Shown: positions 1-46,923 of the stretch, one piece after another
Layout of the letters: each line of letters opens with the position of its first letter
Numbering within the stretch: position 1 is the first letter of the stretch
Origin: Chthonomonadaceae bacterium
GTDB taxonomy: Bacteria > Armatimonadota > Chthonomonadetes > Chthonomonadales > Chthonomonadaceae
Assembly (NCBI GenBank): GCA_025054835.1
Contig: JANWZQ010000185.1
Location: 1-46,923 of the forward strand
DNA: 46,923 bases
Direction: 5' to 3'
Notes under the pieces: model-generated
Told to the model about the DNA's origin: nothing
The model's database searches: none
What the model saw: only the letters and a program-made list of their open reading frames with translations
Translations under genes and position numbers: made by a program

Positions 1-27
1 AAAACTCCGAAGTCGGAAGAACCCGAT

Positions 28-45
28 CCGTTTCACGTGAAACGG
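28..45. promoter_or_regulatory. parS-like ParB binding site 1
   Basis: This is a perfect 18-bp palindrome, CCGTTTCACGTGAAACGG. Its 16-bp core differs from the known bacterial parS consensus (TGTTNCACGTGAAACA) only at the two outermost bases. parS sites nucleate ParB/CTP clamps for chromosome segregation and usually lie close to oriC. No parA or parB gene is visible here, so an origin-proximal location is inferred from the site alone. Confidence 0.85.
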
Positions 46-83
46 GGGCCTATGTCGGAGAAATCCGGGATCGGAAACAACGC

Positions 84-105
84 AACCGTTTCACGTGAAA
101 CGGTT
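84..105. promoter_or_regulatory. parS-like ParB binding site 2
   Basis: This second copy of the parS core has a longer perfect palindrome of 22 bp, centred 58 bp from the first site. Two copies of the same 18-bp palindrome so close together cannot be chance and indicate a ParB loading region. The site lies upstream of the 176-991 gene, outside any convincing coding frame. Confidence 0.85.
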
Positions 106-117
106 CTGACCAGAGCA

Positions 118-150
118 CGTCGCGAGGGTGCAGAGCGATGGCTCGCGACG
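118..150 (+). repeat. 9-bp inverted repeat (hairpin)
   Basis: CGTCGCGAG (118-126) and CTCGCGACG (142-150) form a perfect 9-bp stem around a 15-nt loop. It sits between the second parS site and the Shine-Dalgarno of the next gene. No T-run follows, so it is more likely a 5' UTR structure or protein site than an intrinsic terminator. Confidence 0.4.
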
Positions 151-175
151 GGCCTGATGACAGGAGGTCGCAAAC

Positions 176-991
176 ATGACGATCCGGTTCCGGGCAACAT
201 GTGCGCTATCCGCGTTGCTTTTCACAGGAGCCCCTGCAGCTTCCAGCACACCGCCCGCCTACGAAGCGCATGTGGAACGACGCGAAGGCATCCACGTGAC
301 ACGAGCCCACATTCTGTATGACCGCGGCAAATTCCGCGAGACCATGTTTCCCGGTTCATCGCAGAACCGCTCTGCGGCAGGCCACGTCCTGCTGTATGAC
401 GGAAAGATGGTCTGGGAATACCGCCCCGGTGCGCAGAGCGCCACGCCGGGCCTTTCCGCCATCATGCATCGCCTGGTGGTGCTGACGCAACAGCTGGGGG
501 TGAAGACCGTGGTGAAGCGTTATCAGGTTCCGGCCAGCCTGGTGCACCACTATGCCGGAGCCAGAGTGGTGGCCCCGGGCAGACCCCGCCCCGTGAACGG
601 TCTGAGGACGCGTGCAGACATCCCGGGCCTCCCGGAGAAGCCAGCAGGCAGCGAGCAGATCGCCGGGTACCCCTGCCAGAAATACGAAATCCTTCCCCGG
701 CCGGGAAGCCAGCAACCCACCATACGCGCATGGATCGAACCGCGCACCGGCCTCGTGCTCCAGTGGGAGCAGGTGACAACGCCCCTACCGGACTCCCCGG
801 TGCCCCCCATGCGTATGCATTACGTCGTGAGAAAGCTGCGATTGCTCCGGTCGTTGCCACCGGAAACGTTCCACCTCCCCCCCGGCACCACCGCGCGCCT
901 GCCGGAGATTTTCCGGGACGCCCCGCTGCCTCCGGGCGTGAAACGCGTCCCGCTCACGGGAAAAGCCGCAAAGACCGGGATCCTTTTCTAG
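176..991 (+). CDS. secreted LolA/RseB-like protein
   Basis: This 271-residue protein has an N-terminal signal peptide (about residues 1-23, ending near APAASS). The body looks like the LolA/RseB beta-half-barrel fold: an early 'HILYDRGKFRETMF' strand pair, a 'VLLYDGKMVWEYRP' pair, and a late 'GYPCQKYEI...AWIEPRTGLVLQWE' segment. That last part is typical of envelope lipoprotein-carrier-like proteins that report on a substrate bound in a barrel. The start is fixed by AGGAGG at 162-167, eight bases before the ATG. It is followed 52 bp later by the STN-domain gene and may share its transcript. The lipid-binding role is inferred from fold resemblance only. Confidence 0.6.
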   Translation: MTIRFRATCALSALLFTGAPAASSTPPAYEAHVERREGIHVTRAHILYDRGKFRETMFPGSSQNRSAAGHVLLYDGKMVWEYRPGAQSATPGLSAIMHRLVVLTQQLGVKTVVKRYQVPASLVHHYAGARVVAPGRPRPVNGLRTRADIPGLPEKPAGSEQIAGYPCQKYEILPRPGSQQPTIRAWIEPRTGLVLQWEQVTTPLPDSPVPPMRMHYVVRKLRLLRSLPPETFHLPPGTTARLPEIFRDAPLPPGVKRVPLTGKAAKTGILF

Positions 992-1043
992 AGATCGCAC
1001 AGGAACCCCGGTACGGAACGGGGCAGAAAGGCAGAAGAGCACC

Positions 1044-2778
1044 ATGCGATGCACCGATACTTCTGTAGCTCGCATCCGCGCTACTATCGGGATGCTATCG
1101 ATCCTTCTATGCGTTGCCACACCGGCGCGTCCCCAGTCGCCCTCCCCGACGCCCTCTGCGCCGCGCACCGTCCCCACAACAGACCCGCGTCTGACCGCCA
1201 CCCGCGTGACATTGACGGCTCGAAGCGAACCGCTGGACGCCTTGCTGGAGACGCTCTCCGAGAAGACCGGCATCCGGTTCACGGTCGATGTAGAGATCGC
1301 TCACCGGCGCGTCACGGTGTTGGCCAATCGCCTCTCCCTGTCGCATCTGCTTCCCGCCATTGCCGACACCATCGGGATGCGCTGGCACATCACCGAAGCA
1401 GAGACGGCTCTGATCTGCCGGCTCTACCGTCCCGAGGCGACGCGTGTGCAGGAACAGCGCAGCATGCGCGACTCCGAGATGCGCGAGCGGCGCCTGCTTC
1501 AGAAGGATCAGGAGGCGTTGCATCAGGCGCTGCTGGCCGCGGCCCGGAATCCCCGCACGGCGAACTCGAGCCTCGCCCCGTTGCTGGCGGAGCTCACCCC
1601 CGAGCAGCTGCATCGGATTGCCGGGGTGGGCGCCACGTCCACCGGCATCATTTCGGCCAGCGACCAGTCCCATTTCCACAATCACCTGCTGTTTGCCACG
1701 CCGTTCTCCCGGTTGCCTGCGGCGTTGCAGCAGCGGGATCGCTGGCATGACGAACCGCCCGGAGTACCGGCCCGACCCGAACAGGGCCATGCAGTACGCG
1801 CCGGCGGTCGACAATCCAGAGGATCTGCACCGTTGCTATGTCGGCTTTATGGCCTCCGACGGTGTCGTGCGTCTGGGCATTGTGGGCCCGGGAGGCAACG
1901 ATGTGTGGGTCTCGCCGTTCGACTATGTCCACCGCGTGGTGCCTCCGTCGACGTCCCCGGACGAGCCCCCTCGAGAGGAGACCGCTGCAGAACTGGCGCG
2001 TGGACGCTACCTTGAGATCAGCGGGATCCCGGAGGGCGTCAGGAAAAAGCCCCTGCGCTTTCCCGGAGCCCTGGATCGGGTCAGCTTGCCTGCGATTCTG
2101 GAGAGTGTGGCGCAGCAGACCGGCCTGTCCATCGTGGCGGACGATTTCCTGCACAGCCGGGAGACGATGTACTACTGGCTGCTCACCGATCGGGACACGT
2201 ACCCGTTGCGGGCCGCACTGGATCAGATTGCGCGCGCGTTCGGACACCGCATGTTTTACCGCCATCATGTGCTGTGTGTGCAGACAATGACTCCGGGCAC
2301 CGATCTGCGCGCGGAACCCCCTCCGGAGATCATGGCGCGCCTGCGCGCACGCGCCGGGGCCGGTCAAAACCTGGAGTTTCCAGACTATATGGCCCTCGGA
2401 CGGCTGTCGCTCCTGCAGATGGAAATGCTGGTCACGCGGCGCCATCCTGCCCGGAACGCTCTGGCGACTCCGCTCATGAACGCCTACCGCAAGCACCACA
2501 TTCTTCGCCTCTGCGCATCGCTTACCCGGTCGCAGTGGGAGCGCGCGGAGTCTGAAGAGGGACTGCGCCCGCGCGCCTTGAATAGAAAGCAGCAGGAAGC
2601 CTTCCTGGCGATGGTCGGTGTGGGGCTCCCGGTGCGCATGGCACGGGCAGCGCAACCGGATCGCTCCGGTGTGTACATCCGGCGGGACGTGGTGCGCGGC
2701 AGGACGCGCGCGCTGACGCTCACGATTGTGCCCGAAAGCGGGCCATCCTATCTGGTATCGCATCGGGTGTCGTTTTAA
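1044..2778 (+). pseudogene. STN-domain secreted protein, frameshifted near 1745-1753
   Basis: Two frames together encode one protein of about 577 residues. Frame one starts at the 1044 ATG with a signal peptide (to about residue 31). It has a secretin/TonB short N-terminal (STN)-like domain at about 50-115, with 'EPLDALLETLSEKTGIRFTVD' and a closing 'IGMRWHITE' strand. It then runs out of sense after 'QQRDRWHD'. A second frame resumes with 'NRPEYRPDPNRAMQYAP' and carries a second STN-like unit ('DRVSLPAILESVAQQTGLSIVADDFL...ALDQIARAFGHRMFYRHH'), stopping at 2778. Omitting one base near 1752 joins the frames cleanly. It is either a real one-base insertion (pseudogene) or an assembly error; no slippery sequence supports programmed shifting. 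A beta-barrel channel domain is absent, so this is not a full secretin. Confidence 0.7.
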
Positions 2779-2813
2779 CCGCACGTTCCCCGCACGCTGC
2801 TCTTTCTGCTGCA

Positions 2814-2862
2814 GGGCACCGGCGCTCGATTGGAAGCCACGATCCCGGAGGCGCCGGTGCCC
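2814..2862 (+). terminator. 12-bp GC hairpin after the STN gene
   Basis: GGGCACCGGCGC (2814-2825) and GCGCCGGTGCCC (2851-2862) pair perfectly around a 25-nt loop, 36 bp after the stop of the STN gene. There is no U-tract, so termination is uncertain. A possible TTG start for the next gene at 2830 would lie inside the loop, which favours the ATG at 3016. Confidence 0.5.
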
Positions 2863-3015
2863 CCTGTCCCCTGCACCCGGCCTTCCGTAACGCTCCTGCC
2901 GCCAGAACACCTGCGGGAATGCCCTCCGGCACGCCGGCAGGTTCTGTCGCGGCTCGAGCGCCGGGTGCGCTCGGGAGGCGCATTCCTGCAATATCTGGAT
3001 CTCGCAGGTGCTTCG

Positions 3016-4374
3016 ATGCGTGCTGTTTTTCTGGGATCCCTGATCCTGCTCACGATCCTTTCGGTGATCGCATGGCGCCTTCAACCGACCGACTCTGCCG
3101 ATGGCCGGGTCACGCTGGTCTGGGTGAGTGATGATAATCCGGCCCGCCGGGAGCAGATTGCGCTGTTTCATGCGCTGTACCCGCAGTATCGCGTTCAGCT
3201 CGATCCGAGCAATGGCGGGGTGGAGAAGGTGATTGTGCAGTCGCTGGGGGGTGTGGGGCCGGATCTGTTCGACTGCTATGACGGGTTTCAGCTCTCCGCG
3301 TACGTGCGCTCGGGGGTCGCGTGGGATATCACCGAGGAGCTTCCGCGTCTGGGTGTGGACATCAACGCGCTCTGGGAGCCTCTCCGGAGCTATGCGCTTT
3401 ATGAGGGGCGGATCTTCGGGTTCGGCACCAATATCTCTGCGGACGCCATCTGGTACAACAAGGATATCTTTGATGCCGAGGGGGTTCCCTACCCGAAGGG
3501 GCCGTGGAAGTGGGATGCGTTTGTGAAGCTGGCGCAACGGATGACCCGTCGGGATGCCAGCGGCCGGGTTATCCGGTTCGGCTTTCTGTGCGACTGGTGG
3601 AACTGGCTCCATTTCGCCTATCAGTGGGGGGGCCGCATCTACACGCCGGATGGTACGCGCTGCATTGTGGATAGCCCGGAGAACATCGCGGCCGTGCAGT
3701 TTCTTCACGATCTCATTTACCGGTACCGGGTGATGCCCGGTCCGGTGGAGGAGGCGGCCATGGCGACCCAGGGGGGCTGGGGTTCGGGGACCATTACTCG
3801 CTTTGGCGCGGGCAAGGCGGCCATGGCGCTGGGTGGGCGGTGGTGGCTCTGCACCCTGCGGAGCTACCGGAATCTGCGCCTCGGGGTGGCCGAGTCGCCG
3901 CATGCGCGGTACCGGATTTTCCGGGCCTACGGGAAGGCGACGCTGATCAATCGTTACAGTCCCCGGCGTTATGAGGCCCTGCGTTTCCTTGCCTATCAGG
4001 CGTCGCAGGCCTACAACGATCTGATCAACCGGCAGGCGGACGGTATCGGGCCGGTGGCTCGGTACGCCTATACGGAGGCGTTCCTGCACAATCCCGCGCA
4101 TCCCGAGGAGGATCAGAACCATGTGTGGCGGGAGGCGGTCGCCCATTCGATATCGGATCAGGTCAGTCCGTTTGTGAGCGGGCAGGTTGCGATGCGTATT
4201 CTTTCCCGGCAGCTGGATCTGGTCAAGAACAATCAGAAGTCTCCGGCGGAGGCTCTGCGGACTGCGGCGCGCCAGATCAATGCGGAGATCGCCCGCACTC
4301 TGGAGCAGGACCCGGTGTTGCGGGCGCGCTATCATGCGCTGGCGGGGATTTCTTCGGGAGCGGGCAGGCGATGA
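3016..4374 (+). CDS. sugar ABC transporter substrate-binding protein (family 1)
   Basis: This 452-residue extracellular solute-binding protein captures a carbohydrate for the two downstream permeases. Residues 1-20 form a hydrophobic anchor (MRAVFLGSLILLTILSVIAW) with no lipobox cysteine. It may therefore be an uncleaved membrane anchor, which is unusual. Family features are the N-lobe start 'VTLVWVSDDNPARREQIALFHALYPQYRV', 'GVGPDLFDCYDGFQLSAYV', and the aromatic 'DAIWYNKDIFDAEGVPYPKGPWKWDAFVKLAQRMT' segment. The ATG at 3016 has AGGTG six bases upstream. The frame stays open back to a TTG at 2830, but that would sit in a hairpin loop. It overlaps the next gene by ATGA. The ligand cannot be read from sequence. 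Confidence 0.88.
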   Translation: MRAVFLGSLILLTILSVIAWRLQPTDSADGRVTLVWVSDDNPARREQIALFHALYPQYRVQLDPSNGGVEKVIVQSLGGVGPDLFDCYDGFQLSAYVRSGVAWDITEELPRLGVDINALWEPLRSYALYEGRIFGFGTNISADAIWYNKDIFDAEGVPYPKGPWKWDAFVKLAQRMTRRDASGRVIRFGFLCDWWNWLHFAYQWGGRIYTPDGTRCIVDSPENIAAVQFLHDLIYRYRVMPGPVEEAAMATQGGWGSGTITRFGAGKAAMALGGRWWLCTLRSYRNLRLGVAESPHARYRIFRAYGKATLINRYSPRRYEALRFLAYQASQAYNDLINRQADGIGPVARYAYTEAFLHNPAHPEEDQNHVWREAVAHSISDQVSPFVSGQVAMRILSRQLDLVKNNQKSPAEALRTAARQINAEIARTLEQDPVLRARYHALAGISSGAGRR

Positions 4375-5342
4375 GCCGGATGGGGGGATCACGGGCGCGT
4401 CGTGAGGGGTGGACGGCGCTGGGATTTCTGTTGCCCAACCTGCTGGGATTTCTGGTGTTCACCAGTGGCCCTGTTCTCTTCTCGCTGGCGATCAGCTTTT
4501 CCAACTGGAATCTGCAGCAGACGGTGCCTTTTCGCTGGATCGGGGTGGAGAATTACGCGCACATGTTGCGCGACACCGAGTTCTGGCTCTACACGATCAA
4601 CACGTTTTATTTTTTGCTGGGCCTGCCGGTGTCGATTGCCGGGTCGCTGTTTCTGGCGCTCCTGCTGAGTCAGCAGATCCGGGGGGTCGTAGTCTACCGG
4701 ACGCTCTTCTACCTGCCCAGCTTCACCAGCGGCGTGGCCCTGATGATCCTGTGGAAGTCGCTGTACAATCCGGATTTCGGGTTGATCAACACGGTGATCC
4801 GCAACGTTTCCGACGCGTTTCATCTCGGGATCACGCCACCGGAGTGGTTGCTCTCCACGAAGAACGTGCTGGGTCTGGAGGTGGAGCGGATCGGTGTGGC
4901 GCGCGCGCAGTGGGGGCTTGGCGCGCGCGATGCGATCATCATCATGGGGATCTGGACGGCGATTGGTGGCAATAACATGCTGCTCTATCTGGCGGCGCTG
5001 ACCAACATCCCGCAGGAGCTGATCGAGGCGGGCCAGATCGATGGGGCGGGGCGGTGGGCGTTGTTCCGGCACATCGTGTGGCCGCAGCTGGCGCCTACCA
5101 CGTTTTTCATCGTGGTGATGAGTTTCATCGGAGGGTTGCAGGGGGGATTCGAGCAGGCTCGTGTGATGACGGGGGGTGGGCCGGCCGGCACGACCACCAC
5201 GCTCTCCTATTACATTTATACCCGGGCGTTCGAGGAGTTTCAGATCGGGTATGCCTCGGCGGTGTCCTGGACTCTGTTCGCGCTGATCTTTGTGCTGACG
5301 TGGATTAACTGGCGTTTCGGTAACCGGGAGGTGCACTACTGA
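4371..5342 (+). CDS. sugar ABC transporter permease (MalF/UgpA type)
   Basis: This 323-residue inner-membrane subunit of a carbohydrate importer has about six transmembrane helices, starting with 'ALGFLLPNLLGFLVFTSGPVLFSLAISF'. The EAA loop that contacts the ATPase is 'IPQELIEAGQIDGAGRWALFRHIVWPQLAP' at about residues 211-240. The ATG overlaps the stop of the binding-protein gene in an ATGA, implying translational coupling. The terminal TGA overlaps the next ATG by one base. No ABC ATPase follows, so a shared MsmX/UgpC-like ATPase elsewhere is expected. Confidence 0.92.
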   Translation: MSRMGGSRARREGWTALGFLLPNLLGFLVFTSGPVLFSLAISFSNWNLQQTVPFRWIGVENYAHMLRDTEFWLYTINTFYFLLGLPVSIAGSLFLALLLSQQIRGVVVYRTLFYLPSFTSGVALMILWKSLYNPDFGLINTVIRNVSDAFHLGITPPEWLLSTKNVLGLEVERIGVARAQWGLGARDAIIIMGIWTAIGGNNMLLYLAALTNIPQELIEAGQIDGAGRWALFRHIVWPQLAPTTFFIVVMSFIGGLQGGFEQARVMTGGGPAGTTTTLSYYIYTRAFEEFQIGYASAVSWTLFALIFVLTWINWRFGNREVHY

Positions 5343-6157
5343 TGGCCCGGATGGCGCGTATGGCCCTGCTGTACCTGCTGCTGACCCTGTTTGCCATTAC
5401 CACGCTGGCCCCGTTCCTCTGGATGGTGCTGACCAGTCTGAAACCGCTGGAGGAGGTGGAGCGCCTGCATCCGTTCCCGTCGACGTGGCGGTTTGATAAT
5501 TATCAGCAGGTGCTGGTGCAGATCCCGTTTGCGCGCTACTACTTTAACAGCCTCTTTGTTGCCGCGTGGGTTACCTTTCTGACCTGCCTGACGAGTGCCA
5601 TGGCGGCGTTTGCGTTTGCGCGCCTGCGCTGGCGTTTTCGCGATGGGGTGTTTCGTCTTTATCTGGCGACGCTGATGGTGCCCGGCGTGGTGACCATGAT
5701 CCCGAACTACACGCTGATGGTGAAGTTGCAGTTGCTGGATTCCTACGCGGGCCTGATTGTGCCGTCTGCTTTCAGCGCGTTCGGGACGTTTCTGCTGCGG
5801 CAGTTTTTCCTGACCATTCCTGCGGCCCTAGATGAGGCGGCCGAGATCGATGGGGCGAGCAAGTGGCAGGTGTTCTGGGATGTGGTGTTGCCTCTGGCAC
5901 GGCCCGGGTTGATCACGCTGGCTCTGTTCACGTTTATGGGCAACTACGGTTCGTTTTTCTGGCCGCTGGTGCTGATCAAGAGTGAGCATCTGCGCACGTT
6001 GCCGATCGGCATGCTCTTTTTTGACTCGACGTACGGGCGTCAGACCAATCTGCTGATGGCCGCCAGCCTGATGAACATTGCGCCGCTAATCGTTCTGTTT
6101 GTTGTTGCGCAGAAGTTCCTTGTGCGCGGTATTCAGATGGGTGCCGTCAAGGGATGA
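5342..6157 (+). CDS. sugar ABC transporter permease (MalG/UgpE type)
   Basis: This 271-residue second permease pairs with the preceding one to form the heterodimeric channel. It has an N-terminal helix 'LLYLLLTLFAITTLAPFLWMVLTSLKP', the family-typical 'FPSTWRFDNYQQVL' periplasmic stretch, and the EAA loop 'IPAALDEAAEIDGASKWQVFWDVVLPLARP' at about 157-186. Its start overlaps the upstream TGA (TGATG). It ends the importer operon; the next gene begins 100 bp downstream after a GC-rich palindrome and a TACAAT hexamer at 6208-6213 that may be a -10 element. Confidence 0.92.
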   Translation: MARMARMALLYLLLTLFAITTLAPFLWMVLTSLKPLEEVERLHPFPSTWRFDNYQQVLVQIPFARYYFNSLFVAAWVTFLTCLTSAMAAFAFARLRWRFRDGVFRLYLATLMVPGVVTMIPNYTLMVKLQLLDSYAGLIVPSAFSAFGTFLLRQFFLTIPAALDEAAEIDGASKWQVFWDVVLPLARPGLITLALFTFMGNYGSFFWPLVLIKSEHLRTLPIGMLFFDSTYGRQTNLLMAASLMNIAPLIVLFVVAQKFLVRGIQMGAVKG

Positions 6158-6257
6158 GTCTGGACGGGTCCGCTGCTGCGGGGAACGCCCCCGGGGCGGA
6201 TTTACGGTACAATAGAACGCGAGAGACTTCAGGCGCAGGAAGGTAGCCACACGTACC

Positions 6258-7121
6258 ATGTCCACCGATGCCATGCCCGGTTCAGGCGCACCGGTTCTGC
6301 AACTCGGCCACAGTCCGGACTCGGACGACGCGTTCATGTTTTATGGCCTTGCGCAGGATCTGGTAGAGACCGAGGGACTCCGTTTCGTGCATATCCTGCG
6401 GGACATTCAGACGCTGAATGAGTGGGCCCGGGAGGGACGTCTGGAGTGCACGGCGATTTCTGTGCATGCCTATGCTTATGTGCACGAGCGCTACGCTATT
6501 CTGACGCATGGCGCGAGCATGGGCGATGGTTACGGTCCTCTGGTGGTGGCCCGTCGTCCGCTCACGCCGGCCGATCTGGCGCATGTGACCATTGCGGTGC
6601 CGGGCCTGCTCACGAGCGCGTTTCTGGCTCTTTCGCTGTATCTGCCATCGGCATTTGCGTACACGGTTCTGCCGTTCGATGCGATCATGCCAGCGGTGGC
6701 GCGGGGTGAAGTGGAGGCGGGCCTGCTGATCCATGAGGGGCAGCTGACTCATGGCGCTCTGGGCCTCACTCCGGTGGTTGATCTGGGCCGCTGGTGGAAG
6801 GAGGAGACCGGGTTGCCGCTGCCTCTGGGCGTTAATGCGATCCGGAAGGATCTGCCGGAAGAGATCCGACGGCGTGCCGGGCGCGCGCTCAAGGCCAGCA
6901 TTGTGTACGCGCTGCAGCATCGGGAGCAGGCGGTGGCGCACGCGATGACGTATGCGCGTGATATGGACACGCAGACCGCGGATACGTTTGTAGGGATGTA
7001 CGTGAACGCGTGGACGGTTGATATGGGTGAGGCGGGCCGGCGCAGCATTCAGCTGTTTCTGGACCGGGGTGCGGAGCGCGGTCTGATCCCCGCGGTGGGG
7101 GCGGTGGAGTTCGTCGAGTAA
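6258..7121 (+). CDS. mqnD: 1,4-dihydroxy-6-naphthoate synthase MqnD
   Basis: MqnD converts cyclic dehypoxanthinylfutalosine to 1,4-dihydroxy-6-naphthoate in the futalosine pathway of menaquinone synthesis. The 287-residue protein has a periplasmic-binding-protein-like two-lobe fold. Diagnostic stretches are 'HSPDSDDAFMFYGLA' near the N-terminus, 'TLNEWAREGRL', 'VEAGLLIHEGQLTH', 'VVDLGRWWKEETGLPLPLG' and 'YVNAWTVDMGEAG', all as in Thermus-type MqnD. No other mqn gene is in the window, so the pathway is dispersed. It implies menaquinone-based respiration, which fits the haem and cytochrome-assembly genes at 32-35 kb. The next gene starts only 7 bp after its stop. Confidence 0.9.
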   Translation: MSTDAMPGSGAPVLQLGHSPDSDDAFMFYGLAQDLVETEGLRFVHILRDIQTLNEWAREGRLECTAISVHAYAYVHERYAILTHGASMGDGYGPLVVARRPLTPADLAHVTIAVPGLLTSAFLALSLYLPSAFAYTVLPFDAIMPAVARGEVEAGLLIHEGQLTHGALGLTPVVDLGRWWKEETGLPLPLGVNAIRKDLPEEIRRRAGRALKASIVYALQHREQAVAHAMTYARDMDTQTADTFVGMYVNAWTVDMGEAGRRSIQLFLDRGAERGLIPAVGAVEFVE

Positions 7122-7128
7122 GGCGGTC

Positions 7129-8382
7129 ATGGAGACGGTAGAGGAAGCGTTACACCGGGGGATGCAGTGTGCCAAGCAGTACCGGTGGAGTGCGGCCGTG
7201 GAGGCGTATCGCAAGGCGATTGCACTGGCTCCGGACAGTGTGGAGGCCCGGTTCCGCCTCGGGTGGGCGCTGTGGAATCAGGCGGAGCAGGAAAAGCCGA
7301 CGCTGGCGGATATGGCGGTGGCTTACGGGGCTCAGGTGCTGGGTTTCGAGCAGGCGGCCCGGGAGAGTCGCCGGAAGTTTCAGATCTATCGGCAGCGTCT
7401 GAACGATGCGGCGCATTATCTGCGTTCGGTGATCGAGCGTGATGAGAACCATGCGCGGGCGCACCACTATCTGGCCCGGGTGTTGCAGGCGCTGGATCGG
7501 AAGGCGGAGGCGGAGCAGGCGGCCCGTCGCGCGGCCACTCTGGAGCCGTCCAATGCGGCTTATACGTCGCTGGCGCAGTCCTTCGAGGAGGACTCGGTGC
7601 GATCGGGGCGATCCGAGGGTGTGGAGCGCTGGACCTGGGACGATCTGGTGCTGGATCCGAAGACCAAGCGGGAGCTACGGCAGATGCAGTTGATGCTGGA
7701 GAAGCCGGATCTTGCCCGGCAGCTGGGTGTGCAACCGCCAACGGGGATACTGCTCAAGGGCCCGCCGGGCACGGGCAAGACGACGATTGCCCGGGTACTG
7801 GCCAACGAGGCGAAGTGCAACTTTTTTGCCATCACGCCGGCCGAGATCAATCAGATGTATGTGGGCGAGAGTGAGAAGCGTGTGCGGGATCTGTTTGCCC
7901 GGGCCCGGGCCAATCCGCCTGCCATTATCTTCATTGATGAGATTGATGCGCTTCTGCCCGTTCGACAGGGGGGGGTGGCCATTCACTCCGATAAGGTCGT
8001 CAATCAGTTTCTGCAGGAGATGGATGGCCTGACGGTCAATAATCGTGTTTTTGTGATCGGGGCTACCAATCGCCCGGACATGATCGACCCGGCCCTGCGA
8101 CGCGGGGGTCGTCTGTCGCGTGAGATCGAGATCCCTCTGCCGGATGCTGCGGCACGGCGTCAGTTGTTCGCGCTGTGCACGCGCCATGCGACGCTGGCAC
8201 CGGACGTTGACATGGACGCGCTGGTGGAGAAGACGGAAGGCTATTCGGGCGCGGATATCAAGGCGCTGGTGAATGAGGCGGGTTTGCAGGCGTTGATCCG
8301 GATCGCGGATAGCCCCGACCGGGACATTCCGCGTTCGCTTACTCAGGCGGACTTTCTGGCCGCACTGGAAAATCTGGGGTAG
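7129..8382 (+). CDS. TPR-AAA+ ATPase
   Basis: This 417-residue protein has an N-terminal helical TPR part (about residues 1-155, with 'AVEAYRKAIALAPDSVEARFRLGWALW' and 'ARAHHYLARVLQALDRKAEAEQAARRAATLEP') joined to one AAA domain. Walker A is GPPGTGKTT near 210 and Walker B is IIFIDEIDAL near 267. An arginine-finger region ('NRPDMIDPALRRGGRLSREIEIPLP') and the C-terminal 'GYSGADIKALVNEA' place it with Cdc48/FtsH/SpoVK-like ATPases. No protease or membrane segment is present. The TPR probably recruits a client that the ATPase ring remodels; the client is unknown. It lies 7 bp after mqnD, probably co-transcribed. Confidence 0.85.
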   Translation: METVEEALHRGMQCAKQYRWSAAVEAYRKAIALAPDSVEARFRLGWALWNQAEQEKPTLADMAVAYGAQVLGFEQAARESRRKFQIYRQRLNDAAHYLRSVIERDENHARAHHYLARVLQALDRKAEAEQAARRAATLEPSNAAYTSLAQSFEEDSVRSGRSEGVERWTWDDLVLDPKTKRELRQMQLMLEKPDLARQLGVQPPTGILLKGPPGTGKTTIARVLANEAKCNFFAITPAEINQMYVGESEKRVRDLFARARANPPAIIFIDEIDALLPVRQGGVAIHSDKVVNQFLQEMDGLTVNNRVFVIGATNRPDMIDPALRRGGRLSREIEIPLPDAAARRQLFALCTRHATLAPDVDMDALVEKTEGYSGADIKALVNEAGLQALIRIADSPDRDIPRSLTQADFLAALENLG

Positions 8383-8411
8383 CCCCCACGGTACAGGAGA
8401 GAAGGATACCC

Positions 8412-9023
8412 ATGGCCAAGTTGATTTTGCTCCGGCACGGACAGTCGCAGTGGAACCTGGAGAACCGCTTCACCGGATGGGTGGATGTGCCGCTGACGGA
8501 ACAGGGGATTGAGGAGGCCCGGGAGGCCGGGCGGCGCATCAAGGCGGCAGGTCTGCGGATTGACGTTGCGTACACCTCGGTGCTCCGGCGCGCGATTGAC
8601 ACGCTGACGGTGTGTCTGGAGGAGGCAGGCATCACGGATGTGCCGGTGACCCGCGATCCGGCGTTGAATGAGCGGATGTATGGCGACCTGCAGGGTCTGA
8701 ACAAGGATGAGACGGCGGCGAAGTTCGGGGCCGAGCAGGTGAAGCTGTGGCGCCGCAGCTACGACATCCGTCCTCCCGGGGGCGAGAGTTTGAAGGACAC
8801 TGCGGAGCGCGTGTTGCCCTACTTTTTCGACAGGATCCTGCCGGAGTTGAAGGCTGGCCGGAACGTGCTGATTTCGGCGCATGGCAACAGTCTGCGCGCC
8901 ATCGTGATGCATCTGGACCGGATGTCGGAGGCCGATGTGCTGGAGCTGAACATTCCGCACTGTGTGCCGATCATCTATGAGTTCGATGCCGAGGGCAATG
9001 TGATCGATAAGTACGAGTTGTAA
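8412..9023 (+). CDS. gpmA: 2,3-bisphosphoglycerate-dependent phosphoglycerate mutase
   Basis: This glycolytic enzyme interconverts 3- and 2-phosphoglycerate through a phosphohistidine. The 203-residue protein carries the RHG motif (R8-H9-G10, H9 being phosphorylated), 'NRFTGWVDVPLTEQG', the catalytic 'NERMYGDLQG' (E near 87) and the second histidine in 'SAHGNSLRA' (near 157). It is shorter than the E. coli enzyme (about 250), as in many GpmA homologues. AGGAGAGAAGGA lies just before the ATG. It begins 29 bp after the AAA gene and ends before a double hairpin, so it is probably the last gene of the mqnD transcript. Confidence 0.93.
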   Translation: MAKLILLRHGQSQWNLENRFTGWVDVPLTEQGIEEAREAGRRIKAAGLRIDVAYTSVLRRAIDTLTVCLEEAGITDVPVTRDPALNERMYGDLQGLNKDETAAKFGAEQVKLWRRSYDIRPPGGESLKDTAERVLPYFFDRILPELKAGRNVLISAHGNSLRAIVMHLDRMSEADVLELNIPHCVPIIYEFDAEGNVIDKYEL

Positions 9024-9041
9024 CCGTTCGGTTGCAGGCAC

Positions 9042-9084
9042 AACGCCGGTGACTGTGACCCAACGGCGTTTCCCGTTTTTCGGG
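9042..9084 (+). terminator. probable terminator after gpmA
   Basis: AACGCCG (9042-9048) pairs with CGGCGTT (9064-9070). It is followed at once by a small CCCG-TTTTT-CGGG hairpin (9072-9084) and a T-rich stretch. The tandem hairpins lie 19 bp after the gpmA stop and before the lipoprotein gene. Confidence 0.45.
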
Positions 9085-9115
9085 ATATCTTTACCCTGAC
9101 AGAGGAAATCGGTTT

Positions 9116-10015
9116 ATGAGGTACTGCGGACGGATCGGCAGTCTCGCGCTTCTGTTGCTTGTTCTGACTGCATGCGGGCGCGCTCAGGTGCCCGGGGGAG
9201 GCAGTCCGGTCCACATCAAGGATGTGATTTATCATCACAAGCTGGGTGTGGCACTGACCATGGATGTGTTCAAGCCGGCGCGTCCGAGCGGGATTGGCGT
9301 GATCTGGATGGTCAGTGGCGGGTGGGTGTCTAACCACAATAACATCAATCCGGCTCTGGCCAAACTGTTCACGGACAGGGGGCACACCGTGTTTCAGGTG
9401 GTGCATGGGAGCCAGCCCAAGTTCACTTTGCCGGAGATTGTGGAGGATATCCATCGCGCAGTCCGGTTCATTCGCACGCACGCAGCCGAGTACGGGGTGG
9501 ATCCCAATCGTCTGGGGATTGCAGGGGGTAGCGCGGGCGGGCATCTGTCGCTGATGATGGGGGCTTATGGCAGGCCCGGAGATCCCAATGCAAAGGACCC
9601 TGTGGATCGCGCTTCGAGTCAGGTGCAGGCGATTGCCTGTTTCTTTCCGCCGACCGACTTTCTCAATTATGGCAAAGAGGGTCAGAACGCCATGATGATC
9701 CCTCTGCTGCGTCCCTACTGGCCTGCGTTCGGGGTCAGCGATCAGACGCCGCCGGAGGAACGCGAGAAGCTCGGTCGGGCGATGTCTCCCATTTACGGTG
9801 CGCTGGATCGGATGCCTCCCACGCTGATCATTCACGGTGACGCCGATCTGCTTGTTCCCCTGCAGCAGTCGCAGCGGTTGATCCAGAAGCTGGAGCAGTT
9901 GAAGCGGCCGGCCCGGCTGGAGGTTCGGCCCGGGAAGGCCCACGGGTGGCCCGGGATCGAGAAGGACGCGGAACTATTCGCGGAATGGTTCGAAACGCAT
10001 CTTGGCCGTTCCTGA
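9116..10015 (+). CDS. lipoprotein alpha/beta-hydrolase (BD-FAE/esterase-lipase type)
   Basis: This 299-residue enzyme begins with a lipoprotein signal ending in a lipobox LTAC (C20), so it is probably anchored on the envelope surface. The alpha/beta-hydrolase core shows an oxyanion-region 'GVIWMVSGGWVSNH', the nucleophile elbow GGSAGG (Ser near 139), an acid candidate in 'IIHGDADLLVP' and the histidine in 'GKAHGWPG'. This pattern fits bifunctional feruloyl/acetyl-xylan esterases and related carbohydrate esterases. The substrate is not determinable. Its 3' end overlaps the start of the NamZ-like gene by about 30 bp, so the two are co-expressed. Confidence 0.82.
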   Translation: MRYCGRIGSLALLLLVLTACGRAQVPGGGSPVHIKDVIYHHKLGVALTMDVFKPARPSGIGVIWMVSGGWVSNHNNINPALAKLFTDRGHTVFQVVHGSQPKFTLPEIVEDIHRAVRFIRTHAAEYGVDPNRLGIAGGSAGGHLSLMMGAYGRPGDPNAKDPVDRASSQVQAIACFFPPTDFLNYGKEGQNAMMIPLLRPYWPAFGVSDQTPPEEREKLGRAMSPIYGALDRMPPTLIIHGDADLLVPLQQSQRLIQKLEQLKRPARLEVRPGKAHGWPGIEKDAELFAEWFETHLGRS

Positions 10016-11232
10016 TCGGGGCGCTTGCGATCTCCGGGGGCGCGCCGGTGGCTCTTGCGGATGCGGTGCCGGTTCGCACCGGGCTGGATGTGCTGATCGC
10101 GCAGGGTTTTGCTCCTTTACGGGGGAAGCGTATCGGGCTTGTCACGCATCGGGCGGCCACCACCGCGGACGGGCGGGATGCTGCGGTTGTTCTCTCGCGG
10201 GCGCCGGGTGTACGCCTGGTGGCTCTGTTCGCCCCGGAACATGGCCTGCGCGGCGCGGTGCCGGCGGGCGTTCGTTTCGGTACTGCGCGTGACCGGGCGA
10301 CCGGCCTGCCGGTGTATTCGCTCTATGGCGCGTTGCGCCGGCCCACGCCGCGTATGCTACAGGGCATGGATGCGCTGGTAGTGAACCTGCAGGATGCCGG
10401 GGTCCGCTCCTATACCTACCTGAGCACACTGGGGCTCTGCATGGAGGCTGCAGCAACGCGGAACGTTGAGCTGGTTGTGCTGGATCGTCCCAACCCTCTG
10501 GGCGGGGAACAGATGGAGGGCAATAGTCCGAACGTTCTGTTTCGTTCTTTTGTGGGCCGCTATCCCGTGCCGTACCTGCACGGGATGACGTTCGGTGAGC
10601 TTGCCCGCATGATACAGGCAGAGGGGTGGCTGGTGGGCAGGCGCCGGTGTCGCCTGACTGTGATCCCCATGCAGGGGTGGCGCCGGCACATGCTCTGGCA
10701 TGCGACCGGAATGCGGTGGGTGCCGACCAGTCCGAACGTGCCGGATGCTGAGACCCCCCGATATCTAGCGGCGACGGGGATTGCCGGGGAGACTTCCGTT
10801 GTAGACGTGGGCGCGGGCACCCGGTTTCCGTTTCGTGTGGCCGGGATGCCCGGTCTGGATGGCCCTGCGATGGCCGCGCATTTGAACGCCCGGGGCCTAC
10901 CGGGCGTTCGTTTTGAGCCGGCTGTCTGGACTGCCGCGCAGGGGCGTTATCGGGGTCGCCTGTGTGCGGGTGTGCGTCTGTACATTGCGGATGGTGCCCG
11001 GGCGCCCCTGACTCGCATCAATTTCGAGATCCTTGCGGCGGTATTGCGGGTGCGCCCGGGGGTCCGGTTATTCCTGCCCGCACGTGCCCGTATGTTCGAT
11101 CAGGTCTGTGGCACGGATCGGGTGCGCCGGGAGTTGCACGCCGGTCACTCGCCGGAAGCCGTCTGGAGCCGCTGGCACACTTCCGGGCGTGCATTTGCTG
11201 TGCAACGCCAGCCTTACCTACTCTACTCTTGA
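9985..11232 (+). CDS. DUF1343 / NamZ-like exo-beta-N-acetylmuramidase
   Basis: This 415-residue secreted protein has a signal peptide (residues 1 to about 25, ending PVALA). It carries the hallmarks of DUF1343, whose characterised member NamZ releases terminal N-acetylmuramic acid: 'GKRIGLVTHRAA', 'FAPEHGLRGAVPAG', 'QDAGVRSYTYLSTL', 'DRPNPLGG' and 'WVPTSPNVP'. The usual 'TNLSEGRGT' motif is here 'GETSVVDVGAGT', a variation near the active site. The ATG at 9985 gives the signal peptide directly; a GTG at 9946 would add 13 polar residues. Peptidoglycan recycling is the likely role, consistent with the neighbouring oxidoreductase and epimerase. Confidence 0.85.
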   Translation: MVRNASWPFLIGALAISGGAPVALADAVPVRTGLDVLIAQGFAPLRGKRIGLVTHRAATTADGRDAAVVLSRAPGVRLVALFAPEHGLRGAVPAGVRFGTARDRATGLPVYSLYGALRRPTPRMLQGMDALVVNLQDAGVRSYTYLSTLGLCMEAAATRNVELVVLDRPNPLGGEQMEGNSPNVLFRSFVGRYPVPYLHGMTFGELARMIQAEGWLVGRRRCRLTVIPMQGWRRHMLWHATGMRWVPTSPNVPDAETPRYLAATGIAGETSVVDVGAGTRFPFRVAGMPGLDGPAMAAHLNARGLPGVRFEPAVWTAAQGRYRGRLCAGVRLYIADGARAPLTRINFEILAAVLRVRPGVRLFLPARARMFDQVCGTDRVRRELHAGHSPEAVWSRWHTSGRAFAVQRQPYLLYS

Positions 11233-11296
11233 CCTGCGTCCAGGATCTGCGCGGTGTTGCTGCGCCGGGCAGTACCCGGGCGTATCGGGAGGAAGC

Positions 11297-12346
11297 ATGC
11301 ACGACACACTCTATCGCTATGCGATCATCGGTACCGGCCTGCCATGGAAAGAGGAGGGGCATACCGGGTTCGGCATGGCGCATGTACACTGGCGGGCTTT
11401 CCGCTCGACGGAACGCGTAGCGCTCGTTGCTCTCTGTGACGTGATCCCCGAGCGGATGGAGATTTTCCAGCAGAGGCACGAGGTGACCGTGCAGACGTTC
11501 ACGGACTACCGGGCCATGCTGGCGGAGGTGCAGCCGGAGATTGTGAGTATTTGCACGTGGCCGCACCTGCACGCGGAGATGACGATTGCGGCGGCCGAGG
11601 CTGGTGTCCGGGTGATCCATTGCGAGAAGCCGATGGCGCTCACATGGGCCGATTGCAAGCGCATGCAGTCCGCAGCGGATGCGCACGGGGCTCTGCTCAG
11701 TTTCAATCACCAACGCCGGCACATTCGTCTGTTTCAGGCGGTGGTGGAAGACCTGCGTCAGGGTGTGATCGGCGATCTGGTCTGCATTGAGGCGGAATGT
11801 CCGAATCTGTTCGATTGGGGCACGCACTGGTTTGACATGATGCAGTACTATAACCGGGAGGAGCCCATCGAGTGGGTTATGGGTCAGATCGATGTGCGCA
11901 CGGAGCATCGCATTTTCGGCGCTCTTCATGAGCACCAGGGGCTCTGTCACTGGAAGTGGGCCAATGGTGTGCGCGGCCTGATGGTGACCGGAGAGGACAT
12001 GAAGATCGGTTGCGTGCATCGGATCACGGGCACAGAGGGCGTGATCGAGGTACTCTCGGAGCGGAAGTACCGCCGGATGACCGCCGGGGACGCCGGGTGG
12101 CAGGAGTTCGAGGTACCCCAGGGCGATCGGGATGAACATCAGGGGACCGCGGCCGATGTTGTGCGGCAACTGGATGAACCCGGTCACATCTCGATGCTGA
12201 CTGTTCACAACGCGATCCGGCACACGGAGGCGATCTTTGCGGCTTATCTGAGCAGCCGGGTGCGTGGCCGGGTGGATCTGCCGCTCTCTTACGAGGGCAA
12301 TGCGCTGGTGGATATGGTGGAGGCGGGAGAAATATCCCCTGCGTGA
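11297..12346 (+). CDS. Gfo/Idh/MocA family oxidoreductase
   Basis: This 349-residue NAD(P)-dependent sugar or inositol dehydrogenase-like protein has an N-terminal Rossmann fold (YAIIGTG, then 'LVALCDVIPERMEIFQQRHEV', 'EIVSICTWPHLHAEMTIAAAEAGVRVIHCEKPMAL'). The CEKP lysine near residue 112 is the conserved catalytic/cofactor residue. The nucleotide loop is 'IIGTGLPWKEEGHTGFG', with an insertion compared with the usual GxGxxG. The C-terminal domain has 'DWGTHWFDMMQYY', holding the active-site histidine region. GGGAGG lies just before the ATG at 11297. Its position between the NamZ-like protein and an epimerase suggests modification of a released sugar. Confidence 0.87.
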   Translation: MHDTLYRYAIIGTGLPWKEEGHTGFGMAHVHWRAFRSTERVALVALCDVIPERMEIFQQRHEVTVQTFTDYRAMLAEVQPEIVSICTWPHLHAEMTIAAAEAGVRVIHCEKPMALTWADCKRMQSAADAHGALLSFNHQRRHIRLFQAVVEDLRQGVIGDLVCIEAECPNLFDWGTHWFDMMQYYNREEPIEWVMGQIDVRTEHRIFGALHEHQGLCHWKWANGVRGLMVTGEDMKIGCVHRITGTEGVIEVLSERKYRRMTAGDAGWQEFEVPQGDRDEHQGTAADVVRQLDEPGHISMLTVHNAIRHTEAIFAAYLSSRVRGRVDLPLSYEGNALVDMVEAGEISPA

Positions 12347-12397
12347 GGGAGCGCTTCCCGGTATGCGCGTGCGAGAGGCAGGAAAGGACAGGGTGCG

Positions 12398-13255
12398 GTG
12401 CGTGTGCTGGTAACAGGCAGTGCCGGCCACATTGGTAGAGAGCAGGTCAAGGTACTTCAGGCGGCCGGGTACGACCTGCGGACTACCGATCGCGTGGCGA
12501 CGGTTCGCGATCATGCGTGGGAGCATCTGCCCGGGGATCTGCGCGACATCGATTTTGTGCGCCGGGTTGTTCAGGGGGTGGATGCGGTGGTGCATCTGGG
12601 CGCGATCCCCAGTGATCGGTATGGATCCGGGGATGAGGTGCTGACGGTTAACGTGCAGGGCACGTGGAACGTTCTGATGGCCTGTCAGGAGGCGGGGGTG
12701 GAGCGTGTGGTGTTCTTCTCCAGCATCAATGCGCTCGGGTGCGTGGGGGGGCATCGCCCGGCAGCATACCTGCCCATTGACGACGCCTACCCCCGGCATC
12801 CCATGTCGCCCTACCAGCTCTCCAAGCATCTGGGCGAGGAGATCTGTCGCTGCTTTTCGGAGAAGCATGGTATTGTGACCATTTGCCTGCGTCCCGGTTT
12901 TGTGGCGGCACCGGAACATTACGCGCACTTCGGTCATGGTTCACAGGAGCAGCGGGCCGCGTGGCAGAAGGACGAGTACTGGGGTTATGTGGACCGCCGG
13001 GACGTGTGCGATGCGGTTGTGCGCGCCCTGCAGGTTGAAGGGATCCAGCACGACGCGTTCCTGCTTTTTGCGGACGATACCACGATCGATCTGCCTACGC
13101 TGCAGCTTGTTGAGCAGCACTATCCGGACACGCCATGGAAGCAGGACAAGCTGGCCTATGTGGCCGACAATCCCTATCGTTCGGTATTTGATGCCTCCCG
13201 CGCCAAGCAGATCCTTGGCTGGTATCCCCGACACTCATGGCGCGAGGCGTTATGA
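12398..13255 (+). CDS. NAD-dependent epimerase/dehydratase (extended SDR)
   Basis: This 285-residue extended short-chain dehydrogenase has the N-terminal TGSAGHIG dinucleotide motif, the 'DAVVHLGAIPS' strand, 'NVQGTWNVLMACQEAGVERVVFFSS', and the catalytic YQLSK (Y139, K143). It probably epimerises, dehydrates or oxidises a (nucleotide-)sugar. The GTG start is preceded by GGAAAGGA. The gene ends in an ATGA overlap with the following secreted hydrolase. The substrate cannot be read from sequence; the operon suggests a carbohydrate from the cell wall or biomass. Confidence 0.87.
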   Translation: MRVLVTGSAGHIGREQVKVLQAAGYDLRTTDRVATVRDHAWEHLPGDLRDIDFVRRVVQGVDAVVHLGAIPSDRYGSGDEVLTVNVQGTWNVLMACQEAGVERVVFFSSINALGCVGGHRPAAYLPIDDAYPRHPMSPYQLSKHLGEEICRCFSEKHGIVTICLRPGFVAAPEHYAHFGHGSQEQRAAWQKDEYWGYVDRRDVCDAVVRALQVEGIQHDAFLLFADDTTIDLPTLQLVEQHYPDTPWKQDKLAYVADNPYRSVFDASRAKQILGWYPRHSWREAL

Positions 13256-14097
13256 TTTCCCTGTGTGGTGCTCTCTGTCTGTGTCTGTCTGGCGGTTTCG
13301 TCGCTCCGGCAGCACAGGAGCTCCCTGCTCCGGGAGTGCGCATTCCGCTGAGCGGCGGGCACCTGTTTCTGCCGGCCGGGGTGTCCGCAAAGTCCGGGCG
13401 CATGGATCTGACGGTGCATCTGCACGGGAGCTCGGAAGTGGTGGAGCGCAACCGGGTGCAGTCTGGCGGTCAGGGCGCGTTGATCACAGTGGCGTTGCGC
13501 GGTCTTTCCGGGGTGTATACCGAACGTTTCCGTGATCCGGGTGTTTTTGCCCGGCTTCTGCGTGAGGCCGCAGAGGCGGTGGAGCGGCGCGGGCTTGCCG
13601 AGAATGTGCGGTGGGGACGTATCACGGTGTCCTCGTTCAGCGCCGGATTCGGCGGGGTACGGGAGCTATTGAAGTCGCCGGATCTTTTCCGCCGGATCGA
13701 CGCTCTGGTGATGGCCGATTCTCTGTATTCCGGTTTCACGGGTGATCCTGCGGAACGACGCATCGCTCCGAGCCTGATGCGCGATTTTCTGGCTTTTGCC
13801 CGGGAGGCTGCCCGGGGGAAGAAGCGTTTCATTCTTTCCTACTCGCAACTGCACACTCCGGAGTATGCCAGCACGGGAGAAGTCGCCCGATATCTCGTGG
13901 CACAGCTGGGCGGGCAGCTGGAGCCCGTGCAGGAGCTGTGGCCCGGCGGCATGCTGCTGATCGCTCGCTATCGGTCTGGCGGACTGGAGATCTACGGGTT
14001 TGCAGGGGACGATGGCGCGGCGCATCTACAGCACCTGCGCCATCTGGCCTCTTTTCTGGCACGCGCAACGTTCGGTACCGGAGACATGCTTCCCTGA
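13252..14097 (+). CDS. secreted alpha/beta-hydrolase-like protein
   Basis: This 281-residue protein has a signal peptide (MISLCGALCLCLSGGFVAPAAQ). The mature part reads like an alpha/beta-hydrolase: 'DLTVHLHGSSEVVERN' in the oxyanion position, 'TVSSFSAGFGGVRELL' as a nucleophile elbow (SFSAGFGG), and 'DALVMADSLYSGF' following. No clear esterase family was recognised. The ATG at 13252 overlaps the preceding stop (ATGA); an in-frame ATG at 13237 would add five residues. It belongs to the same operon as the SDR and MocA proteins. Confidence 0.7.
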   Translation: MISLCGALCLCLSGGFVAPAAQELPAPGVRIPLSGGHLFLPAGVSAKSGRMDLTVHLHGSSEVVERNRVQSGGQGALITVALRGLSGVYTERFRDPGVFARLLREAAEAVERRGLAENVRWGRITVSSFSAGFGGVRELLKSPDLFRRIDALVMADSLYSGFTGDPAERRIAPSLMRDFLAFAREAARGKKRFILSYSQLHTPEYASTGEVARYLVAQLGGQLEPVQELWPGGMLLIARYRSGGLEIYGFAGDDGAAHLQHLRHLASFLARATFGTGDMLP

Positions 14098-14173
14098 AAC
14101 CACCGGTGTTCCGGCCCCGTCATGCTTTCCGGACAGAACGATACGGGTGCCATCTGGAAAGGAGTTTTGCAGG

Positions 14174-15322
14174 ATGCGTTGTCAACGGGTGCGGGGAGTT
14201 TTCGCGATCGCCTTTCTTGCTCTCCCGGGTGTTGTCGTCGGGCAGCAGGCCCCGATCGTGCAGCGTTATCGCTTTGATGCGGATAACACCGGGTGGAACG
14301 TGGAGTCCACCAACGCGGCCACAGCGGAAATCACGCGTACAGAGGGCGAATTCAAGACAGGCGCAGGCGCGATCAAGGTGAAGTACACGATCGAGAAGGG
14401 GCAGTTCAGCGCTCTGTCGTTGCCTGTGGAGCCCGGGAAATGGGCGCAGGCGCGTCAGATCACCTTCTGGCTCAAAACCGATCGCGATACCGCGATGCTC
14501 TTTGCCGTGCATGAGAAGGACGGAGGGCACTACCACGCCACCATCTGGTCGCCCGGCAACGTCTGGCAGCAGATCACACTCACTTCGCAGGACTTCAGTC
14601 CGGGGATGGAGCCAACGGACCCGAAGGATCCCAATCAGCGTCTGGATATGGATCGGATTGAGAAAGTTTTTCTGACCGATCTGGCCAACCTGCTGATCCA
14701 GTCTGTGTCTCCGGACGATCCATTTCTCAAGGTCGAAGGCGGGTTGCGTACTTTCTGGCTGGATGAGGTGGAGGTTCGCTCGGATGCGCCTCCGGCGTCC
14801 CGGCTGCCCCGGGAGGGCGCCGTCCTGATCGATGCTTTTCCGTACGGTTATCTGAGCTGGCTCCCTCTGGGCACCGGAAGTCCGGTGATCCGGCTGGATC
14901 GCAGCGGGATGCCGTTCGCAGGTCCTGCGATGCAGATGACCTACACTCAGGAGCAGGGGAAGCCGGCCATTGCTGTGCGCGGCGTTTCGCGGGATCTGTC
15001 CGGATGCAAGAGCCTTGTTCTGGATATTGCTTCCGAGCAGGATGTACAGTTGTTGATTTCTCTGGAGGAGCACAACGGGGGTCGGTATCAGACCATTGTC
15101 ACGGTGGCCGGTGGCAGGCAGGCGCAACAGAAAGTGCTGCCTTTCTCCCAGTTCCGTATGGCCGATGACTCTCCTCCGGATGCCAATGGCAAGCTGGATC
15201 TGGATCGCGTGAAGACCATGGGATTCGCCGATCTGGCGTTTCTCGGTCCTGTTGCGAAGAAGACCAACACGCTCTGGATAGCTCGTGTTTACGCTCTGCC
15301 TCCGGAGCAATCCGGGTCGTAG
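14174..15322 (+). CDS. secreted protein with two carbohydrate-binding-like beta-sandwich domains
   Basis: This 382-residue protein has a signal peptide to about residue 24. Two galactose-binding-like repeats follow. The first (about 25-215) contains 'FDADNTGWNVES...GAGAIKVKYTIEKGQFSALSLPVE' and 'QITFWLKTDRDTAMLFAVHEKDGGHYHATIWSPGNVWQQITLTSQDF'. The second (about 225-375) contains 'KSLVLDIASEQDVQLLISLEEHNGGRYQTIVTVAGG'. Both end in a 'WLDEVEV' or 'WIARVYAL'-like strand, as in CIA30/CBM11-like modules. No catalytic motif is visible, so it may bind polysaccharide. AAGGAG at 14159-14164 sets the ATG. Confidence 0.7.
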   Translation: MRCQRVRGVFAIAFLALPGVVVGQQAPIVQRYRFDADNTGWNVESTNAATAEITRTEGEFKTGAGAIKVKYTIEKGQFSALSLPVEPGKWAQARQITFWLKTDRDTAMLFAVHEKDGGHYHATIWSPGNVWQQITLTSQDFSPGMEPTDPKDPNQRLDMDRIEKVFLTDLANLLIQSVSPDDPFLKVEGGLRTFWLDEVEVRSDAPPASRLPREGAVLIDAFPYGYLSWLPLGTGSPVIRLDRSGMPFAGPAMQMTYTQEQGKPAIAVRGVSRDLSGCKSLVLDIASEQDVQLLISLEEHNGGRYQTIVTVAGGRQAQQKVLPFSQFRMADDSPPDANGKLDLDRVKTMGFADLAFLGPVAKKTNTLWIARVYALPPEQSGS

Positions 15323-15364
15323 ATCCGCACGGAACGCCTTCTGCGACAGGTGCCGGGCTCTATC

Positions 15365-16540
15365 ATGCTGTTGTACCAGTCCTTTGTTCTGTTCACCCTT
15401 ATTACCCTTCTGGTGCTGGTATGGATCAATCTGCGTGACTACGCGCCGGTTGCGAGCCCGACTCCCCCGCGCCCGGAAGAGCGCCTGTTTATCCTGATCC
15501 CGGCACGTAATGAGGCGCATCATCTGCGTTCCTGTCTGGACGGTTTGCTCGCCCAGAACTGGCGCTGTTTCACCGTACTGGTTCTGGATGACGCCTCTGA
15601 AGATGGCACCGGAGAGATCGTAGCCGAGTACGCCTGCAAGGACCCGCGTGTGCAGCTGTTGCAGGGCAGGCCGATAGAGCCGGGATGGGCGGGGAAGGTG
15701 TGGGCCTGTGCGCAACTGGGGGAGGCTGCGCTCTCTCAGGGGGCGGACTGGCTGCTGTTTCTGGATGCGGACACGCGCGCGCATCCGGATTTTGTCGGGA
15801 CGATCCTGGCGTACGGGCAGACCACAGGAGCCGGCATGGTGAGCGGCTTTCCCTACCAGATCGCGCACAGCTTCTGGGAACGCGCTGCGATGCCCATGCT
15901 GCACTTCCTGATCACCACGTTTCTGCCGATCCGGCTGGTCTGGCTCACCCCCTTTCCGCAGCTGGTCGCTGCCTGCGGTCAGGTGGAACTGTTTCACGCG
16001 GAGACCTACCGGAAGATCGGGGGGCATGCGTCCATTCCGCTTTCTTTCCACGATGGCCTGCAGCTGGCACGGCGTGTGAAGGCTGCTGGCCATACGGTTC
16101 GCCTGCTGGACGTCAGTCCTTTGATTGCATGCCGCATGTATGATGGGGGCCGGGCTGTCTGGAATGGCTTCACGCGCAACGCGTATGAGGGTCTCGGGAG
16201 TTTCGGGGCGCTGGTTGTGATGACAACGTTGCAGGTAGTCCTGTTCCTGCTGCCGTTTGTTTTCCTGCTGGCGGCTCTTGCTCAGAGACCTGTGCACGGC
16301 TCCTGGCCATCGTGGAGCGCGCTGTGCCTGGCGCAGGTCGGGGTGATTCTCTGGATCCGTTTGCTTCAAGCACGGCGTTTCGGGCATCTGGATGCGGTCT
16401 GGATGCATCCCCTTTCGATTGCGCTGATGGTTGCCATTCAGTGGGCCTCCTGGTGGAGGACGCTCCGTCGCCAATCGATTGTCTGGAAAGGACGCATTTA
16501 CGCGCTCTGTCTGCTTGTTTTCGGGGCACAAAGCTGCTAG
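15365..16540 (+). CDS. family 2 glycosyltransferase, membrane type (CrtQ/HpnB-like)
   Basis: This 391-residue protein has an N-terminal helix ([20 protein letters not shown]), a cytoplasmic GT-A domain and three C-terminal helices. GT2 motifs are '[23 protein letters not shown]', '[15 protein letters not shown]' and the metal-binding '[12 protein letters not shown]'. An acidic '[16 protein letters not shown]' acceptor motif and '[10 protein letters not shown]' follow. This layout matches carotenoid or hopanoid-type glycosyltransferases (CrtQ, HpnB). The ATG at 15365 starts the first helix; an in-frame GTG at 15350 is possible and neither has a strong ribosome site. A lipid-linked acceptor is likely, though no carotenoid genes lie nearby. 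Confidence 0.82.
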
Positions 16541-16573
16541 AATTACGGGTGTACTGTGTGCTGCTGCACCGTT

Positions 16574-16585
16574 ACAGATATCTGT
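16574..16585. promoter_or_regulatory. 12-bp perfect palindrome ACAGATATCTGT
   Basis: This perfect palindrome lies in the 100-bp gap before the pilin gene, about 45 bp upstream of its ribosome site. Its size and place suit a dimeric regulator operator. No matching regulator is encoded beside it, so the role is unproven. Confidence 0.35.
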
Positions 16586-16640
16586 TTCCTCCTCAGGAAC
16601 ACCTCACAACACTTCGTTTTCCAGAAAGGGAAAGGAGATC

Positions 16641-17384
16641 ATGCGCCGCAACGTTCAGGGTTTCACTTTGATTGAGCTGCTGGTAGTAATCGCGATCATT
16701 GCGATTCTGGCAGCGATCCTGTTCCCGGTTTTTGCTCAGGCCCGGGAGAAGGCCCGTCAGACCTCCTGTCTGTCCAACATGCGCCAGCTGGGTATCGGGC
16801 TGACCATGTACATTCAGGACTTTGATGAGCAGTGCTTCTTCTTCGCACATGATCGGGATCTGAGCCGTGTTAATCCTTCGGCTCCCCTCGGGGCGACCCG
16901 GGAGAACCGCTGGTGGAATCAGATCCTGCCGTACACCCGGACGCAGGGGGCCCTGCTGGTCTGTCCCTCGGATAGCGGCCGGTTGCCTCACAGTACCGAG
17001 AATGGGCGGGACGGTAAGCCTCTGGTGCCTCGCTCGTATGTGGCCAACCGTGCGGCGGAGGGGCTCACGCTGGCTGCCGTGGAATTTCCTGCCGACGTGG
17101 TTCTGGTCACAGAGAAGAGCTCCAAGGCGGACGACTCGTGGTACGAGCCTCCGATCAATCTGTATGTCAAGCCCTCTCTGGGTGAGCCGGTGCTCGCCAT
17201 GACCCGACATAATAACGGGGTGAACTGTATGTTTTTTGACGGGCACGCCAAGTGGATGGGGCGTCATGCGCTTCTTGCGCGTCCCTGCGGGGAGCCTTAC
17301 TCCGGTGTAGACCTGATGCGCCGTTATCCTCTGCCGGGGGTGGTGCCCGGTGCAAAGCCGTGGTGCCCGGAGTGCCCGAACTGA
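16641..17384 (+). CDS. type IV pilin-like protein with H-X9-DG motif (DUF1559 type)
   Basis: This 247-residue pseudopilin carries a prepilin leader (MRRNVQG) cut before FTLIE, with Glu at mature position 5. A hydrophobic helix follows, then '[24 protein letters not shown]'. The globular domain ends with '[18 protein letters not shown]', an exact H-X9-DG signature. Such proteins are greatly expanded in Armatimonadota and Planctomycetota. Cysteine pairs in the C-terminal part may form disulfides. AAAGGAG ends three bases before the ATG. It probably forms a surface or secretion pseudopilus; the assembly genes are elsewhere. Confidence 0.9.
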
Positions 17385-17456
17385 CCGCTTGAGACAGGAG
17401 CAAATCATCCGGCAATCCGGTCGTGTTACGGTGTGTTGCTGCTGCCTCGACCTATC

Positions 17457-17499
17457 GCATTCGGAGCCTCGCTGTTCGTCAGGGCGAGGCTCCGAATGC
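17457..17499. terminator. 16-bp perfect stem-loop after the pilin gene
   Basis: GCATTCGGAGCCTCGC (17457-17472) is exactly complementary to 17484-17499 and leaves an 11-nt loop. It lies 73 bp after the pilin stop and just upstream of the promoter-like sequence for the GH9 gene. No U-run follows, so it could be a factor-assisted terminator or mRNA 3'-end stabiliser. Confidence 0.6.
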
Positions 17500-17509
17500 A
17501 CCGGACGGA

Positions 17510-17538
17510 TTGCGAGCCTGTATCGCTTCAGGTAGAAT
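17510..17538 (+). promoter_or_regulatory. sigma70-type promoter for the GH9 gene
   Basis: TTGCGA (17510-17515) and TAGAAT (17533-17538) are separated by 17 bp and lie 49 bp upstream of the GH9 ATG. Each hexamer is close to the housekeeping consensus. The placement directly after the strong hairpin makes an independent transcript for the cellulase likely. Confidence 0.5.
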
Positions 17539-17586
17539 TCAAAACGAGAGAACTCAAAAACAAGCAGGGTAGAGGCAAAACAGGGC

Positions 17587-19956
17587 ATGTTCGCACGCAC
17601 AGTGTTACAGACAGGTATGGTCCTTCTGGGCATGAGTGCGGTTTCCGCACGCGCGGCGGATCTGGTTGCGTTGCAACCGCTCACGGAACGGATCCTGATG
17701 GTGCACGTGAAAGACGGGCATGTGGAGCACCATCGCCGCGGGCAGCCGCGCACGCAGGAAAAGGTTATCGCCGATCCGCTAGATACAGTTGCAGCCATGC
17801 GGTTGCAGGCCTGGTTGCTGCGATCCGAGAACGATCCTGCCTACCGAACGGCACGGGCTCCTGTCCGGGTCGGGCGCAAGAGCAAGGGCACGGAATTTGC
17901 ATGGTTCATGGACCGCTGGGAGAACAACCGGGTCGTGAACACGCGTCCGGACCACGTGAAAGAGCACTGGATCTATCTGACGCTCCCGGCGCCCCTGCAG
18001 CCTGGCAGAACCTATCGTCTTGACACGGGTTCTCTACTCAAGAACGGTCGGATCTGGACGTTGACCTACGATCCCGCGCGTTCGCGCTCGGAGGCTGTTC
18101 ACGTCAACACGCTGGGTTATGTGCCGCAGGCCCCGCAGAAGTTCGCCTACGTTTACCACTGGATGGGCGATCAGGGGGGCCTGGATGTGAGGCCTTTTGT
18201 CGGCAAGACCTTCGCTCTGGTCGAGGTCGCGACCGGCAAGCGCGTTTTCACAGGCAGAGTTGTGTTCCGGATGCCAGCGACGCAGCAGGAGACCGGACAT
18301 CTCTCTGACACGCCCAACGGGAATTTCCTCGGTGCGGACGTGGCGGAGTGTGATTTTAGCGCGTTCTCGCGCCCCGGCCGGTATGTGGTCAGCGTGGAGG
18401 GGATTGGTTGCTCGTGGCCGTTCCGGATCGATCCGGATGTGTACCGGCCTGCCTTCGTCGCTACCATGCGCGCGTTGTACCACAACCGCTCGGGGATTGC
18501 GCTCACGCTCCCCTACACGGAGTTCACCCGTCCGGCTCCACATCACGTTCGGAAGACGCCTGGTTTTGCCGGGAAGCTGCGCTACACGCGGCTCCGGTAC
18601 AGCGAGTGGGGCAGCGAGGGCGGCGATCCGAAGCGCCTGATGGCGGAGTCGCCCGGGGCGTTGCGCGAGACCTGGGGCTGGTATCAGGACGCTGGCGACT
18701 GGGACAGTTATGACGCGCACCTGCGGGTTGCGCAGGAGCTGCTGCTTGTCTATGCGATGGCTCCGCAGAACTTTCGGGACGGGGAGCTCAACATTCCGGA
18801 GAGCGGCAACGGGATCCCGGATATTCTTGATGAGGCGGCCTGGTTGCCTCGCTTCTGTCATCGGTTGCGCCAGGAGTTGCGCGCCCGGGGATGGGGCACC
18901 GGGGGCATCGGGTTGCGTGTTGCGGGAGACGCGTTTGGCAGTGATGAGAAGACTCTGGCCGACGGTCAGAAAGTCGGGCAGGGTTCCTGGGAAGACACCG
19001 ATCGCATCTGGATGGTCTCCGGGGAAGACCCCTGGTCTACCTACTACTACGCCGGGGTTGCGGCCAATCTGGCGCGTTTCATCCCGCGCGATCCAGAGGG
19101 TGTGAACTGGGCCCGGGAGGCGCGAGAGAGCTACGCCTGGGCGCAGGCCAACACGCGCCCCGGTGATGAGGAACGCGAGGACCATCGCCTGCGCGGGCTC
19201 CGGGCGTATGCGGCTGCCAGTCTGTTTGCTCTGACCGGAGAAAAAGTTTATGAGGAGCAGTTGGCCCGGGATACTGCATGGTTCAAGCCCGATACGCTAC
19301 TCACCAACGAGACGCTTCTGGCTGGTCCTGCGGTCTACGCGTTGCAAGGCAGAGGGGATGCACAACTGCGTTCCCGGATGCGCCGGCACATTCTGCTCAC
19401 GGCGGACGAGACGTTGATCCGGACGCCCGCGCGACGCGCCCTGCGGTGGGGTGGGAACTTCTACTTCCCGATGCTGGTGGGGCATCAGACCACCCCCTGG
19501 GTTCTCGAGGGTGCTGTCGCCTATACGCTTACCCGGAGCAGTGAGCCGGAACGCGCGCGGCAGTACCTCGCTGCGCTCTACACGACCTGTGATTACTTTC
19601 TGGGCACCAATGCGCTCAATCAGACCTGGATCACCGGGGTGGGGCCCCGCTACCCGAAGGAGATTTTCCACATGGACGCCTGGTACAACGGGAAGGGCAG
19701 GTTCCACCCGGGCCTGATCCCCTATGGCCCCTGGCGCAAGGAGAAGGACTTCGGGCAGGGCCCGTGGGATGTGGACTGGGCCAACAGCACGGTCTACCCG
19801 GTGATTGACCGCTGGCCCGGCAATGAGCGCTGGTTCTCCAACCGGTGCTCGCCACTGACCTCGGAATTCACCATTCACCAGAACATCGGGCCTGCAGCGG
19901 CCATCTACGGCTTTCTCTGTGCCGGGCAGAGGGTTGCCCGCAGGCCCGGCCAGTAG
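17587..19956 (+). CDS. glycoside hydrolase family 9 (endoglucanase/cellulase type)
   Basis: This 789-residue secreted enzyme has a signal peptide to about 24. Residues 25-160 are an uncharacterised N-terminal region. An Ig-like CelD_N domain spans about 165-290 ('SEAVHVNTLGYVPQAPQKFAYV', 'FSRPGRYVVSVEGIGCSWPFRID'). The GH9 (alpha/alpha)6 barrel follows. Catalytic-base aspartates lie in 'DAGDWDSYD' near 368, 'NIPESGNGIPDILDEAAW' follows, and the proton-donor glutamate is in 'TSEFTIHQN' near 760, preceded by the family 'LGTNALNQTWITGVGPRYPKEIFH'. GH9 enzymes cleave beta-1,4-glucans or related oligosaccharides. No dockerin or anchor is present. It implies plant or microbial polysaccharide use together with the 3 kb ABC importer. 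Confidence 0.92.
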   Translation: MFARTVLQTGMVLLGMSAVSARAADLVALQPLTERILMVHVKDGHVEHHRRGQPRTQEKVIADPLDTVAAMRLQAWLLRSENDPAYRTARAPVRVGRKSKGTEFAWFMDRWENNRVVNTRPDHVKEHWIYLTLPAPLQPGRTYRLDTGSLLKNGRIWTLTYDPARSRSEAVHVNTLGYVPQAPQKFAYVYHWMGDQGGLDVRPFVGKTFALVEVATGKRVFTGRVVFRMPATQQETGHLSDTPNGNFLGADVAECDFSAFSRPGRYVVSVEGIGCSWPFRIDPDVYRPAFVATMRALYHNRSGIALTLPYTEFTRPAPHHVRKTPGFAGKLRYTRLRYSEWGSEGGDPKRLMAESPGALRETWGWYQDAGDWDSYDAHLRVAQELLLVYAMAPQNFRDGELNIPESGNGIPDILDEAAWLPRFCHRLRQELRARGWGTGGIGLRVAGDAFGSDEKTLADGQKVGQGSWEDTDRIWMVSGEDPWSTYYYAGVAANLARFIPRDPEGVNWAREARESYAWAQANTRPGDEEREDHRLRGLRAYAAASLFALTGEKVYEEQLARDTAWFKPDTLLTNETLLAGPAVYALQGRGDAQLRSRMRRHILLTADETLIRTPARRALRWGGNFYFPMLVGHQTTPWVLEGAVAYTLTRSSEPERARQYLAALYTTCDYFLGTNALNQTWITGVGPRYPKEIFHMDAWYNGKGRFHPGLIPYGPWRKEKDFGQGPWDVDWANSTVYPVIDRWPGNERWFSNRCSPLTSEFTIHQNIGPAAAIYGFLCAGQRVARRPGQ

Positions 19957-19988
19957 GGCATCACGGACGGAGGTCAGGTCGCGTGGTT

Positions 19989-21758
19989 CTATCTGCCGGC
20001 CGATTTTGCTTCCTGCCGCAACGCATCGGCCGGCATCTGCCCGGCTGTTGTCGTGCTGGTTTTCTCTGTGAGATCCAGCAATGCGGGTGTCAGGGGAACT
20101 ACACGCCGCAGGCGAGTGATGCGTGGGATGAGGTCTATGGCCTCCGGTATGTGGGTATCCTTGCAGTTCACCGGGTCCAGCTTGCGCGCTCGTTCCAGTG
20201 CTCCGAGCGCGGCGAGGTGCTGCCCGTCGTTGCGCTCCAGGTTTATCGCCATCATGAGGAACAGATCCGGGGCGGTGGGCTCCAGAGCTGAGAGTTTCGG
20301 AAAGAGTGTCTGCGCTGTTCTGTAACGTTTGAGGTGCAGGCAGGCCACCAGTTTGCCTGCAATGGCCGCGGCGTTGTCTGGCTCATGGCGGAGCACGAGG
20401 TCGAAGAGCTGGAGCGCGTGCACGAAGCGTTCTTCTGCTTTTTCATACGCCATGATCTCGAACGCACGCGAGACCAGTACGGGCGTGAACAGGGGCGCAC
20501 GCACCAGCGCCATCTGGAAGTAGCGCAGGGAGGCAGCCATGTCACCGGTATCTGCGAGTGTGGCCTGTGCCACGTAGCAGATCTCTGGCATTTCAGAGAA
20601 CCCTACCAGCTGGCGCGCCTGCTTGTAGGCTGTCGATTTTGCTCCCTGCGCCAGATCGGCCAGTGTTGCTACTATCAGTGCGGCAATGTTGCCCCGGGCG
20701 ACGCCCGCACGCACCATCTCCCTTGCCTGCTCGTATTTCCGTTGACGGTAGAGAAGCGCTCCCAGAACAGCTGCGCTGGTCGCGTTGCCCTCTGGCCCTT
20801 TGAGCATATCGGTCAGAAGCGTCTCTGCTTCCCGATCGCGCCCGCGTTTCAGCAGCGCCATGGCCAGACGATGGCGGGCGCGCCTCCGGTCTGTTGTGCT
20901 GGTTGCTGCCTGCACCGCTTTCTCATAGCAGGGGATCGCGGTCTCTGATTGGCCGGCGATGAAGTAGGCATCGCCACGCACCAGATGGGCTTCGCAATCC
21001 TGCCGGCTCTCTGGCAGGGCGGCCAGTGTCTCGCGCAACCGGGCGGTTGCGCTGCGTCGTGCCGTTGCGAGGCCGATCTGGATATCGGGCAGCATCTGCT
21101 CGATGTTACTGGCTTTCAATCCGCGCACCAGATGCAGGAAGCCACGCACTTCGAGGGTCACAGGGTCTTCCGCCGGGATGTTGTTCTCCCGGTTGTCCAG
21201 CATCTGAAAGCCACGTTCTACATCGCCCTGAGCGCCTGCGCTCAGAGCCATAGCGCGGATTGCCTGCGGGTCACCGGGGTTGATCCGCATGGCCTTGCGC
21301 GCTGCCCGATGCAGGGCTATGGCATCGCCTCTGCGAAACGCCAGTAACGCTGCGTCCGCGTAGTATGCGATCCCACGCTCCAGCTCATTATGCACTTTCA
21401 CCTTGATCCGCTGGACGCCGGTCTGTCCGTTCGCGTTGTAGGCAGTGACGGCAATCGTGTGCTCGCCGTCACTCTCGTTTAACGTATCCCATTCGTAGAT
21501 GTAGGGTGGTTGCTTGACTTCAGCCCGGAACTGGTCATCAATCTCGAAGGTGACCCGGACGACCCCGGCCGGGCTGTCGGCGTCTACGCGCACACGTACT
21601 GTATCACTCAGTCGAGCCAGATCCTGAATGACCGTTTCTTTGTCCTGCGTTCCTGTCAGCAGTGACGTTCTCACGCGCACCTGTGCGCTACCGGTGATCC
21701 CCGCTATGGCAGTGAGGATCAGTGTCCACATCACGATCGGGAGCACTGTTTTCATCAT
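19989..21758 (-). CDS. secreted TPR protein with N-terminal Ig-like domain
   Basis: This 589-residue protein starts with a signal peptide or anchor ('MMKTVLPIVMWTLILTAIAGITGSAQV'). An Ig/cadherin-like domain follows at about 30-120 ('VRVRVDADSPAGVVRVTFEIDDQFRAEVKQPPYIYEWDTLNESDGEHTIAVTAYNANG'). The rest, about 125-560, is a string of TPR-type helical hairpins ('ALHRAARKAMRINPGDPQAIRAMAL', 'AIPCYEKAVQAATS', 'QLFDLVLRHEPDNAAAIAGKL'). It is probably a periplasmic or surface scaffold. Two adjacent ATGs (21758, 21755) follow a G-rich ribosome site. It converges on the GH9 gene with 32 bp between stops. Confidence 0.75.
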   Translation of the reverse strand: MMKTVLPIVMWTLILTAIAGITGSAQVRVRTSLLTGTQDKETVIQDLARLSDTVRVRVDADSPAGVVRVTFEIDDQFRAEVKQPPYIYEWDTLNESDGEHTIAVTAYNANGQTGVQRIKVKVHNELERGIAYYADAALLAFRRGDAIALHRAARKAMRINPGDPQAIRAMALSAGAQGDVERGFQMLDNRENNIPAEDPVTLEVRGFLHLVRGLKASNIEQMLPDIQIGLATARRSATARLRETLAALPESRQDCEAHLVRGDAYFIAGQSETAIPCYEKAVQAATSTTDRRRARHRLAMALLKRGRDREAETLLTDMLKGPEGNATSAAVLGALLYRQRKYEQAREMVRAGVARGNIAALIVATLADLAQGAKSTAYKQARQLVGFSEMPEICYVAQATLADTGDMAASLRYFQMALVRAPLFTPVLVSRAFEIMAYEKAEERFVHALQLFDLVLRHEPDNAAAIAGKLVACLHLKRYRTAQTLFPKLSALEPTAPDLFLMMAINLERNDGQHLAALGALERARKLDPVNCKDTHIPEAIDLIPRITRLRRVVPLTPALLDLTEKTSTTTAGQMPADALRQEAKSAGR

Positions 21759-22097
21759 CCTGTTGTTTCCCCCGTTCAGAACCCTGATCTTTATTTTCGG
21801 ATGCAGGAGAGACGTCTCCTGCCGTATAACGCAAGGAATGCATTGCAGGTAACGTTGCATGTCGTATCCAATCTTGCATCAACGGCCGTATCTGCCCGGG
21901 GAACAGAGAGCCGTCCGGAGGCGTCTAACGGGATGTGTGATCTCCTTTTTGAACGTGTGTTTGCTGTACTCGCGCTCCGTGACGCATCCGCCTGCTCCGT
22001 TTGTGATAACACGCTGGAGAAGGCGGATTTTTTCATTATCTTCGTCTGATACCGCTTCCTTCTCCGGGCCCGTGACTGACATGTGAGGGAGTCGCTC
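21759..22097. other. divergent intergenic region with 8-bp hairpin
   Basis: This 339-bp gap separates the minus-strand TPR gene from the plus-strand GT39-like gene. GCAGGAGA (21803-21810) and TCTCCTGC (21815-21822) form a perfect stem with a 4-nt GACG loop in the TPR-gene leader. Promoters for both directions must lie here, but I could not identify a convincing -35/-10 pair, and no open frame stands out. Confidence 0.5.
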
Positions 22098-24044
22098 TTG
22101 CTGGATCACCCACTGACACGCATCCCGATGCTTTTTGATCTGGGTGTTACCCTGCTTCTGTTCGGCCTGAGTGCCGGATGGGGCCATCGCATTCTGCAGT
22201 GGTTGCACGTTCGGGTTGAGAACCCGCTGGAGCGCGGGTTGTTCGCCATCACTCTCGGGCTGGGTGCCGTCTCTCACGTGCCTTTCTTCCTGTTTGCAGT
22301 CGGCGCGGGCAGGCCTGCGATTCTCGTCACGATGGTGCTGGCTCTCACCCTGTTGTTTCTGCGCGACACAATGCAGGTAGCACGTGGCGCATGGCGGGCA
22401 CTGCGCGATGCCCTGCAAGACGCTCCCGCATGGTCTGCTGTGCTGCTGCTGGCCCTGTTTCCACTGCTGGTAGTCACGCTTTTCGGCGCGCTCTGCCCGC
22501 CGGCGGATCCGGACGGGTTGCACTACCATCTCACGGCACCGTTGCGGTATCTGCGGGAGGGCCGCTTTGTTTATATGCCCACTTTTCTGCACGTTCACTG
22601 GCCTCTCAGTGTGGAAATGTTGTTCGCCGTCGGGATGGCGTTCAAGCTGCACTATGCAGCTGCTCTGGTGCAGTACGGCCTCGGGATCCTGCTCCTGATC
22701 GCGACCTACGCGCTGGGCAAGCGGGCCGGCGGCTCTCTCACTGGATGGCTGTCTGCTGGCCTGCTGTTTCCCCTGATCCGGCCGGAAATGAACTGGGCCT
22801 ATGTGGATCTGGGTATCGGTCTGTATACGCTGATGAGCGTCTATGCTCTCTACCTCGGATGGCTGCAACGCGAGAAGCAGGGAGAGGATGCGCGCTATCC
22901 CTCTTTCTGGCCCCTGTGGCGATTGTCGGCTCTCTGCGCTGGCCTTGCTGCGACAGCGAAGTTGCTGGGCATTGTGACCATTGTGGTGCTTGCAGGGGTT
23001 GCCTGTATGTTGTTGCTGCAGGAAGCATCGGCAGGAACTGGAAGCAGGGCGGATCGTATCGGGGCGTTGCAGTGGCCTGCGCGCATGCTGGGTATCGGCT
23101 TTCTGGTGGTGTCTCCGTGGCTTATTCGAACCTGGATCCTGACCGGTGCCCCCCTCTACCCGTACTTCGGGGGTCTGTTCGGCGCGAAAGACTGGTCTCC
23201 TGAGTGGCAGAAACGTGTGTCCGGATACTTTCAGATTTTCAACACGTTCCGATCCCGGCATCTCACAGCATCTCAGGTGATCCAGCTACGTGCTCTCACC
23301 TGCATAGGATTGATCCCGTTCGGGATCATGTTGTATCGCTGGCGATACACCGCAACTGTGCGTCCCCTCGTCGCCCTGTTTTTCGCGCTGACCATCGCGC
23401 AGGTCGCTACGAGCGGGATCTACACTCGCTTCCTGCTGCCACTGGCGCCTCTGGCATTTGTTCTTCTGGTCTGGGTCGTTCGGGTTCCATTGGAGCAATG
23501 GGGGGTATTGCGCTGGGTGGCCGTGGCTCTGGTTGCCATCAATCTATGGCTCCCGTACCAGCTCTGGCAGATTGCGCGTTTCCCTGCGCAGATTGAGGGT
23601 GAGGTCGAGAAAGCAGAGCGTACGCTTCCGGTTGCGCTGGGTCAGACATCACGCGATGCGTACCTGCGCGAGAGTGTTCTGCTCTATCCTCTGTCGCTCT
23701 GGTGCAACGCCCATCTTCCGCGTGATGCCGTGATCGTGCTGAGCATCTGGGATGCGTATGCGGCCCTGTTTGAGCATCGCACCCTGACCACCAACTATTA
23801 CCTGCTGGGCGCAATCCGCTTTGGATCCGAGGAGGAAACGCTAGCCGATCTGAAGCGACTGGGAGCCACACATATGATCATTCAGGAGCAAACCCTGCCA
23901 TACTTTCAAGCGGGAACGATGGATCAGGAGGCGCACGTGCGTTCACAGGTAGAGATGCCGAAGTTGCATCGTATCGCTATGCGCTATGGAAAACCTTTGC
24001 ACTCGGAACAGGGCTACACGATCTATGCCCTGCAGATGCCCTGA
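22098..24044 (+). CDS. polytopic GT39/ArnT-like glycosyltransferase (paralogue 1)
   Basis: This 648-residue membrane protein has about ten or more helices. The first luminal loop carries 'PPADPDGLHYHLTAPLRYLREGRFVYMPTFLHVHWPLSVEMLFAVGMAF', the acidic/His signature of GT-C fold enzymes that take sugar from a polyprenyl phosphate. A soluble C-terminal tail follows ('HLPRDAVIVLSIWDAYAALFEHRTLTTNYYLLGAIRFGSEEETLADLKRLGATHMIIQEQTLP'). TTG at 22098 has AGGGAG six bases upstream and aligns with the TTG start of the paralogue at 24873; a GTG at 22083 lacks a ribosome site. It probably transfers a sugar to a surface glycan or protein. Confidence 0.8.
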   Translation: MLDHPLTRIPMLFDLGVTLLLFGLSAGWGHRILQWLHVRVENPLERGLFAITLGLGAVSHVPFFLFAVGAGRPAILVTMVLALTLLFLRDTMQVARGAWRALRDALQDAPAWSAVLLLALFPLLVVTLFGALCPPADPDGLHYHLTAPLRYLREGRFVYMPTFLHVHWPLSVEMLFAVGMAFKLHYAAALVQYGLGILLLIATYALGKRAGGSLTGWLSAGLLFPLIRPEMNWAYVDLGIGLYTLMSVYALYLGWLQREKQGEDARYPSFWPLWRLSALCAGLAATAKLLGIVTIVVLAGVACMLLLQEASAGTGSRADRIGALQWPARMLGIGFLVVSPWLIRTWILTGAPLYPYFGGLFGAKDWSPEWQKRVSGYFQIFNTFRSRHLTASQVIQLRALTCIGLIPFGIMLYRWRYTATVRPLVALFFALTIAQVATSGIYTRFLLPLAPLAFVLLVWVVRVPLEQWGVLRWVAVALVAINLWLPYQLWQIARFPAQIEGEVEKAERTLPVALGQTSRDAYLRESVLLYPLSLWCNAHLPRDAVIVLSIWDAYAALFEHRTLTTNYYLLGAIRFGSEEETLADLKRLGATHMIIQEQTLPYFQAGTMDQEAHVRSQVEMPKLHRIAMRYGKPLHSEQGYTIYALQMP

Positions 24045-24073
24045 AATCAAAAACAAGCTACGAAAAAATCGGC

Positions 24074-24817
24074 ATGCTACCGAAGGAAGAGAATAGAAAA
24101 GAGCACGCCTTTCATGGAGTGCGGCCTGCATTGAGTGTGCTGATGCCCGTCTATAACGAGGTACGGACCCTCCCCGTTCTGCTGGAACGCGTGCTAGCCG
24201 TTCCCGTATGCAAAGAAGTGTTGATTGTAGACGATGCTTCTACAGACGGCACTCGTGAGTACCTGCGGACGCATGTAGAGGGGCATCACCCCGGGGTACG
24301 TGTGTTCTATCACGCGCATAATTGTGGCAAAGGGGCTGCCATTCGGACCGCCATACCACACGCGACCGGGCGCTACGTGATCGTGCAGGATGGCGATCTG
24401 GAGTATGATCCGCAGGATTATGTGGTGATCCTGCAGCGATTCGAACAAGAAGAAGGGATTGCAGCCGTATATGGCTCGCGTTTTCTACACGGGTGGCCGA
24501 AAATGCGCCTACCGAACCGGGTGATCAACATGCTTCTGGCCTGGATGGTACGGATCTTCTACCGCACTCCTCTGACCGATGAAGCCACCTGCTACAAGGC
24601 CTTTCGTACGGAGGTCCTGCAGAGCATTCCGTTGCAGTGCCGCCGTTTCGAGTTCTGCCCGGAGGTCACAGCCAAGTTGATCCGGCGGGGGCATCGAATT
24701 GCCGAAGTCCCGATCCGCTATGAAGCGCGCAGCATGGCCGAGGGAAAGAAGATCCGGTGGACTGACGGGATCGTGGCAATCTGGACGTTGTTGAAATACC
24801 GCATCATGCACTTTTAG
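24074..24817 (+). CDS. GT2 polyprenyl-phosphate glycosyltransferase (DPM1-like)
   Basis: This 247-residue soluble GT-A enzyme has 'LSVLMPVYNEVRTLPVLLERVL', 'VLIVDDASTDGTREYL', 'NCGKGAAIRTAIPHATGRYVIVQDGDLEYDPQDY' (the DxD region) and 'GSRF', followed by 'RRFEFCPEVTAKLIRRGHRIAEVPIRYEAR'. This matches dolichol/undecaprenyl-phosphate mannosyl- or glucosyltransferases without membrane helices. It likely makes the lipid-phosphate sugar used by one of the flanking GT39-like proteins. The start is uncertain because no ribosome site precedes the ATG; it may be translationally coupled to the gene 29 bp upstream. Confidence 0.85.
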   Translation: MLPKEENRKEHAFHGVRPALSVLMPVYNEVRTLPVLLERVLAVPVCKEVLIVDDASTDGTREYLRTHVEGHHPGVRVFYHAHNCGKGAAIRTAIPHATGRYVIVQDGDLEYDPQDYVVILQRFEQEEGIAAVYGSRFLHGWPKMRLPNRVINMLLAWMVRIFYRTPLTDEATCYKAFRTEVLQSIPLQCRRFEFCPEVTAKLIRRGHRIAEVPIRYEARSMAEGKKIRWTDGIVAIWTLLKYRIMHF

Positions 24818-24872
24818 TCTGGATGCCTCCCGGTCTCGCAACCGGTGGTTCCACCACGAAAGGGGGGGTACG

Positions 24873-26858
24873 TTGCTGCCGGAAGGTCCTTTGACGCGCA
24901 TTCCTCTCGCGGTTGATCTGCCCATCACCCTGTTGATCTTCAGCACCGGCACTGCCCTGGGCTGGCACGTGTTGCGCGGGCTGCGCGTTCCTATCTCTGT
25001 TCCTCTGCAGAGAGGGATTTTCGCCGCGACTCTGGGTCTGGGCCTGCTTTGCTACCTGCCGTTTCTGTTGTTTGCAGCCGGCGTGGGAAGCCCCCGGGTT
25101 GTTGCGTCTGTGACGCTGTGTCTGTTCTTGCTCCTGCTGCCGGCTCAGTGGCGTATCTGGCGTGCGGTCATCAGCGTTTCGAGGCAAAGCCTGCACACGT
25201 GGGTCCGCAATGGCCCTGACTTCACCTGGCTGCTTGTGCTGGCGGTTACACCAAAACTCATTGTTGTTTTCCTGAAGGCCCTCTGCCCCCCAACCGATCC
25301 GGACGGTTTACACTACCATTTAACAGCCCCCTTGAAGTATCTGGATGCCGGGCGCTTCGAGTATCTGCCTACGTATCTACACCTGAACTGGCCGATGGCA
25401 GTCGAGATGCTCTTTGGCATAGGAATGGCCTTCCACCGCCATTATGCGGCCTCGATAGTAGAGTTCGGCTTTGGTGTTCTCTTGCTGCTATCCCTCTACT
25501 CTTTCGGAAAAAGCATTGCCTCACCCACAGCAGGGTGGATAGCAGCGGTAACAGGGTTCTACCTGTTCAGAGGCCTGATGTCTATGGCCTATATCGATAT
25601 TGGCCTGAGCCAGTTCATTCTGCTCGCTACCTATGCTCTGTATCTTGGCTGGCATGCGCGGTCTGAAGAGAGTACCGGTGCTGCGTGCGTGCACGCCTGG
25701 TGGAACCTTTCGGCGTTGCTGGCAGGCATGACAGCTGCGACCAAGCTGACCGGTATCGTCTGGGGCATCGTACTGGCTGCCGTTGTATTCATGCTGGCAC
25801 GACATGCACCCGCAGGCACTGCCCGGACAGGGCCGTGGCGCATCGCATTCATACAGGCTGTGCGCTATGCGAGCATCTGCATCCTGTTTGTTGCCCCATG
25901 GTACGTTCGCGCCTGGGTGATGACCGGCGATCCCATGTACCCATTTCTGTGGAAGTGGTTCCACCCGATTGATTGGGACGCAGATGCGCATCGACGGCTC
26001 ACCGAGTACCTGCGGGATTTCATCACCCTGCCATCGATGCGCCTCACCCCGGCGCAGGTTGCACAGGTGAAGTTGATCTCTGGTCTCGTAGTGTTGCTGG
26101 CAGGTCTGATCTTCCTGTCACGTCCTGCGACACACACGCTACGGCCTCTCTCTCTTTTCACTGTGGCTGCTCTGGCCCTGCAGGTGCTGCTGGGTGGGAT
26201 TTACCTGCGCTACCTCATTCCCCTGTTGCTGCCCCTGATACTGGTCATCCTCTGGGTAGTGGACCGTATGCTGTTACGGCACACATGGGCACGCACCGTT
26301 GCGGGTCTTCTGCTGGTAGGCCTGCACTGGGGAGAACATCACCTGCTGCACTATCCTCATCGGGTCCTGGCAGAGATCCAGCAGGCGCTTCCCGTTGTAC
26401 TGGGCCGTGTCTCCAGAGAGCAATACCTCGCGCGCCGTCTGCCCAATTTCCCGATCCTGGAATGGGCCAATCATCATCTGCCTCCCGGCTCCAACGTGGT
26501 CATGGGGCTCTGGCACGGAGTGTATGGATCGTTGTTACATCATCGATCCATGGGAACCAACCTGTGGTTACAGAACGCTTTGCGCTTCTCCAGCTGGAAT
26601 ACCTTGCTTTCTGATCTCGCGCGCCATAACGCCACGCACCTGCTCGTAGAGCACAGGCCCCCTCCCTCTCAGGAGCAGATCAACACCATGACCCGTGAAG
26701 AGCAACTGCGCGCCACTGTCGAGTTTCCCTTGCTGGAACGGTTGCGCACGGAGCGCGGCGAGTTGCTGGTAGAGATGGGTAACTTTGCTCTCTATCAATT
26801 GCGTCTGGGATCTACAAATCCCCCTACAAACCCCGGAACTTCTGTCCACAATAATTAG
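24873..26858 (+). CDS. polytopic GT39/ArnT-like glycosyltransferase (paralogue 2)
   Basis: This 661-residue membrane protein is clearly paralogous to the one at 22098. It shares the N-terminal 'PLTRIPL' start, 'ALCPPTDPDGLHYHLTAPLKYLDAGRFEYLPTYLHLNWPMAVEMLFGIGMAF' and a C-terminal tail with 'NHHLPPGSNVVMGLWHGVYGSLLHHRSMGTNLWLQNALRFSSWNTLLSDLARHNATHLLVEH'. A GGGGGGG ribosome-like run precedes the TTG. Conservation of the acidic and His loop in both copies suggests both are active, perhaps with different donors or acceptors. Confidence 0.8.
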   Translation: MLPEGPLTRIPLAVDLPITLLIFSTGTALGWHVLRGLRVPISVPLQRGIFAATLGLGLLCYLPFLLFAAGVGSPRVVASVTLCLFLLLLPAQWRIWRAVISVSRQSLHTWVRNGPDFTWLLVLAVTPKLIVVFLKALCPPTDPDGLHYHLTAPLKYLDAGRFEYLPTYLHLNWPMAVEMLFGIGMAFHRHYAASIVEFGFGVLLLLSLYSFGKSIASPTAGWIAAVTGFYLFRGLMSMAYIDIGLSQFILLATYALYLGWHARSEESTGAACVHAWWNLSALLAGMTAATKLTGIVWGIVLAAVVFMLARHAPAGTARTGPWRIAFIQAVRYASICILFVAPWYVRAWVMTGDPMYPFLWKWFHPIDWDADAHRRLTEYLRDFITLPSMRLTPAQVAQVKLISGLVVLLAGLIFLSRPATHTLRPLSLFTVAALALQVLLGGIYLRYLIPLLLPLILVILWVVDRMLLRHTWARTVAGLLLVGLHWGEHHLLHYPHRVLAEIQQALPVVLGRVSREQYLARRLPNFPILEWANHHLPPGSNVVMGLWHGVYGSLLHHRSMGTNLWLQNALRFSSWNTLLSDLARHNATHLLVEHRPPPSQEQINTMTREEQLRATVEFPLLERLRTERGELLVEMGNFALYQLRLGSTNPPTNPGTSVHNN

Positions 26859-26970
26859 CTCAGGCACTACTGTTGTTGCGACAGGCTTTTCTGCAGCGCT
26901 GGCACAAAAATTGCTCGCCATCCCTTGAGGCTATCGTGATACGTTGTTGCGAGAAGGGGGTCGAAACGCC

Positions 26971-28176
26971 ATGAGTACTGCCTCCCCCCTGCCTGAGCAG
27001 GCAGGACATCTCGATGCTCTTGCAGAGCCCGAGATCGAGCTCTCTATTGTCATGCCCTGCTTGAACGAGGCCGAGACACTGGCGACCTGCATCGATAAGG
27101 CGATGCGCAGTCTGCATGATAACGGGATTGCGGGCGAGGTCATCGTGGCTGATAACGGCAGCACCGACGGTTCTCAGGAGATCGCACTGCGTCATGGGGC
27201 GCGTGTGGTACCGGTTGCCCGGAAAGGCTATGGCAGTGCACTCCTCGGTGGCATTGCGGCAGCGCGCGGCAAGTACATTATCATGGGCGACTCGGATGAC
27301 AGTTATGACTTCACCGATCTGATGCCCTTCGTCAACAAGTTGCGCGAGGGTTTTGATCTGGTGATGGGTAATCGTTTCCGCGGCGGGATCAAGCCGGGGG
27401 CAATGCCTCCGTTGCACCGTTATCTCGGGAATCCGGTACTTACCGGCATCGGGCGTCTGTTGTTCAAAAGCCCCTGCGGCGACTTTCACTGTGGCCTTCG
27501 CGGGTTCAATCGCGAGGCCATTCAGAAGCTGGATCTGCGCACCACGGGCATGGAATTTGCCAGTGAAATGGTGGTGAAAGCGACACTGCACGGGTTGAGG
27601 ATTACCGAGGTGCCGACAACGCTTTCCCCGGATGGGCGGAGTCGCCCCCCGCATCTGCGCAGCTGGCGTGATGGCTGGAGGCATCTGCGCTTCCTGTTGA
27701 TGTACAGTCCCCGCTGGCTATTCCTGTACCCGGGCTTTCTGTTGATGCTGGCAGGATTGCTGGTGTCCCTCTGGCTCCTGCCGGGTCCACGTGTTGTTGG
27801 CGGAGTTACTTTTGACGTCCACACCCTGCTGTTTGCGGCGATGGCTATCGTTGTGGGGTATCAGGCAGTCATCTTTGCCCTGTTTACCAAGGTCTTTGCC
27901 ATTAGCGAGGGGTTGTTGCCGGAGGATCCACGCCTGAACCGCTGGTGTTCCATCATTACCCTGGAAACCGGGCTGATTGCCGGTGCTCTGCTGATCCTCG
28001 GCGGCATCACCGGGGCATTGCTGGCAGTCAATCTGTGGGGGGCACAGTCCTTCGGTCCGCTGGACGTCTCCCGATCGCTCCGTCTGGTTATCCCCTCGGT
28101 CACCGCGATCACGCTGGGAGTTCAGACCCTGTTTTCCTCGTTCTTTCTGTCCATTCTGGGATTGCGTCGCCGATGA
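26971..28176 (+). CDS. GT2 polyprenyl-phosphate glycosyltransferase with C-terminal membrane domain
   Basis: This 401-residue protein has a GT-A domain: 'LSIVMPCLNEAETLATCIDKAM', 'GEVIVADNGSTDGSQEIA', 'RKGYGSALLGGIAAARGKYIIMGDSDDSYDFTDLMPFV', 'DLVMGNRFRGGIKPGAMPPLHRYLGNPVLT'. It is followed by four hydrophobic segments from about residue 250. This is the common DPMS-like family with a 'HRYLGNP' motif. AAGGGGG lies before ATG 26971. The gene ends in an ATGA overlap with the methyltransferase, so the two are coupled. It would supply a second lipid-linked sugar for the glycan block. Confidence 0.87.
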   Translation: MSTASPLPEQAGHLDALAEPEIELSIVMPCLNEAETLATCIDKAMRSLHDNGIAGEVIVADNGSTDGSQEIALRHGARVVPVARKGYGSALLGGIAAARGKYIIMGDSDDSYDFTDLMPFVNKLREGFDLVMGNRFRGGIKPGAMPPLHRYLGNPVLTGIGRLLFKSPCGDFHCGLRGFNREAIQKLDLRTTGMEFASEMVVKATLHGLRITEVPTTLSPDGRSRPPHLRSWRDGWRHLRFLLMYSPRWLFLYPGFLLMLAGLLVSLWLLPGPRVVGGVTFDVHTLLFAAMAIVVGYQAVIFALFTKVFAISEGLLPEDPRLNRWCSIITLETGLIAGALLILGGITGALLAVNLWGAQSFGPLDVSRSLRLVIPSVTAITLGVQTLFSSFFLSILGLRRR

Positions 28177-28892
28177 CCCGAGAAGCGCATTTCGATCGTT
28201 ATGCAGAGTCCTACGATGAGGCGCTGGCTCAGGGGCTCGCCATCTCCGGGGAGGACAAGCATTACTTTGCCCGGGGCCGCATAGCCTTTCTCGCCAATCA
28301 ACTGGCTGCAGCCGGGTTTCAGGCCCGGACTGTGCTGGACTATGGATGTGGCACCGGCACAGCGACACCGTATCTGCTGGAACATCTAGGCGCCCGGAAG
28401 GTCATCGGGGTGGATATCTCGCACCGGTCGATAGAAGTCGCCACCCGGGCTTACTCTTCCCTCCCGGCAGAGTTCCTGCCTCTGGAGGCGTTTCGCCCCT
28501 GCGAGCAGGCCGACCTGGTGTACTGTAACGGGGTGTTTCACCACATTCCACCGGCCGAGCGGGCAGATGCGATTCGCTGCATATGGCGGGCGTTGCGCCC
28601 GGGTGGTTACCTCGCCCTGTGGGAAAACAACCCATGGAACCCTGCTACCCGGTATGTGATGCGTCGCTGTCCTTTTGATGACGACGCGATCACACTGACC
28701 CCACCAGAGGCCAGACGTCTGGTGCAGCAGGGGAGATTTACCCTGATCAGCACGCGCTTTCTGTTTATCTTTCCGCGTGCCCTTGCGTTCCTGCGCTGGC
28801 TTGAGTCTCCGCTCGCGCGCCTGCCACTGGGGACACAGTACGAGATCCTGTGTCGGAAGGCGTGCGGGACCTCCGATGCCCCGATGAAATAG
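28173..28892 (+). CDS. class I SAM-dependent methyltransferase
   Basis: This 239-residue protein has the SAM-binding motif I 'VLDYGCGTGTATPYL' near 52 and 'VIGVDISHRSIEVATRAY'. Motif IV is 'ADLVYCNGVFHHIPPAERADAIRCIWRALRPGGYLALWENNPWNPATRYVMRRCPFD', which includes an unusual 'ENNPWNPATR' loop seen in sugar/lipid methyltransferases. It overlaps the GT2 stop by ATGA and ends the glycan operon before a convergent hairpin. Methylation of the glycan lipid or sugar is inferred from position. Confidence 0.85.
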   Translation: MTREAHFDRYAESYDEALAQGLAISGEDKHYFARGRIAFLANQLAAAGFQARTVLDYGCGTGTATPYLLEHLGARKVIGVDISHRSIEVATRAYSSLPAEFLPLEAFRPCEQADLVYCNGVFHHIPPAERADAIRCIWRALRPGGYLALWENNPWNPATRYVMRRCPFDDDAITLTPPEARRLVQQGRFTLISTRFLFIFPRALAFLRWLESPLARLPLGTQYEILCRKACGTSDAPMK

Positions 28893-28918
28893 GGCGAGAC
28901 CTGCGTACGGCCTCGCCC
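28892..28918. terminator. bidirectional hairpin between convergent genes
   Basis: GGGCGAG (28892-28898) pairs with CTCGCCC (28912-28918) around a 13-nt loop. It lies between the ends of the methyltransferase and the minus-strand PEP-CTERM gene. U-tracts are weak on both sides, so efficiency is uncertain. Confidence 0.5.
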
Positions 28919-28945
28919 CGCGTTACTGTGGACGGATCTGCAGAC

Positions 28946-30265
28946 TTATTTGCGGCGGCGGCGTGCCAGTAAGCCCCCTGCCACCACACCGCAGAGCCAC
29001 CATGCCCCCGTGCCTGGCTCCGGTACATCTCCTCCCGGAGGCGGTCCACTCGGAAATGCATCGAAGAAGTAGTAGAACGTCAGGGACAGGCTTGCTGATG
29101 GCGCTAAATCCGGAAGTACGGGCGATACCCAGAGCAGCGCGGCATTGCCTGCCAGCACGCTCAGGTTATCATTCACCAGATTCGTGAAGGCGGTATCGTT
29201 GACGAAGTCCAGAGTCGATCCCAGCAACAGGTCATCGGCCAGGGAATTCGGGTCGCCGGCCGGCTGGTACAGAAATGCGCTTGCCGTTCGGGTACCGTCC
29301 GGCAGCAGAGTCGATGCGCCAAGCCGGATGTAGTTGTTCCGGGTCACCTGATCCAGCGGCTGGGTCAGCAACGCAGGCTCACGCGTCTCCGGCGTGACCA
29401 GCAGGATGGAGCCCTCTGTCGAACCATCGGGAAAGACGCCGAAACCGAAGCCCCGGTCACCAACCAGTGAGTTGATGGCGAAAGCGCCGGGGTCCGCCTG
29501 CGTTCGGAAACGCTGGGTAGTTGCGCCAGAAGTGAACCCCTGATTGGGATCCGCTGCACGCACGTATTGCAGTCCGGAGAGTGTTTCGGTTCCGTTGTTG
29601 GTAAAGGTGATGGTGAACCGGGCCCGGTTGCCGGGCGTCCCCGCTTCCTGAAATGCCAGGTCCTGCGTGATCTGCAACTCTCCACTGTCGGTGGGATAGC
29701 TTAACACCGACGTTGCTCCCAGAGGCCCTGCAGGGCTATCGCCGAAGACACGAAAGCTGTTGACCACCAGATCGCTGGGTTGCAGGAAGGAGTTGCGCGG
29801 ACCACGCAGTCCCTGATTGCCCCGCAGCGCAAAGCCTTCGGCCACGCTGCCAGCTCCTGCGGTCAGATACTCGCTCTTCTGGCGCACGGACTCTCCGATG
29901 CTACCCGCGAGGGTGGAAGTCCGGCTGAACAATGCGCCATAGGTCGGGGGGCCGTCCACGGGCAGGATCCGGCCGTCGTCGGCGATATTGACACTGGAGG
30001 GGCGACCGGTCGCTGGATCCACAATCCCGGGGGGTTTGGCTCCCGGCAGTCCTCCGATAACCGGGTAGGGGGCGCCCAGATCCCCCCGATCGTTGAGGTA
30101 GAAAGCCAGCAGATCGCCGTTTAACAACGCATAATCGTGTCGTCTGTTTGCATCGCTTGGATAGCTGAAGAGACGGGCCTGTGCGTTCGCGACCGTACTG
30201 GAGCCGCTCAGCATGGTCAGGACAGCCAGTCCCGTCCAACGCCCAGCGCGTGCTTTCTGTTTCAT
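28946..30265 (-). CDS. PEP-CTERM sorting domain protein
   Basis: This 439-residue secreted protein has a signal peptide to about 28 (cut near ANA-QA). A long beta-rich extracellular region follows ('RARFTITFTNNGTETLSGLQYVRAADPNQGF'). The end carries a C-terminal sorting signal, 'VPEPGTGAWWLCGVVAGGLLARRRRK': PEP motif, hydrophobic helix and arginine tail. Such proteins are cut by an exosortase and usually attached to the cell surface or exopolysaccharide. No exosortase is in the window. AAGGAG lies six bases before ATG 30265. It is adjacent to, and converges on, the glycan-assembly genes, which may build the anchor polymer. Confidence 0.88.
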   Translation of the reverse strand: MKQKARAGRWTGLAVLTMLSGSSTVANAQARLFSYPSDANRRHDYALLNGDLLAFYLNDRGDLGAPYPVIGGLPGAKPPGIVDPATGRPSSVNIADDGRILPVDGPPTYGALFSRTSTLAGSIGESVRQKSEYLTAGAGSVAEGFALRGNQGLRGPRNSFLQPSDLVVNSFRVFGDSPAGPLGATSVLSYPTDSGELQITQDLAFQEAGTPGNRARFTITFTNNGTETLSGLQYVRAADPNQGFTSGATTQRFRTQADPGAFAINSLVGDRGFGFGVFPDGSTEGSILLVTPETREPALLTQPLDQVTRNNYIRLGASTLLPDGTRTASAFLYQPAGDPNSLADDLLLGSTLDFVNDTAFTNLVNDNLSVLAGNAALLWVSPVLPDLAPSASLSLTFYYFFDAFPSGPPPGGDVPEPGTGAWWLCGVVAGGLLARRRRK

Positions 30266-30410
30266 CCCAATCTCCTTGCGGGAACGCTTCCGGAGCTCGA
30301 GGCCGTCTTTCCGGGAGCGCTTCTTGCGGCAGGTAGTGCAAATATCATGCCATTGTTGCAGACGGCCCGGGCGAAATATCCCTTTCCGTGCTGGCAACGC
30401 CTTGCAGCAC

Positions 30411-31058
30411 CTAGCCGGTCATATCGTGCCACTCTTTTGCACGCAATGCCTGAAGATGTGCCAGATCTCGCTGACGCTGTTCCTCCTCGTCTGCTACTTC
30501 ATCCCCGGTCTCCAGCACGTCCTCCTGCTCAGACGCCACGATACGATGCGCCAGGATGCTCCCGAGTAATGCCATCACGCCGGTGATACAGAGTAGCAGC
30601 CCTTTCCACGAACCGTGCCACGCGTAGTTGATCACCCCGGTTCCTGTAAAGTAGAGCGCTGCCGCACCGAAGTAGCATCGGCGTGCCCAGACGGTTCCGG
30701 GCTGTACTGTCTCTCCAATAGCCGCGGCCGCGGCCAGAACCGCCACAAGTAGCAACCCTATCGGCCGCAACGCGTCCACAATCAGGTAGTCCAGACTCGG
30801 TGGCAGAGGAACACTCCGCGCCATCACCGCGTCCCGCACTGCCATGCAGGCCACTCCATAGCACAGGGTCACCGTCATCAGTGTGCGGATACGCGGGTGT
30901 AGCAGAGCAAGCAACACCACGAACACCACCAGCGGCAATGTCGCTTCGCGTCCTGCAACGAGACCGGTAAGCCAGGGCTCCAGAGCTACCGCACCGCCCG
31001 CCAGCAACAGTGGCACTCCCCACTGCCATAAGGGTACTGTACGATGTTGTGGACGCAT
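30411..31058 (-). CDS. hypothetical multi-pass membrane protein
   Basis: This 215-residue protein has no family I recognise. It has about five or six hydrophobic helices ('WGVPLLLAGGAVALEPWLTGLVAG', 'LPLVVFVVLLALLHP', 'LMTVTLCYGVACMAV', 'PIGLLLVAVLAAAAAIG', 'GLLLCITGVMALLGSILAH'). It ends in a highly charged cytoplasmic tail ('SEQEDVLETGDEVADEEEQRQRDLAHLQALRAKEW'). A strong promoter on its strand lies about 122 bp upstream. Confidence 0.6.
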   Translation of the reverse strand: MRPQHRTVPLWQWGVPLLLAGGAVALEPWLTGLVAGREATLPLVVFVVLLALLHPRIRTLMTVTLCYGVACMAVRDAVMARSVPLPPSLDYLIVDALRPIGLLLVAVLAAAAAIGETVQPGTVWARRCYFGAAALYFTGTGVINYAWHGSWKGLLLCITGVMALLGSILAHRIVASEQEDVLETGDEVADEEEQRQRDLAHLQALRAKEWHDMTG

Positions 31059-31179
31059 GGTCAGGATCGCTTTCGACGTCTTCGCCCTGCCCAGAATAAC
31101 GCCATCTGCGGCGGATTTTCCGTAGAGAGAAGTGACAGGAACGTTATCATCGTGTTCCGCTATGTGGACGGATGTACCG

Positions 31180-31209
31180 AGTATAGTGCAGGGTGTGAGG
31201 CCCTGTCAA
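31180..31209 (-). promoter_or_regulatory. sigma70 promoter for the membrane-protein gene
   Basis: On the minus strand, a perfect TTGACA (31204-31209) and TATACT (31180-31185) are spaced by 18 bp. They point at the gene starting at 31058, giving a 5' UTR of about 115 nt. This is one of the two best -35/-10 pairs in the window. Confidence 0.7.
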
Positions 31210-31270
31210 GTGTTTCGAGAGCGTGGCGTGCAGAACGCTGCGACTGTGTCGGGTTGGAAGTAGCCCGCGC

Positions 31271-31294
31271 AGCTTGTTCTCTTTTTCACAAGCT
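31271..31294. promoter_or_regulatory. candidate Rex operator
   Basis: AGCTTGT (31271-31277) and ACAAGCT (31288-31294) are perfect inverted arms 10 bp apart. Within them, TTGT...TTCACAA (31274-31291) matches the Rex consensus TTGTGAA-N4-TTCACAA at the outer TTGT and the whole right half, but not positions 5-8. It abuts the rex -35 box, the right place for autorepression. Rex releases DNA when NADH rises. Confidence 0.6.
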
Positions 31295-31295
31295 C

Positions 31296-31326
31296 TTGAC
31301 GCGCTCTCCAGAGCATGAGGTATACT
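31296..31326 (+). promoter_or_regulatory. rex operon promoter
   Basis: TTGACG (31296-31301) and TATACT (31321-31326) lie 58 bp upstream of the rex start. The spacer is 19 bp, longer than optimal. The Rex-like dyad overlaps the upstream edge, so a bound repressor would block sigma contact. Confidence 0.6.
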
Positions 31327-31383
31327 GCCGATGTTACTGTGCAGGGTCGGACCGGTCGCTTCCCGGCGCGTGTTGAGGAATAG

Positions 31384-32166
31384 GTGAGCACCTTGGCCCG
31401 TAGCAAGAATGGAAAGAACAAGACGGGTAAAGTTCCCGTGCCCACTCTGGAAAGATTGGCCACGTATTTGCGGTTTCTGGGAGATTGGGAACAGGCGAAC
31501 ATCGATACCATCTCCTCCGCAGAGGTAGAAAGGCAGACCGGGATCAATGCGGCACAGTTCCGCAAGGATCTCTCCTATCTAGGCGAATTCGGCAAGCCCG
31601 GGGTCGGCTACAATGTCCCGGATCTGCACAATCGCATTGCCAGCAAGCTCAAGATTGATCGAGAACAGCGGGTGATCCTGGTCGGTGCCGGCAATCTGGG
31701 ATCTGCACTGGTAGGCTATCCCGGACTGAATGAGTATCGCTTCAACATCGTTGCTGCTTTCGACAACAACCCGGGTAAGATCGGACGCCCTCTCTGGGAT
31801 CTGACCATCCAGGACGTACTGACCCTCAAGGAAGTCAACCAGCGCCTGCGCGCCCGGATCGCCATTCTGGCTGTGCCGGCTACTGCGGCACAACAGGTGG
31901 CAGATCTCATGGTCGATGCCGGTATCCGCGCTATTCTCAACTTTGCACCTGTCCTTCTGCGTGTCCCCGACCATGTGTTCGTGCGCAATGTCTCTTTTGT
32001 TCAGGAGCTCGCTGTGCTCTCTTACCACCTGTCGGGCGAAGAGACCGAACTGTCGGCAGACACGAGTGGTCCTGCAGCCGCCAATGGATCTCTGCCTGAC
32101 GGTGTTGTGGCACCGTTACCTGCGTCCCATGCACCTTCCCATGAGCTCCGCAAGCATCGCGCGTAG
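31384..32166 (+). CDS. rex: redox-sensing transcriptional repressor Rex
   Basis: Rex senses the NADH/NAD+ ratio and represses respiratory and fermentative genes. The 260-residue protein has an N-terminal winged helix (about 20-85: 'PTLERLATYLRFLGDWEQANIDTISSAEVERQTGINAAQFRKDLSYLGEFGKPGVGYNV'). A Rossmann domain follows, starting 'RVILVGAGNLGSALVGYPGL', then 'FDNNPGKIG' and 'AILAVPATAAQQVADLMVDAGIRAILNFAPVLL'. The last ~40 residues form a proline/alanine-rich extension beyond the usual ~210 residues. The GTG start follows GAGGA. Three tetrapyrrole or cytochrome genes follow on the same strand. Confidence 0.95.
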   Translation: MSTLARSKNGKNKTGKVPVPTLERLATYLRFLGDWEQANIDTISSAEVERQTGINAAQFRKDLSYLGEFGKPGVGYNVPDLHNRIASKLKIDREQRVILVGAGNLGSALVGYPGLNEYRFNIVAAFDNNPGKIGRPLWDLTIQDVLTLKEVNQRLRARIAILAVPATAAQQVADLMVDAGIRAILNFAPVLLRVPDHVFVRNVSFVQELAVLSYHLSGEETELSADTSGPAAANGSLPDGVVAPLPASHAPSHELRKHRA

Positions 32167-32217
32167 ATCCAAACAGTACCGAGCCCGGGGAACATCCTGT
32201 GCCCGTTAGCAGATCAT

Positions 32218-32868
32218 ATGGCACGCTACTACCCCATTCTGCTCACGCTGCATACGAAGCGCGCTCTGGTCGTCGGGGGGGGACCGGTAGGCGAGCGTAA
32301 GGTGCACGGTCTTCTGGACGCCGGTGGCATCGTGCGTGCCGTCAGCCTGACGTGGACGGAGGGTCTTCAGGATCTGGCACAGAGCGGCAGGATCGAGGCG
32401 ATCACTGCCCCTTACTGCGCAGAACATCTGCGCGGGATCGCTCTGGCATTTGCGGCCACTGATGATCGAGCAGTCAACGCACAGGTTGCTGCGGACGCCA
32501 GAAGCCTCGGAATTCCCGTTAATGTTGCCGACTCCCCGGAAGAGAGCGATTTCATTACTCCTTCGGTACTGCGCCGGGGAGATCTGTGTATCAGTATCTC
32601 CACAGGAGGCAATCATCCCCTGCTGGCTGCCCGGATCCGCGACGAGCTGGAAGCACGTTTCGGACCGGAGTACGCCGAGTATATAGAACTTCTTGGTAAG
32701 ATGCGAGAATATACCCTGCAGGAAATCGCATTGCCAGAGCGCCGGAGGCAGGCAATGGCGTCATTGCTTCTGCATGAGACCGAACTGCGCGCTCTCTTAC
32801 GCGAGGGCAGGCTGGAAGATGCGTACCGTCGCGCTCAGACCCTGATCCTTGCCGCACTTTCTGAGTGA
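32218..32868 (+). CDS. precorrin-2 dehydrogenase / sirohydrochlorin ferrochelatase-like (Met8/CysG-N)
   Basis: This 216-residue NAD-dependent enzyme oxidises precorrin-2 to sirohydrochlorin, a step to sirohaem. It has the Rossmann 'KRALVVGGGPVGERKVHGLLDAGGIVRAVS' (residues 14-43) and 'GIALAFAATDDRAVNAQVAADARSLGIPVNVADSPEESDFITPSVLRRGDLCISISTGGNHPLLAARIRDELEARFGPEY', diagnostic for the family. The helical C-terminal dimerisation part follows. The uroporphyrinogen methyltransferase part of CysG is missing. Position between rex and hemA is common in Gram-positive-like operons. Confidence 0.9.
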   Translation: MARYYPILLTLHTKRALVVGGGPVGERKVHGLLDAGGIVRAVSLTWTEGLQDLAQSGRIEAITAPYCAEHLRGIALAFAATDDRAVNAQVAADARSLGIPVNVADSPEESDFITPSVLRRGDLCISISTGGNHPLLAARIRDELEARFGPEYAEYIELLGKMREYTLQEIALPERRRQAMASLLLHETELRALLREGRLEDAYRRAQTLILAALSE

Positions 32869-32886
32869 GTCACGGGAAAACGCGCC

Positions 32887-34287
32887 GTGTATCTGGCATT
32901 GTTTGGAGTCAGTCATCATCAGGCCCCGATTGAGGTGCGGGAGCGGCTGAGCTTTCCAGAGCGGTACCTTCCAGAGGCGCTCAGGGCTCTGGCCGATGTT
33001 TCTGATGTGCGCGAGGGTGTTATTCTTTCTACCTGCAATCGCACAGAAGTGTACGCTGTGGTGGAAACGCAGGTCAGGGAAGCGGCCTGCGGACTTCTGC
33101 AGGAGTATCTGGCTCGTTTCCATCAGATCGCAGTCGCACAGTTCGCCCCCTACGGGTACTGCAAGCTGGAACAGGAAGTGGTGTACCACCTGCTGCGTGT
33201 GGCCGCAGGCCTGGACTCGCTGGTGCTCGGTGAGACGCAGATCCTCGGACAGGTGCGCAGGGCCTTCCGGATCACTCAGGAAAGTGGCACCGTTGGCAGC
33301 GTGCTCACTACCCTGTTGCAGTGGGCTCTCCTGACCGGGAAGCGTGTGCAGACAGAGACGGGACTGGGGCGGGGCGCCTTCTCGATCGGACACGCTGCTG
33401 TGGATCTTGCCCGCAGCATCTTTGATGATTTGAGTCAGGCCACGGTTCTGGTCATTGGCGCGGGCAAGATGAGCGAGCTCACGGCCCGTCATCTGATGGA
33501 CAACGGGGTTCGGATTGTGCTGGTGGCCAACCGAACCTACGAGAAAGCGATGGAACTGGCGCGCCGCTTCCAGGGTAGAGCGGTTCGCTATGACACTCTC
33601 GCCGAGGAGCTGGTCACCGCGGACATCGTTTTATCCTCCACGGCGGCACCCCACCCTGTGCTCCGTCGTGAGACTGTTCAGGCTGCGCTCCGGAAGCGGA
33701 AAGGGCGTCCTCTGTTCCTGATCGACATTGCGGTACCACGCGACATTGAGCCCTCTGTAGGGGAGCTGGATAATGTCTTTCTGTACAACATCGACGATCT
33801 GCAGGCAGTCGTCCTGGAAGCAGCCAGAGGTCGGATGGCAGAGATCGCGCGTGCCGAAGCGATCGTAGCAGAGGAAGCGGCACGTTTTCTGGCCTGGTAC
33901 CGCAGTCGCGCAGTTGCACCGGTCATTGCCCAGATGCGCGCCCGCCTGGAGCAGATCCGCCAGGGGGATTTACAGATCCTGCGCACGCGCCTGTCCCACC
34001 TGTCTGAGGCCGATTGGGCCGCTGTGGAGGCCGCAACTCGCGCTATGATGAACCGGATTTCACGGACTGCCATCCGGCGGCTCAAGCAGGAAACAGAAGC
34101 GTGTGCTGCCAGCGCCCCTGTGCCCCAGTATGATCTGAGCACTGCGGCCCGAGAGCTCTTCGGCCTGCAGACAGAGGCCACGGCTGCGGATACTGTATCG
34201 GCTCCAACGGATGGAACTCCCGCCGCCGATGTGGTCGGTCTGGATCCCTTTCCAGAAGAAAATTCGGCGATCGAGGTGAAGCTATGA
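32887..34287 (+). CDS. hemA: glutamyl-tRNA reductase HemA
   Basis: HemA reduces glutamyl-tRNA(Glu) to glutamate-1-semialdehyde, the first committed step of C5 tetrapyrrole synthesis. The 466-residue protein has the catalytic cysteine in 'STCNRTEVY' (C50), 'GLDSLVLGETQILGQVRRAF', the NADPH-binding 'ATVLVIGAGKMSELTARHLMDNGV' and the C-terminal dimerisation helix ('RFLAWYRSRAVAPVIAQMRARLEQIRQ'). The GTG start lies 18 bp after the sirohaem gene. The stop overlaps the next gene by ATGA. The presence of rex upstream suggests haem supply is matched to redox state. Confidence 0.95.
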   Translation: MYLALFGVSHHQAPIEVRERLSFPERYLPEALRALADVSDVREGVILSTCNRTEVYAVVETQVREAACGLLQEYLARFHQIAVAQFAPYGYCKLEQEVVYHLLRVAAGLDSLVLGETQILGQVRRAFRITQESGTVGSVLTTLLQWALLTGKRVQTETGLGRGAFSIGHAAVDLARSIFDDLSQATVLVIGAGKMSELTARHLMDNGVRIVLVANRTYEKAMELARRFQGRAVRYDTLAEELVTADIVLSSTAAPHPVLRRETVQAALRKRKGRPLFLIDIAVPRDIEPSVGELDNVFLYNIDDLQAVVLEAARGRMAEIARAEAIVAEEAARFLAWYRSRAVAPVIAQMRARLEQIRQGDLQILRTRLSHLSEADWAAVEAATRAMMNRISRTAIRRLKQETEACAASAPVPQYDLSTAARELFGLQTEATAADTVSAPTDGTPAADVVGLDPFPEENSAIEVKL

Positions 34288-35135
34288 GCTCGGTCGCGCT
34301 CGCTGCTGTGGCCTTGATACTCTACCTGATCGCCGCAGTGTGTTACGGTGCCGCGCTTTTTCTGCGTACACCCGCAGCGCTCCCCCTGTCCCCCGGCCCG
34401 CCGGCCTATCTTCCCCGGATCGGACGGTCGCTGTTGTGGATCGGGATTGTGGTACAGCTGGCTTCTATTGGCTCCTGGTGCGTTACCGAGCGTGTCACGC
34501 CTTTTGCAAGTGAGTACGGCACGCGTGTGGTAGCAGCCTGGGCGATTGCTATGGCATTCGCGTTCATGGATCGCCGCGATCGATGGCCCGCTCTGGGTGT
34601 GACCGCACTGACCATGACCAGTATCACTCTCTTCACGGCCTTTCTGCATGCCAATAGCCCGATCGCCGGCGCCGAAATCCTTGCCAATCGCATGGTCAGT
34701 GCACATGTGATTGCGATTCTGGCCAGTTTTGCTCTCTGCTTTCTTGCTTCTGGCTGTGCGGTTCTGTACCTCATCCAGCATCATCAACTCAAGTCTCACG
34801 CTGGTGGGCGGCTCTTCCGCATGCTGCCTCCACTGGCAACGCTGGATTCGCTCGCTTACCACGCCGTCGCCTACGCACTCCCCCTGCTGACTCTGGGGCT
34901 GGTGCTGGGGATCGCACAGGCTCTGGAAGAGCCTGCAGGCAAGCCTGTCGCAGCCTGGTTGACTGACCCCCACACGCTCACAGCGTTCGGCGCCTGGTTT
35001 TGCTATCTCGCCTACCTGACGGCGCGTCTGCTCATCGGGTGGCGTGGAGTGCGTTTGCAGTATCTGTTGCTGGTTGCTCTGCTGGTCACTCTGGCACTCT
35101 ACACTGTGCCGACCTCCACGCACCGTTTCATCTGA
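34284..35135 (+). CDS. CcsA/HemX-like cytochrome c assembly family membrane protein
   Basis: This 283-residue protein has about eight transmembrane helices in the pattern of the cytochrome c assembly (CcsA) family. The conserved stretches are 'ISAHVIAIL'-like 'MVSAHVIAILASFALCFLASGCAVLYLIQHHQLKS', 'LDSLAYHAVAYALPLLTLGLVLGIAQA' and the final 'YLAYLTARLLIGWRGVRLQYLLLVALLV'. Histidines in the helices may bind haem. Next to hemA this family is often called HemX, a regulator of HemA level. The ATGA overlap with hemA supports that role. No WWD loop is obvious, favouring HemX over true CcsA. Confidence 0.8.
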   Translation: MSSVALAAVALILYLIAAVCYGAALFLRTPAALPLSPGPPAYLPRIGRSLLWIGIVVQLASIGSWCVTERVTPFASEYGTRVVAAWAIAMAFAFMDRRDRWPALGVTALTMTSITLFTAFLHANSPIAGAEILANRMVSAHVIAILASFALCFLASGCAVLYLIQHHQLKSHAGGRLFRMLPPLATLDSLAYHAVAYALPLLTLGLVLGIAQALEEPAGKPVAAWLTDPHTLTAFGAWFCYLAYLTARLLIGWRGVRLQYLLLVALLVTLALYTVPTSTHRFI

Positions 35136-35190
35136 GGCGCCAGAGATCGTTCTCGATGGGAGCATGAAACGGGCTTACCGGACCGGAAAC

Positions 35191-35210
35191 TTGTCTGGAC
35201 AACGTTTGTC
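35191..35210. promoter_or_regulatory. candidate MarR operator with three alternating half-sites
   Basis: TTGTC (35191-35195), GACAA (35198-35202) and TTGTC (35206-35210) form two overlapping inverted repeats. They cover the -35 box and most of the spacer of the marR promoter. Such a site just upstream of a MarR gene is expected for autorepression. Confidence 0.6.
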
Positions 35211-35224
35211 AGAACGTGTATAAT
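35196..35224 (+). promoter_or_regulatory. marR promoter with perfect TATAAT
   Basis: TGGACA (35196-35201) and TATAAT (35219-35224) are spaced by exactly 17 bp. A start near 35231 is predicted. The -10 box overlaps an in-frame ATG at 35223, which can therefore not be the translation start. Confidence 0.7.
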
Positions 35225-35231
35225 GGCATGT

Positions 35232-35720
35232 ATGCAGGAGGTTCCCGAGCCTATCAGACGCCCGGTCCGGTTCGACTCGATGGAGCAGGAGGTTTTCCTG
35301 AACCTCTGGCGCACCTTCGATCGCCTGAAAGTGCTCGAAGAAAAGTTGTTTTCCCGGTACGATCTGACCGCGCAGCAGTACAACGCGTTGCGCTTGCTGC
35401 GCGCCGCCCATCCGGAAAGTCTGCAAACGCTTACCCTGGCAGCTCGACTGATTTCCCGCGCACCAGACATCACGCGTTTACTCGACCGCCTGGAGGAGCG
35501 TGGCCTGATCCAGCGGGAGCGCCCGATGGAGGACCGGCGGATGGTGCAGGTCCGTATCACGCCTGCCGGTATCGCGTTGCTGCAGGAAATGGCTGGCGCA
35601 CTTCAGGAGTGCCATCGTCAGCAACTGGGGCACCTCTCCGTGGAGGAGCAACAATTGCTGATCATGTTGCTCCGCAAGGCGCGTGCTCCGCATGAACCGC
35701 CGGACAGCGCGTGGAGATAG
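35232..35720 (+). CDS. MarR family transcriptional regulator
   Basis: This 162-residue winged-helix repressor has helices 'VFLNLWRTFDRLKVLEEKLFSRYDLTAQQYNALRLLRAAHPE', the recognition region 'LAARLISRAPDITRLLDRLEERGLIQRERPMEDRRMVQVRITPAG' with the DRR wing, and a C-terminal dimerisation helix. The predicted transcription start coincides with ATG 35232, so the mRNA appears leaderless. The ATG at 35280 is an alternative start but has no ribosome site. It precedes a CPA2 antiporter by 35 bp, the probable regulated partner. The ligand is unknown. Confidence 0.9.
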   Translation: MQEVPEPIRRPVRFDSMEQEVFLNLWRTFDRLKVLEEKLFSRYDLTAQQYNALRLLRAAHPESLQTLTLAARLISRAPDITRLLDRLEERGLIQRERPMEDRRMVQVRITPAGIALLQEMAGALQECHRQQLGHLSVEEQQLLIMLLRKARAPHEPPDSAWR

Positions 35721-35755
35721 CTCTGGCACGCCATGTTTGTGGAGATGAAAACCGT

Positions 35756-37087
35756 ATGTCCCGCCCGCACGAGACTGAAGCGTTCCTGCTCACCATTCTT
35801 ATACAGCTGGTTGTGATCATTGCGATTGCCCGGGTTGCCGGCAATCTGAGCCGCAGACTGGGTCATCCCATTGTTGTTGGTGAGATACTGGCGGGCCTGA
35901 TCCTGGGGCCTTCTTTCCTCGGCCGTCTGTTTCCTGATGTATTCAAAGTTCTCTTTCCGGCTTCGAGCAACAGCACCATCAATGTCATCAGCCAGATCGG
36001 CCTGATTTTTCTAATGTTCCTGATCGGGCTGGAGTTCGACTTCGGGCACATCCGGTCCCATGGTAAGACGGCCGCGCTGGTCGCCCTGAGTGGCATCGCG
36101 TTCCCCTTCCTGCTAGGGCTTGTGGTCGCATGGTGGATGTGGCCGGCTTTCCCGCACATGAACCGTGTGGGCTTCTTGCTGTTTCTGGCAGCTGCGCTCT
36201 CCATCACGGCGATCCCTATACTGGGTCGCGTTATGGTGGAGTTCAACATCCAGCGCACTCATCTGGGAGCGCTCACGATCACAGCAGCCGCCATCGATGA
36301 TGCGCTCGGATGGATCCTGCTGGCAGTTGTTGCGGCCATCGTTGGCGCGCACTTTGATCCGGCCGTCACTCTGCGCATGATCAGCCTGACCGTGCTCTTT
36401 GCGCTCATAATGGGTTTTGTGGTGCGCCCTCTCCTGATCCGCTGGATCCACACGGCGGTCGATGCACGCACTGGCCAGCTGAGCCTGAACGCGCTGGCGA
36501 CTACCATCGTTCTGGTGCTCCTCAGCGCCATTGCAACCAATCTCATTGGCATTTTCTCCATCTTCGGCGCGTTTGTGCTGGGCGCTGTGCTCTACGATCA
36601 GGAGCGGTTCCGGGAAGCTGTTTTCCAGCGCTTGAAGGACTTTATCACCGTGTTCTTTCTGCCGGTCTTCTTTACCTACACTGGCCTTCACACAGACATG
36701 GGCAGTCTGGGCTCCGGGATGATGTGGATCTTTCTGCTGGGGCTGCTGGCGGCCTCTTTTGTGGGGAAGTTTGTTGGGTGTACGATTGCCGCACGTCTGA
36801 GCGGGCTGTCTACCCGGATGGCCGCCTGCGTTGGCATCATGATGAACACACGCGCCCTGATGGGGTTGATAGCTGCCAACGTGGGGTTGCAAATGGGGGC
36901 CATTCCCGGGCAGGTCTACTGCATGATTGTGCTGATGTGTGTGCTCAGCACTATCATGCTGTCACCCATTCTGCGTCGCCTGATCATGGGGACGGAGTTG
37001 CAGGAACCATTCCTGCGATCGGAGTTCATGCGTGAGGCCATGCAACGGCGCTCGCTTCCCGTGCGGGAGAATGCTGCGGCCGGCTAG
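35756..37087 (+). CDS. CPA2 family cation/proton antiporter (Kef/NhaS-like)
   Basis: This 443-residue membrane protein has about twelve or thirteen helices. CPA2 signatures are 'LGHPIVVGEILAGLILGPSFLG', 'IGLIFLMFLIGLEFDFGHI', 'AAALSITAIPILGRVMVE' and 'GALTITAAAIDDALGWILLAVVAA', where the two aspartates are the ion-binding pair. 'FAFGAFVLGAVL'-like 'FSIFGAFVLGAVLYDQERFREAV' follows. There is no C-terminal RCK domain, so nucleotide gating is absent. It lies 35 bp after marR and is probably in one operon. Its stop is three bases from the end of the convergent GT4 gene. Confidence 0.9.
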   Translation: MSRPHETEAFLLTILIQLVVIIAIARVAGNLSRRLGHPIVVGEILAGLILGPSFLGRLFPDVFKVLFPASSNSTINVISQIGLIFLMFLIGLEFDFGHIRSHGKTAALVALSGIAFPFLLGLVVAWWMWPAFPHMNRVGFLLFLAAALSITAIPILGRVMVEFNIQRTHLGALTITAAAIDDALGWILLAVVAAIVGAHFDPAVTLRMISLTVLFALIMGFVVRPLLIRWIHTAVDARTGQLSLNALATTIVLVLLSAIATNLIGIFSIFGAFVLGAVLYDQERFREAVFQRLKDFITVFFLPVFFTYTGLHTDMGSLGSGMMWIFLLGLLAASFVGKFVGCTIAARLSGLSTRMAACVGIMMNTRALMGLIAANVGLQMGAIPGQVYCMIVLMCVLSTIMLSPILRRLIMGTELQEPFLRSEFMREAMQRRSLPVRENAAAG

Positions 37088-37090
37088 TGG

Positions 37091-38395
37091 TCAACCGCGT
37101 CGGTAGGCAATCGCTCGCTCGAAGACGCGCAACACATTCTGTGCCATCGCGTCCACATGGAAGCGATCACGCACCGCTTTCCTACCACTCTCTCCCATTT
37201 GCAGAAGGCGTGTGGAGTCGCAGAGCGACAACTCGATGGTATCCGCAAGAGCTTTCGGGTCATCTGGCTCACACAACACGCCCCCCCCGGTTGCCTCGAT
37301 CAACTCTGGAAATGCCGCATGCCGCGGCTGTACCACGGCGACTCCTGCGGCCCATGCCTCGAGCAGATAGAGCCCGAACGACTCGCCATACGTTGCCGGT
37401 ACCGATAGCAGCGAGAGTCCCTGCAAGAACGCCAGCTTCTTCTCACGATCCAGATTGGGCAGAAACTCGACCGCATCCCTGAGCCCTGCTCTGGTCAATC
37501 GATCCTGCAGCTGCGTGACAAAGGGCATATCGTTGGCGGTCTGCGTTCCGGCAATTCGCAATCTGAGCTCCGGGATGCGGCCTCGCTCACGTAACAGTAT
37601 GTACGCTTCTACCAGTGTGTGCAGTCCCTTCAGGGGACACATGCGCGACAGGTAGCCCAGAACTGGAGGTTGTGGCACGGCAGTGCGCGGCGTCTGCGGG
37701 TAGCCGTCCAGTGCGATGCCATTGTGCACTACGTGCACTCGATCTGCGGGCAACTGTGCGCGCGCACGCATGACACTGGCGTAGTAATGGCTGACAGCCA
37801 CAAAGGCATCCAGTTCTGCTGCTCTGACCGCCAGTATTTCCCATGCCTGCGTTCGGAAGGGTTCCGGCAACAGGTCGAGAAAGTAGTCCTCGCCCTGTAA
37901 CGTGCAGACTACCGCGGCTCCCGTCTTCTCGCGTATTCGTCGCGCCAGACCAATCAGGAGCGCGTTGGAGAGACAGACCACATCGACGGGCCCTTCTGAC
38001 ACCAGCCAGTCAGTCAGTCGCTCCAGTTCTTTGGCCTGATTTCCCTCTTCTCCGCGCAGCGTGGACAGAGTCAACTCGCCCAGCTGACGTGGCTGTGTGG
38101 CTCCCGCACGTCGGGCCGCGGCGCGCAGCAGCGCCGGACTATCCAGCAGGCGATCCAGCCACCGGGGGATTTTGCGAAACAGGCGCGAGTGCTGCTGCAG
38201 ATACACATTCAGACCACCGTAGAAGACGGGCATGTGATCACTCGCAGCAGCTTCATCCAGTGTGGGGGGCAGGTAGAGAGGCACCATGAAGGCCTCATGG
38301 CCCAACCGGCGCAGGGCCGCGACCAGCGCATTGTCCCGCAGGCAGGTGCCACAGTAGAAGCTGCCTGTACCCGGAGTTAACTGCACAATGCGCAT
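37091..38395 (-). CDS. family 4 glycosyltransferase (GT-B)
   Basis: This 434-residue enzyme opens with 'MRIVQLTPGTGSFYCGTCLRDNALVAALRRLGHEAFMVPLYL', a cysteine-bearing variant of the GT4 N-lobe. The C-lobe has 'PVLGYLSRMCPLKGLHTLVEAYILL', 'LRIAGTQ' and the donor-binding 'GESFGLYLLEAWAAGVAVVQPRHAAFPELIEATGGGVLCEPDDPKALADTI' with E-x7-E. It transfers a sugar from a nucleotide donor, retaining configuration. It follows the halogenase-like gene by 22 bp on the same strand, so it may glycosylate the same small molecule; this is inference. Confidence 0.9.
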   Translation of the reverse strand: MRIVQLTPGTGSFYCGTCLRDNALVAALRRLGHEAFMVPLYLPPTLDEAAASDHMPVFYGGLNVYLQQHSRLFRKIPRWLDRLLDSPALLRAAARRAGATQPRQLGELTLSTLRGEEGNQAKELERLTDWLVSEGPVDVVCLSNALLIGLARRIREKTGAAVVCTLQGEDYFLDLLPEPFRTQAWEILAVRAAELDAFVAVSHYYASVMRARAQLPADRVHVVHNGIALDGYPQTPRTAVPQPPVLGYLSRMCPLKGLHTLVEAYILLRERGRIPELRLRIAGTQTANDMPFVTQLQDRLTRAGLRDAVEFLPNLDREKKLAFLQGLSLLSVPATYGESFGLYLLEAWAAGVAVVQPRHAAFPELIEATGGGVLCEPDDPKALADTIELSLCDSTRLLQMGESGRKAVRDRFHVDAMAQNVLRVFERAIAYRRG

Positions 38396-38417
38396 GCGTA
38401 CCTTCTCCCTATTCCGA

Positions 38418-39701
38418 TCAGGCCGTAACCAGTTCTCTCCCGGATTTGCTATCGCTCACCCGGGCACGTCCGTAGGGTAGAGGTTCTGGCAACCTGGTGA
38501 ACTCGCTCATGACTTTGAACAATTCGTCGAAGTCCTGAAACAGGTTCCCGGTCAGGCAGTCGGTCAGCTTTCCGTGGATGTGTGGATACTTCGCGAACAT
38601 GTCCCGGAAGGTGAACTCTTTGTCGTAGAACGCGTAGACCACCTTGCGCATGGTTTCAATACCATAACACATGGTCTCTCCGTAGTCCCGGAACATTTCA
38701 GCGGAGACATCACCCGCTTCCAGGGCCCGATGCGCCGCATCCCCGGCCAGTTCCCCGCTTTTCAGAGCCAGAAAGACGCCAGACGAGAAGACGGGATCGA
38801 GGAATGCAAAGGCATCCCCGGCCAGCAGGAGCCCGTTGTCTGCACAGTGCTCACCGCGATAGCTGAACTCGCCGGTTGCCCAGTACTCGCCGAACTGCTT
38901 CCCTGTGGAAAGATGGTCCTCAATCCACGGATTCTTCTTGATCTCCCGGGCAAAAATCGTCGGGATGTCCCGTGTGTCTGAGTACAGGTAATCCTTCTCG
39001 GCGACAATACCCACACTCACCACATCATCCGGAAGTGGAATGTACCAGAACCAGCCCTTTTCGGGTAAGAACACAATGGTGGTCGCCCCTTCATCCAGTC
39101 CCGGATCCCGCTTGGCACCCCGGTAGTACGTCCAGAGTGCGATTTTCTTCAGGTACTGATCGAAGTTCCGCCAGCGATTCCGTGACAGCGCCAGGGCATC
39201 TCGTCCGCTGCAGTCGATGGTGATGGGAGCCCGCAGTTCCATCTGCTCACCTGCTGCATTCTCGGCCCGAACTCCGACGACGAAGCCTCGCTCATCGCGA
39301 ATCAGATCCCTGGCCCGGGTCTCTTCCCAGACCTCCACACCCTTCTCACGCGCGTTGTTGAGCAGCATCAGATCGAACTCACTGCGCACTACCTGCCAGG
39401 TGACCGAGGCGGGATGGTCGAAATGCTGGAAGAAGTAGAAAGGTTGCGATACCTTGCCATTGAGAGAGGCGAACTGCACGCTGTATTTCCGCGGGAAAGC
39501 GGACTTCTGGATTTTGTCCAGCACGCCGATGCGCTCAAACGTGAAATAGCAGAATGGCATGAGCGACTCGCCGATATGATAGCGTGGAAAGCGCTCTTTT
39601 TCGATCAGCAGGACCCGATGCCCGTACTGCGCCAGCACCGTTGCCGCGGTAGAACCGGCCGGCCCTCCACCAATCACCAGAGCGTCTCGCTGTACTTCCA
39701 T
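38418..39701 (-). CDS. FAD-dependent halogenase-like oxidoreductase
   Basis: This 427-residue flavoprotein has an N-terminal GGGPAG motif (11-16) and 'FPRYHIGESLMP' near 38-49. A lysine at 72 is in 'FPRKYSVQF', the position of the halogenase hypohalite lysine. W217-F-W-Y-I-P matches the halogenase WxWxIP motif, and 'GDAFAFLDPVFSSGVFLALKSGELAG' (295-320) binds the FAD tail. Flavin halogenases use FADH2, O2 and halide; related folds include geranylgeranyl reductases, so activity is unproven. AGGAGA precedes ATG 39701. It lies with a GT4 gene in a two-gene operon. No carrier protein or PKS/NRPS gene is nearby. Confidence 0.8.
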   Translation of the reverse strand: MEVQRDALVIGGGPAGSTAATVLAQYGHRVLLIEKERFPRYHIGESLMPFCYFTFERIGVLDKIQKSAFPRKYSVQFASLNGKVSQPFYFFQHFDHPASVTWQVVRSEFDLMLLNNAREKGVEVWEETRARDLIRDERGFVVGVRAENAAGEQMELRAPITIDCSGRDALALSRNRWRNFDQYLKKIALWTYYRGAKRDPGLDEGATTIVFLPEKGWFWYIPLPDDVVSVGIVAEKDYLYSDTRDIPTIFAREIKKNPWIEDHLSTGKQFGEYWATGEFSYRGEHCADNGLLLAGDAFAFLDPVFSSGVFLALKSGELAGDAAHRALEAGDVSAEMFRDYGETMCYGIETMRKVVYAFYDKEFTFRDMFAKYPHIHGKLTDCLTGNLFQDFDELFKVMSEFTRLPEPLPYGRARVSDSKSGRELVTA

Positions 39702-39799
39702 TCCAGGTCTCTCCTGCGCACTGTGTTTTTGCGGTACCAGATTTCTCTACGTTTGACTGCATGCTGATGTCAGCCACGGGAACTGTTTTTCTTGTTAGG

Positions 39800-39820
39800 A
39801 CAATGATTGTTTCAACAATC
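39800..39820. promoter_or_regulatory. operator-like palindrome upstream of the halogenase gene
   Basis: GATTGTT-TC-AACAATC (39805-39820) has perfect 7-bp arms. With the preceding ACAAT (39800-39804) it forms three alternating ACAAT/ATTGT half-sites. It is in the 301-bp divergent gap, about 100 bp upstream of the halogenase start. The regulator is not identifiable, and no clear -35/-10 pair was found beside it. Confidence 0.4.
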
Positions 39821-39864
39821 CAACCCACTTTTCCTGCTTTTCCCGGGATACAACGCGTGCTCGC

Positions 39865-39883
39865 ACCGGGCTTCCTGCCCGGT
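39865..39883. repeat. 7-bp hairpin in the halogenase/dockerin gap
   Basis: ACCGGGC (39865-39871) pairs with GCCCGGT (39877-39883) across a 5-nt loop. It is in the divergent gap 39702-40002 and could be part of either leader or a binding site. Apart from this and the palindrome at 39800-39820, the gap shows nothing else I can support. Confidence 0.3.
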
Positions 39884-40002
39884 ATATCCCACCCGGCGTA
39901 GCTCGTTGTCACACGATATGGTATATTGACTGCAGCCTCGCTGCCGGACTTGTTCTCGCACTGCTGTTTTGCTCGCAGAAAACTCTTCTGGAGATAGAAC
40001 CG

Positions 40003-41112
40003 ATGCGTTTCCGCTTCTTACTGGAATCTCTCCTCCTCTGCCTCTCAATCGCTTCAAGTCAGAGAGTGCCGGCTCAACTACCCGACCTGCGAGGCAAAAC
40101 GCTGTTTATTACAGGTTCCATGCATGTGACCGGCAGGGTCACGATTTTCCTCCAGACGTTCGAAATCGATCAGGATGTTCCACTTACCGAAGCGAACCCG
40201 GCACGAATCGTCTTCGACAACAGCGGCCCGGAGGACAACACGACGTTGACCGGAGTGATGCCCCTGCCCGCAGTTGAAACCCCGCCCTATGTGACCTGCC
40301 CGAACCCGAGCATCCCGGTCAATGGTTCTTTTCATCGCGGCACGGGCCTGCTGGTGCTCCGGGGCAGTCTGTCCGGCGCTTCCACGTTCCACTTCGGCGT
40401 GCAGGAGACCGATCTAGGTACCTTCCGCGTTCAGGTGCGTATCAACAATCTGGCCTTCCAGCATACCGGTCGTGGCGTGATCCTACCTGATGGTACTCTG
40501 CGCTTTCAGCACTCCGGTCGCACTCCCCTGACGTTTACAGGAACACCCCGACTCGGGTTGAAATCGCCAGCAGCTCCAGATCCCTGCGTGTTCGGCGGCA
40601 CACAGGCCAGCATCAACAACGCTTCCTTTGCCCTGCAGGACTGGACCGCGTACCTGCCGGGGATCCGGGGCGCAGTGCGATTCGCCGATTGCCCGGGCGT
40701 GACAGGGCTTCCGCTAACGCTGCAATTTCACCCCGTAGACGGTGGTGATCGCTTCGTGCGTCAGGTGATCCCGGAGCCAGATGGCAGCTTTTTTGTGCCG
40801 AACCTGCCAGCAGCGCGTTTCCTCGTGCGTGCCTCCGGTCCCGGGACCCTTGCCCGGGTCATACCGGTCAGCACTGCCAGTGGTCACGCGATGGGAGTGG
40901 ATCTGGGGGACCTGCTGAGCGGAGATGCTAACGGAGACAACAGTGTGGATGTGCTGGATCTGGCGGAACTGATTGCATCCTTCGACTCCACTCCTTCCTC
41001 TCCCGGATGGAACGATGGAAGAGCCGATTTCAACCGTGACGACAGCATCGATGTGCTGGATCTGGATGTGCTGATCCGCAATTTTGATCGAGCTGGCGAG
41101 GAGCTCCCCTGA
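40003..41112 (+). CDS. secreted dockerin type I repeat protein
   Basis: This 369-residue protein has a signal peptide to about 25 and a beta-rich body. It ends with two EF-hand-like dockerin repeats, 'DANGDNSVDVLDLAELI' near 306 and 'DFNRDDSIDVLDLDVLI' near 344. These bind calcium and in cellulosomes dock to cohesins; in Planctomycetota and Armatimonadota they are common on secreted proteins lacking cellulosomes. No cohesin is in this window. A beta-sandwich segment at about 215-300 resembles carboxypeptidase-regulatory-like repeats ('LTLQFHPVDGGDRFVRQVIPEPDGSFFVPNLPAARFLVRASGPG'). The function of the N-terminal part is unknown. Confidence 0.82.
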   Translation: MRFRFLLESLLLCLSIASSQRVPAQLPDLRGKTLFITGSMHVTGRVTIFLQTFEIDQDVPLTEANPARIVFDNSGPEDNTTLTGVMPLPAVETPPYVTCPNPSIPVNGSFHRGTGLLVLRGSLSGASTFHFGVQETDLGTFRVQVRINNLAFQHTGRGVILPDGTLRFQHSGRTPLTFTGTPRLGLKSPAAPDPCVFGGTQASINNASFALQDWTAYLPGIRGAVRFADCPGVTGLPLTLQFHPVDGGDRFVRQVIPEPDGSFFVPNLPAARFLVRASGPGTLARVIPVSTASGHAMGVDLGDLLSGDANGDNSVDVLDLAELIASFDSTPSSPGWNDGRADFNRDDSIDVLDLDVLIRNFDRAGEELP

Positions 41113-41158
41113 CCGCAGAACCCTTCGGAGGATCCGGTGAAACCCGGAGCCAATAAGA

Positions 41159-41185
41159 AAGGACCGCTCGGTCTGAACGGTCCTT
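41159..41185 (+). terminator. terminator-like hairpin after the dockerin gene
   Basis: AAGGACCG (41159-41166) and CGGTCCTT (41178-41185) form a perfect 8-bp stem with an 11-nt loop, 46 bp after the stop. A-rich sequence lies before the stem. It also lies downstream of the small minus-strand ORF at 41255-41446, so it could act in both directions. Confidence 0.5.
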
Positions 41186-41254
41186 CCATGCAGTACACGC
41201 GCCGGAATGCTATGAAAGTCAGGATAGCAGGTTTGCCGGATAATAGTTCTCTTA

Positions 41255-41446
41255 TTAGCGCGTGTGCGGCGTCGCTTCCGGAGCCCCTTTTGCTCTGAAG
41301 CAAGCAGCGGAAGAAGTTGTCTGCGCCTCCCGGGTACTGCCCTCAGCCCGGCGTGATGGCGTCGTCTCCACCGGTATCGGAAGTCGTACGAACAACTCTT
41401 GCCCGCTGCGTGGGAAGTACAGCCCCACCTGAACGGGCCTTTCCAT
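41255..41446 (-). CDS. small hypothetical protein (63 aa)
   Basis: This 63-residue protein starts 'MERPVQVGLYFPRSGQELFVRLPIPVE' and becomes polar and low-complexity toward the end. The start is supported by AAGGGGGGA ending about five bases upstream. A TACAAT hexamer on the same strand (41522-41527) could be a -10, and GGAGAA...TTCTCC (41495-41514) may fold in the leader. I recognise no family. Only the ribosome site and protein-like N-terminal half support it, so it remains tentative. Confidence 0.45.
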   Translation of the reverse strand: MERPVQVGLYFPRSGQELFVRLPIPVETTPSRRAEGSTREAQTTSSAACFRAKGAPEATPHTR

Positions 41447-41606
41447 TCCGATCCCCCCTTTCTTCTGTGATGCTTATTTCAAGGTACGTACATGGGAGAA
41501 TATATCGTTTCTCCACAGGGGATTGTACCACGCTCTGGCATGCAATACCAGTGGAAATGCCAGCAACCGGGGATTAATTTTCATTAATGTCGTGGCTGAT
41601 CACAGG

Positions 41607-42125
41607 TTACAGGTTCTTGAAGTCTGTGACAGAGCGTTGGAACGGGAAGACCTGCAGCCCGGTAGTATGCAGGTAGGCGATGGCTCGTTGAACATCGATG
41701 AGAGGCCCGGACAGTGTGATCTCCAACCACCCTCCTTCCTCATCGTCGAAAGCGGCTCGATCAATCACGTAGACTACGTTGAAGTCCTTGCCAACACGAT
41801 GCAGAACCGGCGCACGCGCCTGTTGCGCGCCCACAGCGGTGAGACGCAAAGCGATGGAGCTCGCCCGATCCATTTCATCCTCCGGTGCGGCCACAGGGAC
41901 TGGTTCGCTCTGCCCTCCCATCAGGCCCATCGCGCGCAGATACTGTGCGGCCTGCCCCACCTCCGGAGTAGCGCCCTCCAGATCCAGCAACATGTAGCCG
42001 AAATCTTCCGTAACACGCGCACGTCGCAGATGCGGGATCACATTGAACAGGCGACTGAGACGCCAGAGGATTGGCAGACGAACCTGATTCTGACGGGCGT
42101 GGATCTCCACTGTCTGTACAGCCAT
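41607..42125 (-). CDS. tandem NIL-domain protein
   Basis: This 172-residue protein carries two NIL-like ferredoxin folds. The first is at about 3-70 ('QTVEIHARQNQVRLPILWRLSRLFNVIPHLRRARVTEDFGYMLLDLEGATPEVGQAAQYLRAMGL'). The second is at about 90-162 ('ALRLTAVGAQQARAPVLHRVGKDFNVVYVIDRAAFDDEEGGWLEITLSGPLIDVQRAIAYLHTTGL'). NIL domains occur in the methionine importer ATPase MetN and in the methanogen homocysteine system. AGGAGG at 42138-42143 lies 12 bases before ATG 42125. The frame is open to 42278 and would add a CxxC-x8-C-x5-C segment. It is the third gene of the T-box cluster. Confidence 0.72.
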   Translation of the reverse strand: MAVQTVEIHARQNQVRLPILWRLSRLFNVIPHLRRARVTEDFGYMLLDLEGATPEVGQAAQYLRAMGLMGGQSEPVPVAAPEDEMDRASSIALRLTAVGAQQARAPVLHRVGKDFNVVYVIDRAAFDDEEGGWLEITLSGPLIDVQRAIAYLHTTGLQVFPFQRSVTDFKNL

Positions 42126-42290
42126 GCGAGAGCGCATCCTCCTGGAAGCGAGATACGTTCTTTCGGTGACCGGATCTGCGTCCTGCCGCACCAGACAAAC
42201 ATGGTGGCCAGGACACGGCCAGCGTTGCCCTGATGTGCAGCGCTGGCAGGGTATGGCAGCCCGGGTCAACCGCTTCACATTGTACCCGCT

Positions 42291-42566
42291 CTAGCCTCCT
42301 GCAATTGCCGGGACGATGGAAACCGTATCCCCGTCCTTGAGCGTGGTCTCCTTCCCCTGCAAGAAGCGAATGTCTTCCTCGTTCACGTACACATTGATGA
42401 ACTTACGCAACGCGCCCTGCTCATCCGTCAGACGTGCGGCAATTCCCGGGAAATGGGTATCCAGTGCGGTAATCAGGGCGCCAATGGTGTCCGCATCCAC
42501 CTGTACCGTCTCCTGATCATTGGTGAATTTACGCAGGGGCGTGGGAATAAGTACCGTCACTGCCAT
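42291..42566 (-). CDS. MoaD/ThiS-like sulfur carrier protein
   Basis: This 91-residue beta-grasp protein ends in Gly-Gly ('[11 protein letters not shown]'), the tail that is adenylated and thiocarboxylated in MoaD, ThiS and CysO. The fold is supported by '[44 protein letters not shown]' and '[29 protein letters not shown]'. AGGAGG precedes the ATG at 42566. It begins 69 bp after the thrC-like stop on the same strand. The lack of molybdopterin or thiamine genes, and the PLP enzyme partner, suggest a role in amino-acid sulfur transfer, as with CysO-CysM. The activating E1 enzyme must be elsewhere. Confidence 0.9.
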
Positions 42567-42635
42567 GGTGTTCCTCCTCTACTGTCTCCGAAAAACACAG
42601 GGTCTGTGCGCCCGGGGCGCAAGCAGTCGCAGGTC

Positions 42636-43892
42636 CTATGCGGTAACGGTCTCCAGCAGGCGCTCAGTGCGCAACGCCGCATCGAGTGACTCCAGGTTTG
42701 GCGCAATAGGGAACGTCGCTCCCAGTTTGCCCAGCACCACTTCCTGCGTCTTCAAGCCATTTCCGGTGATTGCGATCACAACCGTATCGTCCGGATTGAA
42801 GCGTCCCTGTGCGGCCAGTTTCCGGGTGACTGCAACCGTGACTCCCCCGGCTGTTTCCGTGAAGATGCCCTCGGTACGTCCCAGCAGTCGAATGCCATCG
42901 ATCACTTCCTCGTCGGACACGTCCTCGGCCCACCCGCCGGATTTGCGCACCGTATCGATCGCCACGTAGCCATCCGCCGGGTTGCCAATGGCGATGGAAC
43001 GTGCGATCGTGCAGGGCTTCTGCGGGCGGAACACTTCCGCGCCCGTCTTGATCGCTGTGGTGATTGGCGAACATCCGGTAGCCTGCGCGGCGTACATGCG
43101 CGTCGGTACACCATTCTCCAGAAGCCCCAGCCTGTCCAGTTCCTTCAAACCCTTGTAGATCTTGCTGATCAGGGATCCGCCGGCACACGGCACGATCACA
43201 TGGTCCGGCGCTCTCCATCCCAGCTGTTCGGCAATCTCATAGCCGAACGTTTTGGAGCCATCCCCGTAGAACGGGCGCAGGTTGATGTTCACAAACGCCC
43301 ATCCGTAACGATCCTGTGCTTCCGCGCAGAGGCGATTGACTTCATCGTAGCACCCGGATACGGTCAGCACATTGGTACCGTAGATCAGTGTGCCGAGGAT
43401 CTTGCCCTGCTCGAGATCCGCAGGGATGAAGACGTAGGATCGGAAGCCTCCTTCCGCTGCGTGGGCTGCCACGGAGTTCGCCAGGTTACCCGTCGAGGCG
43501 CATGCCACCGTGTTGTAGCCAAACTCACGTGCTTTGGTCAACGCACAGGCCACAACGCGATCCTTGAACGACAGGGTGGGGTGATTGACTGCATCATTCT
43601 TGATGTACAGGTTGTTCAGACCCAGCTCCCGTCCCAGGCGCTCTGCTTTCACCAGAGGAGTGAACCCCACATTGCGCCCGACGGTCGGGGGGCCTTCTAC
43701 CGGAAGCAAGTCCCAGTAGCGCCACATGGACGGAGGTCCCTGCTGGATCCGTTCGCGCGTGACACGGGGTGCGATCTCTTCCCAGTTAAGGATCACCTCC
43801 AGAGGACCAAAGCAGAGCTCACAGACATGAACAGGAGCGATAGGGTACTCTTCGCCGCACTCGCGGCAGCGCATTCCGAGTGCTTTCGGCAT
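42636..43892 (-). CDS. thrC: threonine synthase-like PLP enzyme with N-terminal zinc ribbon
   Basis: This 418-residue fold-type II PLP enzyme has an N-terminal zinc ribbon (CRECG...CELC, about 9-27). The PLP lysine lies in 'NHPTLSFKDRVVACA', the phosphate cup in 'ASTGNLANSVAAHA', and 'VPCAGGSLISKIYKGLKELDRLGLLENGVP' and 'TETAGGVTVAV' follow. By family it would make threonine from O-phosphohomoserine. Beside a MoaD-like carrier, a NIL protein and a T-box reading AUG, it could instead sulfhydrylate O-phosphohomoserine to homocysteine. GGAGGA sets ATG 43892. Sequence alone cannot separate the two reactions; no other thrC is visible here. Confidence 0.9.
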   Translation of the reverse strand: MPKALGMRCRECGEEYPIAPVHVCELCFGPLEVILNWEEIAPRVTRERIQQGPPSMWRYWDLLPVEGPPTVGRNVGFTPLVKAERLGRELGLNNLYIKNDAVNHPTLSFKDRVVACALTKAREFGYNTVACASTGNLANSVAAHAAEGGFRSYVFIPADLEQGKILGTLIYGTNVLTVSGCYDEVNRLCAEAQDRYGWAFVNINLRPFYGDGSKTFGYEIAEQLGWRAPDHVIVPCAGGSLISKIYKGLKELDRLGLLENGVPTRMYAAQATGCSPITTAIKTGAEVFRPQKPCTIARSIAIGNPADGYVAIDTVRKSGGWAEDVSDEEVIDGIRLLGRTEGIFTETAGGVTVAVTRKLAAQGRFNPDDTVVIAITGNGLKTQEVVLGKLGATFPIAPNLESLDAALRTERLLETVTA

Positions 43893-44004
43893 GACACGTT
43901 CCTCCGAAACCATCAATGGTCGTCCGACTGCAGGATTATGACGTTCATGGCCGAAGGGCATTGCGGGCTGATGTTTTCTGCCAGTTTGTACAGGCTGCAC
44001 AATC

Positions 44005-44055
44005 AAAAAGCCCCTCGTACCATGCATGACAGAGCGATGCACAGGACGAGAGGCT
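44005..44055 (-). terminator. T-box attenuator terminator
   Basis: On the minus strand, AGCCTCTCGT (44055-44046) pairs with ACGAGGGGCT (44018-44009), with one G-U pair and a structured loop, followed by a T-run (44009-44005). It lies 113 bp before the thrC-like ATG, the usual place for a T-box-controlled intrinsic terminator. Confidence 0.85.
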
Positions 44056-44379
44056 GAAAAGTCGCCTTCGTGGTTCCACCTGGCTTCGCCGTACCCTCAC
44101 GGGTTACGGCCTCAGCGGGTGCGACAATTGCCGTAGCAACGTGACACCCTAACCCTGTAACGGGAGCCCCCCGGCGTCCCTTACTCGACAGGATCAGACG
44201 CATCGGTTCTGATCCACCTTTCGGGGGCGCGGCTCAAAGGCCATTTCGGCAGGTACGCAGATACCGGCTTTCACCTGACCCGGCTCTCTGTGATCGCGCC
44301 GCCTGCTTACTCCACCTTCTCGACGCCTTTAGAGCGTGGCATGCCTACGTTTGCACGGCATGCCACCATGCACATGTTG
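44005..44379 (-). promoter_or_regulatory. T-box riboswitch leader, specifier probably AUG (Met)
   Basis: The minus-strand leader contains the conserved T-box AGGTGGAACCACG (44081-44069) and the terminator above. Stem I folds cleanly: base GCTC-t-AAAGGC (44335-44325) with GCCTTTGAGC (44241-44232); S-turn AGTA (44311-44308) opposite GAA (44247-44245); helix GCAGG/CCTGC; distal AGAGAG-CCGG...GGTG...CCGG. Between GAA and the base helix lie only A-T-G (44244-44242), followed by a purine. The specifier is therefore AUG; a one-base shift would give UGG. No threonine codon fits. GGATCAGA/TCTGATCC (44214-44192) is a further stem. Uncharged tRNA would turn on the cluster. Confidence 0.85.
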
Positions 44380-44385
44380 TGTAGG

Positions 44386-44414
44386 ATTATACACATACCG
44401 GTACAACCTGTCAA
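44386..44414 (-). promoter_or_regulatory. consensus sigma70 promoter of the T-box cluster
   Basis: On the minus strand, TTGACA (44409-44414) and TATAAT (44386-44391) are both perfect and spaced by 17 bp. Initiation near 44379 gives a leader that begins just before Stem I. A constitutive, strong promoter fits control by attenuation rather than by a repressor. Confidence 0.85.
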
Positions 44415-44543
44415 GCGTGCCACGCACTTTCTGCAAAGAAATCCTGCCCGGCCAATCGCCGGCCCTGTGCATCACATCGAACGGCACCTACCCGGTTGCC
44501 TGCAGGAACACCCGGGGTAACCTGATCGTTGAAAGGTTCTCCC

Positions 44544-44567
44544 CGGTTCTCGAGATATGGAGAACCG
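44544..44567 (+). repeat. 8-bp hairpin with repeated GGTTCTC in the leader of the 79-aa gene
   Basis: CGGTTCTC (44544-44551) pairs with GAGAACCG (44560-44567) over an 8-nt loop. A second GGTTCTC (44535-44541) precedes it and could pair with the same right arm, giving two alternative stems. It lies about 50 bp upstream of the 44618 start. Confidence 0.35.
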
Positions 44568-44617
44568 CGCCGAACCTGCCGAAGATGAGTGCGGAAATCT
44601 GTGAACAGGGAGGTTAC

Positions 44618-44857
44618 ATGGCTACAAAAGCGGAGCAGCTACGACAGGTCATCCATGCGTGCGAACAGAGTGTTGCTGCCATGGGAAGGGACCTGCGGTC
44701 GTCCACCGAAAGGGTCGAGCAACTCTGGTTCGCGATGGACGACGCCATGAAAGCCATGGAGGAGGCAGAGGCACGAGGAGACGACGCCGCGTTGCGTCAG
44801 CAACTGCTAACCATGCTGGAGCTCACCGCGCGCATTGAGGAAGAAATCGCGCAGTGA
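44618..44857 (+). CDS. small helical (coiled-coil) hypothetical protein
   Basis: This 79-residue protein is entirely helix-forming with heptad-like spacing ('AEQLRQVIHACEQSVAAMGRDLRSSTERVEQLWFAMDDAMKAMEEAEARGDDAALRQQLLTMLELTARIEEEIAQ'). It is acidic in its second half. GGGAGG six bases upstream fixes the ATG at 44618, though the frame is open further upstream. I recognise no family. It is transcribed away from the T-box promoter and converges on the ASPIC/UnbV gene with 13 bp between stops. A dimerising or regulatory small protein is possible but unproven. Confidence 0.65.
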   Translation: MATKAEQLRQVIHACEQSVAAMGRDLRSSTERVEQLWFAMDDAMKAMEEAEARGDDAALRQQLLTMLELTARIEEEIAQ

Positions 44858-44870
44858 CCCGGGGGTGTCC

Positions 44871-46547
44871 TCAGGGTTCTCGCAGCGTCACGGTACGATT
44901 GACCGGCAACGCAGCATGAACCGATACGGCTCCGGAGGGCCACCGTACGCGCACAGTCGCGGATCGTACCTGCCCTATCCCCACATGCACGCGCGCATCC
45001 GAAGCGGACATGTAGGAGCCGTCAGTCGTGCAATGCCGTAGAAGCCTCTTCCCCTCCAGCTCAACGGTCACGAGCGCACCGATGCCCATACGATTGCTCT
45101 TCCGCCCTTCCAGACGCAGTGAAAGCCAGTTGCCAGTCTCCGGGCTTTCATTGTGCATCAATAACGGCTCACCCTCACTGTCCACAACCAGCACATCAAC
45201 CCGGCCGTCGTTATCGTAATCGCCCACAGCCAGCCCACGCCCCACAAAGGCGTTTGGCCCCCCGAACTCCAGGCGGGACGTTAGATCCTCGTAACGCTGG
45301 CCCTCCCTGTTGCGGAACAACTGAACTGGCTGGCGATAGGTCAAACCCTTGTCGATCTCGTTGATGTTGTCCTGCACGTGCCCGTTGGCAAACATCAGGT
45401 CGAGGAAGCCATCGTTGTCCATGTCAAAGAACTTGACACCGAAGGCCACATAGGGGAAAGCCGGCGCCGCCACTCCCAAAGCCTTCGACATGTCCTTGAA
45501 AAGGGACTCTCCTTCACTCCGATAGATGTTTTTGACCTCATTCTGGAAGGTTGCCACCACCAGATCGAGCCTGCCGTCATTATCGTAGTCACCCCAGTCG
45601 ATCCCCATCCCTCCGTGTACAGAGCCATCGTCATCGAAGGCAGTACCGGATTCGGGGCCAATATTATCAAAGTACCTGCCACGATTGGCCAGCAGGTCTC
45701 CCGGCACTTCGTCATTGGCAATGGCGATACTCTGTCTCCCCGAGCCATCAAAGTCAGCGGCAGCAACGCCCAGCGCTTTGCCGGAGACCCTGTGCGCTTT
45801 CCACAGACGGGTCACGTCCTGAAATCGGCCATTGCCTAGATTACGGTACAGCACGCCACGCTCGGGGAAATAGAAACGGGGACCGCAGGAGCTGAGGATC
45901 CCGGAGAAATCACAGAGTTGTGGTTTGGTCCTGGGACCAAATACCACATAATTTCCAATGTAGAGATCGAGCCGACCGTCGCTGTCAATATCTGTGAAAG
46001 AGCAGGAAGTGCCCCACGGCTGAGACGCGATCCCGGCCTGACGTGTTACCTCGCGGAACCTTTTCCCGGCTTCGTTGTGCAACAGCGCGCCACCCCGGTA
46101 AGCAGAGAGGTACACATCGGCATAACCATCGTTATCGTAGTCACCAACAGCACAGCCCAGGAAGTTTCCTCTGAGCGTAGCCACTCCTGTTGCCTGCGAT
46201 ACGTCGGTGAAATGGCCACGCCCGTCCCCGCGGTACAGTGCGACACGTGGCCCAACCAGCAAGATATCGAGATTCCCGTCTTTGTCGAAGTCGAGGAAAG
46301 CAGCTCCGTTGCCAATGGTTTGCAGGATGTTGAGCGGACGCTTGCCTGTAACTTCCCAGCGGTAATTCAGTCCTGCTTCCCGGGCGCGATTGACGAAGAG
46401 GGGCGGGTTACGTTCCGCATAAGAATGGCTTTGCTGTACCGAAGCCGGCACCGCGGCGGTCGCGTTCCCGGAATGACCACGACACCCGACCAGTGTCCCG
46501 GCCATTGCCGGTCCTCCCAGAACTGCAAGCACCAGGAGCCTTCTCAT
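44871..46547 (-). CDS. CRTAC/ASPIC-UnbV FG-GAP repeat lipoprotein
   Basis: This 558-residue protein begins with a lipoprotein signal (MRRLLVLAVLGGPAMAGTLVGC, C22 in the lipobox). Several FG-GAP/VCBS beta-propeller blades with calcium-type loops follow ('AAFLDFDKDGNLDILLVG', 'VGDYDNDGYADVYLSAY', 'FTDIDSDGRLDLYIGNY', 'WGDYDNDGRLDLVVATF', 'FFDMDNDGFLDLMFANG', 'VGDYDNDGRVDVLVV'). The end is an ASPIC/UnbV domain ('NRMGIGALVTVELEGKRLLRHCTTDGSYMSASDARVHVGIGQ'). Such proteins are commonly paired with TPR proteins, as here, where the starts and stops overlap by ATGA. Function is unknown; extracellular adhesion or assembly is plausible. Confidence 0.9.
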   Translation of the reverse strand: MRRLLVLAVLGGPAMAGTLVGCRGHSGNATAAVPASVQQSHSYAERNPPLFVNRAREAGLNYRWEVTGKRPLNILQTIGNGAAFLDFDKDGNLDILLVGPRVALYRGDGRGHFTDVSQATGVATLRGNFLGCAVGDYDNDGYADVYLSAYRGGALLHNEAGKRFREVTRQAGIASQPWGTSCSFTDIDSDGRLDLYIGNYVVFGPRTKPQLCDFSGILSSCGPRFYFPERGVLYRNLGNGRFQDVTRLWKAHRVSGKALGVAAADFDGSGRQSIAIANDEVPGDLLANRGRYFDNIGPESGTAFDDDGSVHGGMGIDWGDYDNDGRLDLVVATFQNEVKNIYRSEGESLFKDMSKALGVAAPAFPYVAFGVKFFDMDNDGFLDLMFANGHVQDNINEIDKGLTYRQPVQLFRNREGQRYEDLTSRLEFGGPNAFVGRGLAVGDYDNDGRVDVLVVDSEGEPLLMHNESPETGNWLSLRLEGRKSNRMGIGALVTVELEGKRLLRHCTTDGSYMSASDARVHVGIGQVRSATVRVRWPSGAVSVHAALPVNRTVTLREP

Positions 46548-46923
46548 GGACCTGCTTTCGGCGCAGGCCCGGCAGGGGCCTTCTGTACGGGAACCTTTTT
46601 GTCCTCCTGCGGCTCATCTGCGCCGACCGTGAGATTGGTTGCCCGCACCAGAGCGCTCAGGCCCCTCTCGGCTGCCGCACGATGATTTTTCAGCACATAG
46701 ATCATGTTTCGCTGGTTCTGCGCTTTCTCCAGCTCGCCGACCTGCGTGTACAGCCTCTCCAGCTCTTCGTATGCCTGCAGGTCCAGCGGGTCCCGACGCA
46801 CACGGTCGTTCAGTGCGGCCTCGCGTTGCACATACTCGGAGAGGGACAGCCAGCGTTTCTGCGCTGCCTCATATTCCTTACGGCGCCCGGCCAGACGGTA
46901 GGCACGTGGCAACGCCTTCATGG
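46544..46923 (-). CDS. TPR-repeat protein, partial (C-terminal part)
   Basis: The frame runs off the right edge, so only the last ~126 residues are visible. They contain helical repeats ('EYEAAQKRWLSLSEYVQREAALNDRVRRDPLDLQAYEELERLYTQVGELEKAQNQRNMIYVLKNHRAAAERG') and an alanine/proline/lysine-rich tail. A Met near the edge is probably internal. The stop overlaps the ASPIC/UnbV start by ATGA, so it is the upstream member of a coupled pair. Confidence 0.75.
   Translation of the reverse strand, partial: MKALPRAYRLAGRRKEYEAAQKRWLSLSEYVQREAALNDRVRRDPLDLQAYEELERLYTQVGELEKAQNQRNMIYVLKNHRAAAERGLSALVRATNLTVGADEPQEDKKVPVQKAPAGPAPKAGP

Follow-up and report, generated by a model that had tools for sequence, protein, structure and literature searches.

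The window analysed here, a stretch of 46,923 nucleotides from a Chthonomonadaceae bacterium, carries on its minus strand a predicted promoter, a T-box leader and a cluster of three genes, which are listed below in 5' to 3' order of that strand.

44386..44414, minus strand: promoter, predicted by reading the sequence, with TTGACA (44414-44409), a 17-nt spacer and TATAAT (44391-44386)
44039..44332, minus strand: T-box leader, a full-length covariance-model match to RF00230, with homologues in the corresponding position in Armatimonadota relatives
44237..44318, minus strand: Stem I, with the specifier loop between the helices AAGG/CCUU and GCAGG/CCUGC, whose pairing is conserved among leaders
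44242..44244, minus strand: specifier codon AUG (Met), with G as the next base (44241), from the Rfam alignment and 27/27 distinct leaders (collected as described below)
44075..44078, minus strand: T-box bulge UGGA, predicted partner of the tRNA acceptor end, with the variable residue A at 44075, from the sequence and the Rfam alignment
44005..44055, minus strand: intrinsic terminator hairpin with a U run at its end (-27.5 kcal/mol)
42636..43892, minus strand: ThrC-like PLP enzyme of 418 aa with TIGR00260/PF00291 matches, proposed to be a MetM-type homocysteine synthase
42291..42566, minus strand: MoaD/ThiS-like sulfur carrier of 91 aa with C-terminal GG (PF02597, 1.3e-18)
41607..42278, minus strand: NIL-domain protein, start codon uncertain (PF09383, 7.9e-16)

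The initial annotation of this DNA had described a T-box within 44232-44335, and this span encloses Stem I of the leader on the minus strand. The RF00230 model was matched along its entire length (1-219 of 219) at 44332-44039 with 81.3 bits and an E-value of 5.9e-18, short of the curated gathering score (93); a default Rfam scan, which applies the gathering score, therefore returned nothing, and the T-box emerged only when an E-value threshold was used. The leaders of two relatives (loci L055 and L057) exceed the gathering score. Promoter, antiterminator and terminator were all found at the leader. As read from the sequence, both boxes of the predicted promoter are perfect sigma-70 consensus, and the 5' arm of the terminator includes the 3' strand of the antiterminator, so the two folds are mutually exclusive. 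A terminator hairpin of comparable kind was found in 18 of 19 leaders. Between the promoter and Stem I lies a ten-base perfect inverted repeat (44336-44366). A 5' hairpin before Stem I is strong in this leader and in those of L047 and L049, and weak or absent in most others; the hairpins of L047 and L049 at the same place have unrelated sequence, and the candidate of a conserved 5' hairpin was dropped. Farther upstream, 44871-46547 of the minus strand encodes an FG-GAP repeat protein with an ASPIC/UnbV domain.

The specifier codon is AUG (Met). Between the GCAGG/CCUGC and AAGG/CCUU helices, the specifier loop has C-GAA-AUG-G (44248-44241) on its 3' side, and the Rfam alignment also puts AUG in the specifier column. 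The spacing from GAA to the codon is one base shorter in this leader than in the consensus, and UGG arises as an alternative frame because of this missing base: UGG is read when counting from GAA with consensus spacing, and AUG when counting from the helix. A tRNA-Trp-responsive T-box would follow from the first count. The same frame, however, holds UGA in nine of the 27 distinct leaders and UGU in another; the G73 of tRNA-Trp does not pair with the bulge A, and there is no Trp gene nearby. The homologous leaders thus exclude UGG as the specifier, and we give a Trp-responsive leader next to no probability. All of the 27 leaders, which lie upstream of the same gene in Armatimonadota and were collected with a pattern containing ATG, carry AUG, with varying flanking bases and helices; a second count, which relied on the flanking helix and motifs alone and made no assumption of AUG, returned this codon and no other. 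The canonical spacing is seen in several leaders (GAA-A-AUG or GAA-C-AUG), and the base after the codon is G in 17, A in nine and U in one. The pairs of the lower helix are kept in 18-19 of 19 leaders, and each position shows several types of pair; in this comparison, L055 is to be discounted on the 5' side, as its row was parsed at a wrong GAGTA. A genome scan gave three T-boxes in this genome, and the other two carry CUC before ilvB and GUC before valS; the register used for AUG thus gives the expected amino acid at both. The initial annotation had chosen AUG on the rule of a purine after the codon, which was right (G follows here), and the alignment with T-boxes of related genomes that it had proposed returned AUG in every homologous leader, ACC in none and no conserved UGG frame. 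Close relatives of the ThrC-like gene come from genomes named as Chthonomonadaceae and other Armatimonadetes; where the upstream sequence is long enough, the leader is nearly always there, with Stem I, AUG, terminator and antiterminator kept across genomes of 74-86% protein identity. In 17 Armatimonadota loci that are more distantly related, no T-box was found ahead of the gene.

A T-box responding to threonine before an ordinary threonine synthase would agree with the automatic gene label. The 418-aa protein scores 274.4 bits against TIGR00260 (thrC), above the cut-off of 167.1, and a U73 able to pair with the A of UGGA is present in each of the genome's three tRNA-Thr. No leader, however, carries a Thr codon (ACN) at the specifier position, nor is there one in the specifier loop of this leader, and a Thr specifier was rejected on the homologous leaders. 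The genome, moreover, encodes a second, canonical ThrC, which also passes TIGR00260, so that this profile cannot tell the two paralogues (36% identical) apart; a separate, shorter canonical ThrC was found in 10/10 genomes tested. Elsewhere, the same cluster stands under SAM-I riboswitches, which were detected upstream in eight of the 26 loci tested from other phyla (Methylomirabilota, Deltaproteobacteria and Zetaproteobacteria), which also argues against threonine. We therefore regard a Thr-responsive leader as very improbable. As to the gene itself, a Shine-Dalgarno GGAGG (43905-43901) precedes the start of the 418-aa frame; the longest mechanical ORF (42636-44042, 468 aa, GTG) reaches back into the T-box terminator, and the likely real start is the ATG at 43892.

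The neighborhood of the ThrC-like gene is well conserved. A MoaD/ThiS-like gene adjoins it in 79 of 80 loci from many phyla, the one exception being cut off by the edge of its contig. A NIL-domain gene follows the ThrC-like gene or lies close by in 19 of 20 Armatimonadota loci and in over half of the others. Among the 10 genomes tested, metH is present in all, metA was detected in none and metX was absent from nine; this genome has metH, and neither metA nor metX was detected. The paralogue count, the MoaD/NIL neighbors, the SAM-I riboswitches elsewhere and the gaps of metA and metX beside metH are together indicative of a MetM-type, O-phosphohomoserine-dependent homocysteine synthase; the "threonine synthase" gene probably makes homocysteine for methionine. 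The initial annotation had doubted that the first gene simply made threonine, and the second ThrC, the neighbors, the SAM-I riboswitches and the pathway gaps bear this doubt out. The conflict that it saw between RNA and gene is one between the RNA and an automatic gene label, and the label is misleading. An O-acetylhomoserine sulfhydrylase-type gene (TIGR01326) is likewise present in the genome, between ilvC and leuA in the ilvB cluster with the Leu T-box (L207:1398-2714, contig C49 of this assembly). Because of this gene another homocysteine route is possible, and the MetM route may not be the sole one in this genome.

In the MetM/MetO system of Streptomyces, as the work of Hasebe et al. (2024; doi 10.1128/aem.01247-24) is described in PMC12172450, a ThrC homologue converts O-phosphohomoserine to homocysteine, and metM of S. 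albulus is cited there as having an upstream SAM riboswitch. A methionine T-box on a ThrC-like gene makes sense because the gene resembles MetM/MetO. A caution for this reading is that a cyanobacterial homologue acted mainly as threonine synthase and deaminase in vitro (PMC12172450). On the RNA elements, the AUG conservation, the gene context and the pathway gaps observed here, we consider it very probable that a tRNA-Met-responsive T-box attenuator controls a homocysteine-forming (MetM/MetO-type) methionine operon; tRNA binding, switching and the enzyme reaction are the steps that we infer. Transcription would start after the promoter at 44386. With tRNA-Met charged, the terminator (44055-44005) would fold and RNA polymerase would stop. 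When methionine is short, the CAU anticodon of uncharged tRNA-Met would pair with the AUG specifier, and the T-box bulge would bind the free CCA end of the same tRNA, whereby the antiterminator would form, the terminator would be avoided and the thrC-like, moaD-like and NIL genes would be transcribed. The enzyme would then form homocysteine from O-phosphohomoserine, with the MoaD-like protein supplying the sulfur as a thiocarboxylate, and MetH would methylate the homocysteine.

The bulge, on which the initial annotation was silent, raises a question that it missed, namely a mismatch between UGGA and the discriminators of tRNA-Met. The last base of UGGN usually pairs with tRNA base 73, a majority trend with known exceptions (PMC7778990). 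Of the 27 leaders, 13 have A and another 13 have U as the variable residue, one has G, and UGGA is the bulge of most Chthonomonadaceae leaders, including this one. The Met tRNAs are missing from this assembly, and the discriminator comparison thus rests on relatives. The only tRNA-CAU of the genome, called tRNA-Met by ARAGORN, was not used as such; with its acceptor GGGCCCA, it resembles a tRNA-Ile2. The elongator tRNA-Met has A73 in every relative examined, and the initiator tRNA-fMet of relatives has an unpaired U72 or G72 and C73 (Armatimonadota loci L162, L166, L161, L181, L182 and L349). The usual bacterial initiator ends in A72-A73, and such U72/G72-C73 ends would be unusual for bacteria. 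Judged by these tRNAs of relatives, UGGA pairs with neither elongator A73 nor initiator C73. A tRNA-CAU with U73, sought among the 44 tRNAs of one genome (G009), was not found there. In the leader of a one-contig, 3.44-Mb relative (L292 of G042), the bulge UGGG is able to pair five bases with the initiator end UCCCA. In the same genomes, every Leu or Val T-box has the bulge UGGU, matching A73; as these T-boxes obey the rule, the mismatch is specific to the Met leaders, mostly those of Chthonomonadaceae.

Conceivably, the same operon could respond to initiator tRNA-fMet instead of elongator tRNA-Met. The met leader of S. aureus prefers the initiator tRNA (PMC3771891), and the UGGG of G042 fits the C73 of its initiator and not the A73 of its elongator. 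The 13 UGGU leaders, in contrast, fit elongator A73, UGGA fits neither tRNA, and a C73 initiator occurs in both UGGU and UGGA genomes, so that bulge and initiator do not covary; we hold this ligand to be possible, though unlikely. A T-box decaying in Chthonomonadaceae, which no longer senses charging at the acceptor end, would account for the discriminator mismatch in most leaders of the family and for a relative (G102, locus L309) without a detectable T-box, yet the maintenance of terminator, antiterminator, Stem I and AUG across the 74-86% identity range makes decay quite improbable. With the methionine T-box attenuator retained as our reading, a relaxed need for the discriminator pair and initiator recognition with an A-C mismatch are both possible. 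That these leaders form a methionine T-box lineage which recognizes the acceptor end without discriminator pairing, or has shifted to an unusual initiator tRNA with unpaired U72 and C73, is a doubtful proposal; if the shift to the initiator were true, charging of the translation initiator would control homocysteine synthesis.

Methionine T-boxes and MetM are each known already, and the open-licence literature searched contained no case of the two combined in Armatimonadota. The leader offers independent, RNA-based evidence that a widespread "threonine synthase" beside a MoaD-like protein is a methionine enzyme, which would add Armatimonadota and many uncultured phyla to the range of the recently described MetM route. 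Depending on the phylum, a T-box or a SAM-I riboswitch, two RNA sensors unrelated to each other, lies ahead of this cluster. A specifier codon can correct automatic annotation.

With the methionine-class T-boxes (S. aureus metICFE-mdh and the met genes of Lactobacillales), this leader shares the AUG specifier in Stem I, the Stem II region, the UGGN antiterminator bulge, the competing intrinsic terminator and, judging from gene context, methionine genes downstream. It differs from them in its Armatimonadota host, in the MetM-type cluster that it would control, and in a bulge A that pairs with no tRNA-Met discriminator found in relatives. Likened by gene context to MetM/MetO as described in PMC12172450, the cluster has in common a ThrC-like enzyme adjoining a MoaD/ThiS-like sulfur carrier and RNA control linked to methionine; as far as that description goes, it differs in having a T-box in place of the SAM riboswitch and a NIL-domain gene that follows. 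The enzyme belongs to the same PLP fold family as ThrC (TIGR00260) and scores above the family cut-off, whereas it is a second paralogue with an N-terminal Cys-rich extension, only 36% identical to the canonical ThrC of its genome, and has the regulation and the partners of a methionine enzyme.
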